A stretch of 64,000 nucleotides of DNA from a virus: the IMG/VR virus record IMGVR_UViG_3300042516_002489, positions 1 through 64,000 of that record; one strand, 5' to 3'. Below are positions 1 to 64,000 of the stretch, in pieces. The notes under the pieces were generated by a model. That model was not told where the DNA came from and did not search any database. It saw only the letters and a list, made by a program, of their open reading frames with translations. The first letter of the stretch is position 1; each line of letters begins with the position of its first letter. A program made the translations under genes and the position numbers.

Positions 1-412
1 TTGTAGTCAATTCAACCTTTGAGAAAGTTGCGCCTGCATTTGTAAATGTAGGGTCTGCTTGTGCTGCTGCACGAATTACACGCTCACCAACGTTAACTTT
101 TTCAAGTTCCATTGTGTTTGCTCGCATAGTAACTCTACGTCCGTCTTTAGCGAGAACTGTAGCATCCCACACATAATCAATGAAGCGACGTGCTTGTTCA
201 GGCAATAGGATACCACCTGCAGTGCCGACAGGGTTAACTGCGTTGGCACCTGATGTTCCGTAATTTGCACCAGTAATGTTACCTAGAACGCCGTCACGGC
301 CACTTACGATGGCTGCTGCGTCTGCTGTAGAACCAGATGCGACTGCACCTGTTCCATCATGGCCGTGGCCAAGAACAGTTCCTGGATAGTTTTTTACGAT
401 ATCTTCTGACAT
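1..412 (-). CDS. Major capsid protein (N-terminal part, cut by window edge)
   Basis: About 137 N-terminal residues are visible; the rest lies left of position 1. The start at 412 follows a strong GAGGTG ribosome site. The visible part has a Gly/Ala-rich N-terminus, then GGILLPEQARRFIDYVWDAT and a segment containing RRVTMRANTMELEKVNVGER. This pattern resembles major capsid proteins of actinobacterial tailed phages. It lies directly after the protease-scaffold and portal genes in the same leftward unit, the usual head-gene order. Identity is inferred from this pattern plus position. The C-terminus, and so the full fold, cannot be checked here. Confidence 0.8.
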   Translation of the reverse strand, partial: MSEDIVKNYPGTVLGHGHDGTGAVASGSTADAAAIVSGRDGVLGNITGANYGTSGANAVNPVGTAGGILLPEQARRFIDYVWDATVLAKDGRRVTMRANTMELEKVNVGERVIRAAAQADPTFTNAGATFSKVELTT

Positions 413-439
413 ATTGTTCACCTCCTAGTGATTTTTATG

Positions 440-988
440 TTAGTTATATAGGTCGGAGAATTTGAGGAAACGTCCGCCCCATAGGGATTTTTGAACTGGA
501 GTTGAATCCAATTCCTGCACGATCTCGCCTAGATCGCCAGACTTGCGGAAAGCGGTGTCCTTTTCTACGGAATCAACTCTCTTTCCAATTTCATTAAAAG
601 TACCCTTGATCTGATTTACATCAGTTGTTGTGGCATCAAGAGACTTCTTTATATTAGCAACTTCATCACTAAGTGACTTGAGTGTTGCTGTTAGATCGCC
701 AAAGGCATTAGTAACAGAATCTTTAATTTCAGTAATTGCATTTGCGATTACTTCATCAGCCTTTGCAGCGTCTTCTGCTGCAGGTGCTTCTGGATTCTGA
801 ATTGCATCTTCTACTGAAGATGTAGCACTATCTTCCACAACTGAATCAGACTTTTCTGCTTCTGCAACTGGTGCTTCTGCTTCTACGACTGCTTCTGCTG
901 TTTCTGTTGGTTGTGCCTCTGGAGTGACCTCTAACGATACTTCTGCATCTGCTACTGGAGCATCAACTGTTGTTGTATCTTCTGACAT
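440..988 (-). CDS. Nested in-frame scaffold protein (internal start)
   Basis: An ATG inside the protease gene at 988 is preceded, 7 nt away, by a perfect AAGGAGGT site. This is stronger than the site of the full-length gene. Translation from here gives 182 residues beginning MSEDTTTVDAPVADAEV: the acidic, Ala/Glu-rich, coiled-coil part without the protease domain. This matches the lambda C/Nu3 arrangement, where the scaffold is made separately from the 3' part of the protease gene. The product start also resembles the capsid start (MSEDIVKNY), which has a similar ribosome site. Expression is inferred from the sequence only. Confidence 0.7.
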   Translation of the reverse strand: MSEDTTTVDAPVADAEVSLEVTPEAQPTETAEAVVEAEAPVAEAEKSDSVVEDSATSSVEDAIQNPEAPAAEDAAKADEVIANAITEIKDSVTNAFGDLTATLKSLSDEVANIKKSLDATTTDVNQIKGTFNEIGKRVDSVEKDTAFRKSGDLGEIVQELDSTPVQKSLWGGRFLKFSDLYN

Positions 989-1747
989 AGGGTTTACCTC
1001 CTTGTTAATCTTAGAAGTATTAATGCCTTTAGCACTATCAACTAAGAACTTTATCATATCTGCTTTATCTGAGTCATTCTTTTCTACAAAACCAATGTTT
1101 TTCATTTCATTACCACTTACTGGGCTGACGTATGTCTCTTCGTCAGATGTAAGTACAATTCCTGTTTCTTCATCATAGAATACGTTTTCTACAACGGTAT
1201 TTGCTATGTCACCTTTAATTGTGTTTACCCCGTCAACTTTTTCAACTGACATAATGCTTGCAAACTGATTTGCTGGTGAGTCTACTAAGGACAATTCTAC
1301 CAGATCATAATCTTTGATGATTCTGATTGACTTTTCAAGTTCTTCATTATATGCATCATCCCATTTATTCATTCGTCCCCCAATAGAAAAACCAGTGTAC
1401 GTTCCATCAAGAACTTTTTCCCAAGCATCGCTTGCGCCTTTAGAGATATATGTAGATACATAGATTCCCTTATAAAACTTTTTTGATTCTGGATCAAAAT
1501 ACTTTTCTTCTTTAAATGAGATCATTTTACCAACTGCTGATGGTTGGTGCATTTCACGAATGTTCCCACGGAATTTTGCAAAAGCATTCATAGATGCTTC
1601 TGTTGTAACAATATCAAACTGTTTGTCGACATTATCAAGAGAGGCAAAACCAGAAACAATTCTTTTTTCAATATCTACTTTGCCAAAGGGCATTGATAGG
1701 CGTACGTTGTCGCCGTCAGTGGTCCAGAAAGCCTTATTTATGTTCAT
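440..1747 (-). CDS. Prohead protease fused to a scaffold-like tail
   Basis: The roughly 180 N-terminal residues resemble HK97-family prohead proteases (peptidase S78/U35). There is a His in REMHQP and a Ser in LVELSLVDSPANQF, the expected catalytic pair. The rest is acidic and Ala/Glu/Val-rich, followed by a predicted coiled coil, as in capsid scaffolds, and ends near the motif SLWGGRFLKFSDL. The protein would process the scaffold and capsid during head assembly. An upstream in-frame ATG at 1771 exists, but the ATG at 1747 sits 10 nt after a TATAAT box, follows a GAAGA site and begins the conserved part, so it is preferred. A second start inside the gene is listed separately. Confidence 0.85.
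   Translation of the reverse strand: MNINKAFWTTDGDNVRLSMPFGKVDIEKRIVSGFASLDNVDKQFDIVTTEASMNAFAKFRGNIREMHQPSAVGKMISFKEEKYFDPESKKFYKGIYVSTYISKGASDAWEKVLDGTYTGFSIGGRMNKWDDAYNEELEKSIRIIKDYDLVELSLVDSPANQFASIMSVEKVDGVNTIKGDIANTVVENVFYDEETGIVLTSDEETYVSPVSGNEMKNIGFVEKNDSDKADMIKFLVDSAKGINTSKINKEVNPMSEDTTTVDAPVADAEVSLEVTPEAQPTETAEAVVEAEAPVAEAEKSDSVVEDSATSSVEDAIQNPEAPAAEDAAKADEVIANAITEIKDSVTNAFGDLTATLKSLSDEVANIKKSLDATTTDVNQIKGTFNEIGKRVDSVEKDTAFRKSGDLGEIVQELDSTPVQKSLWGGRFLKFSDLYN
996..1003 (-). promoter_or_regulatory. Strong internal ribosome binding site
   Basis: AAGGAGGT on the minus strand, 7 nt before an in-frame ATG at 988. It decides the internal scaffold start inside the protease gene. Confidence 0.75.
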
Positions 1748-1757
1748 GTTGTCTTCT

Positions 1758-1766
1758 ATTATACCA
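1758..1766 (-). promoter_or_regulatory. Extended -10 promoter (TGGTATAAT) for protease and capsid
   Basis: The minus strand reads TGGTATAAT, with the preferred protease ATG 10 nt downstream. No clear -35 is seen. It matches the extended -10 boxes found before most leftward units in this window. Confidence 0.55.
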
Positions 1767-1788
1767 AACATTTATAGAGTTTTCTCAA

Positions 1789-3423
1789 TTATTGAGATGC
1801 CCTACCTTCACCCTTTGGATTACGACCTGCGGTAGTTGCTGATCCATCGGATTGATTGTTTGTCCTTTCTGCATCTCTAGAACGATTACCGTTTGCCCTT
1901 GAGTCTGCTGCCTGTCTTGGACTAAGTTCAAGTGGAGCATCTCCATGTTCTGCCTGTGGAAGATCAAGAATTTCACGAGCCTCATTAGGCAACATGATTT
2001 GATTTTTAACATATCTCTCAAGAATTTGAGACTGTGCAATTTCATCTGTGAGTGTAAGTTCGTTAAACTTAAACTGAAGAATGTCTGTTTTTTCTTTAAT
2101 AATTTTTGAAATCACCTTTTCAAGATGTTGCTGCTCTGGGCGAGAGACCTGCTCTTTAAAGGTTCTATCTTGAGCAAGAGCCGCTGCAATAGCGCCTGAG
2201 TCAGACCCTCCGAGTTTGGAAATTGGAACTTGGTGAGCAATTAAAATATCGTCACGGTTTTGTTTACGATACTCTTTAAATGATCCATCCTGAATACCAT
2301 TTTCGATTGGTTTCATCTCAAACTCAACCTTAGATTGATCAGTATCTCCAGGCAAAGGTATATATAGTGTTCTATGTGATTGAGACTTTAACCCTGTTTG
2401 TAAGAATCTAAACATCTTGTCTTCAGCATCAGAAGACAGTTTTGCACCTTTGAGGGTAATCACATATCTTGGTACTGCTTTATTTTCAAAATAATCAATA
2501 TTGTATTGGGATGCAAGTTGATCACCAATAAGAGAAGGAAGTGCTGCAATAATATCAGGAACTCCATAGTATGTGTTTAATGGAGAGTAGTCTTTAAAAT
2601 GAATGATTTCATTTGGGCGATTATCTGCAGTTAAGGGGTTTCTATTAATAGCACCAAAATTGCGGAAGTAAACAACCTTTGGTCCGATGATCTGAACATA
2701 GCCATCACGAAGTCGGCGTACACGCATTGTTGTAGATGGGATATGTCCGATATATCCTATTTCTCCGCTTACGGTTCTACCAACTTCTAAATAACCATTT
2801 CCAGTTGCTTGAAGGTCTGTATAAATTTTTTCCATTGTTCGTGTAAAACTATCATCATCATTTAGTGATTCTAGCCAATCACGAAGTTCTAATTTTGCTC
2901 TTTCAATACGATTACGAGCACGATTAGTTGCGCCTTTATCAGAATTGTTCTCAAGGCTCATCATTGTTCGATCTGTTACATCAAAACGGTAACCAAGACC
3001 TACAACGTTTTCTACCTTTGCATCGATTGCAGCATGATTAGCAAAAGAGGTATCGTAAAAGTTAGCCAACTCATACATGTTGTATGGTGGTGTAATTACA
3101 TCAAATAGGCCATAACCGTTTCGGTAGACCAGGCCAGGATTAATTGCTTTCGAGCCAGAATCTTTTAAACCTTTTGGATCAGCATTTGCTGAATTTAGGT
3201 ATGAATCACTAAGCAGATCAATATTTGCGTTAGTGGCAAGATATCCTTCTTGTGTTACTGCCTTGTTTACTTGTCTTGTAACACGTCTTTTAAAGTTATC
3301 TTCAAGTCCCGCAAGATTTTTTAATTCCTCCCAAGACTTATTAAATGGATCACTATTTTTAAACTGGTTTTCAGGTTTGTCCGTTGTTCCAAGTCGTGCC
3401 TCTATGTAGTCGCTATTACTCAT
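1789..3423 (-). CDS. Phage portal protein
   Basis: 544 residues, typical of portals. The central region contains VVYFRNFG, NEIIHFKDYSPLNTYYGVPD and IDYFENKAVPRYVITLKGA, typical of PBSX-like (SPP1/HK97-type) portal proteins. These form the dodecameric channel at the capsid vertex through which DNA passes. The C-terminal 60 residues are polar and probably disordered. ATG at 3423 is preferred over TTG at 3426. The start overlaps the upstream stop by 8 nt (ATGAGTAA), indicating translational coupling. The next gene downstream is the prohead protease, as expected for head modules. Confidence 0.88.
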   Translation of the reverse strand: MSNSDYIEARLGTTDKPENQFKNSDPFNKSWEELKNLAGLEDNFKRRVTRQVNKAVTQEGYLATNANIDLLSDSYLNSANADPKGLKDSGSKAINPGLVYRNGYGLFDVITPPYNMYELANFYDTSFANHAAIDAKVENVVGLGYRFDVTDRTMMSLENNSDKGATNRARNRIERAKLELRDWLESLNDDDSFTRTMEKIYTDLQATGNGYLEVGRTVSGEIGYIGHIPSTTMRVRRLRDGYVQIIGPKVVYFRNFGAINRNPLTADNRPNEIIHFKDYSPLNTYYGVPDIIAALPSLIGDQLASQYNIDYFENKAVPRYVITLKGAKLSSDAEDKMFRFLQTGLKSQSHRTLYIPLPGDTDQSKVEFEMKPIENGIQDGSFKEYRKQNRDDILIAHQVPISKLGGSDSGAIAAALAQDRTFKEQVSRPEQQHLEKVISKIIKEKTDILQFKFNELTLTDEIAQSQILERYVKNQIMLPNEAREILDLPQAEHGDAPLELSPRQAADSRANGNRSRDAERTNNQSDGSATTAGRNPKGEGRASQ

Positions 3424-3811
3424 CAAAGGCCGCCTTTCCTGCTTTATTTAATGTTTGCTGTGCAGCATGCCATGCACCTAAATCATTCATTGAAGGAATA
3501 AGGCCTTGCTTCATTCTATCCATTTGCTCTGAGTGCTCTTCATCTGAAATACGAGTAAGGCCTGGAACAAAAACTGCTTCTCCATCACCATCATCGCCAT
3601 AATGCCTTGCTGCTGCTTTAAGTTCTGCAATTTTTGCTACATCGTTACGCATTGCTTCAATATTAAGGACATTGCCTTCTCCGTCAGTAAACCACTTACC
3701 GTTAGACTTCTTGTATACGTATAGCCCCCAGTTATACTTCTTTTCGATTACCTGCCTACGCACATTTTTTACAATGGGTTCGCCAGTTTCGGGATTTATT
3801 AAAGAATTCAT
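3416..3811 (-). CDS. Conserved hypothetical protein before the portal
   Basis: 131 residues from ATG 3811; a GTG at 3817 is possible. The N-terminus has MNSLINPETGEPIVKNVRRQ, a short beta-rich region with WGLYVYKKSNGKWFTDGEG, and an acidic middle rich in GDDGDGE. The C-terminus is helical (LGAWHAAQQTLNKAGKAA). It is translationally coupled to the portal. I do not recognise the family. Its position suggests a head or packaging accessory role, but that is inference only. Confidence 0.75.
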   Translation of the reverse strand: MNSLINPETGEPIVKNVRRQVIEKKYNWGLYVYKKSNGKWFTDGEGNVLNIEAMRNDVAKIAELKAAARHYGDDGDGEAVFVPGLTRISDEEHSEQMDRMKQGLIPSMNDLGAWHAAQQTLNKAGKAAFDE

Positions 3812-3818
3812 AACCACC

Positions 3819-3827
3819 AGTATACCA
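3819..3827 (-). promoter_or_regulatory. Extended -10 promoter (TGGTATACT) before the portal unit
   Basis: The minus strand reads TGGTATACT immediately upstream of the start at 3811. It could separately drive the portal-protease-capsid genes. It is inferred from similarity to the other extended -10 boxes. Confidence 0.45.
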
Positions 3828-3829
3828 TA

Positions 3830-6800
3830 TTAGACAGGTGTGATAGTAAAACTAGACCATGAAGAGTCTCTATATATCTTAATTTTGTCTGGAAGGAACG
3901 TCATTCCGTCTCCATCATCAATAATTATCTTATTAGTTCCAATATAAGTCTTATAAACATCTGATGGATTTACACCATAAAGGCTGGATGAAGACAACAC
4001 CAGCATTCCTTCCCAATTAAAATTTTCATTCCAGTACTGCCAATAAAGATCTGTGCCTTCATCATCCTTTACATCTGCCCAAGGCCTTGTAAGTTGCTTT
4101 TGTATTTGTTGAAGACTATTTGCCTGATAGTAAGAAACATTATTAAATACTCCTGGACCGTTAAGGTTAATGCCACCAATAAAATTATTAAAATCTAGGG
4201 TATTGGCAAATCCTATTCCAAGAACAGACCACTCTTTAATCGTTATAACTGGCTCTCTAACAATATTTCCATTTATATAATAAGATAATCCATTAAAGGC
4301 TTCTCCTGTGTTATCATTAATGGCATAAACTTTTGCCCTTTTCCCCGCATTGTCTATCGCCATTGTATAGAATTTTATTAGGTTGCCCTTATAGTTTATT
4401 TCAAAAAACTGAGTTGGAGTACCTGAAAAAATATCAAGATCATATCTATACCATAATTGTACGGCACTTACCTGATAGGCATCTGCTAGTTGTTTATTGA
4501 CTGGAATGTTTATTCCACGATCAATGGTTGAACTAAAGTCTCCACGAACCTCAATTCCAGAATCTCTTGTCATATACAAGTACGGGGTACTGCCTTTATA
4601 AATGCTAAATGGATTTTTAGATTTATAATCGTAGTATATTCCAGATTTTTTGTAAGGAAAAATGTCTATGCCAAATCTAGTTCCAATAGGGTTAAACGAG
4701 TTATTGTTGAGTGCTTGAGATATTAAACTTAGCCTTCTTAGAGATATTGGTTTTGTTAATATATTTCTTGAACTAAACTCAAGATGATAGACAACTGCTA
4801 ATTCATTAAAGTCAACTGTATTTATTGGATAAATTATTGTTCCATCTACAACCTCAAACTTTGTGCTTGGCCAATTAGGATATTCAGAAATATCAAGAAC
4901 TCTGCCTTCTCTTGCTTTTTGTATTGTTGTAAAAGAATTTTTAAGTGCGTTTGCGCCTTCTTTAATATACTGAAAGGTTATATAACTTTTAATTTCTGAA
5001 TCTGTTGTATCGTATTCATAATACTTATTTGATTTTTGTGCTAGATCTTCATAATCATTAAACCCAGAATATAAAAAATTGTCTAGTTCTGAATAGGGCC
5101 TTTGTATTGGGCTTAGGTATTCTTGGTATAAATCACCATATGTCCAGTTTTCAGTGACCAATTCTTTTTCTAATAGTTTTGATGGTGCTGGATATCCAAT
5201 ATTAAATTGTAAAAAATCTAAATCATAGTATTCGTTGCCTACGTCGTTTTTGACATATTGTCCAAAATAAGAAAGTGGTAGGTAGTCTTCCCAATAAGAT
5301 GCTGTCCCAATGTCTAGCAAAAACTTACCATATGCCACAGTTGGCAAAAGTGTGTAACTTGCGGTATGTGCCAGAAGTTCTTCTGCGTCTTCAATTTTAG
5401 CAGTACCGTTTAAATTAAAGTGTTCCAAAAGATTATCTAAATTTAAACTAGAGCAGGCTCCAACTGAATAAATCTTTCCAAAAAATGTATTGCTTGTCGT
5501 TTCATCTCCTCCAACATACATCTTTAGACCATTTAAATTTCCAAAAAAAGCAGCAACATTTCCACCAAAAGTATTAACTAGGTCATCAAACTTTATTCCA
5601 ATTCCAAGTAACGTATTCAATGAAAAATTAGGGATTGAGTAAAACTCTTCTTCTATACCATTAAATGTTAAGTAATAGTCTATTTTTGCCCCATCTTTTT
5701 TAATTGTAAAAAAGTTTCCAGTTAGATTGTTATATATTTTAAATAGTGTTTGTACTGAAGTATTTTCGGATATCTTAAAAACACCATATATGGCATGAAT
5801 CTGATCATTTAAAATGTCAAATCTTGGAAAATTTATATATGCTCCCTGATTAGCCCAAGAGTCGTTAGGTTTTAAAGTAATAAAATTATTTGTTTCCGAT
5901 TGAAGTGAAAGGTTGTCGTCATATAAATCTTGAAGTGTTTTTGAGTTAGTAAAAATTTCTGGTAAAGAATAGGCTGGTGTTTCTAACGAGTTTTGAGTTG
6001 TTACTAGGTTATCAAAGGTGCCCTGTTGCCATTCTGCAAAATCTGGATAAGAGTAGTTTGCTGTGTAGTCTGCAAATGGATAATCAATAAATGCAGAAGA
6101 TCCTCCATAAGAAGAGTTGATCCCTTCTGGAGAAAGTACTCCTTGACCATAAACCCATCTTCTTTTTGCAACTGTGATTGGTACTTGATAGTGATAAATT
6201 GCAACACAATCAATTTCAATTGGCGTAACATTTTCTGTAGAATAGAAACCAAGCCAATCTTGTGATTTTCCATTTTGATCTATAACAGATGGCAGGTCTA
6301 AATCTTTTGTAATAAAATTTATGCTTATAACTTGTTCACCATTTAAAAGAAGCGTTGCAGAATTTCTTAATATTCTTATATCAAAAAGCATTGGCCTATA
6401 CCATTCTCCAACAAAGTGAGACCTAAATATATTTCCAATTTTTAATGTTAAAAACCCTTTTTCAACATATAGCCCATCTGTAGAAGAAATAGGTCCAAAT
6501 ATTCTTGAAGGGGTTATGGAGTCAGAGTTAATTCTTGCCCAAAACTCTATTGTGTATTCTTTGTGTCTTCCTGCTTCATTTAAAAATCCTTGGCCTGGAA
6601 CGATCACTGATGGTAAATTATTTTGGTTAGGCCTTAATTTGGTAACACCAGATGCACCATAGACTAACGGTATCGTTGTATTTCTTGCAACCAGGCTATT
6701 TTTATTTACTAGGTAGTATCCAGATTTGTCAGATAGACCGTAGGCTTTTGCCTCTAACGCATATGTTTCTGAAAGGGCTATGTCCGAAGGAAGTAGTTCT

Positions 6801-7417
6801 TTTTGAACGCCCAAAGATACTGCATTAAATTCTTCAGACCATTGGCCTACTGTAATTCCATTAAACAAAATTTGATAATCATTTGTAGAAAAGCCGCCCG
6901 TTAATGTATTAAATTTAATAAAAATACGAAAATTTGCATTTTCATTAGGAATATCAAATGTTGCAGATATTAAGGACCAGTTTGCATATACTGGATCTGA
7001 GAATGTTTCAAATTTTCTAACAAGTTGTGAAGATGTTGTGTCTGTATATTCTATCCCTATAGAAATTGAACTAACATACACACTGTTTAAATAAAAGTAT
7101 GTTCCTACAGAAATAGTTCCTAGATCAAGATCAAGATCACTAAAGTTTTTAAGATCTGGACTCCAAGCAATAACCTCTTCTCCATCAACCGTTGGAACGT
7201 TTGCAGAAATACTCGATGTGTAACTATCTTGAAAAGGTGCATCTGATGGTGTTGATACTAGGCTTGCTACTCCACCAGTCTCATTCCAAAGTGATGAGAT
7301 ATTTCTTTGTGCTTCTGTTATTAAACTTACGTAGTCAGCCTTATCGTCAAGTGCCCACAAAACCAGTGGGTGTTCTGAGAAAATTTTCTCTGCATATAAA
7401 TTTGACGGGTTAGACAT
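3830..7417 (-). CDS. Giant LamG/concanavalin-like structural protein
   Basis: 1195 residues, rich in Asn, Tyr, Ser and Phe. At least two regions show the pattern of laminin-G-like jelly rolls. One is near residues 280-420 (YTIEFWARINSD, then EWYRPMLFDIRILRNSATLL and WLGFYSTENVTPIEIDCVAI). Another is near residues 520-670 (IYGVFKISENTSVQTLFKIYN). A third, weaker region lies near residues 960-1080. Such domains usually bind glycans in tail spikes, fibres or capsid decorations. It lies between nrdJ and the portal, an unusual place for a tail protein. No signal peptide is seen. A virion role is inferred. Confidence 0.7.
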   Translation of the reverse strand: MSNPSNLYAEKIFSEHPLVLWALDDKADYVSLITEAQRNISSLWNETGGVASLVSTPSDAPFQDSYTSSISANVPTVDGEEVIAWSPDLKNFSDLDLDLGTISVGTYFYLNSVYVSSISIGIEYTDTTSSQLVRKFETFSDPVYANWSLISATFDIPNENANFRIFIKFNTLTGGFSTNDYQILFNGITVGQWSEEFNAVSLGVQKELLPSDIALSETYALEAKAYGLSDKSGYYLVNKNSLVARNTTIPLVYGASGVTKLRPNQNNLPSVIVPGQGFLNEAGRHKEYTIEFWARINSDSITPSRIFGPISSTDGLYVEKGFLTLKIGNIFRSHFVGEWYRPMLFDIRILRNSATLLLNGEQVISINFITKDLDLPSVIDQNGKSQDWLGFYSTENVTPIEIDCVAIYHYQVPITVAKRRWVYGQGVLSPEGINSSYGGSSAFIDYPFADYTANYSYPDFAEWQQGTFDNLVTTQNSLETPAYSLPEIFTNSKTLQDLYDDNLSLQSETNNFITLKPNDSWANQGAYINFPRFDILNDQIHAIYGVFKISENTSVQTLFKIYNNLTGNFFTIKKDGAKIDYYLTFNGIEEEFYSIPNFSLNTLLGIGIKFDDLVNTFGGNVAAFFGNLNGLKMYVGGDETTSNTFFGKIYSVGACSSLNLDNLLEHFNLNGTAKIEDAEELLAHTASYTLLPTVAYGKFLLDIGTASYWEDYLPLSYFGQYVKNDVGNEYYDLDFLQFNIGYPAPSKLLEKELVTENWTYGDLYQEYLSPIQRPYSELDNFLYSGFNDYEDLAQKSNKYYEYDTTDSEIKSYITFQYIKEGANALKNSFTTIQKAREGRVLDISEYPNWPSTKFEVVDGTIIYPINTVDFNELAVVYHLEFSSRNILTKPISLRRLSLISQALNNNSFNPIGTRFGIDIFPYKKSGIYYDYKSKNPFSIYKGSTPYLYMTRDSGIEVRGDFSSTIDRGINIPVNKQLADAYQVSAVQLWYRYDLDIFSGTPTQFFEINYKGNLIKFYTMAIDNAGKRAKVYAINDNTGEAFNGLSYYINGNIVREPVITIKEWSVLGIGFANTLDFNNFIGGINLNGPGVFNNVSYYQANSLQQIQKQLTRPWADVKDDEGTDLYWQYWNENFNWEGMLVLSSSSLYGVNPSDVYKTYIGTNKIIIDDGDGMTFLPDKIKIYRDSSWSSFTITPV

Positions 7418-7434
7418 AATTCTCCTATAACCTT

Positions 7435-7443
7435 ATTATAGCA
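7435..7443 (-). promoter_or_regulatory. Extended -10 promoter (TGCTATAAT) for the LamG gene
   Basis: The minus strand reads TGCTATAAT about 17 nt before the LamG gene start. A GGAG ribosome site lies between the two. Confidence 0.5.
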
Positions 7444-7452
7444 GGCTAGAGA

Positions 7453-9486
7453 CTAGTAAAACTTAATCTCGCATGCGTCGGTTGAGCAATATGCTTCGCC
7501 CTCTGCCTCAAGATTTTCTAGTCCATCATAAATAGCAGACCAGTCAATTTTACCGATTTTGCCTACATATGAGTTATATTCTTCTCTTGTAATTTCTGTA
7601 TAGGGTTGCTGTGGATATGTTTTATTTCCCATTGGAAGAAATGAAACTGCTTTTAGTTGTCCCTCATACATATTTAAGGCTGGAGCAATAAATTTTGTTT
7701 CCTCTTCTTTGTCAAAAGAAAGAGTTACAGAAACACCATTATCTGACCAATACTTCTGAGCAGTTGCTGCCAAACCAATTTTTTCAAATAGGCTAACTTG
7801 TTTCTCTGCACGTTTGTGTCCAGATGCTACTGGGAAATACACTACCTGTGTGTTTGCTGATACAAGGTCTGATTCAATCTTATACCCCGCTGCTTTAAAC
7901 AAATGAAGCATAGGATCGGTATTTCCAAAACGAATAGCACGAAGATAAAACTCTCCACCAGGTCCCCAGTGAACTCCAGGGGTTGCACCAGATAGTAGTG
8001 ACACAGAGCCTGAAGGCTTAACTGTTGTTACACGAACTGATTCACGGACACATAGCCACTCTGAATATGAGTGATCATATTTACGAATTGTGTTGTATCC
8101 CTCATCCATCCACTCACGAATTACTGGAAGACCATGCTCATCAGCAAATGCAGCAATGCCTGTAAGAGATGTACCAATGCGACGGTTACGTTGCATGATC
8201 CCGTTTGTCTGCTGCCAGTGTGTTGGCATAAGAGTTACAGTCTTTCCGTAAAGGTAAGCAAACTTTAACGTCTTGAGGAAGTCCTCCTTAGATTCATGTC
8301 GGTTTAAGTGAACCTCTACAAGAGTACAAAGTTCATACGACTCCAATGGCTGCTCCGCACAAGGGTTAAAGCCCATGATACGAGTGTCTTTATAATCAGG
8401 AGCATCCGCAAGGCGGCCATAATTACGTGCAACATCAAGCCAGATAAAACCTGGTTCTCCGTTGTCTGCAATTAAATCCACATAGTCTTCATATTTTGTT
8501 CCAACCTCAGCAGCGATTGAGTTGTTGCTCATCCATGCCCAACCTGGCTTTTCTGGATCATATGAATTTCTTTCTGGGAATACTTCTGGGTTCTTGAGAT
8601 TAATAAAACCTTCATCTTCTGGAACGCCGAGTGCAAGAGTAGCAGAACGACGAACATTTCCAGAAACAACGCAGGTACCAATAAGATTTACAATATCTAC
8701 AATAGCACGGCTATCAAGTGCTTCTCCTGCTCTAGAACCGATTACATTACGAATGCGTGTATGGAGATCAATAAGTGGTGCTGGACCGCTTGCAACGCCT
8801 CCAAAGCCCTTAATAGGTGCTCCTAGAGGTCGGATAAGGTCATAGTTGAATTCCTGAATAGGCTGGTTTGCACGAAGAAATGAATTGATGAGTAATCTAA
8901 CAGATTCTACCCATCCTTCACGAGTATCAGGAATTTCATAAATAGAGGCTGGTTCTGTAGGTGCATAAATAGACATTTGCTTGTCTTGTCCAAGGGTATC
9001 AAACCCTACACCAATACCTAACATTAATGCATCCATTACCCAAGCAAAAAGAGCACCTGGATCATTACGATCAATGTCACGAGTAGAGACCATTGCACAG
9101 TTTTGAAGGGATGCAGAGTTACGCTTTTCCATAGTCATAGGAGTTCCAAATGCCCAGAGACCACGACCTGGTGGAGTCCACTTCAATTCAAACATTCTTT
9201 GAAATGCTTCCTGAGCAGACTTCTGAGCCTTATTGTCATTCCATGGTAGGCGATTGTCCTTAGCGTGATTCTTTTGAACTGAGTACATACCCTCAATTAC
9301 ACGACGGCATACTTCATGCCAGCGTTCCTTTGTACCGTCTTCTTTAACACGAGAATATGTGCGAATAAATGTTATCTCTCCCAAAGAGTTAGATCCTGCA
9401 TCTGAGAATCCAAATGGTGCGGGTATGGTTTGATATTTATTTACAAATTCTTCCGATAGACGAAACGAAAATACGCTTTCTGACAT
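7453..9486 (-). CDS. nrdJ: Adenosylcobalamin-dependent ribonucleotide reductase (class II, RTPR-like)
   Basis: 677 residues, matching the monomeric class II enzyme of the Lactobacillus leichmannii type. It reduces ribonucleotides to deoxynucleotides with a B12 radical and needs no second subunit. Visible motifs are WTPPGRGLWAFGT near residue 80, the substrate-site NPCAEQPLESYELCTLVE near residue 375, TTVKPSGSVSLLSGATPGVH near 525, and a C-terminal Cys pair in CSTDACEIKFY that would receive electrons from thioredoxin. A phage thioredoxin is encoded at 56273-56524. The gene sits between fibre genes and the LamG gene, with its own TGATATACT box upstream and a terminator ahead of that. Confidence 0.93.
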   Translation of the reverse strand: MSESVFSFRLSEEFVNKYQTIPAPFGFSDAGSNSLGEITFIRTYSRVKEDGTKERWHEVCRRVIEGMYSVQKNHAKDNRLPWNDNKAQKSAQEAFQRMFELKWTPPGRGLWAFGTPMTMEKRNSASLQNCAMVSTRDIDRNDPGALFAWVMDALMLGIGVGFDTLGQDKQMSIYAPTEPASIYEIPDTREGWVESVRLLINSFLRANQPIQEFNYDLIRPLGAPIKGFGGVASGPAPLIDLHTRIRNVIGSRAGEALDSRAIVDIVNLIGTCVVSGNVRRSATLALGVPEDEGFINLKNPEVFPERNSYDPEKPGWAWMSNNSIAAEVGTKYEDYVDLIADNGEPGFIWLDVARNYGRLADAPDYKDTRIMGFNPCAEQPLESYELCTLVEVHLNRHESKEDFLKTLKFAYLYGKTVTLMPTHWQQTNGIMQRNRRIGTSLTGIAAFADEHGLPVIREWMDEGYNTIRKYDHSYSEWLCVRESVRVTTVKPSGSVSLLSGATPGVHWGPGGEFYLRAIRFGNTDPMLHLFKAAGYKIESDLVSANTQVVYFPVASGHKRAEKQVSLFEKIGLAATAQKYWSDNGVSVTLSFDKEEETKFIAPALNMYEGQLKAVSFLPMGNKTYPQQPYTEITREEYNSYVGKIGKIDWSAIYDGLENLEAEGEAYCSTDACEIKFY

Positions 9487-9546
9487 TTATATATACCTTT
9501 CAAAGTAAAATTAGATGAGTACTTCTTAATTTACGAAGTAGTCTTA

Positions 9547-9555
9547 AGTATATCA
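9547..9555 (-). promoter_or_regulatory. Extended -10 promoter (TGATATACT) for nrdJ
   Basis: The minus strand reads TGATATACT about 60 nt before the nrdJ start. It lies just downstream, in transcription order, of a terminator that ends the fibre operon. Confidence 0.5.
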
Positions 9556-9562
9556 CAAGTTT

Positions 9563-9593
9563 AAAAAGAAAAACACGCTCAATAAGAGCGTGT
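9563..9593 (-). terminator. Rho-independent terminator after the fibre operon
   Basis: Perfect 8-bp stem ACACGCTC/GAGCGTGT with an AATAA loop (9573-9593). On the minus strand a T-rich tract (TTTTTCTTTTT) follows. It would stop leftward transcription from the fibre genes before nrdJ. Confidence 0.85.
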
Positions 9594-9635
9594 AAATCTT
9601 TAGTTTAGAGTTAGTACTCTAAATATTTAGAAGCA

Positions 9636-10787
9636 CTAGCAACCTACAAGCATTAACTCGCTAAATGCTGCGCCTTGTGATGGAGTAATCCACTGAACTC
9701 CAGAACCAGTTGAAGAAAGAACTTGTCCTGATGTTCCTGTTGCGCTGCCTGCTGTAAGTGACCCAGTTAGAGTTGCATCTGAAAGTGTAAGTGCTGTAAT
9801 TGTTGTTACGGTTGCACCTGAAGCAATTGATGTTGATCCGAGAGTAGGTGCTGAATATCCTGAAATTGTTCCCCAAGAGGTTGAAGTTCCGTCAGTTGTT
9901 AGGTACTTTCCTGAGTTACCAGATTGTGAAGCAACTAAATCAGTACCATTATATTTCAAAGTTTTTCCTGATGCAAGATTAATATGTTCTGATGAAGTCC
10001 AAGCGTCTGTAGCATCTACCCAGTTAAAGGTTTTATCAGTTGCGCCCTTAAGTGTAATACCTCCGCCATCAGCAGTTGTATCTGTTGGGCTTGCTGCATC
10101 TCCAAGAACAATGTTCTTATCTTCTACGACAAGACTAGTTGAGTTGATATTTGTTGTGGTTCCGTTTACGGTCAAATCACCAGAAAGTGTTAAGTTTGCT
10201 GCAGAAACCGTACCTGTAAATGTTGGATCTGCTTTTGGAGCAAGTGCATTTAACTGTGTCTGAATTGCTGAAGTAACACCATCTACATAATTAAGTTCTG
10301 TAGCGGTTGCTGTAATAGCAACATCTTCGTTAATCTTTGGAGATGTTAAAGTCTTATTGGTAAGAGTTTCTGTCTTAGATGCTGTTGACTTATCATCCAA
10401 CTGAGTCTGAATTGCTGAAGTAACACCATTAAGGTATCCAATTTCAGTATCTGAAACATCAGTTACTCTAAGTTGAACTGTTCCTGTTGCATTAGGAAAT
10501 GTAATTGTACGATCCTCTGTAGGATCTGTAACCGCAAGAGTGGTCTCATATGAGTCTGCTGTTGCGCCTTCAAATGTAATACTTGTTCCAAATGAAGGGT
10601 TGGCTATTGAGTTAGCATCAATAAAGTAATCGAGGCTTGCCCAGTGATTAACACCATCGCCAATCTTAAACTTATTTGTGTCTGACTCAAAACCAATTTC
10701 TCCTGCATTCAGGATTGGGCCTAGGCCTTCGTTTGAAGATACCCACTGTGAAGCAGTTCCTCTACGCTGTTGCATTCTTGTTGCCAT
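9636..10787 (-). CDS. Tail fibre protein with T-N-K-T-L-T repeats
   Basis: 383 residues. The N-terminal roughly 55 residues (QQRRGTASQW, then GEIGFESDTNKFKIGDG) are a common phage fibre attachment module. The shaft carries repeats of the type TLTNKTLTSPK and TELNYVDGVTSAIQTQL. The C-terminal tip is short (AFSELMLVGC). The same repeats occur in the genes at 11303-13096 and 18079-18819. GGAGGAG precedes the ATG. It probably forms an elongated fibre for host contact. Confidence 0.8.
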   Translation of the reverse strand: MATRMQQRRGTASQWVSSNEGLGPILNAGEIGFESDTNKFKIGDGVNHWASLDYFIDANSIANPSFGTSITFEGATADSYETTLAVTDPTEDRTITFPNATGTVQLRVTDVSDTEIGYLNGVTSAIQTQLDDKSTASKTETLTNKTLTSPKINEDVAITATATELNYVDGVTSAIQTQLNALAPKADPTFTGTVSAANLTLSGDLTVNGTTTNINSTSLVVEDKNIVLGDAASPTDTTADGGGITLKGATDKTFNWVDATDAWTSSEHINLASGKTLKYNGTDLVASQSGNSGKYLTTDGTSTSWGTISGYSAPTLGSTSIASGATVTTITALTLSDATLTGSLTAGSATGTSGQVLSSTGSGVQWITPSQGAAFSELMLVGC

Positions 10788-10817
10788 TTATTTACTCCTC
10801 CATAGGTGTGTAATCAT

Positions 10818-10826
10818 ATTATATCA
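10818..10826 (-). promoter_or_regulatory. Extended -10 promoter (TGATATAAT) for the fibre gene
   Basis: The minus strand reads TGATATAAT about 30 nt before the fibre start at 10787. Confidence 0.5.
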
Positions 10827-10830
10827 GGTT

Positions 10831-11283
10831 TTAATTAAAGACTTCTGTTGCAATTCCGCCATCATACGTGACAGACCAACTGTTTGTATTATAAAAGCCA
10901 GCGTCCTCTGTGGCGCCTGCTTCATTGTAAAACCCTGCGTCTTTAAATGTTGAAACAATCAGGCCAGTTCCATCAATTGCTGTATCGTGGATGTGTTGTG
11001 CTATCTCTATTGTGTCATTTAGTGAAGCAAGTGTGTTCCATTGACCATTGTAATAAAAGGCAAGTCTGTTTTCTATTGTATCAATAAAAAGTTGTCCATT
11101 TTCAGCAGAAACTGGTGCGGATGAAGCAGTTTCAACTAGTAACTCTTTAGCATCTACATAAAGTTTAGTTGCTGCATGTGCATTTTCAGTAGGGGTGCCA
11201 ACTGTGACAGCCTGACCAAAAGTACCGCCTTGGGCTACATCTAGCCCATGCTTTACTTTAAAGTCTCTATTAGTTGTTGTCAC
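10831..11283 (-). CDS. Short tail fibre-type protein
   Basis: 150 residues from a GTG start preceded by GGAG at 6 nt spacing. The N-terminus (TNRDFKVKHGLDVAQGG) matches the start of the large fibre at 11303-13096 (VTKDFRVKAGLVVEG), suggesting a shared attachment domain. A segment ENAHAATKLYVDAKE is typical of fibre shafts. The C-terminus has a short repeat (KDAGFYNEAGATEDAGFYN). Probably a minor fibre or fibre tip. Confidence 0.7.
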   Translation of the reverse strand: MTTTNRDFKVKHGLDVAQGGTFGQAVTVGTPTENAHAATKLYVDAKELLVETASSAPVSAENGQLFIDTIENRLAFYYNGQWNTLASLNDTIEIAQHIHDTAIDGTGLIVSTFKDAGFYNEAGATEDAGFYNTNSWSVTYDGGIATEVFN

Positions 11284-11302
11284 AGTTGACTCCCGTCTCT
11301 AA

Positions 11303-13096
11303 TTATGCTTCGATGTAGGTCTTGCTTACCTTAACAGCAGTATCTGCGGCAGCAGCAGTAACCTGAAGAAGAACGTTGCCACCTGAGAAGACAGCATTTG
11401 TTGTTCCTAGTTCACCATTACTTTGTACATTAGCATATTCTGTTAAGTAAACATTGTTATCACCGTCTACAGCAACAAGTACTTCAATTACTTCAATGTT
11501 GCCAGACTTTTTCATCTGAACAACATACTTAGCAGCAGAATATGTTGTTGCTGAGAATGTATCAATTGTTGTTGCTGAAGTTCCAGCAGTTGCAGTTGCA
11601 GATCCAACGAGAGCATCTGGTAGAGCAAGGCTGGTACCTGTTGCTGCTCCAATTTCTGGAGTAACAAGAGTTGGTGTATTAGAATATACTACAACTCCAG
11701 TTCCTGTCTCATCTGTAAGTACTCCTGCAAGTTCTGAAGATGTTGTTGCAGCAAGTGCTGAAATCTTACTTGTTGTATAAACACCATTTGTTACTGTTGC
11801 AGCATTTCCTGTGTACTCTGTTGCTGATAGAACCTGAGTTCCAGCAATCTTTAATACTTTGCCAGAAGCAAGATCAAAGTGCTCTGAAGAGGTCCATGAG
11901 TCAGTCGCATCTACCCAGTTAAGAGTCTTATCTGTAGCACCCTTGAGAGTAATACCACCACCGTCAGCGCCTGCGTCTGTTGGTGTTGCTACTGAACCAA
12001 GTGTAAGGTTCTTGTCATCAACTGTGATTTCTGTTGAGTTAATTGTAGTTGTTGTACCATTAACTGTTAAGTCCCCTGAAAGAACCAAAGATGTACCAGT
12101 TGCAGCACCAATGTTTGGTGTTACAAGTGTTGGGGTATCAGCAAAAACAAGTGCTCCAGTACCAGTCTCATCAGAGATTACTGTACGAAGTTCTGCTGAA
12201 GTTGTTGCAGCAAAAACATCTAACTTGTTGTTTGTAAGAGCAACAGTACCTGTAGCATCTGGCAAAGTAATAGTCTTGTCAGATGTTGGGTCTGTAACTG
12301 TAAGTGTTGTTTCAAAGTCATTTGCTGTAGCACCTTCAAAAACAATTCCGTTTCCGTCTACTGCTGGAGAGGTAAGTGTTTTATTTGTAAGTGTCTGTGT
12401 GTCAGATGTTCCAACTACTGAACCAGTTACACCGTGTACTCCTGTTGAAGCACCTGTGTGAGTTGTAAGGTCTCCAGATGAAGCCTTATCATTTAACTGT
12501 GTTTGAATTGCTGATGTTACACCGTCTACATAGTTAAGTTCTGTGGTTGAAAGTGTTGCTCCATCAAGAATGTTAAGTTCTGTTGAAGTTGCTAGAAGTG
12601 CAACATCTTCATTGACCTTTGGTGATGTTAAAGTCTTGTTGGTAAGTGTCTGTGTGTTAGTTGTACCAACTACAGCACCAGTTGCTCCATGTGCTTCTGT
12701 AAGGTTTGCGTGTGTTGTAAGATCTGAAGTAAGTGCTACTGTTCCAGAAGCATCTGGAAGTGTGATTGTGCGGTCTGCTGTTGGGTCAGTTACTGCAAGT
12801 GTTGTTTCAAAATCATTTGCTGTAGATCCTTCAAACTCAATGCTTGTACCAAATACACCAACTGCTGCTGGTGCTTGCCACTCAACGCCGTATGTTGCAC
12901 CTGAGTTTGCTGTAAGTACTTGACCGTTTGTACCAATGCCTAAACGAGCAACTGCATCGTCTGCGCTACCAACAATCAAATCACCTTTAGCGTCAACGAC
13001 ACCTGCTGTGATAATATTCTTTCCATTAACGGTTGCTGTTGATCCCTCAACAACTAATCCCGCTTTTACTCTAAAATCTTTTGTTACTGTTGCCAT
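11303..13096 (-). CDS. Large repetitive tail fibre protein
   Basis: 597 residues made mostly of Thr/Ala/Ser/Gly-rich shaft repeats. Blocks such as TQTLTNKTLTSP, DFETTLAVTDPTADRTITLP and TELNYVDGVTSAIQTQLN recur two or three times. The N-terminus matches the neighbouring 150-residue protein. A C-terminal domain of about 90 residues (YVVQMKKSGNIEVIEVLVAV, then VYLTEYANVQ) resembles the C-terminus of the 148-residue protein encoded at 13110-13556 (YLVSIKKTSGG, VSVSEYGTV), which points to a shared tip domain. It is a host-contact fibre by inference. Confidence 0.8.
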   Translation of the reverse strand: MATVTKDFRVKAGLVVEGSTATVNGKNIITAGVVDAKGDLIVGSADDAVARLGIGTNGQVLTANSGATYGVEWQAPAAVGVFGTSIEFEGSTANDFETTLAVTDPTADRTITLPDASGTVALTSDLTTHANLTEAHGATGAVVGTTNTQTLTNKTLTSPKVNEDVALLATSTELNILDGATLSTTELNYVDGVTSAIQTQLNDKASSGDLTTHTGASTGVHGVTGSVVGTSDTQTLTNKTLTSPAVDGNGIVFEGATANDFETTLTVTDPTSDKTITLPDATGTVALTNNKLDVFAATTSAELRTVISDETGTGALVFADTPTLVTPNIGAATGTSLVLSGDLTVNGTTTTINSTEITVDDKNLTLGSVATPTDAGADGGGITLKGATDKTLNWVDATDSWTSSEHFDLASGKVLKIAGTQVLSATEYTGNAATVTNGVYTTSKISALAATTSSELAGVLTDETGTGVVVYSNTPTLVTPEIGAATGTSLALPDALVGSATATAGTSATTIDTFSATTYSAAKYVVQMKKSGNIEVIEVLVAVDGDNNVYLTEYANVQSNGELGTTNAVFSGGNVLLQVTAAAADTAVKVSKTYIEA

Positions 13097-13109
13097 TTTA
13101 TCTCCTTAG

Positions 13110-13556
13110 TTAAGCCTTTAACCCAATACGCAAATAGCGTAAGGTTATCGGGGTTTGCCCACCCACTGGAACTACAGTTAGCGAAACTGTATCTCCTGCT
13201 CTAGACACGGAGATGGTGCCAATATTCCCATCATTGTCTACTGTTCCATATTCACTGACGCTTACATCTGTATTGTCAGGAACAATGGTTAATTCTGTGG
13301 CCCAGTATTTATTTGCGCCTCCAGAAGTCTTTTTAATTGAGACCAGGTATTTTACGGATCTCCACTCGCTTGCTAAAAAGTTATCAAAGATTGTTGAGTT
13401 TTCAATGCCGTTAATTGTAACTTCATTGTTACCATCTGAACCAAGGTCTGTTGATCTTGCAGAGGTGCTATCAATTAAGTCCTCATAGTTTTCTTGAGTT
13501 GGACGGTCTCCAGTCTGAAACAGAGACTTGATGCTTGAGATTGATAATTTAGCCAT
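13110..13556 (-). CDS. Fibre-tip-like structural protein
   Basis: 148 residues. The N-terminus (LSISSIKSLFQTGDRPTQENYEDLIDS) is a common phage structural motif. The C-terminal roughly 80 residues are beta-rich and match the C-terminal domain of the large fibre encoded next. The ATG lies only 6 nt after a TATAAT box, so the mRNA is probably leaderless. Confidence 0.65.
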   Translation of the reverse strand: MAKLSISSIKSLFQTGDRPTQENYEDLIDSTSARSTDLGSDGNNEVTINGIENSTIFDNFLASEWRSVKYLVSIKKTSGGANKYWATELTIVPDNTDVSVSEYGTVDNDGNIGTISVSRAGDTVSLTVVPVGGQTPITLRYLRIGLKA

Positions 13557-13562
13557 GTTTGA

Positions 13563-13571
13563 ATTATATCA
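13563..13571 (-). promoter_or_regulatory. Extended -10 (TGATATAAT), leaderless start at 13556
   Basis: The -10 hexamer ends 6 nt before the ATG. Transcription should start at or next to the start codon. Confidence 0.6.
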
Positions 13572-13577
13572 TACATT

Positions 13578-13799
13578 TTAAAGTATATAGTTAGAGAAAC
13601 CGATAACCTGTAAGGGGATTGCTGGAACATTGCCTATAGATGTTGGTATCTGTATTGCAGTAAATCTAATTCTAAATGGTAGGATCGAATCTATGCTTAC
13701 CCCCCGATTTGGCTGGGTAATTTCTACATTTGGAAAAGATACTTTTTCAATAACTTTTGCAAAAATTGGAGTATTGTTATTTATAACAACTGATGCCAT
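13578..13799 (-). CDS. Small structural-type hypothetical protein
   Basis: 73 residues, beta-rich and hydrophobic (ILPFRIRFTAIQIPTS, PAIPLQVIGFSNYIL). The start at 13799 touches the stop of the upstream gene. No family is recognised. The position within the fibre/baseplate genes suggests a virion or assembly role. Confidence 0.65.
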   Translation of the reverse strand: MASVVINNNTPIFAKVIEKVSFPNVEITQPNRGVSIDSILPFRIRFTAIQIPTSIGNVPAIPLQVIGFSNYIL

Positions 13800-14212
13800 T
13801 AGTTTGTAACATCCTCAAGGAGAGTAATCTTCCCTTGAGCAACTGTCCAAACAAGTGTGTTCTGTGGAAGGCGTAATTCAATATCAAAAATGTCATTTGT
13901 TTGCAACTGTGCGGTTTGTGCAGCAGTTAGGTTAACTTTAAATTCACCATCGTTATCTTCTAAATCTTGTGACGGAGTAATCGAAAAAATTAAAGTTGCA
14001 GTGTCTGTAATTACTTGAGGGTTAACTGGAGTTGTTGGTCTTTTAAATTCCGCCTCGATAGTCCAGTCAGGGATATTTAAAGGTTGTTTAGCATCATCTG
14101 TTAGATAAATTCTAAAAGAGGCTGTGTCTCCCTTTACAATAGTCCAATTAACAAATGGTGGCGCTTCGCCAATATCGTATGTAGATGCACCTTGTCCTCT
14201 ATATGTTGCCAT
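13799..14212 (-). CDS. BppU-like baseplate/tail domain protein, paralogue 1
   Basis: 137 residues. The pattern FVNWTIVKGDTASFRIYLTD, then a beta-rich middle and a C-terminal WTVAQGKITLLEDVT, resembles the Ig-like domain of baseplate upper proteins. Two paralogues are at 19414-19770 and 20619-21035. The start overlaps the preceding stop (TAATG). It probably joins fibres to the baseplate, which is inference. Confidence 0.65.
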   Translation of the reverse strand: MATYRGQGASTYDIGEAPPFVNWTIVKGDTASFRIYLTDDAKQPLNIPDWTIEAEFKRPTTPVNPQVITDTATLIFSITPSQDLEDNDGEFKVNLTAAQTAQLQTNDIFDIELRLPQNTLVWTVAQGKITLLEDVTN

Positions 14213-14742
14213 TATGCCAAACCTGCTTTCAATGATCCCCAGGTGCCATTGCCCTTTGGTTGACCAACTAGTAATATTCCAGCAGAAGAACTTTTCTTTG
14301 CAACTATTGCTACTGCCCCAGATCCTGCGGTTGGCTGAGTAGCAGTAAGACCTCCTGTGGTTCCAACATATAAAATATTTCCAGCCTCATAAGAGTTTGT
14401 GTTAATTGATGAAAATACTCCAGAAATAACAACTACGCCATCATTGGTGTTTGCAATTGCTGCTTGTGCTAAACCAATTACTGGAAATGTTGCAAGGTTG
14501 GTAGAAACACTTTTTGCTACTGTTGGTTTAGATGTTCCAAATCCAGAAATATAAACTGGATCCCCCTTAGCAATACTTACACCGCTACTATTTGTAACTT
14601 CTATTGTTTGATATGGAAGTCCTAGTGTTGGAAGTATTAATTCTAGTTGTTCTGCTAATGATTGAATATCCTCATGTACATTTACCTGATCGGAAAGTAC
14701 TGGGTATGGAAGATCATATATTGGAGTTACACCTGTAGCCAT
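14212..14742 (-). CDS. Fibre/baseplate-associated beta-rich protein
   Basis: 176 residues from ATG 14742, chosen for its AAGGA site and a TATAAT box 9 nt upstream. An upstream in-frame ATG adds only a hydrophobic, poorly supported stretch. The N-terminus (YDLPYPVLSDQVNVHEDIQSL) is like that of the fibre at 18079-18819 (KIPSLSDQADIQAALR). The core has Gly/Ser/Thr-rich beta strands (GDPVYISGFGTSKP, GNILYVGTTGGLT) typical of phage fibre-associated domains. Confidence 0.65.
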   Translation of the reverse strand: MATGVTPIYDLPYPVLSDQVNVHEDIQSLAEQLELILPTLGLPYQTIEVTNSSGVSIAKGDPVYISGFGTSKPTVAKSVSTNLATFPVIGLAQAAIANTNDGVVVISGVFSSINTNSYEAGNILYVGTTGGLTATQPTAGSGAVAIVAKKSSSAGILLVGQPKGNGTWGSLKAGLA

Positions 14743-14751
14743 AGTCCTTCT

Positions 14752-14760
14752 ATTATACCA
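14752..14760 (-). promoter_or_regulatory. Extended -10 promoter (TGGTATAAT)
   Basis: The minus strand reads TGGTATAAT, 9 nt before the ATG at 14742. It lies back to back with the rightward promoter of the lysozyme-like gene. Confidence 0.55.
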
Positions 14761-14809
14761 CTTTGAATTATAACAAATAGATAACAATAATAAAAAAAAT
14801 ATCAAAAGT

Positions 14810-14839
14810 TTGCTTTTGAGGGCTAAAACATGTTATACT
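14810..14839 (+). promoter_or_regulatory. Sigma70-type promoter for the lysozyme-like gene
   Basis: TTGCTT, an 18-nt spacer, then TATACT with the extended TG element (TGTTATACT). It is the only rightward promoter seen inside the leftward late block. Confidence 0.65.
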
Positions 14840-14846
14840 TGTACTA

Positions 14847-14864
14847 TGCTACCGCAGGGTAGCA
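14847..14864 (+). promoter_or_regulatory. Hairpin at the mRNA 5' end
   Basis: 7-bp perfect stem TGCTACC/GGTAGCA with a GCAG loop, starting about 8 nt after the -10. It may stabilise the transcript or act in regulation. AGGAGG follows at 14875-14880. Confidence 0.5.
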
Positions 14865-14888
14865 ATTTTGCTCTAGGAGGTTTATATT

Positions 14889-15461
14889 ATGAGAAGAGAC
14901 AAAATGGCTTGGATTGGAATCCTATCATTAGTTGGAATGATTGCACCTATATCAAATTCTGCTAATGCGCTAACTAATACAACTGAAAATAATTTATTGA
15001 GTAATAAGACCTTGACTACCCCTGCCGACCCTAAGTCGGTTTTTTTGGTTTCTAAGCCAAAAAAAGTCATGGTATTAGAAAAGTACAAGAATGCACATTC
15101 TTTGACTGACTACGACTTGGTTCAATTATTGAAGGCTGTAGGTTTTACTGGGAAAGGTTTAAAGACCGCTTGGGCTGTAGCCAAGGCGGAGTCAAACGGA
15201 AGACCTTTTGCTTTTAATGGCAACATAAAAACTGGAGACAGTTCTTACGGGGTATTTCAAATAAATATGATTGGGGATCTAGGACCTGATCGTAGAGATA
15301 AGTTTGACCTAGATGCTAATGCTGAGTTGTTTAGCCCTGTCAAAAATGCAGAGATTGTATTTCATATGACTAAGGGTGGAACGGACTGGAAGTCTTGGAA
15401 ATATGCCAAGACCGCACCTGTTCAAAGATGGCTAAAAAAGTTCCCTAGCCAACACGCTTAA
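14889..15461 (+). CDS. Secreted lysozyme/lytic transglycosylase-like protein
   Basis: 190 residues with an N-terminal signal-type segment (RRDKMAWIGILSLVGMIAPI, then SNSANA). The C-terminal roughly 110 residues are SLT/lysozyme-like: a Glu in AVAKAESNGRPFAFNG followed by GDSSYGVFQINMIGDLGP. This resembles the catalytic Glu and the SYGLFQIN-type strand of transglycosylases that cleave peptidoglycan. It has its own promoter, a 5' hairpin, AGGAGG and a strong terminator, and lies opposite to all neighbours. It may be a lysis enzyme, a wall-degrading virion protein, or a gene expressed on its own schedule. Confidence 0.8.
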   Translation: MRRDKMAWIGILSLVGMIAPISNSANALTNTTENNLLSNKTLTTPADPKSVFLVSKPKKVMVLEKYKNAHSLTDYDLVQLLKAVGFTGKGLKTAWAVAKAESNGRPFAFNGNIKTGDSSYGVFQINMIGDLGPDRRDKFDLDANAELFSPVKNAEIVFHMTKGGTDWKSWKYAKTAPVQRWLKKFPSQHA

Positions 15462-15473
15462 AGATAAAAAATA

Positions 15474-15507
15474 ACCCCTACTTTAATTAGTAGGGGTATT
15501 TTTTTTA
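15474..15507. terminator. Bidirectional Rho-independent terminator
   Basis: 9-bp stem ACCCCTACT/AGTAGGGGT with loop TTAATT, followed by a T8 tract on the plus strand and a T-rich tract on the minus strand. It ends both the lysozyme-like gene and the leftward gene at 15505-16206. Confidence 0.92.
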
Positions 15508-16206
15508 TTTATATTCTTTATTTTGTCTAAATTGAAATTTATAGGAATCAAAAATTTTTGTTTTTAATTTTTTTGTTGCTTTGACGTGCTCTTCAATATT
15601 TTTATCATTTCCTATTGACATTTTCCAAGAATCTCTTTTAATTGGAATGACTTGCGCTATTGGTGTTCCTGCAGGAATTAACCCTTCAAAATTTTTATCA
15701 TTTATAACAAAAGGAAAGTTTACTGGACTCACATATTCGTCTGTATCAACAAACCCAGGGAAAATAGTAAAAACTGATTCTCTGTGTGCTGGAGGGATAA
15801 AAAAAGTTGAATACCCTTTTGGGGTTTTGATTGCCCATGGATTGATCCATTTTGGATAAGGAAATCCGTTATATGATGGATGGTTTGGTGCTTGCACTGT
15901 ACCATGAAACTCTACTGGAGTAACTCCACCTGGCCATTCATAACCATGAAATTGTGTTCCATTTTCATCATATTTTTTGCTAACCCAAACATCTGTAAAA
16001 GTTGTTATTATATATCCAGCAGTTATGGAATCAAAAACTGGCATACATCTTTTTATTGTTCCAGTTGTAACGCCAAGCCCAGTTGGTTTTTTTTCATCAC
16101 CAACATATGAAGCAATTTCTTTATACCAATTTGGAATAAAATGAGATGATGGTTTGGGTTCATTTAAATCTGCAACGTCCGCTACTTTTGTAAAAGTTAT
16201 GTTCAT
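15505..16206 (-). CDS. Conserved phage protein, three-member family, paralogue A
   Basis: 233 residues from ATG 16206, which follows GGGGA; an ATG at 16218 is possible. Key blocks are HFIPNWYKEI, RCMPVFDSITAGYIITTFTD, WAIKTPKGYSTFFIPP, FPGFVDTDEYVSPVNFPF and FEGLIPAGTPIAQVIPIKRDSW. Paralogues are at 36931-37611 and 42166-42885, so it is one of three dispersed copies. A beta-rich, cupin-like fold is conceivable but unproven. The family is not named with confidence, and its function is unknown. Confidence 0.8.
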   Translation of the reverse strand: MNITFTKVADVADLNEPKPSSHFIPNWYKEIASYVGDEKKPTGLGVTTGTIKRCMPVFDSITAGYIITTFTDVWVSKKYDENGTQFHGYEWPGGVTPVEFHGTVQAPNHPSYNGFPYPKWINPWAIKTPKGYSTFFIPPAHRESVFTIFPGFVDTDEYVSPVNFPFVINDKNFEGLIPAGTPIAQVIPIKRDSWKMSIGNDKNIEEHVKATKKLKTKIFDSYKFQFRQNKEYK

Positions 16207-16228
16207 GTTTCCCCACATTCTATAAACA

Positions 16229-16237
16229 AGTATAACA
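16229..16237 (-). promoter_or_regulatory. Extended -10 promoter (TGTTATACT)
   Basis: The minus strand reads TGTTATACT about 23 nt before the preferred start of the paralogue A gene. Confidence 0.45.
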
Positions 16238-16290
16238 CAACCTACAGAAATTACACAATTATAAAATATTGTTTTTGTCTATTTTATATT

Positions 16291-16515
16291 TTATTCAGGT
16301 ATAACTTCAGGCTCGTCCTCAGGAACAACTGCATTTGGATCAATGAATTCATTGAGTTGATATAAAAATCCAACTTGTGCAATATCACTTTCAATAATTT
16401 CATCATAAGAAAATGTTTCTTTGACTTCGTTTAACAATTCTTCACTTGGTAAATCAAAGATAAGAACATTTACAACATTTTCACCTTGAATACAAGCATA
16501 CGGTTTTGCTGCCAT
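16291..16515 (-). CDS. Small acidic protein next to the adhesin
   Basis: 74 residues from ATG 16515, behind GGAGAAG. It has an N-terminal PYACIQGENVVNVLIFDLP and an acidic, Pro-rich C-terminus (VVPEDEPEVIPE). It directly follows the glycine-rich adhesin gene. Small proteins in this position are often fibre assembly helpers, but no family was recognised. Confidence 0.65.
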   Translation of the reverse strand: MAAKPYACIQGENVVNVLIFDLPSEELLNEVKETFSYDEIIESDIAQVGFLYQLNEFIDPNAVVPEDEPEVIPE

Positions 16516-16517
16516 TT

Positions 16518-17627
16518 TTATTTCTTCTCCCAAACAATAACTCTACCTGGTGCACCTGCGCCACCAGCACCGCCAGGACCGTTAGACTGTCCCCAGCCTC
16601 CTCCTGCAAGACCGCCACCGCCACCGCCGCCGCCTCCGCCTGATGGCTGAACTCCTACTTCTCCTGCTGCACCGCCGCTTGCGCCACCGCTATCTCCGTT
16701 TACGTTTTGGTTTCCGGAACCACCGCCACCGCCTGCTGCGCCATTTGGTGCTCCTGCAGTACCGCCACCACCGCCACCTGATCCACCAGGGCTAAATCTA
16801 ACTGCACCAGATCCACCGCCACCACCGCCACCACCGAAGTTATAGGCTGTTGTATTAAGACCTGCTCCAGTTAGGGCTATGTTTGTACCAGCGTTGCCTG
16901 CACCGCCAGTTTGTCCTGGGTTATTATTTCCTAGCGCTCTTGCTGCACCGCTTCCGCCATTTCCACCAGCATTAACAGTAACTTTTCCACTTGCATTTCC
17001 AGTACCGTCAGATACTAAAAATGTTCCAAATGAACTGTTTCCATTTGCTGCTGCAACTGTTGCAACAATGTTTGTACCTGAGTTAAGTGCATTAACAAAT
17101 CCTGCTGATGCTGTTCCTCCAGCACCTCCAGCACCGCCAGTTGATCCTGGACCGTTACCAGTATTTCCAGAAGTACCAGTCTTACCACCAGCAAAGGTGA
17201 AAACTGCCAACTGGCTAATTGCAGAAGGAACTGTATAGGTAGCCGTTGAATTATATGTTTGTGCTAGTTGATATGTGAATGCAATTGCTGTAAATCCTGC
17301 AGATTCTGGACCGTATGGACTAGTTGCAGTTGCGTTTGTTGCGCTTACTTTAAAAGTATAGGAAGTTCCTGCTGTCAAACCAGTCACAGTAAGTGGGCTG
17401 CTTGCTCCAGTAGCAGTAAAGTTTCCTGGTGTGCTAATAACTGTATAAGATGCTGCTGCTCCACCTGTTGGTGCTGGTGTAAAAGCAACTTGTGCTCCTA
17501 GGTCTATAAGAGTTACAGATGAAACCGTTGGCGCATCTGGAACATCTAGGGCTGGCGTATTTGCAGCCATTACTTGATTATATTTTGCTCCAGTTAATCC
17601 TGAGTTACTAGCACGTCTAATTGCCAT
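16518..17627 (-). CDS. Glycine-rich adhesin with a fibronectin type III domain
   Basis: 369 residues. Residues 30-115 form a fibronectin III-like domain (PDAPTVSSVTLIDLG, LTVTGLTAGTSYTFKVSATN). From about residue 125 a beta domain (YTVPSAISQLAVFTFAGGK) leads into about 200 residues dominated by Gly runs of up to nine, separated by Ala, Ser, Asn and Pro, ending APGRVIVWEKK. The Gly-rich part recalls the polyglycine sandwich of T-even gp38 receptor-binding adhesins. It is coupled to the upstream gene by TAATG. A receptor-binding tip is the most likely role, by inference. Confidence 0.72.
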   Translation of the reverse strand: MAIRRASNSGLTGAKYNQVMAANTPALDVPDAPTVSSVTLIDLGAQVAFTPAPTGGAAASYTVISTPGNFTATGASSPLTVTGLTAGTSYTFKVSATNATATSPYGPESAGFTAIAFTYQLAQTYNSTATYTVPSAISQLAVFTFAGGKTGTSGNTGNGPGSTGGAGGAGGTASAGFVNALNSGTNIVATVAAANGNSSFGTFLVSDGTGNASGKVTVNAGGNGGSGAARALGNNNPGQTGGAGNAGTNIALTGAGLNTTAYNFGGGGGGGGSGAVRFSPGGSGGGGGGTAGAPNGAAGGGGGSGNQNVNGDSGGASGGAAGEVGVQPSGGGGGGGGGGLAGGGWGQSNGPGGAGGAGAPGRVIVWEKK

Positions 17628-17956
17628 TATGAAATCTCACTTCCAAATGCTGAGAATGAAAGGTTTGCTGTTGATGCAAATACACGCAAATCTGAGCCTG
17701 ATTCCATTGTTATTCCCAATGTCAGTGCTGTTGTGTCATTTGCGGCTACAGTTGCTCCATAAACAATCCAGTTTTTTGCTCCTGTTGATGATTCACCAGT
17801 TTTACGAATTGCTACTCTGTATGTTGCAGAAGTTCCTGCTTGATTACAAATTGTTAGTGTTGATACTACCGCTGCTGCACCTGAAGGTGCGTAGAGGGAT
17901 GTTTCTGTTGTAGCGCTTGGTGCTGCTTGTGCTAGAACTTTATATGCTGTTGGCAT
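17627..17956 (-). CDS. Conserved tail/fibre-region protein
   Basis: 109 residues, beta-rich. The segments SLYAPSGAAAVVSTLTICNQ and TYRVAIRKTG, then NDTTALTLGITM, match a widespread phage structural protein type found beside fibres. A strong AGGAG site precedes the ATG. It is coupled to the glycine-rich adhesin by TAATG overlap. Confidence 0.68.
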   Translation of the reverse strand: MPTAYKVLAQAAPSATTETSLYAPSGAAAVVSTLTICNQAGTSATYRVAIRKTGESSTGAKNWIVYGATVAANDTTALTLGITMESGSDLRVFASTANLSFSAFGSEIS

Positions 17957-17979
17957 CTTGAATCTCCTTTGTCATAGAT

Positions 17980-17988
17980 ATTTTACCA
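17980..17988 (-). promoter_or_regulatory. Extended -10 promoter (TGGTAAAAT)
   Basis: The minus strand reads TGGTAAAAT about 23 nt upstream of the start at 17956. A small AT-rich palindrome (AAAAATGA/TCATTTTT) lies nearby at 18012-18029. Confidence 0.4.
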
Positions 17989-18078
17989 CATTATTATGTA
18001 TGGATAACATAAAAATGAGGTCATTTTTATTGCTTTTCATACGTTCATAGTATATCATAATTTATACTATTCATCTTA

Positions 18079-18819
18079 TTACATTCCACCAAGCATAAAT
18101 ACCGTTGCAAGAGGATCGCTTTCAACTGTAGTCCATCTAACGCCAGTAGAGGTTGATTGAAGATACTGGCCATCAGTTCCAACAGAAGAGTCTGCAGTTA
18201 GCGTACCTGTTAGTATTGCTGAAGATAGTGTTTTATTTGTTAGTGTGTCAGTCGTTGCTTTACCAACAAGTGTATCTGTTGCGTCTGGAAGTGTAATAGT
18301 TCTTGCTGTAGTAAAAAGGGTAGAAATAGTTCCAGTGACTCCAGTGGTTCCTCCAACACTAAACTGTAAAACTTTTGTTGCATCTGAATTATCTATAATG
18401 GTTGTAGTTGAGTCTGAAAGTTTTTTATTTGTAAAAGTGTTTGTACTTGTTGCTGTTACTTCTGGGACAGCCCATTCAAGTCCTGTAGTCGTTGCAGAGT
18501 TTGCTGTAAGCACTCTTCCATTTGCTCCAACAGACAAAATTGACAGTGTGTCATTTGCTGAAGCAGAAAGAATATCTCCTTTTGCTGCAAAGTCTGTTTG
18601 TTTTATTGTACTTCCTGTGTCTAAAGCAGTTATTTGACTTTGAAGACTATTTATTGTGTAGGCAATTGATGGATTTATAAGGTTTGCAGCGCTTGTTTCT
18701 GCTGTATCAAAGGTATAGGATCCATAATGATATACTCTAAGGGCAGCCTGTATATCTGCTTGATCTGAAAGACTTGGAATTTTTGTTGGTACTAAAGTTC
18801 CTATTGGTTCTGCTGCCAT
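18079..18819 (-). CDS. Tail fibre protein with shared repeats
   Basis: 246 residues. The N-terminus (TKIPSLSDQADIQAALRVYH) is followed by GDILSASANDTLSILSVGANG and the repeat TDTLTNKTLSSAILTGTLT. The shaft is similar to the fibres at 9636-10787 and 11303-13096, and the tip is short (PLATVFMLGGM). GAGGTG precedes the ATG. A host-contact fibre by inference. Confidence 0.75.
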   Translation of the reverse strand: MAAEPIGTLVPTKIPSLSDQADIQAALRVYHYGSYTFDTAETSAANLINPSIAYTINSLQSQITALDTGSTIKQTDFAAKGDILSASANDTLSILSVGANGRVLTANSATTTGLEWAVPEVTATSTNTFTNKKLSDSTTTIIDNSDATKVLQFSVGGTTGVTGTISTLFTTARTITLPDATDTLVGKATTDTLTNKTLSSAILTGTLTADSSVGTDGQYLQSTSTGVRWTTVESDPLATVFMLGGM

Positions 18820-18836
18820 GTATTCACCTCATCAAA

Positions 18837-18845
18837 ATTATACCA
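18837..18845 (-). promoter_or_regulatory. Extended -10 promoter (TGGTATAAT)
   Basis: The minus strand reads TGGTATAAT, about 17 nt before the fibre start at 18819. Confidence 0.55.
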
Positions 18846-18850
18846 CAGTA

Positions 18851-19414
18851 TCATAATACTATTGATATAAATAGATGTATAGTTACCTCTCCAGTCAGAT
18901 TTGACCAAGTTCCACTAACAGACTTAACAGCATTAAAATTAACGACAAGGTTTGTTCCTGAGCCAGCCAGTGCTGGGATTTCCATAGAAGATGCGACAGG
19001 ATCTGTGCCAATAATACTATACTGAACTAAAAAATTATTTGCTGTTAAAGGTGTTCCAGAAACTGTAACTATGTTAGAAATTGGTATTGTAATGCTTCCC
19101 TCGCCATTTGTAAAAGTTGCAGCATGACGTTTTGAGTATAGTGTTGGATTTATTCTTAAAACTTGAATCCAGACATTACCACCAGGCTCTGAAACATATT
19201 GATATAAATATCCATAGTCTGTTCCTGGAGAGGTATTTATGTACAAATCATTTAACCTAATTGTTTGTCCAATTTCTACAGAGTTTGGATCTCCAACACC
19301 AACAAAAATTTGACTTCCACGAGTTCCTTGTGGACCAATGTCAACCAATAGTTCAACAACTTCTGGTGGACCAAGAACTGTAATGTCATCATTACTCAAT
19401 AACACATCAGGCAT
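18851..19414 (-). CDS. Fibre/baseplate structural protein
   Basis: 187 residues. The N-terminal region VVELLVDIGPQGTRGSQIFVG carries a short GPQGTRG collagen-like unit, followed by DLYINTSPGTDYGYLYQYV, which is common in phage baseplate or collagen-type proteins. The C-terminal half is beta-rich. The start overlaps the stop of the upstream BppU-like gene (TAATG), so the pair is probably co-translated. Confidence 0.7.
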   Translation of the reverse strand: MPDVLLSNDDITVLGPPEVVELLVDIGPQGTRGSQIFVGVGDPNSVEIGQTIRLNDLYINTSPGTDYGYLYQYVSEPGGNVWIQVLRINPTLYSKRHAATFTNGEGSITIPISNIVTVSGTPLTANNFLVQYSIIGTDPVASSMEIPALAGSGTNLVVNFNAVKSVSGTWSNLTGEVTIHLFISIVL

Positions 19415-19770
19415 TAAACTGCACCAGTAATATCATCTGTAACGGAGATTGTACCAGTTAAGAGTGTGTATATCTGAATGCCATTATCTATTTGAACATC
19501 GTATACATATGAGCCTGGATCAAGTTCTCTGCCACCTGTAGGGGTGATTGTGCATGTAACAAGGTCATTTGCTTCATCAACTACCGCCTCAATTCCCTGT
19601 GCGTCAGAGTACTGGGTTGCGCCTGCACCTCGTGCTGTTGCAATTGTAAAGACCGCATTATAGTCTGTCAAGTCAAAAGATGATGCATCGTTTGCATTTT
19701 TTGGACGGGCTACAAATTGAGCAGTGTCACCACGGTAATAACTAAAATTATATGTACTTGGAAATGTCAT
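19414..19770 (-). CDS. BppU-like baseplate/tail domain protein, paralogue 2
   Basis: 118 residues with the pattern FSYYRGDTAQFVARPKN, then DPGSYVYDVQIDNGIQIYTL and TGTISVTDDIT. This is the common phage domain found in baseplate upper proteins and fibre connectors. AGGAGG precedes the ATG. Related copies lie at 13799-14212 and 20619-21035. Confidence 0.7.
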   Translation of the reverse strand: MTFPSTYNFSYYRGDTAQFVARPKNANDASSFDLTDYNAVFTIATARGAGATQYSDAQGIEAVVDEANDLVTCTITPTGGRELDPGSYVYDVQIDNGIQIYTLLTGTISVTDDITGAV

Positions 19771-19787
19771 TAATATCCTCCTGATCC

Positions 19788-19796
19788 ATTATACCA
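19788..19796 (-). promoter_or_regulatory. Extended -10 promoter (TGGTATAAT)
   Basis: The minus strand reads TGGTATAAT about 18 nt before the start at 19770, with AGGAGG between. Confidence 0.5.
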
Positions 19797-20531
19797 CTAA
19801 GAGACTGATATATACATACCCTTGAGTATAATAGTACTTTCATTATCTGCCCTTGCCTGAATTATTGCACCCTCTGATTTGATTTTTGAAAGATCTATAT
19901 ACAAGGTTTGATTAATAGACATTTCATAAGGATATTTATACTTGAGCATTCCTACATAGTGTGTTGGAGAATCTATCTTTGGTGTATATGTTCTCATCCA
20001 TGCTTCTGTATTATTGGTATCCGTATCCAGTATAATGTCATATCTTATATCTACTTTTGTGCCTACCTTCAATTGCTTAAAGTTAATTCTTTGAATGCTA
20101 GAATTCCATAAAGATACAGACCCTACTGGAAGAAACTTTAAAACGTTGTTGTCCTCATCATCGTCCATCAAAATATTTACCCAACCATCATCTCCTCTAT
20201 CTGGTCCAAGAAGTATTGGTTTTTTATTTTTATTTTCATAGTATGCCCATCCTGGATATTGACCAGATGGACTTTCATAACCTTCTCCTCCACCACGTCC
20301 AGGTTCACCTTTAGGTCCTTGTGGACCTTCTTTCCCTTCTTTTCCTGGAATACCTCTTTCGCCTTGAATTCCTTGTGGGCCTGCTGGGCCTTGTGGACCA
20401 ACTTCGCCTTTTTCACCTTGAATTCCTGGAACAGCAACGTATTCGGTATGTGGCAAGTTTATATTTTTGATTGACTGAACTGCATCTGCATATCTTTGTT
20501 TTGGAGCATCCATATTTTTTGATATGGCCAT
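19797..20531 (-). CDS. Collagen-like tail protein
   Basis: 244 residues. Residues 34-80 are about 15 Gly-X-Y triplets (for example [16 protein letters not shown]), a collagen triple-helix sequence. A beta-rich C-terminal domain of about 150 residues follows ([13 protein letters not shown] to the end). Collagen-like shafts are known in phage fibres and form trimers. Many Pro and Lys lie at Y positions. The window also encodes prolyl-hydroxylase-like enzymes (57524-58144, 62262-62852), which could act on it; that link is speculative. Confidence 0.78.
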
Positions 20532-20534
20532 GGA

Positions 20535-20618
20535 CTATTTCTTTACTTTAAAAATAGTACCGTTAACTTTGATTAGTGGTGGAAGTTTTGTATTTGTATC
20601 TTTAATTTTAATTATCAT
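20535..20618 (-). CDS. Possible 27-residue protein
   Basis: A short reading frame that fills the gap between its neighbours: its ATG directly follows the stop of the BppU-like gene, and its TAG ends 3 nt before the collagen-like gene. The product is basic (IKIKDTNTKLPPLIKVNG). The tight fit suggests a real gene, but it is very short and not recognised. Confidence 0.45.
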   Translation of the reverse strand: MIIKIKDTNTKLPPLIKVNGTIFKVKK

Positions 20619-21035
20619 TTAAGATACCCCACCCAAAGTATTTCTTGTAGTGCTTGGAGAAACATCACCCAATACACAAATTGTCCCTACTACTGGAGTC
20701 CAGGTGATTGTAGACATTCCATCTGGCACTATAGCCTGCAGATCAAAAAATAACTCTGCTACTACTGATTTATATTTTGTTCCCCAATTTTCTGTTACAG
20801 ATGCTGGGGCGCTGACTGTTACAGTGGCACCGTCAATAGAAACATCTAGTTCGTCAAGAACGTCTGTGGTTGGATCATAGGCTGTAGCAGCAAAAGCCCA
20901 GCCAACTGTGTCAAATTCTGTAATTTCATCATTTTCAAGAAATGAAACTGTAAAAGATGCATAGTCTCCACGAACAACAGTCCATTGTATATTTGCGGGG
21001 GTTGCCCCAAACTTCTCTATTGTAGGTGAGCACAT
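20619..21035 (-). CDS. BppU-like baseplate/tail domain protein, paralogue 3
   Basis: 138 residues. The pattern NIQWTVVRGDYASFTVSFLE, a beta-rich middle and ITWTPVVGTICVLGDVS matches the paralogues at 13799-14212 and 19414-19770. It is the first gene of the fibre operon after a terminator-like hairpin. Its ATG is 7 nt after a TATAAT box, predicting a leaderless mRNA. Confidence 0.7.
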   Translation of the reverse strand: MCSPTIEKFGATPANIQWTVVRGDYASFTVSFLENDEITEFDTVGWAFAATAYDPTTDVLDELDVSIDGATVTVSAPASVTENWGTKYKSVVAELFFDLQAIVPDGMSTITWTPVVGTICVLGDVSPSTTRNTLGGVS

Positions 21036-21042
21036 ATCATTG

Positions 21043-21051
21043 ATTATACCA
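21043..21051 (-). promoter_or_regulatory. Extended -10 (TGGTATAAT) heading the fibre operon
   Basis: The -10 hexamer ends 7 nt before the ATG at 21035, giving a leaderless or nearly leaderless transcript. Confidence 0.6.
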
Positions 21052-21060
21052 TAAAATAAG

Positions 21061-21109
21061 GCTAGACACCCAAGCGCAGTGGGGTGGGGGTAGCAACTTG
21101 GGTGCTAGC
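21061..21109 (-). terminator. Long-stem hairpin, probable terminator
   Basis: GCTAG-A-CACCCAAG pairs with CTTGGGTG-CTAGC: 13 bp with one bulge and a 22-nt G-rich loop. On the minus strand TTATTTTA follows. It would end leftward transcription from the holin-like gene before the fibre operon promoter. The long loop is unusual. Confidence 0.55.
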
Positions 21110-21345
21110 ATTAAGATTATATCTGATTATTTTAAAAAAGAGCCAGAGTATACGATGATTATAACAAATAGTTATACAATTAATATTGTTATAAAAGAGT
21201 TATAAATAGATATATACCATATGTCCGTTTTATCTGTATTGTCCAGAGTATTGATAGTGTATACTTAAAATATATAAAGAAAAGAATATACTGTAAAAAG
21301 GTTTTTAGATATTAAGTATATTATATATAAGGAAAAAGGAAAACT
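21110..21345. other. AT-rich non-coding stretch
   Basis: Together with the hairpin this forms a gene gap of about 310 nt between two leftward genes. It is extremely AT-rich with many TATA-like words. No convincing gene or clear promoter was found. Messenger leader, spacer or a melting region are all possible. Confidence 0.4.
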
Positions 21346-21630
21346 CTATTTAGAGCGAGAAACATAGTCGACAAATAAATCATACATATGATCTAGTTTA
21401 TCACTAGTTGCTTTACGAAGTTGTTTTGCTTCCTCTTGTTCTTTTTTAATGGCTTTGATCTCATCACGCATGCTGGTACCGCCATTAGTTTTGGTTTCGG
21501 CACGAATATCATTTACTGCTTCGGCAATTGGTTTAATCTGCACCTGAATATACCACCTAATTCCTCCGATGACAATTGCACTTATCGAAAGCAAAGTTAA
21601 AATAAATTGCGCCCAGTCAGTTGCTGTCAT
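21346..21630 (-). CDS. Membrane protein with coiled coil (holin/XhlA-like candidate)
   Basis: 94 residues from ATG 21630, chosen because AGGG lies upstream. One N-terminal membrane span (FILTLLSISAIVIGGIRWYI) is followed by a charged coiled coil (MRDEIKAIKKEQEEAKQLRK, then KLDHMYDLFVDYV). This layout resembles small phage lysis accessory proteins such as hemolysin XhlA. The function is inferred only from topology. Confidence 0.65.
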   Translation of the reverse strand: MTATDWAQFILTLLSISAIVIGGIRWYIQVQIKPIAEAVNDIRAETKTNGGTSMRDEIKAIKKEQEEAKQLRKATSDKLDHMYDLFVDYVSRSK

Positions 21631-21861
21631 AATAACCCTATTATACATTATATTTTGCTTTAAATTTCGGCGGGATACAACAAAGCCGAAAATAGAGGTT
21701 ATACAAACCCTCCTATAGACAACATATGGGAGACACTCCCAACTATGTCTAAAAGTGGCTTCAAACCTTCGTATGGGCTATAATAGGTTATATGGATAGT
21801 GGTATATTGGGAATGTTTTCGTATGGTCAGTTTATATTTGGTTTGTTTGTTACGATGATGT

Positions 21862-22077
21862 TTGTTTGGGGTTCTGGTGTCAGATGATGTTACATTTGGA
21901 GATTGGCTAAAACCTTCTTCTCCTAGAGCCAGCAAAGATGTTATAGATAATCGTATGGCAATATGCACCAATTGTGAATTCTTTAAGAATAATGGTGCCA
22001 GATGTAAGAAGTGTAATTGCTTTATGAAGTTAAAGACTGACTTATTACATGCTCGTTGTCCTATTGGGAAATGGTGA
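21862..22077 (+). CDS. Cys-rich zinc-binding phage protein
   Basis: Up to 71 residues. The start is uncertain: TTG 21862, or GTG 21877 giving 66 residues. The C-terminal half has CTNCEFFKNN and RCKKCNCFMKLKT, then ARCPIGKW, five Cys in a treble-clef-like array. Such small proteins are common in phages and usually unassigned. It begins the change from leftward to rightward genes. Confidence 0.7.
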   Translation: MFGVLVSDDVTFGDWLKPSSPRASKDVIDNRMAICTNCEFFKNNGARCKKCNCFMKLKTDLLHARCPIGKW

Positions 22078-22151
22078 TTTAGCCAGCAACCAGGAGATGG
22101 TTTTATCCCCTCGAAATTTTAACTATAACAAACCGTTATAAATATAAAACC

Positions 22152-22322
22152 TTAGTTTTCTGGTTTGTGATCATTTGAGGTTTTGCAAGTACATCCATTG
22201 CAGCATGTGTCAGAATAAACCTTCAAGCCAGATGATTCATACTGAAACTCTGTATCCCATGCTGACTCTGAGTTAAGTTTACCTAAGTCTATATATGCTT
22301 CAAGGTTGTCTAGTATTCCCAT
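22152..22322 (-). CDS. Small Cys-rich protein
   Basis: 56 residues. The acidic N-terminus (GILDNLEAYIDLGKLNSESA) is followed by a C-terminal Cys cluster (DTCCNGCTCK). A TATAAT box lies 7 nt before the ATG, and no ribosome site is needed if the mRNA is leaderless. The family is not recognised; metal binding is plausible. Confidence 0.6.
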   Translation of the reverse strand: MGILDNLEAYIDLGKLNSESAWDTEFQYESSGLKVYSDTCCNGCTCKTSNDHKPEN

Positions 22323-22486
22323 AGGTAATATTATACCTTATCCCCTGCAAAATCTGAAAAATTATAAAAATTGACTTTTAGCAAAATCTGAATATTTTTC
22401 TGAGATGTACGATACACATATTTAAAAATAAAATAGCAAAAAAATAGTGAGCACACATATAGCATGCCCACTAGATCTTACAGGAT

Positions 22487-22660
22487 TTATTTTGTACCTT
22501 GCAGGTATCCATCTATCCCTAACAGGTCGCATGTAACCTTTACACGCTGATTTGCATGAAGTGTTGATTTAAATAATTCAATAAAATCTAGCACCTCTTG
22601 TTTAGTCATGAGGTTAATATTGCGAGTGTTGCCTTGCATAGATGTGATTGTTATTTTCAT
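22487..22660 (-). CDS. Small hypothetical protein
   Basis: 57 residues from ATG 22660 behind AGGGAG. It has a beta-type N-terminus (KITITSMQGNTRNINLMTKQ) and then a helix (EVLDFIELFKSTL). Its ATG overlaps the upstream stop (ATGA). It is the last gene of a leftward microgene operon, and its function is unknown. Confidence 0.65.
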   Translation of the reverse strand: MKITITSMQGNTRNINLMTKQEVLDFIELFKSTLHANQRVKVTCDLLGIDGYLQGTK

Positions 22661-22821
22661 TTGACTCCCTTGTATAAAAAATCCCATGCCTTGCGACACA
22701 TGAGGATACTCTCACAATTGTCGCAACAGATAGACCCGTGAGGGTTGAGGTTGATATCGTAGGCATCTACATATGCCATGGTGTTTCCGCAAACGGAATT
22801 GAGTGGATATAGTGTACTCAT
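22657..22821 (-). CDS. Small Cys-rich protein
   Basis: 54 residues with five Cys (VCGNTMA, SICCDNCESILMCRKAW). The CCxxC...C array suggests a zinc ribbon. GGAG precedes the ATG, and the gene is tightly packed between its neighbours by an ATGA overlap and an adjacent stop. Confidence 0.65.
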   Translation of the reverse strand: MSTLYPLNSVCGNTMAYVDAYDINLNPHGSICCDNCESILMCRKAWDFLYKGVK

Positions 22822-23058
22822 TTATTTGCTCCATTCTCTTACATATTGAAATTCGGAATATGGCAATTCGATTGTGAATGTGTTGCCATTCTTAGTTGCA
22901 TTAGCACGGCGTGAGATTCCGTACTTCTCGACAATAACAGAAGCAATTTCTGTTTCATCGTTTAGTGAAATGATTTCTACAATTTTGTGATTGTAGAATT
23001 TAGAAGGTGGCTGAAAGAATTTATCTTTAGCGATTTCATTAGCAAGCGTTAGGTTCAT
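22822..23058 (-). CDS. Small hypothetical protein
   Basis: 78 residues with a basic/aromatic N-terminus (NEIAKDKFFQPPSKFYNHK) and a beta-rich core (ETEIASVIVEKYGISRRANA, FTIELPYSEF). No family is recognised. Its ATG overlaps the stop of the upstream gene, indicating an operon. Confidence 0.65.
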   Translation of the reverse strand: MNLTLANEIAKDKFFQPPSKFYNHKIVEIISLNDETEIASVIVEKYGISRRANATKNGNTFTIELPYSEFQYVREWSK

Positions 23059-23234
23059 TTAGACACCTTCCATTCTGACCACATATCTAAGCGGTCTCCG
23101 TCAAATTCTAACCAAAATCTTTCGATATTGTTTTCACACACTTCGCAGAAAGTGTATTCGGTATCTGCTACCTCTGAGATAGCACGGACATGAGGGGTAT
23201 GCTCTTTGCATACTGTGTTATTTAGTGAAGTCAT
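23055..23234 (-). CDS. Small zinc-ribbon-type protein
   Basis: 59 residues, with His and Cys pairs (VCKEHTPH, YTFCEVCEN). The C-terminus is aromatic and acidic (FWLEFDGDRLDMWSEWKVS). It is the first gene of the leftward microgene operon, with AAGGAAG upstream. Confidence 0.65.
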   Translation of the reverse strand: MTSLNNTVCKEHTPHVRAISEVADTEYTFCEVCENNIERFWLEFDGDRLDMWSEWKVSK

Positions 23235-23365
23235 TTTTGGACTTCCTTTCTTTTAGGGGCTTACTTCTTTTTCAACCTTCTATATATAGAAGTATAACAG
23301 AGGGGTACGACATTTACTGACCAGTAATGCCACAAATCGGACATTTTGAAATGTGATGTAGGTCA

Positions 23366-23415
23366 TGTGGATAACTCACGCTCAATTCTGGGTGTGATGT
23401 GCGTCATGTGGATAA
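23366..23415 (-). repeat. Two DnaA-box-like sites in direct repeats
   Basis: TTATCCACA on the minus strand at 23366-23374 and 23407-23415, inside a repeated 25-nt unit spaced 41 nt. Perfect matches to TTATNCACA. Confidence 0.5.
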
Positions 23416-23489
23416 CTTTGCGCCCCGGCGCACTCGGGCGTGTCTGATCTTATGTGGTACGAATCACATGCGACACGCCGTGTTTAGAT

Positions 23490-23518
23490 TTGACTTTTTG
23501 ATATTTTTGTGCTATACT
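23490..23518 (+). promoter_or_regulatory. Sigma70 promoter of the first rightward microgene operon
   Basis: TTGACT, 17 nt, TATACT with an extended TGC before the -10. It has the best -35/-10 pair of the region. About 210 nt of leader precede the first gene. Confidence 0.75.
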
Positions 23519-23727
23519 TCTCGTATAGAAAAAAATAAAATAGTGTAATAAATCAGGTCAATGAGCCTAGCAAGTAAACCTCTACTAGAGGGTGAGCCTA
23601 GCAAATAAGTGACCTATATCACAAGTCCCACGCTCCACATAGTGAGACTACCAGCCAGTATACTGTACAGTACGAGATTTTTCTGTTACACTTACATAGT
23701 AAGAAAATAAAAAAGAAAGGGGTTCTA

Positions 23728-23967
23728 ATGAACTCACTAAATGAATATAACGAAAGTATCCGAAAGGATATCGCCCTAGAGTTTGGTCTAGAGGCAGGTG
23801 GATATGCTCCACGCCCTCGCTATGAATTACCTATCCGTATTGCTCAACGCATAAACGATAAGTATCCTGCAACTTGGGAAAAAGGTGCGCTACGCCCTAC
23901 CCCTCACCCAATGGCAATAAGAATTGCTAAACGATATGTTTCTCTAATGAAAGTAGGTACTAACTAA
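23728..23967 (+). CDS. Hypothetical protein
   Basis: 79 residues with AAAGGGG before the ATG. The sequence is helix-rich (NEYNESIRKDIALEFGLEAG) and has a basic C-terminus (HPMAIRIAKRYVSLMK). A helical, possibly nucleic-acid-binding protein. It heads an operon of six overlapping genes. Confidence 0.7.
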   Translation: MNSLNEYNESIRKDIALEFGLEAGGYAPRPRYELPIRIAQRINDKYPATWEKGALRPTPHPMAIRIAKRYVSLMKVGTN

Positions 23968-24143
23968 TGGTACAAGTAAAACTAACCTCGTTCAATGGTA
24001 ATGTAAAGCGTATGGAATTCGCTACTACATACCTTGCTAAAAAATACATAACTGCGCTACCTAATGCGCTACCTAAAGCGATAACGCTACAAGTAGAGTG
24101 CGACGCTCTAACACTATCAGGACACATAAGGGGGAATAAATAA
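23967..24143 (+). CDS. Small hypothetical protein
   Basis: 58 residues; the ATG shares its A with the previous stop (TAATG). The N-terminal TSFNGNVKRMEFATTYLAKK is followed by an imperfect duplication (ALPNALPKA). No known family. Confidence 0.62.
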   Translation: MVQVKLTSFNGNVKRMEFATTYLAKKYITALPNALPKAITLQVECDALTLSGHIRGNK

Positions 24144-24307
24144 TGAGTATATGGACTCGATTTCCTACTGTAAACAATTATCCGCAAGGCATGATGAATT
24201 TATGCCCATGCGGTCAGGTTGTGCTAGCCCCTGCGCTATATCATGAGGGGCAACCTTATTGGGAAAATCCTAATAAGTGCAAAGAACTTTTTGAAGGAGT
24301 AAAATAA
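24143..24307 (+). CDS. Small Cys-containing protein
   Basis: 54 residues with LCPCGQVVLAP and a later Cys (NKCKELF), hinting at a partial zinc ribbon. TAATG coupling on both sides. Confidence 0.62.
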   Translation: MSIWTRFPTVNNYPQGMMNLCPCGQVVLAPALYHEGQPYWENPNKCKELFEGVK

Positions 24308-24453
24308 TGACTAAGTATAATGTACTAATCTCATATGTCGTAGAGGCAGAAGATGAGATGAGAGCCGTATTTGCTCTCAACAAATCACTAATGCCACTTA
24401 GCGAGAATGAAATTTCTAAGTTTGACGCATTCCTAGTAGAGGAGGCTCAATAA
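24307..24453 (+). CDS. Small hypothetical protein
   Basis: 48 residues (YNVLISYVVEAEDEMRAVFA). A beta strand followed by helices. The start is coupled to the preceding gene by TAATG, with a GGAG-type site upstream. No family recognised. Confidence 0.6.
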   Translation: MTKYNVLISYVVEAEDEMRAVFALNKSLMPLSENEISKFDAFLVEEAQ

Positions 24454-24632
24454 TGATAAGCCTAGAACTTCAAGATGTACTTGCTACATGCCGTCAAATT
24501 CGTGGCAACGATAGAGACTCAGGCACACACTATCTGCTCGGATACCTATGGGCGAATACCCCTGATAAAGAAAAAGTTAGAATTGCAAAATTATTTAATA
24601 ATGATTTATTAGAACAGGAAAAAAATAAATGA
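24453..24632 (+). CDS. Small helical protein
   Basis: 59 residues, helical (SLELQDVLATCRQIRGNDRD, then DKEKVRIAKLFNNDLLEQE). GAGGAGG lies upstream within the previous gene. Function unknown. Confidence 0.6.
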   Translation: MISLELQDVLATCRQIRGNDRDSGTHYLLGYLWANTPDKEKVRIAKLFNNDLLEQEKNK

Positions 24633-24730
24633 ATAATTTTTATCAAACTTTTTTTGTAAGTGGTAACGCACTCTTTTGGTTTTCTTTTATAACTTTCTTT
24701 TCAGGAATTTATTTGCATTTGAAAGAATGA
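24629..24730 (+). CDS. Membrane microprotein
   Basis: 33 residues with one membrane span (ALFWFSFITFFSGIYLHL). Its ATG overlaps the previous stop (ATGA). Probably a membrane microprotein. It is one of several in this block. Confidence 0.5.
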   Translation: MNNFYQTFFVSGNALFWFSFITFFSGIYLHLKE

Positions 24731-24740
24731 TCAAAAGTTA

Positions 24741-24842
24741 GCCCGGCGCACTCGGGCGTGTCGTAATCAGTTTACGTGTGATGTAATTCACTCCCCGTTT
24801 ACGGCGTGTCGATTTGACTTTTTGGGATTTGTGTGTTAGTAT
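24741..24842 (+). promoter_or_regulatory. Control module with GCCCGGCG, paired CGTGTCG boxes and a promoter
   Basis: GCCCG/CGGGC hairpin (24741-24757), CGTGTCG at 24757 and 24805, then TTGACT, 17 nt, TAGTAT (24814-24842). The same block order recurs before other early genes, suggesting binding sites for one regulator. Confidence 0.6.
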
Positions 24843-24923
24843 AGTTATATAAACAATTGAATAATGCTCTAAACAATGTGACCAACCTCACATTCAAAAT
24901 GTACCAAATGTCCGAATTTGGAT

Positions 24924-24952
24924 TTGATTTTGTCGGTGGGAAATGCTAAAAT
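24924..24952 (+). promoter_or_regulatory. Promoter with TTGTCGGTGG in the spacer
   Basis: TTGATT, 17 nt, TAAAAT with an extended TGC. The spacer holds TTGTCGGTGG (24930-24939), a box repeated in other early promoters and placed where a repressor would block RNA polymerase. Confidence 0.65.
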
Positions 24953-24986
24953 AGTAATATAAAGAAAAAGAAAGTGAGACAAACTT

Positions 24987-25199
24987 ATGTCTGCAAATGT
25001 ATACAATGTCCAAGCCCTACTAGTGGGAAAAGAATATATCTCTAAAACCTTGCGTGGAGAAATCGTAAGTGCAAGACCACACCCTAAGCCAATTTGGTAT
25101 GACGGTTGCGATACCTATCTTGTAGAGGTTGCACCTAATAGCGGTTGGGGTGCATGGCGCAACACTTACCGCACCGTTGCAGTAAAGGTCGGTGAGTAA
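24987..25199 (+). CDS. Hypothetical protein
   Basis: 70 residues. A basic beta-rich domain (KEYISKTLRGEIVSARPHPK, YLVEVAPNSGWGAWRNTYRT). The spacing of charged and aromatic residues could suit an SH3-like fold, but this is not established. First gene of a five-gene run. Confidence 0.68.
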   Translation: MSANVYNVQALLVGKEYISKTLRGEIVSARPHPKPIWYDGCDTYLVEVAPNSGWGAWRNTYRTVAVKVGE

Positions 25200-25364
25200 A
25201 TGATGAACATAATTGATAAAACAGAATTCTATGAGATATCAGATGAACAACACTTTTGTTGCGATGAAAGTCAATTCAAATACTATTGCGAGGAACACCT
25301 AGAATTTATGGGTTGCTACTTTTGCCAATTTGATTATTCTAAGAATTGCGAGGAACAACACTAA
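25200..25364 (+). CDS. Small Cys-rich protein
   Basis: 54 residues with seven Cys (HFCCDESQFKYYCEEH, MGCYFCQFDYSKNCEE), acidic and aromatic. Probably zinc binding. Tandem ATGs at 25200 and 25203 are both possible starts. Confidence 0.62.
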   Translation: MMNIIDKTEFYEISDEQHFCCDESQFKYYCEEHLEFMGCYFCQFDYSKNCEEQH

Positions 25365-25495
25365 TGGGAGAAATTGCGGGAATGTGGCTATGCAATAATT
25401 GCGAAACAATTGCCTATGTGTCGGTGGAATCCGATACAATATTAGTAACACAATGCCAATGTGTAATGCTATCTAGAACAACAAACAACAACTAA
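25364..25495 (+). CDS. Small zinc-ribbon-like protein
   Basis: 43 residues with two Cys pairs (LCNNCETIA and QCQCVML). TAATG overlap with the previous gene. A minimal zinc ribbon is likely; partner unknown. Confidence 0.6.
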   Translation: MGEIAGMWLCNNCETIAYVSVESDTILVTQCQCVMLSRTTNNN

Positions 25496-25510
25496 CAAAG
25501 GACAGATAAA

Positions 25511-25717
25511 ATGGTAAAAATCGAACACACACTAAAATTCGTAACTGAGGTTGATGAAACTCACCCAGTAGGAATTCGCTTGCTCTCACTTTCTGATGAG
25601 ATGCAAATCTTAATGCTTGAGTCAATGCTAAAAGAATTGCTTGCACCACGCATTCAGCCTGCACTAGATGAAATCAATGAAAACGGCACTTATGCAATTC
25701 TAAAGGTGGCAGAATAA
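25511..25717 (+). CDS. Hypothetical protein
   Basis: 68 residues. An N-terminal beta part (IEHTLKFVTEVDETHPVGI), then a helix (LMLESMLKELLAPRIQPALD). AAAGGA lies upstream. No family recognised. Confidence 0.65.
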   Translation: MVKIEHTLKFVTEVDETHPVGIRLLSLSDEMQILMLESMLKELLAPRIQPALDEINENGTYAILKVAE

Positions 25718-25897
25718 ATGATGACTCGTAAAGACTATGTAGCAGTTGCTGAAATTCTTTCATCGTATAAAGATTTAATCGGTGATGAATTTACTTTTGA
25801 GGATTTGGTAGAGGATTTTTCTGGAATGTTTGAAGCAGATAATCCAAATTTCAAACATGAAATATTTAGAGAAGCGTGTTTAAAAAATAATTTCTAA
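25718..25897 (+). CDS. Small acidic helical protein
   Basis: 59 residues, acidic (EDLVEDFSGMFEADNPNFKH, IFREACLKNNF). Possibly a small helical domain. Last gene before a hairpin repeat and control module. Confidence 0.62.
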   Translation: MMTRKDYVAVAEILSSYKDLIGDEFTFEDLVEDFSGMFEADNPNFKHEIFREACLKNNF

Positions 25898-25910
25898 ATA
25901 AAAAAAATCC

Positions 25911-25933
25911 TGAGCAAGATCTAAAACTGCTCA
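25911..25933 (+). repeat. TGAGCA/TGCTCA hairpin repeat, copy 1
   Basis: 6-bp stem around an A-rich loop, 14 nt after a stop codon. Seven related copies end genes between 25.9 and 32.4 kb. Confidence 0.65.
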
Positions 25934-25939
25934 AAGTAA

Positions 25940-26068
25940 GCCCGGCGTGTCGTCCACAGGTTGTGAATAACCTTACGTACGATGTGATTTTTGTCACAGA
26001 GTTTACGTACCACTATTTGAGATTCGCAGGCTTTCGATTAGATTTTTGTCGGTGGAGCATGATAGGAT
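25940..26068 (+). promoter_or_regulatory. Control module with GCCCGGCG, CGTGTCG, a DnaA-like box and an operator-like box
   Basis: GCCCGGCG at 25940, CGTGTCG at 25946, TGTGAATAA (reverse of TTATTCACA) at 25962, TTGTCGGTGG at 26046-26055 and a TAGGAT -10 at 26063-26068. The -35 is weak (TAGATT). Drives 26100 onward. Confidence 0.55.
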
Positions 26069-26099
26069 ATTTATATCAACTAAAGAAAGAAGGTCTCCC

Positions 26100-26210
26100 A
26101 TGAACCTAGATGAATTCAAGTCTCACGTTCAAGCCCAACGTGAAGCAAGCAAGGCAGAAGCCTTGTCGGTACTATCTGCTAAGATTATTGTAAAGAAAGA
26201 AGGCAACTAA
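26100..26210 (+). CDS. Small basic helical protein
   Basis: 36 residues (DEFKSHVQAQREASKAEALS), one amphipathic helix. AAAGAAGG precedes the ATG. Function unknown. Confidence 0.55.
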   Translation: MNLDEFKSHVQAQREASKAEALSVLSAKIIVKKEGN

Positions 26211-26353
26211 TGGATACTTGTATTGCTTGTAATGAAAACGCTGTAAGTGTTACCGAACTATATTGCTACCCTTGCTATCTTGACCGAGAGTTAGAAGCGA
26301 TGATAGAATCAGACTATATCAACCAACTATTTTTGACGAAAGAGGCTAACTAA
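26210..26353 (+). CDS. Small zinc-finger-like protein
   Basis: 47 residues with CIACNEN and YCYPCYLDREL, two CxxC-type pairs. Acidic C-terminal helix. TAATG coupling. Confidence 0.62.
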   Translation: MDTCIACNENAVSVTELYCYPCYLDRELEAMIESDYINQLFLTKEAN

Positions 26354-26354
26354 T

Positions 26355-26465
26355 ATGGATTTCTATGACGACTACTATGAAACAGATATGCTACGCCCAG
26401 ACGCTAAGTCTTGCTATTGCAAACTTCATTCAATTTGTACTAACTGCACGGAAGGATATAACTAA
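26355..26465 (+). CDS. Small Cys-rich protein
   Basis: 36 residues. An acidic, Tyr-rich N-terminus (DFYDDYYETDM), then CYCKLHSICTNC, a compact metal-binding array. Confidence 0.58.
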   Translation: MDFYDDYYETDMLRPDAKSCYCKLHSICTNCTEGYN

Positions 26466-26680
26466 TGGAATACTCATACTCAATTACCGCTACCTATGAT
26501 AACGAGGTTGCACCTTACTTCGTTGGTCGCTACGACAATGCTATCTCTGCCGTTACAGAGTGGAACAAGATTGTAGATTGGGGATTTGCAGATGAATATG
26601 CAACCTACAATTTCTCAGAGCCTAGTGGCAAGATGCACACTAAGATATTTTATCGTAGTGGAAAGGTTGGGGGTAAGTAA
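26465..26680 (+). CDS. Hypothetical protein
   Basis: 71 residues with an alternating pattern EYSYSITATYDNEVAPYFVG and SAVTEWNKIVDWGF. An alpha/beta small domain; no family recognised. ATG directly follows the previous stop. Confidence 0.66.
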   Translation: MEYSYSITATYDNEVAPYFVGRYDNAISAVTEWNKIVDWGFADEYATYNFSEPSGKMHTKIFYRSGKVGGK

Positions 26681-26817
26681 TGAGCGACCTAACCTATTGT
26701 GAAATTTGCTATCGTAACTTACAAGATGAAGAGTTTAATTACTTTTTTGAATATCCAGTCTGCTTAGAATGTGCAGATGAACAAGAACTAGCCCTACTAC
26801 TACAAGGAGTAAAATAA
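26680..26817 (+). CDS. Small zinc-ribbon-like protein
   Basis: 45 residues with YCEICYRN and VCLECADEQEL, a typical two-CxxC ribbon. TAATG coupling. Confidence 0.62.
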   Translation: MSDLTYCEICYRNLQDEEFNYFFEYPVCLECADEQELALLLQGVK

Positions 26818-26818
26818 T

Positions 26819-27103
26819 ATGGGAAGCATAACAGCGTTAGGACTACAAGACACCGTACTAGATTTAGAGACTCAGATTCTCTACCACCTCAAGGGTAATC
26901 ACTATCCACCAGTACCCGCAGAAATGGTACAACCTTGCATAGATGCTATTGACGCATACTATGACGAGGACTATGACCGCATGATTGATATGCCTATGGT
27001 AGGGGACTTTCAGATTCTATACCGTGGAGAAACTCAAGCACCTGCAAGGGCTATCGTAGACCAGCACCACTTATCATTCTGGCTACCTGATTGGGAGGAC
27101 TAA
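26819..27103 (+). CDS. Hypothetical protein
   Basis: 94 residues. Helical N-terminus (GLQDTVLDLETQILYHLKGN), acidic and Tyr/Asp-rich middle (DAIDAYYDEDYDRMIDMPMV), and a C-terminal beta segment (ILYRGETQAPARAIVDQHHL). Not recognised. Confidence 0.68.
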   Translation: MGSITALGLQDTVLDLETQILYHLKGNHYPPVPAEMVQPCIDAIDAYYDEDYDRMIDMPMVGDFQILYRGETQAPARAIVDQHHLSFWLPDWED

Positions 27104-27231
27104 TGTATTCTCTATGGGTTGGCGGCAGCGAGTTAAACTCTAACTATCTTACTAGACGAGATGCAGAGTATTGGGCGCAAGAGATGATTGAAATGGGATA
27201 TGACGATGTAATTGTAGAGGGTCCACTATGA
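27103..27231 (+). CDS. Small hypothetical protein
   Basis: 42 residues (MYSLWVGGSELNSNYLTRRD, then AEYWAQEMIEMGYDDVIVEG). A beta-alpha-beta microdomain. TAATG start, ATGA end overlap. Confidence 0.6.
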   Translation: MYSLWVGGSELNSNYLTRRDAEYWAQEMIEMGYDDVIVEGPL

Positions 27232-27314
27232 TTGATTTAACTATCCCCCACTCAAAATATTGCGATTGCCAGGAGTGCATTGATATGGAAAAAGAGATAT
27301 ATGGAGATGAGTAA
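27228..27314 (+). CDS. Very small Cys-containing protein
   Basis: 28 residues with YCDCQEC, an acidic C-terminus. Overlaps the previous stop by 4 nt and is followed at once by the next ATG, so the frame looks used. Confidence 0.5.
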   Translation: MIDLTIPHSKYCDCQECIDMEKEIYGDE

Positions 27315-27554
27315 ATGACTGCTACAATGGAAACTATGAAATTTGTATACGCAGATCTGCTAACACCATCCCAACTGATGGAAGGCGACCTAATTAATAT
27401 TGATGATGATATCGTAGAGGTGTTGTCCGTTGTAGATGATGCAACAGGGGATAACTATACTATTTTACATCGCAATGATTTTGGTGAAGAAGAAGAAACC
27501 TTTTGCACCTTTGAGGACATGTTCAAACTCTACGTATTTATAGAAGAGGATTAG
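27315..27554 (+). CDS. Acidic hypothetical protein
   Basis: 79 residues, acidic (PSQLMEGDLINIDDDIVEVL, then GEEEETFCTFEDMFKLYVF). The N-terminal half has an SH3/KOW-like beta pattern (GDLINIDDDIVEVLSVVDD). Function unknown. Confidence 0.66.
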   Translation: MTATMETMKFVYADLLTPSQLMEGDLINIDDDIVEVLSVVDDATGDNYTILHRNDFGEEEETFCTFEDMFKLYVFIEED

Positions 27555-27593
27555 CGAGGCCGGGGCGTGTGAGATTGATCACAGCCTTACGAT

Positions 27594-27623
27594 TTGACAT
27601 TTTTAGTCTGATAGTGCTAGAAT
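27594..27623 (+). promoter_or_regulatory. Promoter with leaderless start at 27630
   Basis: TTGACA, about 18 nt, TAGAAT with extended TGC. The -10 ends 6 nt before the ATG. A CGTGTGA box and a GATCACA site lie just upstream. Confidence 0.65.
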
Positions 27624-27629
27624 TGATTT

Positions 27630-27782
27630 ATGAGCACACAGAAAAGCCCCGAGGAATTACGCAGACTTATGGAACTTCGCCGTTCTAATGCTGCTTCTGC
27701 CGTGCCTTCTAAAAAAGTTTATTCTCGCAAGGGCAAGAAAAGTCAGTCCCTTCTGCTAGAATTAAAAAAAGAAAGTGAGTAA
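27630..27782 (+). CDS. Small basic protein
   Basis: 50 residues, strongly basic (EELRRLMELRRSNAAS, KKVYSRKGKKSQSLLLELKK). Nucleic-acid or protein binding is plausible. Probably translated from a leaderless mRNA. Overlaps the next gene start. Confidence 0.6.
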   Translation: MSTQKSPEELRRLMELRRSNAASAVPSKKVYSRKGKKSQSLLLELKKESE

Positions 27783-28509
27783 ACCCATGACCCAACTAAA
27801 ACGCTCTAAAGATAGAAAGGTGGCTAACCTTGTCACAAAAAACGGAAAGCAAGCCGCAATTGCAAATACATTCGGACTACCTGCAGGAAAAAACTATTCA
27901 TGTCCTGGCGCTACGACTGTCTGCGAAACTGTTTGCTACGCAGGCAAATTGGAAAAGATATTCCCAACCGTAAAGGTAAACCTTCTACATAATTGGGAAT
28001 TGCTACGCAATGCAAACTTTGATACAATGCAGACTTTGCTATCAGACATGATAGATGAGTTTATTGTTGATTGCGAAAAGAAAAATGCACCTAAGTTATT
28101 TCGTATTCACTGGGATGGCGATTTCTTCAATGATACTTATACTAACGCATGGAAATTCGTAATTGAAAAAAACCCTGATATTCAATTTTGGGTATACACA
28201 CGAGTAAAGTCTGCAGCCCTTATCCTAAAAGATATTGATAATCTCTCACTATACTATTCAACTGATAGCGAAAATAAGGCTATTGGTATTGGTCTCAAGA
28301 CTGAACATGGTGTTCGCCTTGCATACCTTGCGAAGAACTTTGCAATTGGTCAGGCAGACATGAAGGAACTAACTTCAAAGCCTGGCGCTAAGTGTCCTGA
28401 AAACCTAAAAGCCATTCCACTAATTAGCAATGCAGGCTCTGCATGCGTGTCTTGTTCACTTTGCGTATTCAATAAGGCAGATATTGTATTCTCTGCAACT
28501 AAGAAATAA
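27775..28509 (+). CDS. GP88-like Cys-rich phage protein
   Basis: 244 residues from GTG 27775, or 240 from ATG 27787. Contains SCPGATTVCETVCYAGKLEK near residue 45, IHWDGDFFND near 118, FWVYTRVKSA near 145 and a C-terminal CVSCSLCVFNK. These match my recollection of the mycobacteriophage gene product 88 family, shared by actinobacterial phages and plasmids. The Cys clusters suggest an iron-sulfur or zinc protein. Biochemical function is unknown. It is the largest gene of this early stretch. Confidence 0.72.
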   Translation: MSKPMTQLKRSKDRKVANLVTKNGKQAAIANTFGLPAGKNYSCPGATTVCETVCYAGKLEKIFPTVKVNLLHNWELLRNANFDTMQTLLSDMIDEFIVDCEKKNAPKLFRIHWDGDFFNDTYTNAWKFVIEKNPDIQFWVYTRVKSAALILKDIDNLSLYYSTDSENKAIGIGLKTEHGVRLAYLAKNFAIGQADMKELTSKPGAKCPENLKAIPLISNAGSACVSCSLCVFNKADIVFSATKK

Positions 28510-28515
28510 TATTTC

Positions 28516-28572
28516 ATGAATACGTGGATGTGGATCTTACTATGGTTACTGATTCTGTTTATGTATCAGTGA
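28516..28572 (+). CDS. Possible 18-residue membrane peptide
   Basis: NTWMWILLWLLILFMYQ would be almost entirely membrane-embedded. It lies just after the GP88-like gene. No ribosome site is evident, so it may be chance. Confidence 0.3.
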   Translation: MNTWMWILLWLLILFMYQ

Positions 28573-28580
28573 CTTAGTAG

Positions 28581-28693
28581 GCCCGGCGCAAAAAAGTCGA
28601 TTTGTCAAGTTACGACACGCCTTTAAGATGTGGGGTTTATCACACCCAGAACGCCCTCTAGGATTTGATATTTATTATATTTTTTGCTAAAAT
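28581..28693 (+). promoter_or_regulatory. Control module and promoter
   Basis: GCCCGGCG at 28581, CGACACG at 28613, then TTGATA, 17 nt, TAAAAT (28665-28693) with an extended TGC. Same module order as upstream of 24987 and 31349. Confidence 0.62.
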
Positions 28694-28734
28694 TATACTA
28701 TAAGCAAAACCACCACGATAGAAAGGCAATAAAA

Positions 28735-28905
28735 ATGACACTAAGCGGATACACTTACCAAATCGGTGATTTATTCACAACAAGCAAGACAGGCGTTACT
28801 GGGCGCATCACAGATTTTAGTCCAATAAATGCTAAACTAACTAGAGTTTCATTACGCTTGGCAAACGGCGCACACCGCTTTGCTATGGTAAAGACTTCTA
28901 AGTAA
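28735..28905 (+). CDS. SH3/KOW-like small protein, paralogue 1
   Basis: 56 residues from ATG 28735 behind AAAGG. Pattern YQIGDLFTTSKTGVTGRITD, then RVSLRLANGAHRFAMVK. It aligns with the next gene product (YKVGDTYTSQKSKVTGTITE). A small beta-barrel fold is likely; the pair arose by tandem duplication. Confidence 0.65.
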   Translation: MTLSGYTYQIGDLFTTSKTGVTGRITDFSPINAKLTRVSLRLANGAHRFAMVKTSK

Positions 28906-28936
28906 TCTCAAAATATGAGATTATTTCCCAATGGAT

Positions 28937-28965
28937 TTGTATTTCCGAGATTTTTCGGATATACT
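28937..28965 (+). promoter_or_regulatory. Promoter before paralogue 2
   Basis: TTGTAT, 17 nt, TATACT; a CCGAGATTTTTCGG inverted repeat fills the spacer and could be an operator. Confidence 0.6.
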
Positions 28966-28998
28966 AGAAATATAACCAACAACAGAAAAGGAAAAAAA

Positions 28999-29160
28999 AT
29001 GACAGTAGCACAAGCACTATACAAGGTCGGCGACACTTACACATCACAGAAGTCAAAGGTAACTGGCACAATTACAGAAATCAAGCCAAACGCTAACGGC
29101 ACAGTTCGTGTGAAGTTAGATGTTGCAGGTGCAACACGCTGGACAACTTGGAAGGCGTAA
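28999..29160 (+). CDS. SH3/KOW-like small protein, paralogue 2
   Basis: 53 residues from ATG 28999 behind GGAAAAA. Sequence YKVGDTYTSQKSKVTGTITE, then VRVKLDVAGATRWTTWKA. It is a tandem paralogue of 28735-28905. It has its own promoter, so the two copies can be expressed differently. Confidence 0.65.
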   Translation: MTVAQALYKVGDTYTSQKSKVTGTITEIKPNANGTVRVKLDVAGATRWTTWKA

Positions 29161-29214
29161 GCCTTTCATAGTCGCCAATGTACAGCGACTCTAAATAAGT
29201 GGCAGGAACGAACC

Positions 29215-29237
29215 TGAGCAAGTTCCAAAAAGGCTCA
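29215..29237 (+). repeat. TGAGC/GCTCA hairpin repeat, copy 2
   Basis: 5-bp stem around an A-rich loop, about 55 nt after the stop of paralogue 2. Same CCTGAGCAAG start as the other copies. Confidence 0.55.
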
Positions 29238-29260
29238 TCACAAAAGTCAGACCCACCCCC

Positions 29261-29266
29261 TATAAT
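29261..29266 (+). promoter_or_regulatory. -10 box (TATAAT) before 29303
   Basis: Consensus TATAAT with no clear -35. A GTCAGACCCACCCCC stretch precedes it, resembling the spacer box of the 30051 promoter. Confidence 0.45.
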
Positions 29267-29302
29267 AGAAATATAACCCACCAAAGAAAAGGAAAAAACA
29301 CA

Positions 29303-29728
29303 ATGGCAACAAGAGGAAAAGCAATCTCAGTAAAAATCGCAACACCAAAGGTAATCAAGGCACTAGAAGCATCACTCGCTAAAATTGAAGCAGACTACGC
29401 ATCACAAGAAGCAAGCGAAGCAAAGTATCAGAAGGCTATGGAAAAGTATAGAAAAGAACTTGGTGCATTTGCGGTAAAGCATATCGCTAAGGCAGAAAAT
29501 CTACGCTCATCATATCGCTCGTGGAATAATCAACTAAACATTGACTTTGACCTAACAGTTACTAAGGACTCGCTTCCAACTGAACCTGAGCGTGATTTCG
29601 TATCATTGAACGAATACGAATATCGTAATCAGAAAGAGGAGATTGCAAACGCAATTCGTATCCTTAAAATGACCGACGAGGAAGTTGTAAATACTTCCAC
29701 ATACAATGCGGTGGCTCGCTATCTCTAA
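29303..29728 (+). CDS. Basic coiled-coil protein
   Basis: 141 residues. The first 75 are a charged helix (PKVIKALEASLAKIEADYAS, EAKYQKAMEKYRKELGAFAV), followed by a mixed C-terminal part (DFVSLNEYEYRNQKEEIANA). Behind GGAAAA. Function unknown. Confidence 0.7.
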   Translation: MATRGKAISVKIATPKVIKALEASLAKIEADYASQEASEAKYQKAMEKYRKELGAFAVKHIAKAENLRSSYRSWNNQLNIDFDLTVTKDSLPTEPERDFVSLNEYEYRNQKEEIANAIRILKMTDEEVVNTSTYNAVARYL

Positions 29729-29776
29729 TAAAATGTAGATATGTCCTCTGGCAACACGATATATCTGTCTGCAACC

Positions 29777-29799
29777 TGAGCAAGTTGTAAAACTGCTTC
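29777..29799 (+). repeat. Hairpin repeat, copy 3 (imperfect)
   Basis: CCTGAGCAAG start, then AAAACTGCTTCA. The right arm has one inserted T. Confidence 0.5.
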
Positions 29800-29880
29800 A
29801 CAAGTTTCGCCAGGCTGATTAGGGCGATTATAGAAATACTATAGAGCAAGGTTACTGCAGACCTAAAGAAGCAGACCACC

Positions 29881-29903
29881 TGAGTAAGTGCCAAAACTGC
29901 TCA
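29881..29903 (+). repeat. Hairpin repeat, copy 4
   Basis: TGAGTA pairs with TGCTCA through a G-T pair; same loop type and spacing as copy 1. Confidence 0.55.
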
Positions 29904-29965
29904 TCAAATTTCACAAGAACCATACGCATGGATATTAGTTCCATATACATGGTAGTGAGAGTTCC

Positions 29966-29988
29966 TGATCATGAACTAAAACTGATCA
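29966..29988 (+). repeat. Hairpin repeat, copy 5 (compensatory change)
   Basis: TGATCA pairs with TGATCA. Both arms changed relative to TGAGCA/TGCTCA, keeping the stem, which argues that pairing is selected. Confidence 0.6.
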
Positions 29989-30050
29989 CATTTGCCCCGG
30001 CCCAGGTGACCAAGATCACATCTCATTATGTAGGATAGGACCTTTACGTG

Positions 30051-30079
30051 TTGCATTTGTCAGCCCCCTCTGCTAGAAT
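30051..30079 (+). promoter_or_regulatory. Promoter of the MGLDMYL gene
   Basis: TTGCAT, 17 nt, TAGAAT with extended TGC. The spacer holds TTGTCAGCCCC. Confidence 0.55.
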
Positions 30080-30113
30080 TATATTATTACCAAAGAGAAA
30101 GAAGGAAGCCCCT

Positions 30114-30611
30114 ATGGGATTAGATATGTATCTCAGCGCTAAGAAGCATTTAGAAAAAATCAACTGGAAAGCCTTGCAAGATAATAATGAATTATCTTAT
30201 TCATCTCCTGAAGCAGTCTATCCAAAATTCAATGACCTAATGGAATTGACACAACTATCAGATGTTGCAACAGATATCTACGGAGCAAGTGTAGAGGTAA
30301 CCTGTGCCTACTGGCGCAAGGCTAATCAGATACACGCTTGGTTTGTAAGAGAAATCCAAGGTGGCGAGGATAACTGTGGTGACTACTATGTATCACAAGA
30401 TAAACTAATAGAGTTGCTAGCACTATGTAAGCATGCCCTAGAAACTAAAGACCCTAGCCTATTTCCACCGCAGGCAGGATTTTTCTTTGGTGGTACAGAC
30501 ATTGATGAGTGGTATTGGAATGACCTAAAGAATACTATTAGTCAACTAGAGCGTATCTTTGCTCTACCTGAAATTGATAAGTTATCATTCTATTACTCAT
30601 CATCTTGGTAA
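30114..30611 (+). CDS. Conserved phage/bacterial protein, MGLDMYL family
   Basis: 165 residues from ATG 30114, behind GAAGGAAG. Starts MGLDMYLSAKKHLEK, the hallmark of a family common in phages and bacteria. Other features are YWRKANQIHAWFVREIQGG, YYVSQDKLIELLALCKHALE and a C-terminal DEWYWNDLKNTI. The function is unknown. The upstream in-frame ATG at 30048 lies within the promoter and is rejected. Confidence 0.78.
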   Translation: MGLDMYLSAKKHLEKINWKALQDNNELSYSSPEAVYPKFNDLMELTQLSDVATDIYGASVEVTCAYWRKANQIHAWFVREIQGGEDNCGDYYVSQDKLIELLALCKHALETKDPSLFPPQAGFFFGGTDIDEWYWNDLKNTISQLERIFALPEIDKLSFYYSSSW

Positions 30612-30641
30612 TTGACATTTGTCAGTGGCCACTAGTACAAT
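30612..30641 (+). promoter_or_regulatory. Promoter with TTGTCAGTGG in the spacer
   Basis: TTGACA, 18 nt, TACAAT. The box TTGTCAGTGG (30619-30628) is one base different from the TTGTCGGTGG boxes. Confidence 0.65.
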
Positions 30642-30676
30642 TGAATACATATACCAACTAACAGAAAGAGGCCCCC

Positions 30677-31108
30677 ATGGACCAAACAGTAATAAATGCA
30701 ACAAATGAATTCCTTCAGACACAGATTAGTGCACTGCAGGAAGCAATTGAAAAGAAAGATTTAATGATTGTTTCACTACAAGACCGTGCATCCCAAAATT
30801 CACAACGTGAATATGCAACTGCAGCATCAATGAACAAATTGCGTGATGACATGCAAGAGTGGACATTGGGTCAACTTGGCAATGGCCAACTTACAGAATC
30901 ACAAGCAGAAGAAATTGCAGAGATTTGCGGGTTTGACCTTACCAAGGAAGTTGAAGTTGAAGTTAGCGTAACTTATAACCTGACCGTAAACGTTCCTTAT
31001 GATGAGGACGTTGAATCAATTGTAAATGATATTGATTTTGAATCAGTGTCATATAATTCTGACAACATCACTTGGCTTACCGCTTCAGTTGACAGGGTTG
31101 ATTTTTAG
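30677..31108 (+). CDS. Coiled-coil protein with a beta-rich tail
   Basis: 143 residues. Residues 10-45 form a coiled coil (FLQTQISALQEAIEKKDLMI), the middle is helical (LTESQAEEIAEICGFDL), and the C-terminus has alternating strands (VEVEVSVTYNLTVNVPYDED). AGAAAGAGG precedes the ATG. Similar small proteins occur in actinophages; the function is not known. Confidence 0.7.
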   Translation: MDQTVINATNEFLQTQISALQEAIEKKDLMIVSLQDRASQNSQREYATAASMNKLRDDMQEWTLGQLGNGQLTESQAEEIAEICGFDLTKEVEVEVSVTYNLTVNVPYDEDVESIVNDIDFESVSYNSDNITWLTASVDRVDF

Positions 31109-31159
31109 TAGGGGGCTACTAAAAGACATGTCGAATGTCTTTAAACTAGGCAAGGGACC

Positions 31160-31185
31160 TGAGCATTGTCCATGTAAACGGCTCA
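31160..31185 (+). repeat. TGAGC/GCTCA hairpin repeat, copy 6
   Basis: CCTGAGCATTG, then AACGGCTCAC; about 50 nt after the previous stop. T5 follows, so it could also work as a terminator. Confidence 0.5.
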
Positions 31186-31200
31186 CTTTTTATTTCTAAA

Positions 31201-31315
31201 ACCCGGCGTGTCGTGATCAAGATCACATTGTGAATTACGACACATTACAAAAATGTCCGATTTACCCCATATCTAACTAGCCTGATTTGCATATGTCGGT
31301 GGCTCATGTTATGAT
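31201..31315 (+). promoter_or_regulatory. Control module and promoter of the TIGR03299-like gene
   Basis: ACCCGGCG, CGTGTCG at 31207 facing CGACACA at 31238 around GATCAAGATCAC, then TTGCAT, 17 nt, TATGAT (31287-31315). The spacer has TGTCGGTGG (31294-31302). Confidence 0.65.
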
Positions 31316-31348
31316 TGTACTAACAAACAAACAGAAAAGAGAAAACTC

Positions 31349-32371
31349 ATGGCACATGACCTAGAAACACAAAACGGAAAAACATCTTTTGCATCTTTCC
31401 GTGAACCTGCATGGCATGGATTGGGTACCGTATTCACAGAGGAAAAAACAACCGTTGAAATGCTGGAAGCAGCAAATCTAAATGGTTGGAATGTTCGTCT
31501 TGAGGATTTGGAAACCCCATCACATCTAACAAGCGACAAGTCATACCAATATGTCTTGCGTACAAATCCTACCGATAACACCCAGACCGATATTCTCGGC
31601 GTAGTTGGTGAGCGTTATCATGTATTGCAGAATGAGGATTTATTTTCATTCGGTGATAATATCCTAGACGGCGGTGGTCGTTGGGAAACCGCTGGCTCAA
31701 TCAAGGGTGGTCGTGTTGTGTTCGGTGCATTAGCACTAGAGCGTGAAACAATCCTAGACCCTAACGGCGTAAGTGATAAGGTAAAAACTTATTTGCTTAT
31801 CAACACATCACACGATGGCTCAATCGCTATTCAAGCAAGCATAACACCCGTTCGTGTTGTGTGCGCTAATACTCTCAACCTTGCTCTTGGTGGCGTAGGT
31901 CGTAAGAAAAATAAAGGCATCAAGCAATCATTCAAGATTCGCCACACACAAACTGCAAATGGTAAAGTGCAGATTGCTCGTGAGACTCTTGGTCTTGCTA
32001 ATGCTTACATGGATGAATTTGATATTATGGCTAAGGCTATGATTGAAAAAGAAGTCAATGCTCTTGATTTCAACAAAATCATTCTCGCCGCATATCCTAA
32101 GCCAGAAAAAGATGCTAAGGGTTCAATCAAGAAGTGGGAAAATAAAGTTGATGTTATCAACGATATTTACACTGGTGAATTCAATGGCATGATTGCTGGC
32201 AATGCGTGGGGTGCTTTCAATGCACTTACTGAGCGCCTTGATTGGTACCGTTCTGCTCGTGGTGGTTCTAACGAATCTATCCTTGCAAGCGCAAGCGGAT
32301 TTGACCCTGCTATCAACGCAGAAAAAAATCGCTTACTAAAAGTTGTGCAAGGCGTAATGTCTCTCGCATAA
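31349..32371 (+). CDS. DUF932/TIGR03299-like phage-plasmid protein
   Basis: 340 residues. The N-terminal FREPAWHGLGTVFTEEKTTV, then GVVGERYHVLQNEDLFSFGD, GGGRWETAGSIKGGRVVFGA, VKTYLLINTSHDGSIAIQAS and TPVRVVCANTLNLAL match the DUF932 phage/plasmid-like family. Members are widespread on mobile elements, and their biochemical role is not established. AGAAAAGAG precedes the ATG. It has its own control module upstream, and a hairpin repeat and tRNA downstream. Confidence 0.85.
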   Translation: MAHDLETQNGKTSFASFREPAWHGLGTVFTEEKTTVEMLEAANLNGWNVRLEDLETPSHLTSDKSYQYVLRTNPTDNTQTDILGVVGERYHVLQNEDLFSFGDNILDGGGRWETAGSIKGGRVVFGALALERETILDPNGVSDKVKTYLLINTSHDGSIAIQASITPVRVVCANTLNLALGGVGRKKNKGIKQSFKIRHTQTANGKVQIARETLGLANAYMDEFDIMAKAMIEKEVNALDFNKIILAAYPKPEKDAKGSIKKWENKVDVINDIYTGEFNGMIAGNAWGAFNALTERLDWYRSARGGSNESILASASGFDPAINAEKNRLLKVVQGVMSLA

Positions 32372-32381
32372 TAAAATATCC

Positions 32382-32404
32382 TGAGCAAGATAAAAAACTG
32401 CTCA
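32382..32404 (+). repeat. TGAGCA/TGCTCA hairpin repeat, copy 7
   Basis: Perfect 6-bp stem with an A-rich loop, 10 nt after the stop of the DUF932-like gene and 7 nt before tRNA-Asp. Confidence 0.65.
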
Positions 32405-32410
32405 CCATTT

Positions 32411-32487
32411 GGTTCCGTAGTTTAGTTGGTTAGAACGCTACCCTGTCACGGTAGAGGTCGTGGGTTCAAGTCCCATCGGAGCCGCCA
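32411..32487 (+). tRNA. tRNA-Asp (GTC)
   Basis: Full cloverleaf. Acceptor GGTTCCG/CGGAGCC with one G-T pair, anticodon loop CTGTCAC with GTC, canonical T-loop (TTCAAGT), G73 as expected for Asp, and an encoded CCA (32485-32487). Confidence 0.95.
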
Positions 32488-32584
32488 AAGTAATCTCAAG
32501 ATCTTGCGGGCCGGTCTCTATAACATTTTGTTACAAACCTTATTACGGTAGTATGATATTTTTCCCAAATCTCTATTACGGGAC

Positions 32585-32613
32585 TTGCTATTTTTTCCCA
32601 GTTCGGGTACAAT
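32585..32613 (+). promoter_or_regulatory. Promoter of the 32.6-33.6 kb operon
   Basis: TTGCTA, 17 nt, TACAAT. Upstream (32.50-32.58 kb) lie TTACGG words and a TTTTTTCCCAG word also present at 36.69 kb. Confidence 0.6.
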
Positions 32614-32643
32614 TAATATATACCTACTAACCAAAGGACCACC

Positions 32644-33069
32644 ATGAGAGAAAGATCAAAAGGCTATATTGGCCAAATCGTTGACGGTAAGAAACTAGCC
32701 ACAATTGCAAACAACATCTATCGTCTACAGTATAGTAATGACTTTAGTGAATGTACAGTAGATAATCTTCTACTCGTTACCCTGGATGAAAAAAATGTAT
32801 TTGGCGATAACAAGTACGCTTTGGTTTGTTCAGAAGGCGTTGGCTGGGAGCAGGATACTTATGGATGTTTAGAAGTACCAACTAACATTGGTCAAATGGG
32901 TCTATGGAATGGAAGAGTGTTTATATCAGTAGACACTGTTAAAGAATGTCTATCAGATCAAATAGCAGATATCGCAGACTATATCCGTGTCTTTGGTGAC
33001 CGACTAGAGCGCAACTGTGACCTATGGCAATCCAAAATGTCAGTGGCAAAGGATATGATAGTAGTATGA
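32644..33069 (+). CDS. Hypothetical protein
   Basis: 141 residues. A beta-rich N-terminal domain (GYIGQIVDGKKLATIANNIY, LLLVTLDEKNVFGDNKYALV), then a helical C-terminus (SDQIADIADYIRVFGDRLER). AAAGGACC precedes the ATG. No family recognised. Confidence 0.7.
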   Translation: MRERSKGYIGQIVDGKKLATIANNIYRLQYSNDFSECTVDNLLLVTLDEKNVFGDNKYALVCSEGVGWEQDTYGCLEVPTNIGQMGLWNGRVFISVDTVKECLSDQIADIADYIRVFGDRLERNCDLWQSKMSVAKDMIVV

Positions 33070-33227
33070 CCACAACATACAAACCATACACAATATCAGA
33101 ACTCGTAAATGAGATTTATGAGGATAACCTATCGCATTTTGAGTTTGAGGAAAACATGGGGGGAGACCCTTGTGATTGCCATTTACATATTACCATGAAC
33201 ACTATTGTCAAGTATTGGGGAGAGTAA
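33066..33227 (+). CDS. Small hypothetical protein
   Basis: 53 residues from ATG 33066, chosen for its ATGA overlap with the previous stop. Sequence has TISELVNEIYEDNLSHFEFE and a Cys/His motif (DPCDCHLHIT). Confidence 0.62.
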   Translation: MTTTYKPYTISELVNEIYEDNLSHFEFEENMGGDPCDCHLHITMNTIVKYWGE

Positions 33228-33394
33228 TGCTAGGTTATACAATGAATGATTTAAACAACATGAAGTATGGTGTTGACTCTGCTCTACTTGTTCTTGATTC
33301 AGATGAGCACCCTGCTATTCATAATTATCTAGTTACCGCTTCAGATTTCTTGGGTGGTCTATGGGCAGAAGGGTATTTTGACAATGTGGACTAA
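33227..33394 (+). CDS. Small helical protein
   Basis: 55 residues from ATG 33227 (TAATG coupling). Segments MNDLNNMKYGVDSALLVLDS and ASDFLGGLWAEGYFDNV. No family recognised. Confidence 0.6.
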   Translation: MLGYTMNDLNNMKYGVDSALLVLDSDEHPAIHNYLVTASDFLGGLWAEGYFDNVD

Positions 33395-33599
33395 GTATGA
33401 TTATCTCTGTACTGATTGTGATGCCCTTATAGAGATTACTGCTTGTGCTGATGTTTGGAAAGATCCCGCCTGTATTTGCGGGGGACTAGGGGTAGTTATC
33501 CTATTATCAGAATCAGGTGCAAGAGGACCCCTGTTAGAGGATGTGAGGAAGGTCACACCCCGTGAAGTTGTAAAAATCAACACCAACCCCTATAATTAA
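33384..33599 (+). CDS. Zinc-ribbon-type protein
   Basis: 71 residues from ATG 33384, overlapping the previous gene by 11 nt. N-terminal YLCTDCDALIEITA and ACICGGLGVVI form the Cys array. The C-terminus is basic. It resembles small ribbon proteins of actinophages. Confidence 0.62.
   Translation: MWTKYDYLCTDCDALIEITACADVWKDPACICGGLGVVILLSESGARGPLLEDVRKVTPREVVKINTNPYN
33568..33596 (+). promoter_or_regulatory. Promoter inside the 3' end of the zinc-ribbon gene
   Basis: TTGTAA, 17 nt, TATAAT. Drives the 33.6-35.0 kb operon. Confidence 0.65.
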
Positions 33600-33623
33600 T
33601 ATATAGACCTAAAGGAGACCCAA

Positions 33624-33812
33624 ATGCCAATGTATGACATTAAAGTAGTTGTTGAATATATGTATGAAGTAGAAGCAGAAAACGAAGCAGAAGCCGAGGA
33701 ACAAGGCTGGCACTACGAGGACTATGCTTATTCAGGTGAAGTGTATTCAATTGATGTAGATGAAAAACCTGAAGAAGATGAAGAAGTAGAGTTAGATGAG
33801 GAAGTAATCTAA
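33624..33812 (+). CDS. Acidic protein
   Basis: 62 residues, very acidic. A beta start (MYDIKVVVEYMYEVEAENEA), then EEQGWHYEDYAYSGEVYSID and a Glu-rich tail. Short phage proteins of this look are common; function unknown. GGAG precedes the ATG. Confidence 0.66.
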   Translation: MPMYDIKVVVEYMYEVEAENEAEAEEQGWHYEDYAYSGEVYSIDVDEKPEEDEEVELDEEVI

Positions 33813-34012
33813 TGGACATACAAACCTTCAAAGAGTATCTTAAGTTACATCTTCTCTCTCTAGAGCAAGACTCAGAGCGCCTTGAAGCAGTAATGAATCA
33901 ATACAACAACTTTGAGGATGACTCATACCGTGAATTGGAGATTGAAGATATCTCTACTAATGGACAGATTATTGCCTGCTACCACTTACTAGGAGTACTA
34001 GATGAGCACTAA
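33812..34012 (+). CDS. Helical hypothetical protein
   Basis: 66 residues, mostly helical (FKEYLKLHLLSLEQDSERLE, GQIIACYHLLGVLDE). TAATG coupling to the previous gene. Confidence 0.64.
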   Translation: MDIQTFKEYLKLHLLSLEQDSERLEAVMNQYNNFEDDSYRELEIEDISTNGQIIACYHLLGVLDEH

Positions 34013-34235
34013 GTATCCTTTCATCCCCCAACATTTAGAAAAAGCCCTTGAAGATGTAACTATCCCATTAATCGATCTCATGCACGGAGAACTTAAAAAC
34101 CTTATGCTTGAGTGGGAAAGTAAAGAGTTTGAGGATAAGCAGTGGGCAGAGGGCTACAAAGACTGCTTGACAGACCTGTACTGCCTAACGTATAATTTAT
34201 CTATAGACAGAAAACGCATAGAGGAGACCCGATGA
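34002..34235 (+). CDS. Helical hypothetical protein
   Basis: 77 residues (IPLIDLMHGELKNLMLEWES, EGYKDCLTDLYCLTYNLSID). Shares the pattern EGYKDCLTDLYxLxYxL with the next protein (EGFAEGLATAYHLVYDRE), so the two are probably tandem paralogues. Confidence 0.66.
   Translation: MSTKYPFIPQHLEKALEDVTIPLIDLMHGELKNLMLEWESKEFEDKQWAEGYKDCLTDLYCLTYNLSIDRKRIEETR
34167..34196 (+). promoter_or_regulatory. Consensus-like promoter inside a coding region
   Basis: TTGACA, 18 nt, TATAAT: both hexamers match the sigma70 consensus. It is located inside 34002-34235 and would start transcripts for 34232 onward. Confidence 0.65.
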
Positions 34236-34444
34236 CACCACAAGAAATGTTAGAACAAATGATTGACGCTGCTTGGCAAGACTTTGCTGAGATTTCTAAA
34301 GCAGAAGAAGAAGACGACTACAGCGATGCCATGGTATCTATGGACCGTACCCGTGCAGAGGGGTTTGCTGAGGGACTTGCAACTGCATACCATTTAGTGT
34401 ATGATAGAGAGTACCTACCACAAGAAATCGCAGGTGACGAATAA
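34232..34444 (+). CDS. Acidic helical protein
   Basis: 70 residues (PQEMLEQMIDAAWQDFAEIS, RAEGFAEGLATAYHLVYDRE). ATGA overlap with the previous gene, GAGGAG upstream. Likely tandem paralogue of the upstream gene. Confidence 0.66.
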   Translation: MTPQEMLEQMIDAAWQDFAEISKAEEEDDYSDAMVSMDRTRAEGFAEGLATAYHLVYDREYLPQEIAGDE

Positions 34445-34629
34445 TGCCTAAATGTTTAGACTGTAATAATACTACCCGCTTTTGGTATGTAGAAGTAAGC
34501 CACAAACTTGGTATGTATGCCGAGGACGGCACAATGGAGGATGTAGAGGATGACTACTACGATGAAGTAGAAACCTCAACTGGAGAGTGTGCAGAGTGCG
34601 AGTCTAAGAATATCGAGGGGCCACTCTAA
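34444..34629 (+). CDS. Zinc-ribbon protein
   Basis: 61 residues with N-terminal CLDCNNTTRFWYVEVSHK and C-terminal GECAECESKN, a two-knuckle ribbon around an acidic insert. TAATG coupling on both sides. Confidence 0.68.
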   Translation: MPKCLDCNNTTRFWYVEVSHKLGMYAEDGTMEDVEDDYYDEVETSTGECAECESKNIEGPL

Positions 34630-35057
34630 TGGATACCTTTATTGAGATGGACTTTGACGAGTGGTGTGATACATATAAGCCAATCCCTAATAATATAGAG
34701 ACTAATGCCTCTTTTGACGGGACCATGTTTGAGACTTATGGTGATGAGGTAGAGTTTGTCAAGAAGGCTGACCCTGCTCATATATGGACCTATGGTGACG
34801 GAGATGATGGTGGGTCTTACATATGGAACGGCTGGTCTTTTGTTAATCGAATAGGATACTTTATCACTGAGGTTCCTTGTCCCGCTGATACTACGATTCA
34901 AATTAAGGTTAGTTCTTATTGGTTTTATTGCGAAGCCTGCAGTGCAGAGATTGAGGATGATGGCCAATTAATTAATGATAAATACTACGAGTTGGGTTTT
35001 TGCCCAGAATGTGCTACAGTAGAACAGAAGGCAGAGGCAGAAAGGGAATCAGATTAA
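34629..35057 (+). CDS. Hypothetical protein with a zinc ribbon
   Basis: 142 residues. The first 95 have an acidic/aromatic pattern (TFIEMDFDEWCDTYKP, GGSYIWNGWSFVNRIGYFIT); the C-terminal part has FYCEACSAEIEDDG and LGFCPECATVEQ. TAATG start. No named family. Confidence 0.7.
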   Translation: MDTFIEMDFDEWCDTYKPIPNNIETNASFDGTMFETYGDEVEFVKKADPAHIWTYGDGDDGGSYIWNGWSFVNRIGYFITEVPCPADTTIQIKVSSYWFYCEACSAEIEDDGQLINDKYYELGFCPECATVEQKAEAERESD

Positions 35058-35144
35058 GTTATTACAATTCTTGATGACTTGGTTTGCAATAACAATAACA
35101 ATATGGTTTGTCACAGGACACCTATAACACCAAAGGAGAAATAT

Positions 35145-35474
35145 ATGAAAGCAGTACTAACAGATTTAGTTTATGCAGGTTCGTTTGGAGTTGACTCAGG
35201 TCAAGCAATGGTAGGTGACCCCTGCTATCTAGATGACTGGGATACAAATAAAAGTGAGGAATGGAATCTAGAAGGCAAGGTTGGCCAGTACTCCTATCAA
35301 GGGGCAAGCGCAACAACCTTGGAGTCGGACTATGGCTCTCTTGGGTTTCATAATGCTGTAGTATTTTCTACAGGTTATGGCGATGGTGTCTATCCTGTCT
35401 ATGTACAAATGAACGATGATGGTCGAGTCTCTAAGGTCGTAATTGATTTTGAGGGAGAACTTGATAATGAATAA
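35145..35474 (+). CDS. Conserved phage-type protein with GDPCYL motif
   Basis: 109 residues from ATG 35145, behind AAAGGAG. Motifs: AGSFGVDSGQAMVGDPCYLD, LGFHNAVVFSTGYGDGVYPV and RVSKVVIDF. Similar GDPCYL/GDGxYPVY proteins occur in phages and bacteria, without a known function. The upstream ATG at 35079 gives an Asn-rich, unlikely extension. Confidence 0.72.
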   Translation: MKAVLTDLVYAGSFGVDSGQAMVGDPCYLDDWDTNKSEEWNLEGKVGQYSYQGASATTLESDYGSLGFHNAVVFSTGYGDGVYPVYVQMNDDGRVSKVVIDFEGELDNE

Positions 35475-35622
35475 GGATGATCTTAATATTAAATTAAATC
35501 AGGCGCAGCAATTGCTATGGGGTGGGTCTGAGACAGAAAATATTGAAGCCCATAACATTATTGCTAAGTTAATTGGAGACCTAGAAGAGGACCCCTATGT
35601 GGACACAGCCGACATTGTTTGA
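35467..35622 (+). CDS. Small helical protein
   Basis: 51 residues (DDLNIKLNQAQQLLWGGSET, NIIAKLIGDLEEDPYVDTAD). Overlaps the previous stop by 8 nt. Function unknown. Confidence 0.6.
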   Translation: MNKDDLNIKLNQAQQLLWGGSETENIEAHNIIAKLIGDLEEDPYVDTADIV

Positions 35623-35665
35623 TATCATTGAAGTAAACACCTACGACCTAAAGGAGCAAGAATAA
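35597..35665 (+). CDS. 22-residue peptide with a sliding-clamp-like motif
   Basis: The product starts MWTQPTLFDIIEVN. QPTLF matches the QxxLF form of beta sliding-clamp-binding motifs. The frame overlaps the upstream gene in another phase and ends exactly at the next ATG (TAATG). Either a clamp-binding micropeptide or chance; the tight fit favours use. Confidence 0.45.
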   Translation: MWTQPTLFDIIEVNTYDLKEQE

Positions 35666-36030
35666 TGGGAGCACGTATAAATTTTGTATTCAAGGATTCA
35701 GAGGACGGACCTAGCGTGGTCCTATACAGCCACTGGGGCCAGGATTCATGGGAGACTGATATCGCAGAGGCCCTAAGACATGCAGCGCCACGCTGGTTTG
35801 ATGCCGCATATGGTACCCGCATGATGATTAGTTATTTAATCCAACACAACATTCTTGATGAGACAGGGTTTGGCCTATACGCTATTAATGGGACCAACTA
35901 CGACCTAGGCGAGCAGACGGTAGTCATCGACTTTACTAACAAGACTATCACTGATAATGTGCCCGTGGAATGGGAAGCATTTATTAATGCATATGCACCA
36001 AAGGTTTTTGCTGAGCAAGACTTGGGGTAG
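35665..36030 (+). CDS. Hypothetical protein
   Basis: 121 residues, behind AAAGGAG. Segments INFVFKDSEDGPSVVLYSHW, ALRHAAPRWFDAAYGTRMMI and GTNYDLGEQTVVIDFTNKTI. An alpha/beta domain. Similar proteins are known from phages without assigned function. Confidence 0.72.
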   Translation: MGARINFVFKDSEDGPSVVLYSHWGQDSWETDIAEALRHAAPRWFDAAYGTRMMISYLIQHNILDETGFGLYAINGTNYDLGEQTVVIDFTNKTITDNVPVEWEAFINAYAPKVFAEQDLG

Positions 36031-36052
36031 GGTCATCCCAGTCTAAGGGGTC

Positions 36053-36096
36053 GAGGGGGCAGTGCTGTGGTGGGCTTGCCCTCTCCCCCACTTTTT
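36053..36096 (+). terminator. Probable Rho-independent terminator
   Basis: GAGGGGGCA pairs with TGCCCTCTC (one G-T pair), 15-nt loop, then CCCCCAC and T5. A TGGTATAAT box follows at 36096-36104 for the next gene. Confidence 0.6.
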
Positions 36097-36121
36097 GGTA
36101 TAATGAATTGAGAGGAGTACC

Positions 36122-36355
36122 ATGTATCGTATCAGTAAAACTATAACTAAAACAAATGAAGAAAAAGTCGCTGAAAAGATTGGCGTACTACTATCAGATT
36201 TTCATCTTGACTTAGAAAAGGTTGGGGTCTATATGGCTCGTAGTCTTCCTTATCTTGTTTTTCGCAGGGGACTTGAAGTACTGGAGTCTGCCCAATTCCA
36301 ACTTGACATAGTAGAACAAAAGAGAGTAGAATATAACCATGACCGACTTTTCTAA
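36122..36355 (+). CDS. Helical hypothetical protein
   Basis: 77 residues, behind GAGAGGAG. Helical (TNEEKVAEKIGVLLSDFHLD, FRRGLEVLESAQFQLDIVEQ). Overlaps the next gene by 17 nt. No family recognised. Confidence 0.68.
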   Translation: MYRISKTITKTNEEKVAEKIGVLLSDFHLDLEKVGVYMARSLPYLVFRRGLEVLESAQFQLDIVEQKRVEYNHDRLF

Positions 36356-36605
36356 TATATGCGATATCTTAGGACAACTCTATGAAGACTATAGTGAAGA
36401 CCCAGGGTTCAGAGAGTTCATAGAATTCAACGACATTGGTTTGCCACTTGCTTATTTGGCACAAGAGAATTTGTGCGCTGTAAGTAGCGACGGAGAAAAA
36501 TATGTTGCTGAAACTTGGCAACTATTCTTGGCTTCTCTAAACCTTGAAGACGAAGGTTTTGAAAGTCTTGACGAAGTGCTTTCTGCTTCAAGCAACGGGG
36601 AGTGA
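36339..36605 (+). CDS. Conserved protein, paralogue of 53117-53419
   Basis: 88 residues. The core ICDILGQLYEDYSED, FIEFNDIGLPLAYLAQE and YVAETWQLFLASLNLED aligns clearly with the minus-strand gene at 53 kb. The two copies lie in oppositely oriented blocks. All-helical; function unknown. Confidence 0.72.
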   Translation: MTDFSNICDILGQLYEDYSEDPGFREFIEFNDIGLPLAYLAQENLCAVSSDGEKYVAETWQLFLASLNLEDEGFESLDEVLSASSNGE

Positions 36606-36930
36606 TCCCTGCCCTTCGGGGCCGGAGTCTATATCATAGAAAACCATCTATGTCAAACCACATTTCCTAAAAACTTATTACGATAGGGCTATTTTTTTCC
36701 CAGATCCATAGACAAACCTTCAAACCTTATTTCCAAAAAAACATTACGAACCCTAAAAAACTTTTCCCCGTACCAAACCTTATTTCCCAAACCATCAAAC
36801 CAGATATAAAGGTTTGGTATTGTATCTTATACTACTGACATTACGATCATTCTTATTTATCCCCCGATCTAAGGCTGTTTACTAAGCCTATCAAACATTG
36901 TAGAACGGTTTGTAGATGGTACAATAGAAT
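36606..36930. other. Gene-free stretch with CAAACC and ATTACGA repeats
   Basis: 325 nt, AT-rich. Starts with a GCCC-TTCG-GGGC hairpin (36611-36622). Then six CAAACC (36654, 36713, 36721, 36774, 36788, 36796) and two GGTTTG (36811, 36907), plus ATTACGA at 36677, 36743 and 36840. The promoter TTGTAG, 16 nt, TACAAT (36898-36925) ends 5 nt before the next ATG. Confidence 0.65.
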
Positions 36931-37611
36931 ATGGGGAAAAAACAAATCATTCAATTTGAGTCAGTGCATTCAGCACATCCCAATGTAATGATTCCCGCAA
37001 AAAGTTTAGTTCCTAAATGGTTTAAAGATGAAAAACTACTAACACCACCAGAAACAACTTTTAAAAATTGTGTACCTTTTTTGGACTCTTTAATATCTGG
37101 ATATCTGGTAACACTGCCTGTAGACATTCTTGTAACACAACAAGATGGTCATCCAATTATTAACTGGAGACAGTCTAATGATGGTTTGACAATGGTTGGT
37201 TTTAGACTTAATGAATCTATAGACAGGATCCCAACCCCGCATGGGTATCATAAGGATTCTTTCTATTGGCACTTTCCAGTATCATTTAAACTACCCATAG
37301 GGTACAGCGCTTTGTTGACGCAACCAATAAACAGGTTTGATCTTCCATTTCAATCTCTTTCTATAGTCTTGGATGGTGGATATACCCTTGTTCCAGAAGC
37401 CCGTGTCACTTTCTTTATTCGTGAGGGGTTTGAAGGTATCATTCCACAAGGTACTCCGATACTTCAGATCATACCATTTAAAAACGAAGAGTGGGTTGCT
37501 AAAGATACACCAGGTATAGTTGCTGAAGGGCAAAAGAGTAAGGTGCTCTCAAACTCTGTATATGTAGGCTGGTATAAAAAAACATGGTGGGCTAAAAAAA
37601 ATTACAACTAA
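36931..37611 (+). CDS. Conserved phage protein, three-member family, paralogue B
   Basis: 226 residues. Blocks SLVPKWFKDE, NCVPFLDSLISGYLVTLPVD, PIINWRQSNDG, PHGYHKDSFYWHFP, REGFEGIIPQGTPILQIIPF align with 15505-16206 and 42166-42885. It sits between two repeat arrays of the candidate origin. The ATG is 5 nt after TACAAT, so a leaderless mRNA is predicted. Function unknown. Confidence 0.8.
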   Translation: MGKKQIIQFESVHSAHPNVMIPAKSLVPKWFKDEKLLTPPETTFKNCVPFLDSLISGYLVTLPVDILVTQQDGHPIINWRQSNDGLTMVGFRLNESIDRIPTPHGYHKDSFYWHFPVSFKLPIGYSALLTQPINRFDLPFQSLSIVLDGGYTLVPEARVTFFIREGFEGIIPQGTPILQIIPFKNEEWVAKDTPGIVAEGQKSKVLSNSVYVGWYKKTWWAKKNYN

Positions 37612-37819
37612 CTAACAGAATAAGGACATTACGATCCCAGGGGATCTAGCGGGGGATTACGAATGATACCAAATTCCCCTAGCATAATACACACTAAATA
37701 GACAAACCTTTTTTCCTGGTTTTCTAGAAATTATCAAACCTTTTATATATTTTTTCCTGGTTTTTCCTAGATTTTCTGGACATTTTGCTACATTTTGTAG
37801 AGGGTTTTTAGGCTATAAA

Positions 37820-37907
37820 GGTTTGACAAATAGGAGGTTTGGGGGTATAATGTGAGGTTTGGGAATGTGAGGTTTGACATATGAAGGTTTGTGTGATAGG
37901 AGGTTTG
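37820..37907 (-). repeat. Array of six iteron-like GGTTTG repeats
   Basis: GGTTTG at 37820, 37836, 37856, 37871, 37886 and 37902, spaced 16, 20, 15, 15 and 16 nt. Most read RAGGTTTG (AGGAGGTTTGG, TGAGGTTTGGG, TGAGGTTTGAC). Confidence 0.7.
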
Positions 37908-38011
37908 GCCCCTTAGACATTACGACCCCATCTGTCTAAATGCTCAATGCTCCCTTTCTCTCCACTTTCCTCCACTAAAAGAATATCTAAAAAATATCAG
38001 TAAGATTTATC

Positions 38012-38087
38012 TGTGGATAAACCTGTGGATAACTATGTTATATAGCCGTTATCAAACCAGAAATATCAAACCTTTGCCTGTGGATAA
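38012..38087 (-). repeat. Three DnaA boxes (TTATCCACA)
   Basis: Perfect TTATCCACA on the minus strand at 38012-38020, 38024-38032 and 38079-38087. The first two are 12 nt apart, about one helix turn. Confidence 0.65.
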
Positions 38088-38124
38088 CTCGTAGAGTTAC
38101 TCTGATAAACTATCAAACCAGTAG

Positions 38125-38130
38125 TATAAT
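38125..38130 (+). promoter_or_regulatory. -10 box (TATAAT) for a leaderless gene
   Basis: TATAAT ends 6 nt before the ATG at 38137. No ribosome site lies between. Confidence 0.5.
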
Positions 38131-38136
38131 CAACCT

Positions 38137-38244
38137 ATGGACCTAGCAACATTATTCATTTATTGGATATACGGAATGATCGGATTATCAGGTTTGCTAA
38201 TGCTTTGGGCTATTAAAGAGTGTATTTTCCCAGGGGATAAGTAA
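38137..38244 (+). CDS. Membrane microprotein
   Basis: 35 residues with one or two short membrane segments (LFIYWIYGMIGLSGLLMLWA), then IKECIFPGDK. Leaderless start predicted. Confidence 0.5.
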   Translation: MDLATLFIYWIYGMIGLSGLLMLWAIKECIFPGDK

Positions 38245-38246
38245 CC

Positions 38247-38324
38247 ATGGATATGTTGGTTTTCTGCGCTATCCCATATATCCTGGCTATCGCCTTAGCA
38301 TCTTATATCTGGTATAGGGGCTAA
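38247..38324 (+). CDS. Membrane microprotein
   Basis: 25 residues, a single membrane span (LVFCAIPYILAIALASYIWY). It starts 2 nt after the previous stop; the pair may be coupled. Confidence 0.45.
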   Translation: MDMLVFCAIPYILAIALASYIWYRG

Positions 38325-38353
38325 TATCTTATACTAGGGATTACGATGCCCTA

Positions 38354-38382
38354 TTGACTTCCCCCGCAAAATTTGAGATAAT
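38354..38382 (+). promoter_or_regulatory. Promoter with leaderless start at 38389
   Basis: TTGACT, 17 nt, GATAAT; the -10 ends 6 nt before the ATG. ATTACGA (38340) lies just upstream. Confidence 0.6.
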
Positions 38383-38388
38383 GGTTTT

Positions 38389-38553
38389 ATGACTACAAAA
38401 ACAAAATCTCCTACTAAAGTGGAGATAAATATTAAAACCAGCAAGTGGAGATTTTTAGATACCCAACTTGGAGTTTATTCTTTAGAAGAATGGAATACAA
38501 AGAAAGAAGCACACAAGCATGCTGGTAAGTATCGCAGAAAGCATGGGCTATAA
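38389..38553 (+). CDS. Small basic protein
   Basis: 54 residues, basic (TKSPTKVEINIKTSKWRFLD, KKEAHKHAGKYRRKHGL). Beta hairpin and helix likely; nucleic-acid binding plausible. Confidence 0.6.
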   Translation: MTTKTKSPTKVEINIKTSKWRFLDTQLGVYSLEEWNTKKEAHKHAGKYRRKHGL

Positions 38554-38555
38554 GC

Positions 38556-39038
38556 ATGCAAACCTTTCTACCTTCAGCAGATTATGAATACGCTGCCCAA
38601 ACCCTAGACAACAAGCGCCTTAATAAACAAATCCTAGAAGGCTATCAGATTATGAAGGTTTTGTCTGGCGCTTCTGAGTCTGGTGCTTGGCGAAACCATC
38701 CAGCAGTTCTTATGTGGAAGGATGCCGAACATAGTCTTATGGACTACATAGATAACATGGTTTATGAAGCGAACTTTCGTGGTATCAAGACTGATAAAAA
38801 TGTATCAAACCTTCAAACCCTAAAGCGATCATTTAGCCATATGTGGGGTAACATTAAACCTGTTTGGTCAAAGCCAGAACATATTGATAGAGTCATTACT
38901 ACTCATAGGGTTAATCTTTATCGTAAGGATTCTGTTCTTTATTCTCAATTCTATACCGCCAAAGATTCAGAATTTAATACACCTTGCTGTGATAAATGTT
39001 TATATTATTGGGCTACACACAGGGAACGTAACCGATAG
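38556..39038 (+). CDS. Pyrimidine-dimer DNA glycosylase-like protein (MSMEG_6728 type)
   Basis: 160 residues. Starts MQTFLPSADYEYAAQTLDNK, then RLNKQILEGYQIMKVLSGAS and WRNHPAVLMWKDAEHSLMDY. This matches the actinobacterial MSMEG_6728 family, annotated as pyrimidine dimer DNA glycosylase/endonuclease V-like. The C-terminus has CCDKCLYYWATH. A role in UV damage repair of phage DNA is inferred from the family name. It starts 2 nt after the previous stop. Confidence 0.75.
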   Translation: MQTFLPSADYEYAAQTLDNKRLNKQILEGYQIMKVLSGASESGAWRNHPAVLMWKDAEHSLMDYIDNMVYEANFRGIKTDKNVSNLQTLKRSFSHMWGNIKPVWSKPEHIDRVITTHRVNLYRKDSVLYSQFYTAKDSEFNTPCCDKCLYYWATHRERNR

Positions 39039-39093
39039 TGAACCGATAGGTTCATAGGGTGGTTTGATACTTCTATTTTGCGCCGAACTTTAG

Positions 39094-39122
39094 TTGCACT
39101 TTTCGCCGAACTTTGGTACACT
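39094..39122 (+). promoter_or_regulatory. Promoter with leaderless start at 39129
   Basis: TTGCAC, 17 nt, TACACT; -10 ends 6 nt before the ATG. A direct repeat CGCCGAACTTT (39081 and 39104) overlaps it and could be an operator. Confidence 0.6.
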
Positions 39123-39128
39123 TGAGTT

Positions 39129-39251
39129 ATGAACAATCATAATTGTGATTTTAGGGTTGACCTAGATGGGCAGATAACTTGCTCTGTTTGTGGTGCTATG
39201 GATGACAATATGAAACCAGATATTTTTGAAAGCCAGGTTGATTTTGAATAA
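39129..39251 (+). CDS. Small zinc-binding-type protein
   Basis: 40 residues with NCDFRVDLDGQITCSVCGA, acidic tail. His/Cys spacing suggests one metal site. Confidence 0.58.
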   Translation: MNNHNCDFRVDLDGQITCSVCGAMDDNMKPDIFESQVDFE

Positions 39252-39360
39252 GAACGAATGTCTTAAGTGCGAGATGCACCATAAAGATCCACTATTTTGG
39301 GAGACTCATCAAACTATGACTGATGGCAGGATATGGTGTGCTTATGCTAAGAAGTCTTGA
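39244..39360 (+). CDS. Small Cys/His protein (TTG start)
   Basis: 38 residues (NECLKCEMHHKDPLFWETHQ, MTDGRIWCAY). TTG start inside the previous gene; the Cys/His spacing looks meaningful, but the start is weak. Confidence 0.45.
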   Translation: MNKNECLKCEMHHKDPLFWETHQTMTDGRIWCAYAKKS

Positions 39361-39553
39361 AATACCCGATCCTTTTCAAACCTTTGTAGCCAAAAAATAT
39401 GCCAACGCTAAGGGTCTTGTATATGACTTCTTTGCTAAGGAGTGGTATCTTAAAACTGCTTGTTGTGGTGAGGAACTTTATGCCCCAAATAAAAAGACAA
39501 TGAATAAGATCCGTTTATATCATACAAGAAATGAGTGCCTCAATGGATACTGA
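39344..39553 (+). CDS. Small zinc-binding-type protein
   Basis: 69 residues from ATG 39344. Segments IPDPFQTFVAKKYANAKGLV, DFFAKEWYLKTACCGEELYA, HTRNECLNGY. Cys pair and His suggest a zinc site. Overlaps neighbours at both ends. Confidence 0.6.
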   Translation: MLRSLEIPDPFQTFVAKKYANAKGLVYDFFAKEWYLKTACCGEELYAPNKKTMNKIRLYHTRNECLNGY

Positions 39554-39665
39554 ACAAACCTTCGATCAAGAATTTGATGTGACCGAGACTACTAAGGCTA
39601 TTGTTGATAAGGCTAAGGCTGAGGTTAAGGCTAAGTATGGTAATAAGAAGAGGCATAGGCAATGA
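39543..39665 (+). CDS. Small charged helical protein
   Basis: 40 residues: acidic start (DTEQTFDQEFDVTETTK), basic helix after (IVDKAKAEVKAKYGNKKRHR). ATGA overlap with the next gene. Confidence 0.52.
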   Translation: MDTEQTFDQEFDVTETTKAIVDKAKAEVKAKYGNKKRHRQ

Positions 39666-39778
39666 CTGGTATTATCTGTGATATTTGTAAAAATAAAAAT
39701 GCTACACAAGTATTACGAACTGGATCTTTTTGTGCCAGGTGCTATACTAATAAACTAAAGGGGGTTACAAATGATTAA
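39662..39778 (+). CDS. Small zinc-ribbon-type protein
   Basis: 38 residues with ICDICKNKN and FCARCYTNKLKG, two CxxC knuckles. Confidence 0.6.
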   Translation: MTGIICDICKNKNATQVLRTGSFCARCYTNKLKGVTND

Positions 39779-39860
39779 TGCTTTATTTCTTATTCCCGCA
39801 TTTTTTGCAGGGTATTTGGTATGCTATGTTGCAATGACATATAAGGTTGACCAAAATTAA
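39771..39860 (+). CDS. Membrane microprotein
   Basis: 29 residues, one membrane span (NALFLIPAFFAGYLVCYVAM). Overlaps the previous gene by 8 nt; AAAGGGGG lies upstream. Confidence 0.5.
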   Translation: MINALFLIPAFFAGYLVCYVAMTYKVDQN

Positions 39861-39873
39861 AGAGCCAAAGATT

Positions 39874-39987
39874 ATGAAGATGGACTGGAAGTCTCTAGGC
39901 TATGAAAGGCAGTACAAAAATGGAAGAGTACGATGGGTACCTAAAGAGGTTTACGAAAGAACACAAGACGAAGAACCTTCTGCTTAG
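39874..39987 (+). CDS. Small basic protein
   Basis: 37 residues (MKMDWKSLGYERQYKNGRVR, then WVPKEVYERTQDEEPSA). A TTG at 39847 is an alternative start. Overlaps the next frame by 68-86 nt, so one start may be misplaced. Confidence 0.5.
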   Translation: MKMDWKSLGYERQYKNGRVRWVPKEVYERTQDEEPSA

Positions 39988-40168
39988 ATGGTTTGCAAAT
40001 CTTTGTGAGAAACCTGCTAACTATCATCTAAACAAGTTCTTGCATTATAGTGATCATGATGATTATGGAATTATATGTAGGTACCACGCAAAAGTTTCTT
40101 ACTGGCTATACAAGCCCTACCTTAAGTGGGGAACTATGTATACTCTCAATGTTGACAAACTTGATTAA
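39920..40168 (+). CDS. Hypothetical protein (start uncertain)
   Basis: 82 residues from ATG 39920, or 88 from ATG 39902. The conserved-looking part begins after residue 20 (LLLRWFANLCEKPANYHLNK), then DDYGIICRYHAKVSYWLYKP. Aromatic-rich; no family recognised. Confidence 0.52.
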   Translation: MEEYDGYLKRFTKEHKTKNLLLRWFANLCEKPANYHLNKFLHYSDHDDYGIICRYHAKVSYWLYKPYLKWGTMYTLNVDKLD

Positions 40169-40180
40169 TTTTGTTATACT
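40152..40180 (+). promoter_or_regulatory. Strong promoter with leaderless start at 40187
   Basis: TTGACA, 17 nt, TATACT with extended TGT; -10 ends 6 nt before the ATG. Confidence 0.7.
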
Positions 40181-40186
40181 TAGTGT

Positions 40187-40261
40187 ATGGAAACGAGTTC
40201 AGTATTGTTTAGTATATTCTGCATGTCATTAGGACTATGGCTTTTATTAGGTAAGGTGTAA
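40187..40261 (+). CDS. Membrane microprotein
   Basis: 24 residues, one membrane span (SVLFSIFCMSLGLWLLLGKV). Leaderless start predicted from the promoter position. Confidence 0.5.
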   Translation: METSSVLFSIFCMSLGLWLLLGKV

Positions 40262-40263
40262 TC

Positions 40264-40380
40264 ATGGCTAGGATAGTTATATGTTATATTTGTAAGAAAG
40301 AGATTGAGTCTCGATCACCTTTTGCACACGAAACCTTAACAAACCACCTAAAGAAAGATCACAAGGAAGTACATGCTTAA
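40264..40380 (+). CDS. C2H2-like zinc finger protein
   Basis: 38 residues. CYICKKEI, then HETLTNHLKKDH: two Cys and downstream His residues spaced as in classical zinc fingers. It could bind nucleic acid. Confidence 0.6.
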   Translation: MARIVICYICKKEIESRSPFAHETLTNHLKKDHKEVHA

Positions 40381-40489
40381 ATTTTTATGGGGCATGCTTG
40401 CAGGATATATGGTTGCTAATTTTGAGTTTGCTAGGTATCTTGTTAGCAAGGGGTACAGGTCTGTTCATGACATTCCAGATAAAGATTGA
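40373..40489 (+). CDS. Small membrane-associated protein
   Basis: 38 residues with a hydrophobic start (MLKFLWGMLAGYMVANFEFA), then a polar tail. Overlaps both neighbours in other frames. Confidence 0.5.
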   Translation: MLKFLWGMLAGYMVANFEFARYLVSKGYRSVHDIPDKD

Positions 40490-40667
40490 AGAGTTTGATC
40501 CTAGGATTATTAAGAAGAATGCTTTCTATCTCCCACCAATTCCTTGGCAATGGACACTTTTAGAAAATGGTAAGATTATAACATTTGGCTATTGCCATAC
40601 TGAAGAAGATGCTAGTGAGATGGCTAATCAATCTTTAAACTATTTTAAAAAGCCTCAGTGCAATTAG
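40467..40667 (+). CDS. Hypothetical protein
   Basis: 66 residues from ATG 40467. Pattern FYLPPIPWQWTLLENGKIIT, FGYCHTEEDASEMANQSLNY: a beta-beta-alpha microdomain. Its 3' end overlaps a convergent minus-strand gene by 23 nt. Confidence 0.6.
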   Translation: MTFQIKIEEFDPRIIKKNAFYLPPIPWQWTLLENGKIITFGYCHTEEDASEMANQSLNYFKKPQCN

Positions 40668-40803
40668 AACAATAAAAAGTTGGTTTATCAATTGCTTTAT
40701 TGTCGCCAATAATTATACGATTAGATTTTGCCATATCTAAGAGCACAGGGTTTACCTGACCATATACTATGGGTATTAGGTTTAAGCCGCATTTTTCACA
40801 CAT
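40645..40803 (-). CDS. Small actinobacterial-type zinc ribbon (reverse strand)
   Basis: 52 residues: MCEKCGLNLIPIVYGQVNP, then a middle with IIIGDNKAI and YCSNCTEAF. CxxC...PIVYG...CxxC is a pattern I associate with small zinc ribbons of actinobacteria. It is the only leftward gene in this rightward block. A TGGTATGAT box ends 6 nt before the ATG, so it has its own promoter and a leaderless start. Confidence 0.68.
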   Translation of the reverse strand: MCEKCGLNLIPIVYGQVNPVLLDMAKSNRIIIGDNKAIDKPTFYCSNCTEAF

Positions 40804-40809
40804 AATTTA

Positions 40810-40818
40810 ATCATACCA
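40810..40818 (-). promoter_or_regulatory. Extended -10 (TGGTATGAT), leaderless start at 40803
   Basis: The hexamer ends 6 nt before the ATG on the minus strand. Confidence 0.5.
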
Positions 40819-40821
40819 TAC

Positions 40822-40850
40822 TTGCACAAAAGATCAAAGTTTGATATACT
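40822..40850 (+). promoter_or_regulatory. Promoter with leaderless start at 40857
   Basis: TTGCAC, 17 nt, TATACT with extended TGA; -10 ends 6 nt before the ATG. Back to back with the leftward promoter at 40810. Confidence 0.65.
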
Positions 40851-40856
40851 AAGTAT

Positions 40857-40982
40857 ATGAAAAATACTTATAAGTGTCCTGACTGTAAAACTTCTATTAT
40901 TATTAATACCAAAGTGCATGAACTACCAGAGTCAATTATATGCCCTTGCGAAACGGTAATGCCGTTAGAATCATCTAAGTAA
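40857..40982 (+). CDS. Small zinc-ribbon-type protein
   Basis: 41 residues with YKCPDCKTSIII and IICPCETVMP, two Cys pairs. Leaderless start predicted. Confidence 0.6.
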   Translation: MKNTYKCPDCKTSIIINTKVHELPESIICPCETVMPLESSK

Positions 40983-40983
40983 T

Positions 40984-41196
40984 ATGTGGTCATGGGTGTT
41001 GGCCTTTATTGGCGTGTCTGGAATATTTTTAGTTGGTCGCAAGACTATCTGGGGATGGCTAGTTCTGTGCTTAAATGAAGTTTTGTGGATTATTTATGCG
41101 CTAACAACCAAGCAGTATGGTTTTATTTTTGCAGCAATAGCATATGGAATAGTGTATGTTAAATCATTTATTCACTGGAGAAAAGATGAGTCGTGA
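40984..41196 (+). CDS. Small membrane protein
   Basis: 70 residues with two or three membrane spans (WVLAFIGVSGIFLVG, WLVLCLNEVLWIIYAL, FIFAAIAYGIVYVKSFI). The look recalls small phage proteins related to PnuC-type transporters (LW.IYA, QYGF), but this is too short to be sure. Confidence 0.68.
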   Translation: MWSWVLAFIGVSGIFLVGRKTIWGWLVLCLNEVLWIIYALTTKQYGFIFAAIAYGIVYVKSFIHWRKDES

Positions 41197-41641
41197 TTAC
41201 TTTAAAAAGTTATGGTCAACTATCCTATCAAATGGTGTAAGGCAAGACCCTGAAGGTAATTGGAATGTTATAAACTCTTCTACCAATAAGCGTAGAATGG
41301 AAGGCAAGGGGTCTAGCGTAGGTGGTGTATCTGGTCCTAATCAACATCAATGGATACCAGCCAAAATTTACGTAACGCCAGAAGAATTAAAAGAAGTCTG
41401 GGACAAACAAGATGGCAAGTGCTATTGGTTTGGAGTTGATTTAGACTTAGAACTACTTTACAAGTCACACCCTGACTGGATGCCAAAGCACCCAATGTGT
41501 CCTAGTATAGATAAGATTGATGTTAATGGCGACTATACAAAAGATAATATTGTTATAACTACTAGATTTGCAAACTTTGGCAGGAACGTTTGCGAGTTTG
41601 ATAGGTTTCATGATATAGTAAGGGCATTAAAGAATGGATAA
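41186..41641 (+). CDS. HNH-type endonuclease-like protein
   Basis: 151 residues from ATG 41186, behind GGAGAAAAG. The C-terminal half contains GKCYWFGVDLDL, then PSIDKIDVNGDYTKDNIVIT and RFANFGRN, the pattern of phage HNH homing-type nucleases (S-D-R/K-I-D...G-Y-t-x-x-N). Only one clear Cys is near the metal site, so activity is uncertain. Confidence 0.7.
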   Translation: MSRDYFKKLWSTILSNGVRQDPEGNWNVINSSTNKRRMEGKGSSVGGVSGPNQHQWIPAKIYVTPEELKEVWDKQDGKCYWFGVDLDLELLYKSHPDWMPKHPMCPSIDKIDVNGDYTKDNIVITTRFANFGRNVCEFDRFHDIVRALKNG

Positions 41642-41741
41642 GTTTTGTGGTTTCTGTGGATTAAAATTAGTAAATGGTGATTGTCGTAATTGCTTTAGCA
41701 ATAAAAATACATTAACTGAATTTGAAATGGAAGATGACTAA
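41634..41741 (+). CDS. Very small zinc ribbon
   Basis: 35 residues with FCGFCGLKLVNGDCRNCFS, four Cys in a compact ribbon. Overlaps both neighbours by 8 nt. Confidence 0.6.
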   Translation: MDKFCGFCGLKLVNGDCRNCFSNKNTLTEFEMEDD

Positions 41742-41946
41742 AGAAAAAGAATTTGAGGATTGGGCTAAAATGAATAATGTTGACATTACAACAGAGTTAC
41801 ATCTTCAATATCAAAGGTCTTTAATCATAAATGAGTTAGCAATGGCGGGTATAGCAATTGATCTTCCTGGAGATTTTTTACAATCTTTAAACTCACAGCA
41901 GTTTGCAGAGGTGATTGCTGGATTAATTAGAAGGAGAGTTAAATGA
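41734..41946 (+). CDS. Helical hypothetical protein
   Basis: 70 residues from ATG 41734 (ATGACTAA overlap). Segments KEFEDWAKMNNVDITTEL, QSLNSQQFAEVIAGLIRRRV. No family recognised. Confidence 0.66.
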   Translation: MTKEKEFEDWAKMNNVDITTELHLQYQRSLIINELAMAGIAIDLPGDFLQSLNSQQFAEVIAGLIRRRVK

Positions 41947-42182
41947 ATAGTTGGATTGAAGAACTAGACGAAGACAAAAAGAAAGATTTAATGGAAATGA
42001 TTATAATGACTGTTAAAGAGATTCGTGAACAGATGGATCAGGACATTCTTTTTACTCAGCAAATATGGGAACGTAAAGGTTTTCTGAAAAGCCGTAGGAC
42101 TCGTAAAGCGTTTGAAGCATGTCGCTCAATTGTTCAGGGAAAAAACGAAATATTTAAGGATAATGATGAAAAACAAGATTAA
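41943..42182 (+). CDS. Helical charged protein
   Basis: 79 residues, ATGA overlap upstream, GGAG before. Charged helices (EELDEDKKKDLMEMIIMTVK, KSRRTRKAFEACRSIVQGKN). Function unknown. Confidence 0.66.
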   Translation: MNSWIEELDEDKKKDLMEMIIMTVKEIREQMDQDILFTQQIWERKGFLKSRRTRKAFEACRSIVQGKNEIFKDNDEKQD

Positions 42183-42885
42183 GTTTACTGCTATGAATAA
42201 GTTTGACTATGATATTCAACTAAAGCCATATCCAGCATCTACAAATATTCCAAGTTGGTGGAGAGATGAACTGCCCTACACTGTAAGTGAGTCAAACCCA
42301 ACTGGGAAAAAAATAATCGTTGAAAATTCAACTTCTAATGCAACATTTAAAAAATGCACACCAATGCTTGATGCTATAACATCAGGCTACATAATTCCAT
42401 TATGGACAGATGTTCAGGTAAGAATAGTTGATGGTGAACCAGTCATTACTTGGAGAACACAAAGACAGGTATTTTTAAAACATGGAGAGGCCTCCGAAAG
42501 AGTGGTTCCTCCAACTGGATACTCAAACCATGTTTTTAAATATTTAAATACATGGATGCCAAAAACTCCAAATGGTTATTCTGTTTTGGTAACCTCACCA
42601 TTTGGACATAGAAATTTACCTCTTCAAGCAATTCCTGCTATTATAGACTCAGATAGGTCAACACTAGACATTGTTCCTCCTATGTGGCTAAAAGATGGTT
42701 TTGAGGGAATAATTGAAAAAGGAACCCCAATGATTCAAATAACTCCATTTAAAAGAGAAAACTGGGAATCGGAATGTGACTATTTAGAATATGGAGAATT
42801 TGAAAAAAATCAAGAAAAAAACTTTAACTCAACTTTAATAAACCATTACATAAAAAATGTATGGTCAAAAAAAAGTTATAAGTGA
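42166..42885 (+). CDS. Conserved phage protein, three-member family, paralogue C
   Basis: 239 residues from ATG 42166 (AAGG 6 nt upstream). Blocks ASTNIPSWWRDELPY, KCTPMLDAITSGYIIPLWTD, PVITWRTQRQ, WMPKTPNGYSVLVTSP and FEGIIEKGTPMIQITPFKRE align with 15505-16206 and 36931-37611. Closest in layout to paralogue A. Function unknown. Confidence 0.8.
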   Translation: MKNKIKFTAMNKFDYDIQLKPYPASTNIPSWWRDELPYTVSESNPTGKKIIVENSTSNATFKKCTPMLDAITSGYIIPLWTDVQVRIVDGEPVITWRTQRQVFLKHGEASERVVPPTGYSNHVFKYLNTWMPKTPNGYSVLVTSPFGHRNLPLQAIPAIIDSDRSTLDIVPPMWLKDGFEGIIEKGTPMIQITPFKRENWESECDYLEYGEFEKNQEKNFNSTLINHYIKNVWSKKSYK

Positions 42886-42897
42886 AAGTTTATATTG

Positions 42898-43167
42898 ATG
42901 GCTGATCCAAATCAAACCCCATCCCGTGGAGAATGGCTATGCCCTTGTAGTGGGTGTCAAAAAAGCATTTCTGCAGAACGCAAACAACTTATTGAGTTAT
43001 TTGAAAAAATCAAAAATGATTATTTAGTTTATCGTGGATCTTCTTTTCACAAAGATACTGGTGAATTGATGTGGGCTAAAGATGATGCGATGGCATATGC
43101 TGAAGGCATTGATACAGTAATAGAATTAATAAAAGATAGAATGCCAAAGCCAAAACTAAAGAAGTAA
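42898..43167 (+). CDS. Conserved phage protein with CPCSGC motif
   Basis: 89 residues from ATG 42898. N-terminal RGEWLCPCSGCQKSISAERK, then helices (QLIELFEKIKNDYLVYRGSS, AMAYAEGIDTVIELIKDRMP). Looks like a single zinc knuckle plus helices. Just before the tRNA cluster. Confidence 0.7.
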   Translation: MADPNQTPSRGEWLCPCSGCQKSISAERKQLIELFEKIKNDYLVYRGSSFHKDTGELMWAKDDAMAYAEGIDTVIELIKDRMPKPKLKK

Positions 43168-43173
43168 AAACTA

Positions 43174-43247
43174 GCACCAGTAGCCAAGTTGGTTAAGGCC
43201 CCGAACTCATAATTCGGTTATCGTAGGTTCAAGTCCTACCTGGTGTA
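43174..43247 (+). tRNA. tRNA with CAT anticodon (Met or Ile2)
   Basis: Acceptor GCACCAG/CTGGTGT with G1-T72, anticodon stem CCGAA/TTCGG, loop CTCATAA with CAT, canonical T-loop TTCAAGT and A73. No CCA. Elongator Met and lysidine-modified Ile2 cannot be told apart here. Confidence 0.9.
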
Positions 43248-43251
43248 CTAT

Positions 43252-43322
43252 GGGCCTAAAGCATTAAAGTGATGCTCAGGACTTTTAATCCTGAGAAGAA
43301 GGAGCATTACCTTCTAGGCCTA
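43252..43322 (+). tRNA. tRNA-Lys (TTT) with unusual D and T loops
   Basis: All four stems form: acceptor GGGCCTA/TAGGCCT (G1-T72), D-stem GCAT/ATGC, anticodon stem CAGGA/TCCTG with loop CTTTTAA (TTT), T-stem GAAGG/CCTTC. But the D-loop (TAAAGTG) lacks GG and the T-loop (AGCATTA) lacks TTCRA. 71 nt, 1 nt before tRNA-Arg. Confidence 0.72.
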
Positions 43323-43323
43323 C

Positions 43324-43396
43324 GCCTCTGTAGTTCAGTGGACAGAACAATGGACTTCTAAGCCATGTGTCGCAGGTTCGATTCCTGCCAGGGGCA
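43324..43396 (+). tRNA. tRNA-Arg (TCT)
   Basis: Acceptor GCCTCTG/CAGGGGC, loop CTTCTAA with TCT, canonical T-arm GCAGG-TTCGATT-CCTGC and GG in the D-loop. One A-G mismatch closes the anticodon stem. No CCA is encoded. Confidence 0.92.
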
Positions 43397-43400
43397 CAAG

Positions 43401-43964
43401 TTAGTACTTACCACCACGACGCTTGTATTCGGCTACTACCCATGCGTTTGCCACTGCTGATGGATAAACTTGAAACTTTTTCTTTGCTGCTGAAACAACT
43501 CTTGCGTATAACTCTTTATCTTGTGGCTCACCTTTACGTGGTTTAATAATGTTTCCATAATTAGTTTTCTTTTCAAGATCAAAAATTGATGTAAGTCTTT
43601 CTGCCCCAGGGATAAATTTTCCGAAATCCATAAATATATCTGACGATTCTTTAGTTCTGTTTACGATTGCTCTTGACCATGAGAACCCAGCATCTCCGCC
43701 CCATGCATCCCACATGATACGACCATTAGATGGATTAGATGTATTGTAAAAGTCTTTACCCTTTTTATCAACTTCGTGCCGTGCAAAAAATGAATACATG
43801 CGTTTAACTGTATCGAGAGACATTGCAGAACCATTTACGATATCTGTTGCCCTTCCCCAACCTACAGGTGTTCCTGCTCCTGTTGCCTTGCCTTCTTCTT
43901 TCCACTTTAAAGCACGACGAGCCGCTGCTTTCATACCCGAATTAGGGCTATATGTATCTGCCAT
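43401..43964 (-). CDS. Two-domain fusion protein (homologue of 54644 plus 55000 gene parts)
   Basis: 187 residues. Residues 1-100 (GMKAAARRALKWKEEGKATG, MSLDTVKRMYSFFARHEVDK, NGRIMWDAWGGDAGFSWSRA) match the separate 118-residue protein at 54644-55000. Residues 135-187 (TNYGNIIKPRKGEPQDKELY, VYPSAVANAWVVAEYKRRGG) match the C-terminus of the 301-residue protein at 55000-55905. The latter segment resembles DUF5872. Such domains occur in phage capsid-maturation or head proteins. Leaderless start predicted. Confidence 0.78.
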   Translation of the reverse strand: MADTYSPNSGMKAAARRALKWKEEGKATGAGTPVGWGRATDIVNGSAMSLDTVKRMYSFFARHEVDKKGKDFYNTSNPSNGRIMWDAWGGDAGFSWSRAIVNRTKESSDIFMDFGKFIPGAERLTSIFDLEKKTNYGNIIKPRKGEPQDKELYARVVSAAKKKFQVYPSAVANAWVVAEYKRRGGKY

Positions 43965-43970
43965 ACTTCT

Positions 43971-43979
43971 ATTATACTA
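43971..43979 (-). promoter_or_regulatory. -10 box (TAGTATAAT), leaderless start at 43964
   Basis: The hexamer TATAAT ends 6 nt before the ATG. It is back to back with the rightward glycan operon, which has a TACAAT box at 43990-43995. Confidence 0.55.
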
Positions 43980-44014
43980 TAGATTGTGGTACAATTATTG
44001 TAAAGGGGTGTATC

Positions 44015-44971
44015 TTGGCTAGAATTGTTTTTTTAGGTAACTTTGGTGTGGATTATAGTAGTGAAAATCATCACGCAAAATCTCTTGAATCCCTTGGGCA
44101 TACCGTAGTTAAAATGCAAGAGCGTGAAGCAAGAAGTCAGCATATCCTTAGAGAATCATTGAGCAGCGATCTATTTGTCTGGGTACACACACATGGGTGG
44201 CACACTCCTGGAAATATAGGTATGGACCAGGTTTTGCTTAAACTTAAAGAGGCAAAAGTTCCAACAATGACATATCACCTTGACTTGTGGTTTGGTATTG
44301 AGCGTCAAAAAGATTTAGATGAGGACCCATTTTATAAAACCATTGGTCACTTCTTTGCTACAGATAAATTAATGACTGATTGGTTTAATGAAAATACAGA
44401 AGTTAAAGGTCATTTCCTTCCTGCGGGAGTATATGACAAAGAGTGTTATGTTCACTCTCACTATAACCCAAAATATTTTGATTACGATGTTATTTTTGTT
44501 GGAAGCAAAGGGTATCATCCAGAGTATCCCTATCGCCCACAACTAATAAACCATTTAAGATCAGTATATGGTAAGCGCTTCCTTCACGTCGGTGGGGATG
44601 GAGACACAGGTACAATTCGTGGGGATGCACTAAATAAAATTTATGCTCGGAGTAAGATAGCAATTGGTGATAGTCTTAACATTGGCTTTAACTATCCTTA
44701 CTATACAAGTGATAGAATGTTTGAAAGTACTGGTCGTGGAGCATTTACTATCTACCCTCGAATCAAGGGCCTTGAATATCTTTTTACAGACAAAGAGATT
44801 GTTCTATATGAGCATGGAAATTTAAAAGATCTAGAAGAAAAGATTAACTATTATCTAGAGCATGAAGAAGAAAGAGAAACTATTCGTATGGCTGGTCATG
44901 AAAGAACAAAAGTAGACCATACATATATTAATAGATGGAAAAATATCTTAGAAGTGTTGGAAATTAAGTGA
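44015..44971 (+). CDS. Glycosyltransferase (GT-B-like)
   Basis: 318 residues from TTG 44015, which follows AGGGG at good spacing; the upstream ATG frame would cross the promoter. ARIVFLGNFGVDYSSENHHA at the N-terminus, GHFLPAGVYDKECY mid-protein, DYDVIFVGSKGYHPEYPYRP and a C-terminal donor-site-like TSDRMFESTGRGAFTIYPRI, with a conserved Glu. This is the pattern of CgeB/GT1-like glycosyltransferases. First gene of a seven-gene rightward operon, all with overlapping starts. Confidence 0.82.
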   Translation: MARIVFLGNFGVDYSSENHHAKSLESLGHTVVKMQEREARSQHILRESLSSDLFVWVHTHGWHTPGNIGMDQVLLKLKEAKVPTMTYHLDLWFGIERQKDLDEDPFYKTIGHFFATDKLMTDWFNENTEVKGHFLPAGVYDKECYVHSHYNPKYFDYDVIFVGSKGYHPEYPYRPQLINHLRSVYGKRFLHVGGDGDTGTIRGDALNKIYARSKIAIGDSLNIGFNYPYYTSDRMFESTGRGAFTIYPRIKGLEYLFTDKEIVLYEHGNLKDLEEKINYYLEHEEERETIRMAGHERTKVDHTYINRWKNILEVLEIK

Positions 44972-45852
44972 AGTATTTAGTTACTGGTGGTGCTGGTTTT
45001 ATTGGATCTAACTTAGTTAATAAGTTAATTAATCTTGGCCATGATGTGATTTGTATTGATAATGAGTCTGCAGAATGTCATGATCAATTCTATTGGAATG
45101 ATCAAGCACAAAATTATAAGTATGATATTTGTGATTATGATCTAATTGCTCCACTCTTTAAGGATGTTGACTGCGTATTTCACGTCGCATCTGATGCAAG
45201 AATACAGCCAGCAATACTAAATCCTAAAAAATCTATTCATTCAAACGCAGTAGGGACAGCCAATGTTCTTGAACTTTGTAGGGTAAACAATATAGATAGG
45301 CTAATCTATTCTAGTACATCCTCTGCTTATGGCAAGAAGGCAATACTTCCAAACATAGAAACACAGCCATCTGACCCACTAACACCATACTCTGCTGCTA
45401 AAGTTTTTGGTGAAAACCTTGCAAAAGTTTATTATAACCTTTATGGTCTTAAAACTATATCGCTCAGATACTTTAATGTTTATGGAGATAGGCAGCCATT
45501 AAAAGGACAGTATGCTCCAGTAATAGGGCTATTCTTAAAACAATATCATGAGTCAAAACCACTAACAGTAGTTGGAGATGGATCTCAACGCAGAGACTTT
45601 ACACACATATCTGATGTGGTAGAAGCAAATATACTTGCATCTGAAGTTAAAGATGGATTTGGAGAGGTATACAATATTGGGTATGGAAGTAACTATTCTA
45701 TACTTGATATTGCTAATATGATTTCAAATGATATCAAGTTTATACCGTCAAGAGTTGGAGAGGTTCAAGAAACTCTTGCGTCTAACTCTAAGTTTAAAGA
45801 TTTAACTGGATGGATACCAAAGGTATCACTAATAGAATGGTTGCAAAAATGA
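44968..45852 (+). CDS. NAD-dependent sugar epimerase/dehydratase
   Basis: 294 residues from GTG 44968 (GTGA overlap). Rossmann motif YLVTGGAGFIGSNLVNKLI, active-site Ser (YSSTSSAYGKK) and YxxxK (PYSAAKVFGENLAKVYY), then SLRYFNVYGDRQPLKGQYAP. Typical of short-chain UDP-glucose 4-epimerase or dTDP-glucose-type enzymes that make sugar donors. It is slightly short at the C-terminus compared with GalE. It would feed the neighbouring glycosyltransferases. Confidence 0.88.
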   Translation: MKYLVTGGAGFIGSNLVNKLINLGHDVICIDNESAECHDQFYWNDQAQNYKYDICDYDLIAPLFKDVDCVFHVASDARIQPAILNPKKSIHSNAVGTANVLELCRVNNIDRLIYSSTSSAYGKKAILPNIETQPSDPLTPYSAAKVFGENLAKVYYNLYGLKTISLRYFNVYGDRQPLKGQYAPVIGLFLKQYHESKPLTVVGDGSQRRDFTHISDVVEANILASEVKDGFGEVYNIGYGSNYSILDIANMISNDIKFIPSRVGEVQETLASNSKFKDLTGWIPKVSLIEWLQK

Positions 45853-46562
45853 CAGAAATGGTTAAAGCAGTTTTAAACGGAGAGTTTGAAATGATCTTAC
45901 CTAAGCATCGTGCAGATAGACCAGACTGGTATCAACCGCATGGGTGGGAAAAACCAAGACTAAAACATATGTCTGAGAACATTAGTGCTGGAGATATTGT
46001 TTATTATGTTGGTGCAGAAGAAGGAGAGTTTCCAGCATTATGTCAAATGTGGGGAGCAGAAGTAGTTTTATTTGAGCCAAACCCTAAAGTTTGGTCTCAC
46101 TTTCCTGCAACATGGACTGCAAATAATTTAGAAATTCCTATGGTATGTATTCCTGGATTTGCATCTGACAAGATAAATAAACTTTCTAGAATATATTATA
46201 ACGAATGGCCACCAGAGGTTAATGATGTAATTGAAGCAGCACATGGATTTAAAGAACTATATCTTGAAGGAGATACATATGGTCAAATTACAATAGATTC
46301 TTGTGTATATGATCATGGTATTAAACCACCTACCGCTATTTCATTGGACGTAGAGGGTAGTGAATGGAGGGTGCTAGGAGGTGCAGAGAAGGTGCTTAGA
46401 GAGTACAAACCAAAGATTTGGCTATCTGGACACCCTGAGTTTATGTTGCAGCAGTGGGATGAATCTTTATATAATCTTAGACAATGGATCAAGGGATTAG
46501 GATATACTGAAATAATTTTAGACTATCAGCATGAGGTGCATCTTTATTATGAATCATGCTAA
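45849..46562 (+). CDS. FkbM-type methyltransferase
   Basis: 237 residues from ATG 45849 (ATGA overlap). SAM-fold motifs IVYYVGAEEGEFPALCQMWG and VVLFEPNPKVW, then ITIDSCVYDHGIKPPTAISL and DVEGSEWRVLGGAEKVL. This is the FkbM layout of O-methyltransferases that act on sugars. It likely methylates a glycan built by the operon. Confidence 0.82.
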   Translation: MTEMVKAVLNGEFEMILPKHRADRPDWYQPHGWEKPRLKHMSENISAGDIVYYVGAEEGEFPALCQMWGAEVVLFEPNPKVWSHFPATWTANNLEIPMVCIPGFASDKINKLSRIYYNEWPPEVNDVIEAAHGFKELYLEGDTYGQITIDSCVYDHGIKPPTAISLDVEGSEWRVLGGAEKVLREYKPKIWLSGHPEFMLQQWDESLYNLRQWIKGLGYTEIILDYQHEVHLYYESC

Positions 46563-47097
46563 AACTTTTTGGGATAACGCTGCTAAAGATCCAGATGTAA
46601 GGTATAAGTATATTGCAGATGAGTGGGCAACTACGGAAACATTTTTGGATCTTATAAAAAATAATAATCACGAATGGAATGGTGTTTTAGAAATTGGTTG
46701 CGGAATAGGCAGACTGCTAGTTCCTTTTGCGGATATGCACAAAGAGTGTAACTTTTATGGGATAGACATATCTGATGAAATGATAAACCTTGCACCTAAA
46801 AGAGATAATATAAAGTATCAAGAACTTGCAGATAACCTTGATTTTGTATATTCAATGTTAGTCTTTCAGCATATTGAACATCAAGAAAAGATTAACTACA
46901 CAAAACTTGCTTATGAAAAATTAAAAGTTGATGGTATTTTATTCTTTCAGTTTGTTGTTGGGGAAGAGAACTCTCCATACTCCTATCAAACATCAAGGTT
47001 TGAAATTGAAAAAATGCTGAGTAGTGCAGGATTTAAAAACTTAATATTTACAAATCATATGCATCCTGAATGGATGTTTGTTAGGGCTACAAAATGA
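46549..47097 (+). CDS. Class I SAM-dependent methyltransferase
   Basis: 182 residues from ATG 46549, overlapping the previous gene by 14 nt. Motif I GVLEIGCGIGRLLVPFA, then FYGIDISDEMINLAPK and FVYSMLVFQHIEHQEKINY. Ubiquinone/menaquinone-type small methyltransferase fold. Substrate unknown, probably a glycan or small molecule of this operon. Confidence 0.85.
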   Translation: MNHAKTFWDNAAKDPDVRYKYIADEWATTETFLDLIKNNNHEWNGVLEIGCGIGRLLVPFADMHKECNFYGIDISDEMINLAPKRDNIKYQELADNLDFVYSMLVFQHIEHQEKINYTKLAYEKLKVDGILFFQFVVGEENSPYSYQTSRFEIEKMLSSAGFKNLIFTNHMHPEWMFVRATK

Positions 47098-47942
47098 CTA
47101 ATGCATATATATATTCTATTGATCCACTTGATGCTGCAGATGGCAAGTGGGATTATGGACTACTTAAAGAAACATTTGAAAGAAATAATGTTGATCAGGT
47201 AGTTGTAAAAGAAATACCAAAAGCAGATCGTGGGTTTGTTGTTATTCCTGGACATGGAAATGCTGGTAAAGAAAAAGAAATATCAAACCAATTAAAAAAC
47301 CTTGATAGAGTTGTCTTGTTTATAACTGGTGATGAAAGCGCTCAATTTAATGTAGATAAAATTAGTCATCCTAATATTTCTATTTGGGTTCAATACCCAC
47401 ATCAAAAACATGAAAAATATAATAAATTTTTTATTGGTCCACCTCAGCATTTAAAGTCTAACCTACCTGATTATCCTGTTAAAGAATATGACATTTATTT
47501 TGGTGGACAAATAACCCATCAGCGTAGACAACAGTTAGCAGAGGTTATGCCAGACCTTCCCAATGCCCTCTATAAGCCTACAAAGGGCTTTGCACAGGGA
47601 GAACAGCCTAAAGAGTACTACCGCACCCTATCAAAGGCTAGAGTTGTTCCAGCCCCCGCTGGTGCCCAAGTTATAGACACCTTTAGATTCTTTGAGGCCA
47701 TTGAAATGCTGGCTTTACCTGTTGGTGATCTTATTGATTCTAAAGGTGAAATGATTGATTATTTTAACTATGTTTACCCTGCGGGAGTGCCAATTGAAAA
47801 GATTGATGACTGGAATAAACTAAAAGAAATCCTTCCTAATCTTATTAGTAACTATCCAAACAATATGCACCAAGTGGTATGCTGGTGGATTAAATATAAA
47901 AGAGATTTTTCTATTAAAGTTATGAGGGATCTATATGAATAA
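47094..47942 (+). CDS. Exostosin/GT47-like glycosyltransferase candidate
   Basis: 282 residues; ATGA overlap. DIYFGGQITHQRRQQLAEVM and a C-terminal donor-site-like STRUCTURE with RVVPAPAGAQVIDTFRFFEA, IEMLALPVG, resembling exostosin-like transferases. The N-terminal half has FVVIPGHGNAGKEKEISNQ. Assigned by pattern and operon context. Confidence 0.68.
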   Translation: MTNAYIYSIDPLDAADGKWDYGLLKETFERNNVDQVVVKEIPKADRGFVVIPGHGNAGKEKEISNQLKNLDRVVLFITGDESAQFNVDKISHPNISIWVQYPHQKHEKYNKFFIGPPQHLKSNLPDYPVKEYDIYFGGQITHQRRQQLAEVMPDLPNALYKPTKGFAQGEQPKEYYRTLSKARVVPAPAGAQVIDTFRFFEAIEMLALPVGDLIDSKGEMIDYFNYVYPAGVPIEKIDDWNKLKEILPNLISNYPNNMHQVVCWWIKYKRDFSIKVMRDLYE

Positions 47943-48666
47943 AAATGATGTAACGATTATTATTGCTACCTCTGTATTGCCAAGCCACCCAGATACAAGA
48001 ATAATTGATGAAACAATTTCTGCAATTAGGGTTCACTTTCCTAACAATGAGATTATACTGCAAATTGATGGCTTGCGTGAAGAACGTTTGTCTCGTAAAG
48101 CAGATTATGATGAATACAAAAATAGAATTTTATGGAAGTGTTTGCATGAATGGAAAAATGTTTTACCAATAATTTTTGATGAACACAGTCACCAAACAAC
48201 AATGATGAAGGAAACAATTGATATCATTAATACTTCTGCAATGCTTTATGTTGAAGGAGATGCGCCACTTACCCCAGACTATGAGATTGATTGGCAAAAA
48301 TGTTTAGATATGATTGAATATGAAAAGGCTAATACAATTAGATTTCACTTTGAATCATCTATTCCTTTTGAACACAATCATTTGATGTTGGGCATTGAAG
48401 ATGGTTTTATGAAAACAATTCAGTGGAGCCAGCGCCCACATATAAGTGCAGTAAAGTATTATCGTGATATTGTTTTACCTTTTTCTGATGAAAAAACTTT
48501 TATTGAAGATAGGTTTCATGGCAAGGTTCAAGATGATGGGTGGGATACTCACAAGCTTTGGATATATCATCCAGAAGGCAACATAAAACGCTCTTATCAT
48601 TTAGATGGCCGTGAAGGTACACAAAAATTTACAGTAGACGATGATGCCTGGGGATATAAAGAGTGA
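47935..48666 (+). CDS. GT-A-like glycosyltransferase candidate
   Basis: 243 residues. N-terminal DVTIIIATSVLPSHPDTRII and ETISAIRVHFPNNEIILQID resemble the GT-A nucleotide-sugar start; SAMLYVEGDAPLTPDYEIDW looks like the acidic metal site region. C-terminal YHLDGREGTQKFTV. Overlaps the previous gene by 8 nt. Confidence 0.65.
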   Translation: MNKNDVTIIIATSVLPSHPDTRIIDETISAIRVHFPNNEIILQIDGLREERLSRKADYDEYKNRILWKCLHEWKNVLPIIFDEHSHQTTMMKETIDIINTSAMLYVEGDAPLTPDYEIDWQKCLDMIEYEKANTIRFHFESSIPFEHNHLMLGIEDGFMKTIQWSQRPHISAVKYYRDIVLPFSDEKTFIEDRFHGKVQDDGWDTHKLWIYHPEGNIKRSYHLDGREGTQKFTVDDDAWGYKE

Positions 48667-49694
48667 CATTTGGAATAATTGCAAGATGTGATAATAGTGG
48701 ATTGGGAAATCAGACAAGGGATCTGGTTAAAATGCTAAATCCAGACAGGATTCTTTTAATTAACTCTGCAAAATTTAATAATAATAAACAATATCCTGAG
48801 TGGTATGATGGCTATAACGTAATCATGACAGATGGTTTTCCAACTAAGCAAGAGGTTGCTAGGTTTATGGATGGACTAAATTCTGTACTTACATGCGAAA
48901 CCTTTTACCATCCACACTTTATTCACCTTTCACAAAGACGTAATGTTAAAACATTAATGCAATATAACTATGAGTTTCTTGATCATTTAAATAAACCAGA
49001 TATGCCTTTACCAAGCTATATGATTGCCCCTAGTTATTGGAAAATAGATGAGGTTGTTAGTAAGTTTGGCAATGATACTGTCGTTATTCATCTACCGCCA
49101 CCTACTGACTCATCTGAGTTTGCTTCTGCAAGAAATAATAATCTTGGGAAAGATCATAAAAGAATTCTTCATATTGGTGGTAAGGCAGCTTCCCAGGATA
49201 GGAATGGTACTCAAACTGTTATTGATATGCTTGAGCATTCAACAGCTGACTATGAGTTGGTCATTAGAAGTCAGACGGAACTTAAAGTTAATTGCAAAGA
49301 TCCTAGACTTACTATTGATATAAGTAATATTGACCATAGATCATCAATGTATGAAGGATTTGATGCCATGGTTCTTCCAAGAAGATATGCTGGTCTGTGC
49401 TTGCCAATGAATGAAGCACTCATGAGTGGGCTGCCAGTCTTTATGACTGATATATCACCAAACAATGAAATTCTTCCAAACGATTGGCTAATTCCTTCAA
49501 GAAAAATAAACACACTTATGACAAGAGTTAAATTAGATGTATATGAGGCTGATCCCAAAGAGCTTGCTAAAAGAATTGATAACTATGTTAACAGTGATAA
49601 AAAAGCAGAAAAAGAAAAAGCTGCAACTATTGGGTTTGAAAACTTTGATCCATCTATTCTAAAGAATCAATACCTTCAGATTCTGGAAGGATAA
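48663..49694 (+). CDS. Glycosyltransferase family 4-like
   Basis: 343 residues from GTG 48663 (GTGA overlap). FGIIARCDNSGLGNQTRDLV at the N-terminus, then KRILHIGGKAASQDRNGTQT and DAMVLPRRYAGLCLPMNEAL, MSGLPVFMTDISPNNEIL: the GT-B donor site with the conserved Glu. Last gene of the operon; its end overlaps the convergent glycosyltransferase by 41 nt. Confidence 0.83.
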   Translation: MTFGIIARCDNSGLGNQTRDLVKMLNPDRILLINSAKFNNNKQYPEWYDGYNVIMTDGFPTKQEVARFMDGLNSVLTCETFYHPHFIHLSQRRNVKTLMQYNYEFLDHLNKPDMPLPSYMIAPSYWKIDEVVSKFGNDTVVIHLPPPTDSSEFASARNNNLGKDHKRILHIGGKAASQDRNGTQTVIDMLEHSTADYELVIRSQTELKVNCKDPRLTIDISNIDHRSSMYEGFDAMVLPRRYAGLCLPMNEALMSGLPVFMTDISPNNEILPNDWLIPSRKINTLMTRVKLDVYEADPKELAKRIDNYVNSDKKAEKEKAATIGFENFDPSILKNQYLQILEG

Positions 49695-50340
49695 ACTCTT
49701 CTGAGAATCTTTGTTTCAAATCTCCAAGAGTCATAAACGTTGCTTTTCTATCTTTTATGAATTCAATATTTGTTCTAAGTTCTTTAATCTTATAGTCTGT
49801 AAACTTTAATATATAATAAGATAACCATAGATCATCAATGATCCAATATTCTTCGGGACAATCAAAAAAGTCTTCATTTAAGAATAGCTTAGATTCACAG
49901 ATAAGACCACCTGTGCCAGCATAATTGCCTAACTCATTACCAACAATTTTAATCTTTCTTTTGTATCTTGAATTAATCTTGTGTGCCCAAAAAGATTTTA
50001 TACAATCTCTTTCATATTGTCTATGACATTCTTGTATAAACGTATTTGGAATTATTTCATCGTCATCAATAAATATTATTTTTTCATATCCTTCTTCAGC
50101 AAGGTCTCTTGCCAACAGAAATCTAGCAAATTGTTTAAAATCATTTGCGTAGTTATGAACAGAGATATTTAAAGTCCCTTTATATTTATCTAAATATTGT
50201 AAAAGTTTTTCGTTTCTATTAGAATTGTCAACAATATAAAAATCAAAGTCTTTATCTGTTTGATTATTTAAGCAGTGCAAAGTAACTTTAAGGTTTTCAA
50301 ACCTAATATAAGTACACATTATTAGCGCTGTATTTGACAT
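49654..50340 (-). CDS. Glycosyltransferase family 2-like
   Basis: 228 residues from ATG 50340; GGA upstream. NTALIMCTYIRFENLKVTLH, FDFYIVDNSNRNEKLLQY, EKIIFIDDDEIIPNTFIQEC (DDD metal motif) and YAGTGGLICESKLF, WIIDDLWLSYYIL. Typical GT2 inverting transferase. It is convergent with the plus-strand glycan operon and likely serves the same glycan. Confidence 0.85.
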   Translation of the reverse strand: MSNTALIMCTYIRFENLKVTLHCLNNQTDKDFDFYIVDNSNRNEKLLQYLDKYKGTLNISVHNYANDFKQFARFLLARDLAEEGYEKIIFIDDDEIIPNTFIQECHRQYERDCIKSFWAHKINSRYKRKIKIVGNELGNYAGTGGLICESKLFLNEDFFDCPEEYWIIDDLWLSYYILKFTDYKIKELRTNIEFIKDRKATFMTLGDLKQRFSEEFILPESEGIDSLE

Positions 50341-50360
50341 GTTAATCCATAATAGCATAA

Positions 50361-50387
50361 AAGAAGACCAGCCTATTTCTAGGCTGG
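50361..50387 (-). terminator. Rho-independent terminator
   Basis: 7-bp stem CCAGCCT/AGGCTGG, loop ATTTCT, followed on the minus strand by TCTTCTTTTA. It ends the leftward unit that contains the holin-like gene, before the GT2 gene. Confidence 0.75.
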
Positions 50388-50401
50388 CCTCCATAATATA
50401 A

Positions 50402-50674
50402 CTACTTTGCAGCAGCCTTTTTAGCAGCAGCCTTCTTCTTTACAGGTGCCTTAGCAGACTTTAGAGCCTTCTCTACTTCCTTAGCATCTGGCAATACGCC
50501 AAAAGCCTTGTCGTTAGGGTTTATTGCTCTGATTGCTACTGGTGCGATAGCAGCAACAAGTGCTGTCCATAGATCCTTTGGATCTGTTACGCCAGCCATG
50601 TATAGGGCAAGACCTGATGCAAGTACTGAGCGACCATATGATGCTAGTAGTGCCTTTAGTTGTTCTGTATTCAT
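50402..50674 (-). CDS. Putative holin
   Basis: 90 residues, AGGAGG upstream. Two hydrophobic segments (SVLASGLALYMAGVT; LWTALVAAIAPVAIRAI), a conserved-looking NPNDKAFG loop and a Lys/Ala-rich tail (PVKKKAAAKKAAAK). The pattern is like small actinophage proteins annotated as holins. It would release endolysin at the end of infection. Not adjacent to the endolysin (58.3 kb), so the call rests on topology. Confidence 0.65.
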   Translation of the reverse strand: MNTEQLKALLASYGRSVLASGLALYMAGVTDPKDLWTALVAAIAPVAIRAINPNDKAFGVLPDAKEVEKALKSAKAPVKKKAAAKKAAAK

Positions 50675-50684
50675 TTTATTCCTC

Positions 50685-50843
50685 CTAGGATATAACTCGT
50701 GTTAGTAATGTAAAGCCAATCCATAGACCAATAATTCCTGCGACTCCCGCAAAAACTGGTGGTGCTGGTACTGGCAATTTGAATGCTGCGAACACGACAC
50801 CGCATCCAAAACCTGTTAGTGTTGATAGAATAATATCTTTCAT
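50685..50843 (-). CDS. XapX-domain membrane protein
   Basis: 52 residues with two membrane spans. Sequence FGCGVVFAAFKLPVPAPPVF, then AGVAGIIGLWIGFTLL: the FxxxKLPxPAPPxFAGVxGIxG pattern of XapX (DUF1427) proteins. Function of the family is unknown. Its TAG overlaps the ribosome site of the holin-like gene, so the two are coupled. It was missed in another frame by a longer shadow. Confidence 0.75.
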   Translation of the reverse strand: MKDIILSTLTGFGCGVVFAAFKLPVPAPPVFAGVAGIIGLWIGFTLLTRVIS

Positions 50844-51718
50844 TGTTTCTCCTCAATAGATAATAGTTGTTTTAATTTTTTTTGTTTTGTATATTCTTTT
50901 ATAGCTTCTATAACCACATCTCTTTCTTCAGGTGGCCAAGCATTCATTAATATTTGTTTTATTCCATCTTTTTCAAGCTTATCTACAAAATTATCAAATT
51001 GCTCATAGGTAAAATATTCAACATCAGTTACTGAATGCTCTAACTCTCCTTTACGCCATGCTGGTTTTATAACATATCCATCTAAAAGGCTTAGCTCTGC
51101 TTCTGTTTTTCTAAATACTGGGGTCATTGCTATCATAGCATCTGTATCTTTTAGATTTATTTTATTTGATAATAATTGATCAGGGTTATTATTGTCTACA
51201 GACCAGTGTTGATTTATATAGGATCTGTAAGGTAAAATTATTTTATTTTTATATATCTGTGCTGCTTCTAATACATACTGATTTGTTGTTGATACATAAA
51301 AATCTAATTTATTAATGTAATCCTGATTTCCTGGCATTGTATTTAAGGTGTTTACATAATCAACAAGATATTTTGATCTATCAACCTTGCTTGATAAGTC
51401 ATTAACATTTCCTAATATTCCACCAAAATCTATTTCATTTTCTTTTGGATATCCAGAAATTAAATTTATTTGTAGTCTTTGTTTCATTATTGAGTTAATA
51501 GATTTGTTAATTATACAAAGGTATTGTGGTGAAATTGTGTATGGCCTTATTGCAACCAAGTATTTAATTTTTTCTGTAGATTTTATATCCCTTGCAACTT
51601 TTGTAAACATATCACCTTGTGATAAGTCATGTGTAAACATTACACCACTAAATCCACTATCTTCTAGTCTAGATATAAACCCTTCCTCAAAATAGCCACC
51701 AAAATAATAAAATTCCAT
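50840..51718 (-). CDS. Luciferase-like monooxygenase homologue 1
   Basis: 292 residues. Pattern of bacterial luciferase/SsuD TIM barrels: a central IKYLVAIRPYTISPQYLCII, then SIMKQRLQINLISGYPKENE, FDFG-like region, VDRSKYLVDYVNTL and DFYVSTTNQYVLEAAQIYKN. In SsuD the corresponding block is (V/L)xxRP...P...A......S.GR...N.V.G. The usual FMN-contacting residues are only partly recognisable. Starts with EFYYFGGYFEEGF. Overlaps XapX by 4 nt. Confidence 0.68.
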   Translation of the reverse strand: MEFYYFGGYFEEGFISRLEDSGFSGVMFTHDLSQGDMFTKVARDIKSTEKIKYLVAIRPYTISPQYLCIINKSINSIMKQRLQINLISGYPKENEIDFGGILGNVNDLSSKVDRSKYLVDYVNTLNTMPGNQDYINKLDFYVSTTNQYVLEAAQIYKNKIILPYRSYINQHWSVDNNNPDQLLSNKINLKDTDAMIAMTPVFRKTEAELSLLDGYVIKPAWRKGELEHSVTDVEYFTYEQFDNFVDKLEKDGIKQILMNAWPPEERDVVIEAIKEYTKQKKLKQLLSIEEKQ

Positions 51719-51724
51719 ATTAAA

Positions 51725-52483
51725 TTATCTCACACTTTCTTCTTTAATTTCTTCTATTACTTTTAATATAATGTCTGTTTCAAGGTCAGTAACATTATTT
51801 GATATTAAGATTCCATCAAAATTATCTTGCTTTAAAGATAAAACAAAATCTTTAAATTCATTTTCTGTGAAGAACTCTGTATCTTGCAAGAAATTAGCCC
51901 TATCTAAACTATCCAGTTCCTTTTTATTTTTTCTAATTGCTGCAAGAACATATACCATAGACTTTTGTGGCTGTAGATCAAGATTTTTTGTTTTATACCA
52001 TGAATAGGGTACTATAACCTTGTTGTCTTTGACTGCTTCAAATATAAACTTATTTGTGCAAGATACATAAAATTGAGGAAGAATGTCTTTTATTTCTTTT
52101 AATTTTATTAAGTATTGTTCCATATAGTTTAATCTTTCTATATTTGAAGATAAATCATTGATATCTCCCACAATCGTACTAATAGTTTTTTCTTCATCAG
52201 GTATCGCTCCTGTTACAAAATTAATAAGTATTCTATTTCTAGATATTTTATCCATTGATGCTTTTATTTTCACCAATTGCTGTGGAGTAATAGCATAAGG
52301 CCTTGCTGCAACCATGTACTTTATCTTTAATTTTGTGTCTATAGAATGAGCTATATCTATAAAATAGTCAGGACCACTTGAAGAATATGGGAAAAGAATT
52401 CCCGTAAAACCAGAAATCTCTAATCGCTCAGATAGCTCTTTAAAATTAAAGGTAGGTGTTCTTTGAAACCAATATATTTTCAT
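51725..52483 (-). CDS. Luciferase-like monooxygenase homologue 2
   Basis: 252 residues. Aligns along its length with the neighbour: IKYMVAARPYAITPQQLVKI, SRNRILINFVTGAIPDEEK, LNYMEQYLIKLKEI, QFYVSCTNKFIFEAVKD. About 40 residues shorter at the C-terminus. The tandem pair probably arose by duplication and could form a heterodimer, as luciferase LuxAB does. Substrate and flavin use unknown. Confidence 0.68.
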   Translation of the reverse strand: MKIYWFQRTPTFNFKELSERLEISGFTGILFPYSSSGPDYFIDIAHSIDTKLKIKYMVAARPYAITPQQLVKIKASMDKISRNRILINFVTGAIPDEEKTISTIVGDINDLSSNIERLNYMEQYLIKLKEIKDILPQFYVSCTNKFIFEAVKDNKVIVPYSWYKTKNLDLQPQKSMVYVLAAIRKNKKELDSLDRANFLQDTEFFTENEFKDFVLSLKQDNFDGILISNNVTDLETDIILKVIEEIKEESVR

Positions 52484-52485
52484 TT

Positions 52486-52878
52486 TTATTTTCCTGGTAA
52501 TAATTTTTTTAATTTTTTAAATTCAATAGATATTTTTTTCATGCCATCATAGTTAGGAATCATGCCCATTATGTCACCGTACTCATCAAAATAACTAATA
52601 AGTGGGTCAACTTCTAATACAAAATCACTTAGACCAGACTGAACTTCTTCAATATAATCAAATGCTGAGTCACGAGAATCAGAAAGAAACTTAATAAAAC
52701 TTTCTTGATGAGCATCATTGTCTAGTTTAGTTTGAGATGACATTAAATTTTCAATTTTTAAATATGCTACAGAAAGCTTTTTTACATTATTTTTTAATGC
52801 TCTGACCTTAACATATAATATTAGTAGGGCAGATAATGAAATAAAAAGCAAAGATCCAAGTATGATTATAATTTCCAT
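52486..52878 (-). CDS. Membrane-anchored coiled-coil protein
   Basis: 130 residues. N-terminal membrane span (IIIILGSLLFISLSALLILY), then a charged helical region (VRALKNNVKKLSVAYLKIEN, FIKFLSDSRDSAFDYIEEVQ). It looks like a small membrane-bound accessory protein. Start is 7 nt after TATAAT, predicting a leaderless mRNA. Confidence 0.7.
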   Translation of the reverse strand: MEIIIILGSLLFISLSALLILYVKVRALKNNVKKLSVAYLKIENLMSSQTKLDNDAHQESFIKFLSDSRDSAFDYIEEVQSGLSDFVLEVDPLISYFDEYGDIMGMIPNYDGMKKISIEFKKLKKLLPGK

Positions 52879-52885
52879 AATATAT

Positions 52886-52894
52886 ATTATACCA
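52886..52894 (-). promoter_or_regulatory. Extended -10 (TGGTATAAT), leaderless start at 52878
   Basis: The -10 ends 7 nt before the ATG. It would drive the membrane protein, the two monooxygenase homologues, XapX and the holin-like gene. Confidence 0.55.
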
Positions 52895-53117
52895 ATGCCT
52901 CTCTTGTTACTAGCACAATTGCGCCTTCCATCTCTAATCCATGTTTTAGCTGAACAACATACTGTAATGCTGCTATTTTTTCATCATGCGTTAAATGAAT
53001 AAATTGTTTTTCATCTAATTTTATAGTAAGAAAGTGCTCATTGTCAATAAGTTGAACAGAAAAACCTTTAGGTGCTTGTATAGCATGAAACGCTCTACGC
53101 ATTGAATCTGTATACAT
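52887..53117 (-). CDS. Hypothetical protein
   Basis: 76 residues. SMRRAFHAIQAPKGFSVQLI, FLTIKLD, FIHLTHDEKIAALQYVVQLK, AIVLVTREALV: an alpha/beta microdomain typical of small actinophage proteins. TAATG coupling upstream. Confidence 0.68.
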   Translation of the reverse strand: MYTDSMRRAFHAIQAPKGFSVQLIDNEHFLTIKLDEKQFIHLTHDEKIAALQYVVQLKHGLEMEGAIVLVTREALV

Positions 53118-53419
53118 TATCTGTTATCTTTCTTATCTACATAGTGAAATAAATCTTCTAAAGATTCCCAGCCAAGATCTTCTTTTATTTCTAATGCTGC
53201 AAGAAAAATATCCCATGTTTCATAAACATACTGCTTTGCTAGGACTGTTGGTTCAACTAATTCGTTATCAACTAAAAATGCAATTGGCAAACCAATATCA
53301 TTGTACTCAATAAAATCTTTAAAATATTTATCAGACTTATAGTCCATCCAAAGTTCACCAAGGATGGCACACATTGATTCAAAGCTAGTTACATCTTCTC
53401 CATTGTTAGAGATTTCCAC
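53117..53419 (-). CDS. Conserved protein, paralogue of 36339-36605
   Basis: 100 residues from GTG 53419 (GGGGTGAG upstream). The core MCAILGELWMDYKSD, FIEYNDIGLPIAFLVDN and YVYETWDIFLAALEIKE aligns with the 36-kb copy. Overlaps the WhiB-like gene by 31 nt. Function unknown. Confidence 0.72.
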   Translation of the reverse strand: MEISNNGEDVTSFESMCAILGELWMDYKSDKYFKDFIEYNDIGLPIAFLVDNELVEPTVLAKQYVYETWDIFLAALEIKEDLGWESLEDLFHYVDKKDNR

Positions 53420-53676
53420 ATCTCACCCCATTTTTCTTTTGTCCTGTGTCTACTGAACTCCCGTGATATTTCACCATTCTCTAAGTATATACCACCCCAT
53501 ACACCCCACTCTTTACTAGATACACCGTTAGCAAAACATATCTTTTGAACTGGGCATGACTGGCATAGATTATCTATGATTGGTCTCATAAGCTCATCAT
53601 CTTCATACTTATCAAAAAATAAGTTTGTATCTGATCCTAGGCAAGCACCTTCATCTTTCCATAAGTGTTGCTTCAT
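53389..53676 (-). CDS. WhiB-like iron-sulfur transcription regulator
   Basis: 95 residues, AAGGAA upstream. Four Cys as expected for the 4Fe-4S cluster: GACLG near residue 12, CQSCPVQKIC at 38-47. Then EWGVWGGIY, the WhiB turn. The basic C-terminus (SRHRTKEKWG) may contact DNA or sigma factor. WhiB proteins are confined to actinobacteria and their phages. It could act on host or phage promoters. Confidence 0.92.
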   Translation of the reverse strand: MKQHLWKDEGACLGSDTNLFFDKYEDDELMRPIIDNLCQSCPVQKICFANGVSSKEWGVWGGIYLENGEISREFSRHRTKEKWGEMWKSLTMEKM

Positions 53677-53678
53677 TT

Positions 53679-53888
53679 TTATTCCTTATATCTATTTGGA
53701 ATATCCCAGCCATTACGATCAGGTACAAATGTCTTTGCCAAAAACCATTTACCATTACGACGAATTCCATTAACAGCAGTCTTGGCAACATCAGACTGCT
53801 TAGTTTCTACAACTGTCCAACCATCCCAATGTAAGTTGTAGTTCTTTGCTACAATCTGTTCCATTGTCTTTAAATCTTTTACAATCAT
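53679..53888 (-). CDS. Small hypothetical protein
   Basis: 69 residues. LKTMEQIVAKNYNLHWDGWT, VVETKQSDVAKTAVNGIRRN and KWFLAKTFVPDRNGWDIPNR. The pattern is seen in small actinophage proteins of unknown role; beta-rich. Precedes WhiB by 2 nt. Confidence 0.7.
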   Translation of the reverse strand: MIVKDLKTMEQIVAKNYNLHWDGWTVVETKQSDVAKTAVNGIRRNGKWFLAKTFVPDRNGWDIPNRYKE

Positions 53889-53899
53889 TTTTTTACCCC

Positions 53900-54250
53900 T
53901 TAGTATCTAAAAATTCCGACTTCAATATTATTTTTTTCTGCAGTTGTAACAAGTCTTGATACAGCCTGCTTTGGCTTACCCAAAAATGCAAGATAGTTTA
54001 CGCTAGATATGTTTTCTTCAACCCAGGAAGCAGGAACTTTATAGAACCTAATTTTTCTTCCACGAGATTTCATGCCTCTTTCTGATAGATTGCAAAACTC
54101 AGAAACAAAAGAGTTTATTGAAGCTGGCCCAGCAGAATAAACTGTAAACTCTTTGTCTCCATCTTGCATCCCAGAAAGAGCAACACTCATGGCACGAAGA
54201 AAGACTTGGTAATTATTAAAGTCAGCCGTTCCATGTACTGCTACTATCAT
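53900..54250 (-). CDS. SLOG-like hypothetical protein
   Basis: 116 residues from ATG 54250. MIVAVHGTADFNNYQVFLRA, then KEFTVYSAGPASINSFVSEF and RKIRFYKVPASWVEENISSV, YLAFLGKPKQAVSRLVTTAE. A Rossmann-like pattern with Gly after the first and third strands (HGTADF; SAGPASIN) as in YspA/SLOG nucleotide-binding proteins. The assignment is tentative. Confidence 0.62.
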   Translation of the reverse strand: MIVAVHGTADFNNYQVFLRAMSVALSGMQDGDKEFTVYSAGPASINSFVSEFCNLSERGMKSRGRKIRFYKVPASWVEENISSVNYLAFLGKPKQAVSRLVTTAEKNNIEVGIFRY

Positions 54251-54641
54251 CAGAATTTCCATTCTTTAAGCTATCCAGTATGAATAGCATCTTATCAATA
54301 TCTCGCTTTGACATATTGTTTGTGTCAACTGGCCTAACAGTTTCTGAGTCTACTTCCCCATTTACTGCATCTGCCACATAGAACATATTGTTATGTACCC
54401 AGTATGCACTACCCTCTATTATCAGCACCTTTACCGTATTGTTACGAACATGCTTTCTTGATTGAGAAAGCATTTTTGGTACTTCAAAAAGATCTTTTGG
54501 TAAAAAACTTTTTACTATTTGATGAATACTACTTTGAGTATAAACAAGTTTAGCAAAATACTTTTTACGCTTTTTTACTACTATTAAAAGTATAGAGCAA
54601 AAGGTTATCAATGTCAAGCCAATAGATAAGGCTAGTATCAT
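54222..54641 (-). CDS. Membrane protein with a cytoplasmic domain
   Basis: 139 residues with an N-terminal membrane span (ALSIGLTLITFCSILLIVV), a basic region (KKRKKYFAKLVY) and a soluble part containing VKVLIIEGSAYWVHNNMFYV. Its 3' end overlaps the next gene by 29 nt. Function unknown. Confidence 0.66.
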   Translation of the reverse strand: MILALSIGLTLITFCSILLIVVKKRKKYFAKLVYTQSSIHQIVKSFLPKDLFEVPKMLSQSRKHVRNNTVKVLIIEGSAYWVHNNMFYVADAVNGEVDSETVRPVDTNNMSKRDIDKMLFILDSLKNGNSDDSSSTWNG

Positions 54642-54643
54642 TT

Positions 54644-55000
54644 TTACCCCTTAAAATTAAACGGGCTGCCCTGCCAAAACTTTTTTTCTCTTTCAACAAT
54701 GGCACGGCTCCAAGAAAATCCTGCATCGCCACCCCAAGCATCCCACATAATTCTTCCGTTAGATGGAAATTCTGGTCCATCAAAAAAGCCTTTACCTTTT
54801 TTATCTACTTCATGACGAGAAAAAAATGAATACATTCTCTTAACAGTATCAAGAGACATTGATCTTCCTGCAACTATATCGCTTGCTCTTCCCCAACCTA
54901 CTGGAGTTCCAGCACCTGTTGCCTTTCCATCTTCTTTCCACTTCAAAGCACGACGTGCTGCAGCTTTCATGCCATCATTTGGTTTATATGTATCAGCCAT
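54644..55000 (-). CDS. Head-type domain protein (matches first half of 43401 gene)
   Basis: 118 residues: GMKAAARRALKWKEDGKATG, MSLDTVKRMYSFFSRHEVDK, NGRIMWDAWGGDAGFSWSRA. It aligns with the first half of the fusion protein at 43401-43964. Coupled by TAATG to 55000-55905, which carries the other half's homologue. Role unknown. Confidence 0.75.
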   Translation of the reverse strand: MADTYKPNDGMKAAARRALKWKEDGKATGAGTPVGWGRASDIVAGRSMSLDTVKRMYSFFSRHEVDKKGKGFFDGPEFPSNGRIMWDAWGGDAGFSWSRAIVEREKKFWQGSPFNFKG

Positions 55001-55905
55001 TATTTATTAAACTTTCTTGGATCAAACTGCCCACTCCAAAGATCTAAGCTAATTGACTTTTCAGAACTATAGGTTCCACCACGACGTTTGTATTCTTGCA
55101 CAACCCAAGCATTTGCAACGGCAGAAGGATAAACGTCAAACCTATCCTTTGCTGCTTGGACAACTGTTGCATAAAGTCTAGGATTTGTTGGTTTTGATCC
55201 ACCACTTCTTGGCTTGATCATTTCTCCATAATTAGGCTTCTTAGCTTTTTCCATTTCATCTTCCATTTCATTTGACTTTTTAACAGGAACACAGTTAGGA
55301 ACCATGCGACCATCTTTTTCTTTCATACCTTGTTGAGTATATCCAACCCAACATGCTTTTGTAATATTATCCCACTTATCCATCTCTTCGTCATCTGAAT
55401 AATAATCTTCTGATTTGCCAATTGATGAATCATACATTGCCATAGCAACTTCAGAATCATAGTCTTCTTCATCATCTTCCATGCTATGATTGTTTATATC
55501 AATAATTTCAGCATCCTTGTACATCATTCCAATACTATATGCTGTTGGTTCCCACTTGCCATCTTCTTCTTCATAAATTCTAACAGCCATAGCTGGATTT
55601 TCTGGAGGCATAGATTGAATTGCATACTCTGTTCCAGGAACTCCGTATACTCCACCCTCAATCATAATGTGCTCTACCATGCCATGAACCATTCCTTCTG
55701 ATGTCATGCCCATTACAAAGTCACCTTCTTTAATAACTTCCTGCATCATCATTGATGGATCAACTGCTTTGTTTTCAGTCTTCTTTTTTCTTCTTCTTTT
55801 TGGCATTGTTGCAGGCTTCTTCATACCAGCTTCAGGATTAATAAAATCTGATGGGTTTTCAGGGGTAGCTGATGATTGAATGGCTTTTGCATCCTTGTCT
55901 GACAT
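55000..55905 (-). CDS. Acidic protein with C-terminal DUF5872-like domain
   Basis: 301 residues, AGGAGG upstream. Basic N-terminus (KRRRKKKTENK), a beta region of about 70 residues (EGDFVMGMTSEGMVHGMVEH), an acidic linker, CWVGYTQQGMKEKDGRMVPN near 195, and a C-terminal PNYGEMIKPRSGG, VYPSAVANAWVVQEYKRRGG that matches the second half of 43401-43964. In some actinophages such domains accompany capsid-maturation genes. Function not established. Confidence 0.72.
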   Translation of the reverse strand: MSDKDAKAIQSSATPENPSDFINPEAGMKKPATMPKRRRKKKTENKAVDPSMMMQEVIKEGDFVMGMTSEGMVHGMVEHIMIEGGVYGVPGTEYAIQSMPPENPAMAVRIYEEEDGKWEPTAYSIGMMYKDAEIIDINNHSMEDDEEDYDSEVAMAMYDSSIGKSEDYYSDDEEMDKWDNITKACWVGYTQQGMKEKDGRMVPNCVPVKKSNEMEDEMEKAKKPNYGEMIKPRSGGSKPTNPRLYATVVQAAKDRFDVYPSAVANAWVVQEYKRRGGTYSSEKSISLDLWSGQFDPRKFNK

Positions 55906-55929
55906 AATTAACCTCCTGTTTACACTCTG

Positions 55930-55938
55930 ATTATATCA
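55930..55938 (-). promoter_or_regulatory. Extended -10 promoter (TGATATAAT)
   Basis: The minus strand reads TGATATAAT about 25 nt before the start at 55905, with AGGAGG between. Confidence 0.55.
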
Positions 55939-55941
55939 GAC

Positions 55942-56280
55942 TTATTGAGAGTCTATGGCTCTCTTGAGCTCCCTCAAAGACCATCTTTCTTCTTTGGAAA
56001 GCTTTGCAACCTCATTTTCATCATAATATTTATCATTTATATTTATTAGTGGGTCATCGCTGAAGAAGTCTATATCTACAAAACCTTTTTGCCAAAGAGA
56101 CATTAGATCAGCATTGATGAAGTTTATATGTTCTTCGTATAAGTCTGGCATTAAATCTCTTATTTTAGGTGTAAGGGAGTACAGCATTTCTCCACTTTCT
56201 GGATCAATTCCTGCAAACTCAATACCACCCTCAAGTATAAGATTATCTACCATCTTACTTATTTCTTCGTCATTAAACAT
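55942..56280 (-). CDS. Acidic hypothetical protein
   Basis: 112 residues. DEEISKMVDNLILEGGIEFA, DPESGEMLYSLTPKIRDLMP, EHINFINADLMSLWQKGFVD. A small winged-helix-like or all-helical domain is possible. Overlaps the thioredoxin gene by 8 nt. Confidence 0.7.
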   Translation of the reverse strand: MFNDEEISKMVDNLILEGGIEFAGIDPESGEMLYSLTPKIRDLMPDLYEEHINFINADLMSLWQKGFVDIDFFSDDPLININDKYYDENEVAKLSKEERWSLRELKRAIDSQ

Positions 56281-56524
56281 TTAGCATTTCCAATAGGCTA
56301 TCTTTAGTTTGGGAACCAGTGGATCTGCTCACTATTTCTCCATCTTTAATAATGATAAAAGTTGGAACTGACTTAATTTCAAAAGCTTTAACAAGTTCCA
56401 TCTCAGAATCTACATCTATAAGTTTAAATTTTATTACACTATCCTTATTGATCTCTTCTACAATTGGCCTTACCTTTTTACAAGGAGCACACCAGTCTGC
56501 AGTAAAGTAATAAGCAATAATCAT
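56273..56524 (-). CDS. Thioredoxin
   Basis: 83 residues, short but with YYFTADWCAPCKKVRPIVEE (active site WCAPC), then VIKFKLIDVDSEMELVKAFE and the cis-Pro block IKSVPTFIIIKDGEIVSRST. It reduces disulfides and could recharge the C-terminal Cys pair of the phage class II ribonucleotide reductase. The ATG overlaps the preceding stop region. Confidence 0.93.
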   Translation of the reverse strand: MIIAYYFTADWCAPCKKVRPIVEEINKDSVIKFKLIDVDSEMELVKAFEIKSVPTFIIIKDGEIVSRSTGSQTKDSLLEMLNV

Positions 56525-56928
56525 TTACCAGACTTTTTTCTAGCCTTAGCAAGTGCATCAAAGTCTTTTACTTTGGTATCTCCCATATATCCCCAGGCAT
56601 AACCATCGTTGATCATCATATCATTAAGAGATACTGTGTCTCCATTTATGTATACCCATCCTAAAATGCGACCATACTTTTCAGATGAGTCCATCTTCTC
56701 AGTCTTGATAATAACAGACTTAGCATCCTTTAGAGCTTTCTTGAGATACTCTTTAGACTCAATACCAAGAGCTTTCTCTTTAAGATCTTTTGTCCGAGAC
56801 TCAGGAGTATCAATACCAGCGAGTCTTACACGGGACTGAAATAAAATATCAAAACCTAAATCAATAAGAACATCAATGGTATCTCCATCTACGACATTTT
56901 CTACTTTTCTTACATAATACTCATACAT
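56521..56928 (-). CDS. Staphylococcal nuclease-like (thermonuclease) protein
   Basis: 135 residues. VRKVENVVDGDTIDVLIDLG, SRVRLAGIDTPESRTKD, KYGRILGWVYINGDTVSLND and YAWGYMGDTKVKDFDALAKA. The SNase OB-fold with catalytic Asp, Arg and Glu positions (GDTID, RLAGIDTPE, GRILG). It would cut DNA or RNA. No signal peptide, so it is probably intracellular. Confidence 0.88.
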   Translation of the reverse strand: MYEYYVRKVENVVDGDTIDVLIDLGFDILFQSRVRLAGIDTPESRTKDLKEKALGIESKEYLKKALKDAKSVIIKTEKMDSSEKYGRILGWVYINGDTVSLNDMMINDGYAWGYMGDTKVKDFDALAKARKKSGK

Positions 56929-57072
56929 TTACTTTGATCCCTTTGCTCTTTGCCCTCTATAGCCAGTCTTTTTCTTATTCATAGAGCCTGGCTTTTTATA
57001 CCCTGCCCCTGCTGGTGTTGCAGCAATTCTTTGCTCCAAAGCTTTCTTAATTTTATCGTTATGCTTTCCCAT
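56929..57072 (-). CDS. Small basic protein
   Basis: 47 residues, very basic (KHNDKIKKALEQRIAATPAG, NKKKTGYRGQRAKGSK). Nucleic-acid binding is likely. ATG touches the stop of the upstream gene (TAATG). Confidence 0.62.
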   Translation of the reverse strand: MGKHNDKIKKALEQRIAATPAGAGYKKPGSMNKKKTGYRGQRAKGSK

Positions 57073-57326
57073 TAGTAATCCTTCCCCTTTGCTTTATTTT
57101 CAATTAACTTATCACGTTCATCAGTTATGCTAATCATAAAAGACATCATTTTTGCATAACCTTCTGGATTATCCATAATCTTATTATAGTGATGGCCACA
57201 AAACATTAGCTCTCCATTTATACCAGAAACCTTTACTAAAGCTTCTGCTGCACATGAGTCACATCTATCTGTTGCTTTAAGAACCCACTCTTTAGTTTCT
57301 ACAGGGGTATCAATCATGGTACTCAT
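57072..57326 (-). CDS. Actinobacterial zinc-ribbon protein (DUF7455-like)
   Basis: 84 residues from ATG 57326. DRCDSCAAEALVKVSGINGE, LMFCGHHYNKI: the CxxC...CGHH ribbon of a family common in actinobacteria and their phages. The C-terminal helix (EGYAKMMSFMISITDERDKL) is phage-specific. Function unknown. Confidence 0.78.
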   Translation of the reverse strand: MSTMIDTPVETKEWVLKATDRCDSCAAEALVKVSGINGELMFCGHHYNKIMDNPEGYAKMMSFMISITDERDKLIENKAKGKDY

Positions 57327-57333
57327 ATTATAC

Positions 57334-57519
57334 CTACTTCTTTCTATTATCAGTGGAATAAAAACCACTGCCATTGAAAACTGCTCCTACATTAGAGTAT
57401 ACACGAACCAGTCTATGGTTGCAAGTTTCACAGGCATACCCTGGGTCAGAATCATTAATAGATCTTTCTTTAATAAATCTTATACCGCATGGCATACAAT
57501 CATATTCATAAATAGCCAT
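57334..57519 (-). CDS. FmdB-family zinc-ribbon protein
   Basis: 61 residues. MAIYEYDCMPCGIRFIKERS, GYACETCNHRLVRVYSN and FNGSGFYSTDNR are the typical FmdB pattern. These proteins are putative regulators; the molecular role is unclear. Confidence 0.88.
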   Translation of the reverse strand: MAIYEYDCMPCGIRFIKERSINDSDPGYACETCNHRLVRVYSNVGAVFNGSGFYSTDNRKK

Positions 57520-57523
57520 TTAT

Positions 57524-58144
57524 TTACCTATCGTGAAGCCATGTCACTATAACATACTTAGTTCCAGATTCTACTGGATGAGCAATATGTCCATATGCAT
57601 AGTTTGATGGGAATAGCATTAGTGTTCCAGCTTTTGGTTTAATTTTTACGTTTAAATGAGGAAAATCAATTTCACCACCAACATAATCATCATTTAGATA
57701 TATTAAAACAGAAATACTTCTTTTGCTTTCAGTGCCTCCATCATAATGAAATTTATACTCTTCACCAGCAGAATACTTAAGAAGACCATAATGTTCAACA
57801 TCTTTTATTTCTGCTTCTATTTTGAATATACCCCTGTAATTATGCACTGCTGAAGATATTAACTCATAACACCTATTGTTTATTTGTCTAAACACTTCAT
57901 TAGACCTTGCAGCCTTGGTTATATTCAATCCAGAACTTGTTCTAATTGACTGAACAAAACCATTTCCAGCATGTATATCTGCATTGGTTTGTGATGGAAC
58001 AAACCTAATATCTGAATCAATATCTGAAGTAAGTTCTAACACATCATCAATTGTTTTTGAATAATCATGCCAGATATTTTCATAAACAGCTATAGACCCT
58101 CCAACAATATAAGTTGGATTTATTGGAAATGAGTTGATATACAT
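57524..58144 (-). CDS. Prolyl-4-hydroxylase-like Fe(II)/2-oxoglutarate dioxygenase
   Basis: 206 residues. C-terminal double-stranded beta helix: LLKYSAGEEYKFHYDGG (iron ligands His and Asp), VLIYLNDDYVGGEIDFPHLN, KPKAGTLMLFPSNYAYGHIA (second His) and a distal basic residue. This is the P4Hc family. It hydroxylates protein residues or small molecules. Possible targets are the phage collagen-like fibre or host proteins, which is speculative. TAATG coupling to the DUF2061 gene. Confidence 0.85.
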   Translation of the reverse strand: MYINSFPINPTYIVGGSIAVYENIWHDYSKTIDDVLELTSDIDSDIRFVPSQTNADIHAGNGFVQSIRTSSGLNITKAARSNEVFRQINNRCYELISSAVHNYRGIFKIEAEIKDVEHYGLLKYSAGEEYKFHYDGGTESKRSISVLIYLNDDYVGGEIDFPHLNVKIKPKAGTLMLFPSNYAYGHIAHPVESGTKYVIVTWLHDR

Positions 58145-58344
58145 TACTTTATTCCTTTTCCAAACTTAGCCCAGACTCTTTCGTGCAAAAAATATCCAAG
58201 AGCTTCCCATCCAATGTAGATTAAAGCACCAAGGCTAGCATATTCCCATTCTCCAGTGAACAAATAAATAACACCTGCAACACCGACTAGATGAAAGGTT
58301 TCCCAGCTTGCTGTTTTAAGTAATGTTCTTTTTGTTGATTCCAT
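58144..58344 (-). CDS. DUF2061 membrane protein
   Basis: 66 residues with two membrane spans. KRTLLKTASWETFHLVGVAG, VIYLFTGEWEYASLGALIYI and YFLHERVWAKF match DUF2061 (KTxTWRxxA...T...A.....E...K...Y..HERxW). Function unknown; it may alter the envelope. Confidence 0.82.
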   Translation of the reverse strand: MESTKRTLLKTASWETFHLVGVAGVIYLFTGEWEYASLGALIYIGWEALGYFLHERVWAKFGKGIK

Positions 58345-58345
58345 A

Positions 58346-59137
58346 TTACTTTCCTCTCAAAGCTTTTAGTGTTGCTTGATCTACAATTCCTGTTACTGGT
58401 AGAGCAGATTTATTTTGAAATGCTTTAACTGCCTTTTCAGTACCTGGACCAAAATCACCATCTGCTTTAAGGCCAAGTAACTCTTGAACCTTCTTTACAG
58501 ATTCTCCTTTTGAACCAACCTTAAATGGCTTAAACTCTTTCTTAACTGGAGCAGGTGTTGCCTCAGTAGATGGTACAGATGGCTTTGCAACTACTCCGCC
58601 CTTTGAAAGCAATGGAACATTTTCTTCTCCAGCATAAACTGGACGACCCCAGCCAACTACTGCATTTAAAATACCCTTTTTATTTTTTACATAAGCACGA
58701 GTCTTTTCTACACACATTCCGCCATTACGTTGGTCTCCCTTAGCAGTTCCAGATGTGTTTCCTTCAATAACTTGGATAGTTCCATCGCCATTGTTCTTGA
58801 TGCACAATCCAACATGCGAAATGCGATTTACACCATCATCTGGGAAATCAAAATAAATCCAGTCTCCTGGAGTTGGATCATCATTACGAGCATCGGCCCA
58901 ACGATTATTCTTTTTAAACCAATCTGCTGCTGCAACTGTTGATGCAGTCTTTGGATACTTCTTTGGATCTAAGCCTGATGTAAATGCACACCACGAAACA
59001 AATGATTGGCACCAAGCTAAAAAGTTTGCACCAGACCACTTACCGTACTTTGTTTCATTATCTTTAGGACCTTCAATGGTTCCTACTTCTTTCTTAGCAA
59101 CTTCAATAATTGCTTCTAAACTACCTTTTACCGCCAT
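58346..59137 (-). CDS. CHAP endolysin with peptidoglycan-binding domain
   Basis: 263 residues, AGGAGG upstream. Residues 20-150 form a CHAP-type amidase/endopeptidase domain: Cys in WCQSFVSWCAFTSGLD, PGDWIYFDFPDDG, His in ISHVGLCIKN. Linker rich in Pro/Thr/Val. Residues 203-263 form a PG_binding_1 domain (VGSKGESVKKVQELLGLKAD, GPGTEKAVKAFQNKS). It would cleave host peptidoglycan at lysis. No signal peptide, so it needs a holin. Confidence 0.92.
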   Translation of the reverse strand: MAVKGSLEAIIEVAKKEVGTIEGPKDNETKYGKWSGANFLAWCQSFVSWCAFTSGLDPKKYPKTASTVAAADWFKKNNRWADARNDDPTPGDWIYFDFPDDGVNRISHVGLCIKNNGDGTIQVIEGNTSGTAKGDQRNGGMCVEKTRAYVKNKKGILNAVVGWGRPVYAGEENVPLLSKGGVVAKPSVPSTEATPAPVKKEFKPFKVGSKGESVKKVQELLGLKADGDFGPGTEKAVKAFQNKSALPVTGIVDQATLKALRGK

Positions 59138-59165
59138 TTTTTCCTCCTATTAGGTATGACATTCT

Positions 59166-59174
59166 ATTATATCA
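59166..59174 (-). promoter_or_regulatory. Extended -10 promoter (TGATATAAT) before the endolysin
   Basis: The minus strand reads TGATATAAT about 29 nt before the endolysin start. Confidence 0.55.
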
Positions 59175-59450
59175 TTACGAAGCTTTATCTGTCAAACGAT
59201 TATGAGTTCTAATCCTATGACAGTTAGCACATACAACTTCACATTTTGATATTTCTTTTTTGATTGCTGCCCAAGAAAATCCATCGTGAATCATTCTTGA
59301 TATATTATATTTTTTATCTTTTAGATGATCAAAGTCTAAAACTATATGGTTGCATTCTCCGCAGTCAACACACCCACTAGCCTCTTTAATTTCTTTTAGA
59401 CGCTGCTTGAATTGCTGTTTGTTGTAAACTACCAATTCTTTTTCTGACAT
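59175..59450 (-). CDS. HNH endonuclease
   Basis: 91 residues from ATG 59450; a GTG at 59468 is possible. SGCVDCGECNHIVLDFDHLK and WAAIKKEISKCEVVCANCHR, IRTHNR: CxxC...DFDH...CxxCH, the complete HNH zinc and catalytic motif. Free-standing homing-type nuclease, often mobile in phages. Confidence 0.88.
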   Translation of the reverse strand: MSEKELVVYNKQQFKQRLKEIKEASGCVDCGECNHIVLDFDHLKDKKYNISRMIHDGFSWAAIKKEISKCEVVCANCHRIRTHNRLTDKAS

Positions 59451-59481
59451 GGTTTTATAATTATACACCTAAATGTAAATG

Positions 59482-59561
59482 CCCCACACAGGTAATTCAG
59501 GCACGAAGGCCAGGTTATATATAAATGGGTAACTAAGCCATCTCTAAGGTCCTGTGTGGGG
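59482..59561. repeat. Perfect 11-bp inverted repeat enclosing 58 nt
   Basis: CCCCACACAGG (59482-59492) and CCTGTGTGGGG (59551-59561). The enclosed part can fold further (GGC...GCC, GTTA...TAAC). It lies between Hsp20 and HNH genes. A structured RNA, terminator or mobile-element footprint are all possible. Confidence 0.55.
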
Positions 59562-59575
59562 ACTATTATATTTTA

Positions 59576-59992
59576 CTACTTGATTTTAATAGATTTTGGC
59601 TTCTTTTCTTCAGGGACAATACGATCAACACTAATGTTTAGCATACCGTCCTTAAGTTCCGCCCCAGTTACCTCCATGTATTCACCAAGAGCAAATGATC
59701 GTACAAACTTACGAGCAGCAATACCTTTGTGAACCACTTCTGCATCTGTTACTTCTGTAATTTCACCTTTTATAATTAAGGTTCCATTATCTACTGATAC
59801 ATCAATATCATCCTTTGAAAACCCTGCAATTGCAAGAGACAATCTATATGTATCTTCATCTAGCTTGATAAGATCATATGGAGGATATGACTGTAGATTT
59901 GTTTTATGTGCTGTATTAAGACGACCCAACTCTCTGTTGAATCCAATAAAAAAAGGATCATTGAAAAGATCCATAGCAAATTGTGTTACCAT
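59576..59992 (-). CDS. Small heat-shock protein (Hsp20/alpha-crystallin)
   Basis: 138 residues, AAGGGG upstream. Alpha-crystallin domain: YRLSLAIAGFSKDDIDVSVD, NGTLIIKGEI, HKGIAARKFVRSFALGEYME, AELKDGMLNISVDRIVPEEK and the C-terminal IKIK. An ATP-independent chaperone. Cyanophages carry Hsp20 genes too; the role may be in particle assembly or stress. Confidence 0.92.
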   Translation of the reverse strand: MVTQFAMDLFNDPFFIGFNRELGRLNTAHKTNLQSYPPYDLIKLDEDTYRLSLAIAGFSKDDIDVSVDNGTLIIKGEITEVTDAEVVHKGIAARKFVRSFALGEYMEVTGAELKDGMLNISVDRIVPEEKKPKSIKIK

Positions 59993-60047
59993 TTTATTCC
60001 CCTTTCAAGCGAATAAGTTAATGTACCCCCAAAGGCAGTACAAATTT

Positions 60048-60056
60048 ATTATATCA
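60048..60056 (-). promoter_or_regulatory. Extended -10 promoter (TGATATAAT) for Hsp20
   Basis: The minus strand reads TGATATAAT about 55 nt before the Hsp20 start. Confidence 0.5.
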
Positions 60057-60079
60057 TAGGTTAAGTCTTATTTAAAAAC

Positions 60080-60922
60080 CTATATTTTTTCTAGAGCAAA
60101 AACTCCTTTAAGTCTTCTTTCTTCCTTTTTAAAACCACCAGTAACCGAGTGTGCCAACTTAAACAAGTCTGGAATTGCTAGATATCCTTGTTCCCACCTA
60201 AGAACCATTCTTATGTCTTCATTAAGGAGTACATTATTTTCAATTTTTTCACAAATAGAATTATACTCATATACTTCTTCTTTTGTTGGCACTCTACCAT
60301 CAAATAAGGTTAAAGTTGATCTATCACCAAATTGAAACCTTATTCCTTTTTCATTAGTTATCCAGTGTTTTTTAGACATACCATATGTAAAATTCTTTTC
60401 TTGATAAAAATCCATTCCCTTTTTTTCTTCGTCTAAAAGATCTTGATTTCTTTTTTTATAAAAAGCTGTTACAGTTGCTTTATCCAAGAAGTCTTGTTCT
60501 TCTTTACTTAAGATAGAATACAAACTAACCATATCTACAAAATATGTTTTACCAGAATCAGGATCACACTTAAAAAGTTCCATATTCCATATTCCCAAGG
60601 TATGGGATCTATCTCTAACCACATGCTCTATGTGCCAATGAAGCAATATATCATCTTTGCCAGCATAAGGGTTACTATCTATATGTTTGTGGTGGTCTTC
60701 AATATAAAAGTCTACAGAGTTTTCTCTTGTTATTGGATAACAATTTAGTTCATCACCTAAAATTTTTGCTATTTTATTTTGCATCAATTCATCGCAGTTA
60801 GCATTTTTAAACACTACTATATTATCTGATAAAAATTTATTTTTATAAAATTCAATATTGTTTTTTATTGAATCTATCCCTGGAAATTCAATTGGTTCTA
60901 TATTAATCATATAAACATCCAT
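60080..60922 (-). CDS. TauD/TfdA-like Fe(II)/2-oxoglutarate dioxygenase
   Basis: 280 residues; ATG 60910 (276 residues) is an alternative start. Near residue 95, LLHWHIEHVVRDRSHTLGIW supplies HxE-type ligands; TYFVDMVSLYS follows as in TauD; near residue 255, WEQGYLAIPDLFKLAHSVTG gives the distal His and the conserved W/G block, then an Arg-rich end. Glu replaces the usual Asp of HxD, so chemistry is uncertain. Substrate unknown. Confidence 0.75.
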   Translation of the reverse strand: MDVYMINIEPIEFPGIDSIKNNIEFYKNKFLSDNIVVFKNANCDELMQNKIAKILGDELNCYPITRENSVDFYIEDHHKHIDSNPYAGKDDILLHWHIEHVVRDRSHTLGIWNMELFKCDPDSGKTYFVDMVSLYSILSKEEQDFLDKATVTAFYKKRNQDLLDEEKKGMDFYQEKNFTYGMSKKHWITNEKGIRFQFGDRSTLTLFDGRVPTKEEVYEYNSICEKIENNVLLNEDIRMVLRWEQGYLAIPDLFKLAHSVTGGFKKEERRLKGVFALEKI

Positions 60923-60942
60923 TTCTATAGAATTACTTATTT

Positions 60943-60951
60943 ATTATACCA
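60943..60951 (-). promoter_or_regulatory. Extended -10 promoter (TGGTATAAT)
   Basis: The minus strand reads TGGTATAAT about 21-33 nt before the dioxygenase starts, just after the tRNA genes. Confidence 0.5.
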
Positions 60952-60963
60952 GAGGTATAAAGT

Positions 60964-61037
60964 TGGAGCGGATAGCGGGAATCAAACCCACACATTAACC
61001 TTGGCAAGGTTACGCACTATCACTATGCAATATCCGC
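60964..61037 (-). tRNA. tRNA-Gly (GCC)
   Basis: Acceptor GCGGATA/TATCCGC, D-stem GCAT/GTGC, anticodon stem TAACC/GGTTA with loop TTGCCAA (GCC), T-stem GTGGG/CCCGC, T73 as usual for Gly, encoded CCA. The D-loop (AGTGATA) lacks GG, and the T-loop is TTTGATT. Confidence 0.88.
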
Positions 61038-61041
61038 ATTG

Positions 61042-61114
61042 CTGGTCTGGCAAGATTTGAACTTGCGACATGGGCATTAACAGTGCCCCGCTCTGCCAAC
61101 TGAGCTACAGACCA
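61042..61114 (-). tRNA. tRNA-Asn (GTT)
   Basis: Acceptor TGGTCTG/CAGACCA, D-arm AGCTCAGTTGGCAGAGC, anticodon stem GGGCA/TGCCC with loop CTGTTAA (GTT), T-arm GCAAG-TTCAAAT-CTTGC, G73 as expected for Asn. No CCA encoded. Confidence 0.95.
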
Positions 61115-61121
61115 TAACCTT

Positions 61122-62000
61122 TTACTTTAGTATATCAACCAATACATCAGTTTTTGTATTACGACCAACTGCCTTTTGAGTAATAGACTTCATGTAGTCA
61201 TACGTTGATTGATATGTGCCCTTATAGTTTTTGGCCCAGTAAGCAGAAAATGCTGCAGTTGCTGCTGATGTTCCAACAGATCTCTTTACTTGAGTGTTAA
61301 ATGATTCAAGCGCATAGAAGTCTACAGTAGGTCCTCCATTTGAAAATGGAGAAATCGCATTATCTGCAGTTGCTCCAGCAATTGTTACTGCTGAAGGAAT
61401 GCAGGCTGGAAAATTAACTCTGTTAACATCTCTGTTATTTCCTGCAGCAAACATTGTAGCAACACCCATAGAGGACAATGTGTTAATGTTGTTAATCAAC
61501 AAGTCGTGCCTTGTAGTTATTGGACAGTAGTTTGCTCCAGTTCTTACATTGTGATTACCTAAAGATGCAGACACAGAAACGATATTATACTTTTCCTTGT
61601 TTGCAATTGACCAACTAAGTGCATTTGCAATTTCAATATCACTAAATGTAGAAATCTTGCCATTTGGCAATACTCCAGCAATGCGAATAAAAATAATGTT
61701 TACATCTGGATTTACTTTATTTGCAATAAGAGACATGATTGTTCCATGCTCAAATCCACCAGTTAGTGCCTGAGAAGATGGTAGAGTTGCAGATCCAAGC
61801 CCTTCTTGAAACTTAGTTCCATTTGGGCATGGTCTGCTATCTAAAATACAAACCTCTTGTACTAGCTTTGCTTTTAATACAGGTATAGAAGAATCAATTG
61901 CTGTATCAATGATTACAATTGATTTATCTACTGATGCAGTTGCTGGTTGCAAGAAAGCCAAACCAAAAACTGCTACTAATACCACTGCTACTTTTTTCAT
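61122..62000 (-). CDS. Secreted subtilisin-like serine protease (S8)
   Basis: 292 residues. Signal peptide (KKVAVVLVAVFGLAFLQPAT). The S8 triad is visible: Asp in IVIIDTAID near residue 32, His in GFEHGTIMSLIANKVNP near 86, Asn of the oxyanion hole in MFAAGNNRD near 185, Ser in VGTSAATAAFSAYW near 245. No pro-domain of usual size. AAGGGG precedes the ATG. A secreted protease is uncommon in phages; it could act outside the host or process virion proteins. Confidence 0.85.
   Translation of the reverse strand: MKKVAVVLVAVFGLAFLQPATASVDKSIVIIDTAIDSSIPVLKAKLVQEVCILDSRPCPNGTKFQEGLGSATLPSSQALTGGFEHGTIMSLIANKVNPDVNIIFIRIAGVLPNGKISTFSDIEIANALSWSIANKEKYNIVSVSASLGNHNVRTGANYCPITTRHDLLINNINTLSSMGVATMFAAGNNRDVNRVNFPACIPSAVTIAGATADNAISPFSNGGPTVDFYALESFNTQVKRSVGTSAATAAFSAYWAKNYKGTYQSTYDYMKSITQKAVGRNTKTDVLVDILK
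61129..61137 (-). promoter_or_regulatory. Extended -10 promoter (TGATATACT) for the tRNA pair
   Basis: The minus strand reads TGATATACT about 14 nt before the 5' end of tRNA-Asn, inside the 3' end of the protease gene. Confidence 0.5.
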
Positions 62001-62030
62001 TTTATTACCCCTTTTATTGTTGTTTGTTTA

Positions 62031-62249
62031 TTATTGTTTTATTCTGAACACTACTTGGCACGGATCTCCGCCGTCTTCCCATTCTTGCATTTCTTCTTCA
62101 CTCATATATGGATCTCCATCATGAGTATTGCAGAACGGCTCTGTTATCCATCCCCTATCAATTCCATTTTCAAGCCAAATATCAAACTCATTAAAGTCTG
62201 ACTCTTTGTTTTGAATGTCCTTTAAAATTTCATCAAATTCATCGCTCAT
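62031..62249 (-). CDS. Acidic hypothetical protein
   Basis: 72 residues, strongly acidic (SDEFDEILKDIQNKESDFNE, GIDRGWITEPFCNTHDGDPY). The pattern WITEPFCxTHDG...DPCQxVFR is seen in small actinophage proteins. TATACT ends 6 nt before the ATG, so a leaderless start is predicted. Confidence 0.7.
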   Translation of the reverse strand: MSDEFDEILKDIQNKESDFNEFDIWLENGIDRGWITEPFCNTHDGDPYMSEEEMQEWEDGGDPCQVVFRIKQ

Positions 62250-62261
62250 ATATAAAGTATA

Positions 62262-62852
62262 CTAAACAATTAATTCTTTGTCAACTGGTATAGAAAGTAT
62301 CCATGTAGGTAAACAATAACGAACCTTATCTCCACTTACAGTTTTTACTTCATGAAGATATTTTTCTCCAGTTTTAAATATCATTAGTGAGCCAGAAGAT
62401 GGTTTAATTTTTATATTAAGGTTTACAAATGACAGTTCTCCACCTTCATAGTCATCATTTAAATAAATAACAGTTGCGTAATCTTTATTTAAATTATTAA
62501 AAGTATCATATGTTTCATCTATATGAGCATTCATATTATCTTCAGGGCGCTGTCTAAGAATTCTACCTAGGCCATGAATTATAGAACCTGGCATAAGAAA
62601 CAAAAGTTTATTAAATTTATCTCTAGCCATAGCTGCTATGTGTTCATTGTTGTAGTCATAAAACTTGTTATTCCAGTCTAAAGATTGAAAGTTGTTTAAC
62701 TTTGTCCAGTCTTCTTCTGAAGTCTTATCTATAATGTTAGTAAATATCTCTAACTCATCCTTAGATAAAAAATTTGGAATATAAAATATGTTATCCTCAA
62801 GTTTTTCAACATCTATAAATCCACATTGATCAAGAAGCTCTAAACTTATCAT
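62262..62852 (-). CDS. Prolyl-4-hydroxylase-like Fe(II)/2-oxoglutarate dioxygenase
   Basis: 196 residues. Double-stranded beta helix with DNMNAHIDETYD (His and Asp ligands), ATVIYLNDDYEGGELSFVNL, KPSSGSLMIFKTGEKYLHEV (second His) and VRYCLPTWI (Arg for 2-oxoglutarate). It shares the YLNDDYxGGE block with the dioxygenase at 57524-58144. Target unknown; protein-bound prolines are possible. Confidence 0.85.
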   Translation of the reverse strand: MISLELLDQCGFIDVEKLEDNIFYIPNFLSKDELEIFTNIIDKTSEEDWTKLNNFQSLDWNNKFYDYNNEHIAAMARDKFNKLLFLMPGSIIHGLGRILRQRPEDNMNAHIDETYDTFNNLNKDYATVIYLNDDYEGGELSFVNLNIKIKPSSGSLMIFKTGEKYLHEVKTVSGDKVRYCLPTWILSIPVDKELIV

Positions 62853-63376
62853 TATAAACTAACCACATCTACTGGACCCATGCAGGATGGGCTAAATCTA
62901 ATTGCTGCAGATACCGCAGATACTACACGGTTTCTTGCATTCTTTTGCTTATCTGTTGCATACAAAACTCCATAAGCATACTCAGCTCCAGAACCTATAG
63001 ATAAATATGGCAGGGTATATTTAGATAAAGACATATCGGCAGAACTATGCTCATAGATCTCACCACGAATTCCAATAATTAAACCAAGATCTCCATCCTT
63101 AGATGTGTCAACCCAGAACTCATTATAGAATTCACGAAGCTCTTTAATAAACCTAGTCTGCATAAACTTATCAGTATCTTTAATATTTGGAGGTGTTGGT
63201 TTAAAGTTATAACGGATTCTTTCTCCGTCCATTGATCCAGCATATCCAATAAGATATGGACCAATCTTCCAAACTTTTGGAGCATCAAGTGCTAAAATAG
63301 TTCCATCATCTGAGGCACCACGATCTCCAGCCATGTAGATTTTATCTTCATGTTTTACTACAGCAATACAAGTCAT
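62852..63376 (-). CDS. Proteasome/HslV-like Ntn hydrolase
   Basis: 174 residues. After Met removal the N-terminus is Thr (TCIAVVKHEDKIYMAGDRGA), then PKVWKIGPYLIGYAGSMDGE: Thr1, Asp in GDR and Lys in KVW, as in proteasome beta subunits and HslV. The C-terminal half has LSIGSGAEYAYGVLYATDKQ. It may be a self-compartmentalising peptidase acting on host or phage proteins. AAAGGGG upstream. Confidence 0.82.
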   Translation of the reverse strand: MTCIAVVKHEDKIYMAGDRGASDDGTILALDAPKVWKIGPYLIGYAGSMDGERIRYNFKPTPPNIKDTDKFMQTRFIKELREFYNEFWVDTSKDGDLGLIIGIRGEIYEHSSADMSLSKYTLPYLSIGSGAEYAYGVLYATDKQKNARNRVVSAVSAAIRFSPSCMGPVDVVSL

Positions 63377-63405
63377 GCATAAACCCCTTTAGATGATTAC
63401 TTTTA

Positions 63406-63414
63406 AGTATACCA
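63406..63414 (-). promoter_or_regulatory. Extended -10 promoter (TGGTATACT) for the Ntn hydrolase
   Basis: The minus strand reads TGGTATACT about 29 nt before the start at 63376. Confidence 0.5.
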
Positions 63415-63446
63415 GATACCCCATATAGTGTCAAGTAATGTGCTAT

Positions 63447-63803
63447 TTAGTCAATAAAATCATCAAGATAATCAATCTCATCTACTGCTTGTGTTACAGT
63501 AGGTGAAGATGTCTGAATAGACTGTTGTTCATATGGCTGGGAAGTTTCTGTAACTTCTGAGCTTCCGCCATTTTTACCAATCAAAATACCAGCAAGTGTT
63601 CCAGTAATAAATGTTGCGACAGATGACAAAACATTAAAAAACATTTTATCATTTTCTGACTGCTCACCTATTGGTTGTGTTACAAAAACAAGGGCATACA
63701 AAATACCCATTGTTGTAAATAGCAAAATTGTTCCTAATGTCATTCCAAGAAAAAACTTTAATCTTGCATCTAGTTCGTCTGATGTATATCTTTTTCTACT
63801 CAT
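63447..63803 (-). CDS. Two-span membrane protein
   Basis: 118 residues with spans FFLGMTLGTILLFTTMGILY and VLSSVATFITGTLAGILIG, and an acidic, Thr/Ser-rich tail. Short charged termini and two spans fit a holin or a phage envelope protein. Overlaps the lipoprotein gene by 8 nt (ATGAGTAG). Confidence 0.68.
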   Translation of the reverse strand: MSRKRYTSDELDARLKFFLGMTLGTILLFTTMGILYALVFVTQPIGEQSENDKMFFNVLSSVATFITGTLAGILIGKNGGSSEVTETSQPYEQQSIQTSSPTVTQAVDEIDYLDDFID

Positions 63804-64000
63804 TTACGCCACCCTCCATGGGATCAAAACCAAGTATGTCTTTTGTGCATAATCCATCTGCTAAACAGACTGGTGGATTACACTCTTTATTATACCAGTT
63901 AGCTGGGTCGTGGCAGTCATAACGATATCTATTTTCTAGCATACCGCATGAAGTTAGGGCTAATGAAAGCACTACTGCAGATACGATAGATAATATTTTC
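63796..64000 (-). CDS. Putative lipoprotein (N-terminus beyond window)
   Basis: 67 visible residues; the start lies past position 64000. A hydrophobic stretch (ILSIVSAVVLSLALTSCG) ends in a lipobox (LTSC), so it should be lipid-anchored. The mature part has Cys in YDCHDPANWYNKECNPPVC and LADGLCTKDILGFDP. Such small Cys-rich lipoproteins occur in several phages; the function may be lysis or superinfection related, by inference. Confidence 0.72.
   Translation of the reverse strand, partial: KILSIVSAVVLSLALTSCGMLENRYRYDCHDPANWYNKECNPPVCLADGLCTKDILGFDPMEGGVNE

Follow-up and report, generated by a model that had tools for sequence, protein, structure and literature searches.

Does the array of short repeats and DnaA boxes in this stretch of phage DNA mark the place where the phage starts its replication? 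Little is known about where large phages that encode a DnaB-type helicase and a DnaE polymerase begin to replicate, and how the helicase is loaded when there is no known initiator. The array described here is a compact conserved candidate, and since close relatives exist with and without the boxes, dependence on DnaA is testable by comparison. If the array were an origin, it would tie phage replication to the DnaA state of the host.

The phage and its relatives

The stretch analysed (the window) covers 64.0 kb out of a 64.5 kb IMG/VR record and is part of a phage genome of roughly 112-119 kb. Relatives reach up to 118,981 bp, and for two of them the overlap is that of circularly permuted sequences. 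No DNA similarity to cultured phages was found. Among cultured phages, the Stanwilliamsviridae of Streptomyces are closest, with 46-47 % identity of the portal protein and 52-53 % identity of the DUF932 protein. The window phage is a freshwater relative of this group, and its host is therefore likely to be an actinobacterium.

Related phages were collected via DUF932 and a pyrimidine-dimer glycosylase. We recovered 84 loci having g36339 or g36122 as neighbouring gene, of which 61 are non-redundant. A contig that had been assigned to a Chitinophagaceae bin (L308) shows the array and gene order of the phage family as well; it is probably phage DNA placed in the wrong bin. Scanning genomes for the tandem-box pattern gave matches in many unrelated bacteria and was useful only for loci such as L280.

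Layout of the array

Coordinates below refer to the + strand unless stated. Arm 1 (36606..36930) contains no genes and carries six CAAACC (36654, 36713, 36721, 36774, 36788, 36796), two GGTTTG (36811, 36907) and three ATTACGA words. It is separated from arm 2 by a phrog_7084 gene of 226 aa (36931..37611), which has a paralogue at 42112-42885. The upstream part of arm 2 (37612..37819) contains two ATTACGA, two CAAACC (37703, 37735) and a T-rich tract ahead of a promoter. Further downstream lie six GGTTTG iterons (37820..37907) starting at 37820, 37836, 37856, 37871, 37886 and 37902, that is in steps of 16, 20, 15, 15 and 16 nt. Within the iterons sits a perfect sigma-70 promoter, TTGACA-17-TATAAT (37823..37851, 12/12 match), which faces the AT tract and the boxes. 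The following ATTACGA (37919..37925) is located about 94 nt ahead of the first DnaA box, and three CTCC(A/C)(C/T) words (37950..37975) repeat with a period of exactly 10 bp (-62/-52/-42 from box 1). A conserved AT-rich tract (37983..38011), a candidate unwinding element, extends right up to box 1. Two perfect DnaA boxes TTATCCACA stand in tandem 12 nt apart (38012..38032, - strand), and a third perfect box (38079..38087, - strand) has the same orientation. On the + strand they read TGTGGATAA at 38012, 38024 and 38079, so that three perfect boxes lie within 76 nt. Three CAAACC words (38053, 38067, 38114) surround box 3 (38053..38119).

The arms (851 nt) contain 19 CAAACC/GGTTTG words, whereas 1000 dinucleotide shuffles gave 0.58 (maximum 4). 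ATTACGA occurs six times in the arms, always on the + strand, and 0.08 times in the shuffles. The whole 64 kb window has five perfect DnaA boxes against 0.8 expected. Two-copy direct and inverted repeats in the array were mostly chance overlaps of short words. Recounting reproduced all the numbers and coordinates of repeats and DnaA boxes given in the initial annotation. That annotation had missed the promoter inside the iterons, the CTCCAC words at 10-bp steps, a run of NTN triplets beside the box pair, and the perfect boxes at 23366 and 23407. Its picture of two gene-free arms flanking one gene is accurate for the window but does not extend to the relatives: phrog_7084 is an insertion seen only in this phage, and in nearly all relatives the array is a single continuous gene-free stretch of about 0.55-1.0 kb.

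The phrog_7084 gene has a TACAAT about 6 nt ahead of its ATG, and a TATAAT (38125-38130) precedes a tiny ORF at 38138. As the -10 box lies only 6-7 nt before the ATG, the ORFs at 36931 and 38138 are both probably leaderless.

Conservation among relatives

The array follows the same gene in 61/61 non-redundant relatives, and all of them keep the CAAACC and ATTACGA words. The initial annotation had asked whether related phages lose the array while keeping the flanking genes; none of the relatives does, as all 61 have both. The elements are conserved in fixed order, spacing and orientation. The distance between ATTACGA and the first DnaA box is preserved, the CTCCAC words are found at -64/-54/-44 from box 1 in most relatives, and a promoter of the form TTGACN-17-TANNNT is present in 43 of the 44 relatives having the box pair. 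The mean identity of the 95-nt core to the window is 79 %, compared with 52 % for the flanking gene, and the core value was the higher one in 42/42 comparisons.

A perfect DnaA box was found in 52 of the 61 relatives and a close tandem pair in 44. Altogether, 160 of 161 boxes point one way and a single box is opposite, as expected where box orientation matters. The remaining nine relatives have no perfect box, yet they retain the AT tract and iterons, and most of them have a CAAACC near the usual position of the box. DnaA thus cannot be essential in all relatives, and the AT tract is not retained only for DnaA.

Similarity to the bacterial unwinding module

In the unwinding module of bacterial origins (BUS), a short spacer separates tandem DnaA boxes from three or more N-A-N triplets; the module is recognised by a DnaA box with up to 2 mismatches and, no further than 16 bp away, a minimum of three N-A-N trios on the proper strand (PMC8287927). 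At the level of sequence, the window contains a candidate for such a module, with perfect boxes, a 5-nt spacer and six NTN triplets. Read on the - strand from box 1, it is TTATCCACA-GATAA-ATC-TTA-CTG-ATA-TTT-TTT.

In the 44 relatives with the box pair, which are not independent because the phage sequences are homologous, the NTN run beside box 1 is always in one phase and has a mean of 6.4; shuffles gave 2.5, and the opposite side of the pair 2.3. The mean at 200 other boxes of the same phages was 1.96. The middle position of the triplet is T in 95 % of cases, compared with 39 % and 22 % in the other phases. With respect to the trio consensus 3'-[G/A]A[T/A]-5', the middle base fits in 95 % of cells while the outer bases often do not; the triplets are degenerate. 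The duplex of the AT tract is moderately weak, ranking only among the weakest 2.7 % of the window.

Genuine CTACTACTA trios of cellular loci and the run in the phage array are on the same side of TTATCCACA. In a freshwater actinobacterium from Lake Erken, whose oriC has the elements in the order seen in the phage, a tandem pair of boxes at 12 nt immediately precedes dnaA, and TTATCCACA-GTATCCACA-GCGC-CTACTACTACGACTAC lies between dnaA and dnaN (both genes were named by sequence and order, not by family search). The array shares with the BUS of bacterial oriC the tandem TTATCCACA boxes, the short spacer, the N-T-N run and the orientation seen in the cellular examples. It differs in being located in a phage, in having triplets that are not CTA/TTA throughout, and in the absence of boxes from 9/61 relatives. 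In B. subtilis, incC is inactive once box #6 or #6/7 is reversed (PMC6669920).

Tandem TGTGGATAA pairs at 12 nt after a shared ATCCCCAGC were also seen in the genomes of Tsukamurella and other actinobacteria (L273, L274, L305, L306, L325, L337). Beside the pair in L337, no dnaA was recognised.

Replication genes and search for an initiator

The genome of one relative (G001) encodes a DnaB-like helicase, a DnaG-like primase, SSB, a DnaE-type polymerase and a RecA-like protein, and DnaB_C is present in 12/12 genomes. The same relative also encodes a cytochrome P450 (L250:573-1736; Pfam p450, E 7.5e-57).

Several types of initiation could be dismissed. A phage-encoded DnaA was rejected, as DnaA domain IV was not found in the phage family, and a plasmid-type Rep_3 initiator was absent in 13 records. 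Among the early and neighbouring proteins tested as iteron-binding initiators, we found no HTH or initiator family. We also considered a structured RNA or an RNA-primed origin, a model known from cluster A mycobacterial prophages (PMC7157519); it was rejected, with a fold z-score of -0.14 (for one sequence) and no Rfam match. Host DnaA may fill the missing initiator role.

The array as a putative origin of replication

We favour, with about even confidence, the interpretation that the array is an iteron-containing, DnaA-assisted origin of theta-type replication. Protein binding, unwinding and initiation at the array, as we infer them, would involve several steps. A phage protein would bind the CAAACC/GGTTTG iterons, and the built-in promoter would transcribe through the AT tract and loosen it. 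Host DnaA on the tandem boxes would extend along the trio-like tract and open it, and would help to load the phage-encoded DnaB-type helicase.

The proposal of an origin, already made in the initial annotation, gains from the relatives, which keep the array with its flanking genes, and from the trio-like tract. The core being better conserved than the flanking gene, the uniform direction of the boxes, the likeness to the actinobacterial oriC and the replication genes of the phage family also speak for it. It is weakened by the nine box-less relatives, by the negative search for an initiator, by the degenerate triplets and the only moderately weak duplex of the AT tract, by boxes in other early promoter regions, by the two live rival explanations discussed below, and by the GC skew, which the initial annotation had suggested as a check: there is no extremum or turn at the array, and the extrema near 21-23 kb and 50 kb track switches of the gene strand.

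As for iteron-type origins, directly repeated sites are represented by the six GGTTTG, which are enriched over shuffles and could be candidate initiator sites, and the conserved tract 37983-38011 is a predicted AT-rich unwinding element next to iterons and boxes. A gene for a cognate Rep initiator was not detected next to the array, neither as Rep_3 in the 13 records nor among the neighbours tested. Because no initiator gene was found, we do not assign the array to iteron-type origins and suggest only that it may work similarly. The oriR of P1 has a promoter within its iterons, as does the phage array. Like the iteron-plasmid origins with DnaA boxes (P1, F, RK2), the array gathers iterons, an AT-rich element and DnaA boxes within about 300 nt (PMC4980987). 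In contrast to these origins, it has no adjacent or detected Rep gene, its iteron word is conserved over only 6 nt, and CTCCAC at 10-bp steps is an extra third repeat.

A broader and more tentative scenario, which we regard as possible rather than probable, is that a widespread family of freshwater actinobacterial phages, which encodes a replisome of its own, has a copy of the unwinding module of the host oriC, at which host DnaA and a phage iteron-binder would load the phage helicase for lytic replication. Some lineages would since have swapped the DnaA boxes for CAAACC sites and would now be DnaA-independent.

Alternative explanations

Instead of starting replication, the array could be a hub of early transcription, in which a phage regulator acts on CAAACC/GGTTTG around a very strong early promoter, and DnaA activates or represses the downstream leaderless promoters. 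The perfect promoter inside the iterons, with its -35 overlapped by GGTTTG, is in line with this, and in several relatives (L182, L198, L241) a TTGACA-17-TATNNT promoter immediately ahead of an ATG has box 3 in its spacer. Boxes are also found about 150 nt upstream of DUF932 in relatives and in the divergent early promoter region, beside CRP/GlxR-like palindromes, and DnaA is a known transcription factor (PMC8203912). We nevertheless consider a purely transcriptional role unlikely: a promoter would need nothing nearly as large or as rigidly spaced as the array, some 150 nt separate the tandem pair from the main promoter upstream of it, the trio-like tract is a feature of the array alone, and no conserved gene lies on the transcript ahead of the tiny ORFs. 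It is highly improbable that the boxes are a decoy which titrates host DnaA and blocks initiation at the host chromosome. Several perfect boxes are indeed concentrated in early non-coding DNA, but each genome has at most about a dozen of them, and a decoy would need neither the fixed single orientation nor the adjoining trio-like tract.

The other explanation to be weighed places the array at the end of a long direct terminal repeat, where concatemers would be cut and packaged or where injection would stop in a two-step process like that of T5. At the left genome end of the Streptomyces phages Paradiddles, Navo and Bmoc, relatives whose ends have been sequenced, the first ~0.9 kb are gene-free, lie downstream of DUF932 and carry 4-5 WTTACGA in the same orientation relative to DUF932 as in the window, and in Paradiddles this stretch opens a terminal repeat of ~10.8 kb that holds DUF932. 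The position of the array fits this location, but the Streptomyces relatives have neither CAAACC iterons nor DnaA boxes. Repeats and DnaA boxes have been named as features of the T5 injection stop region (PMC13250531). The annotated T5 signal is at the repeat end and has a perfect DnaA box at 9510, while the boxes at 6121/6194 lie in the divergent pre-early promoter region, comparable to 38012 and 23366/23407 in the window. The two regions share large non-coding repeats near early genes, a perfect box and more boxes in a divergent early promoter region; the repeats themselves are different and T5 is an unrelated phage. Ten of 13 contigs >90 kb end within 21 kb of the array region, although hypervariable regions can also cluster contig ends. 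Two DUF932 copies would be the proof of a terminal repeat; since no contig of the phage family has two, and no repeat is visible in its contigs, a terminal repeat is not shown for the family, and we find this explanation rather improbable. Functions in replication origin, transcription and genome end are compatible with one another and need not exclude each other.

Other non-coding regions

The two additional perfect DnaA boxes of the window lie in a 41-nt direct repeat (23366..23415, - strand) in the divergent early promoter region. This region (23235-23727) also has a CRP/GlxR-like palindrome (TGTGGTACGAATCACA) and a TTGACT-17-TATACT sequence, and similar CRP-like sites occur in relatives. 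In another gene-free region, 21036-21345, situated at a strand switch near the GC-skew minimum, the duplex is weaker than anywhere else in the window (50-mer at 21166). In the Streptomyces phages, WTTACGA is clustered almost only at the left genome end (L258:1-877, L381:1-893, L382:1-936).
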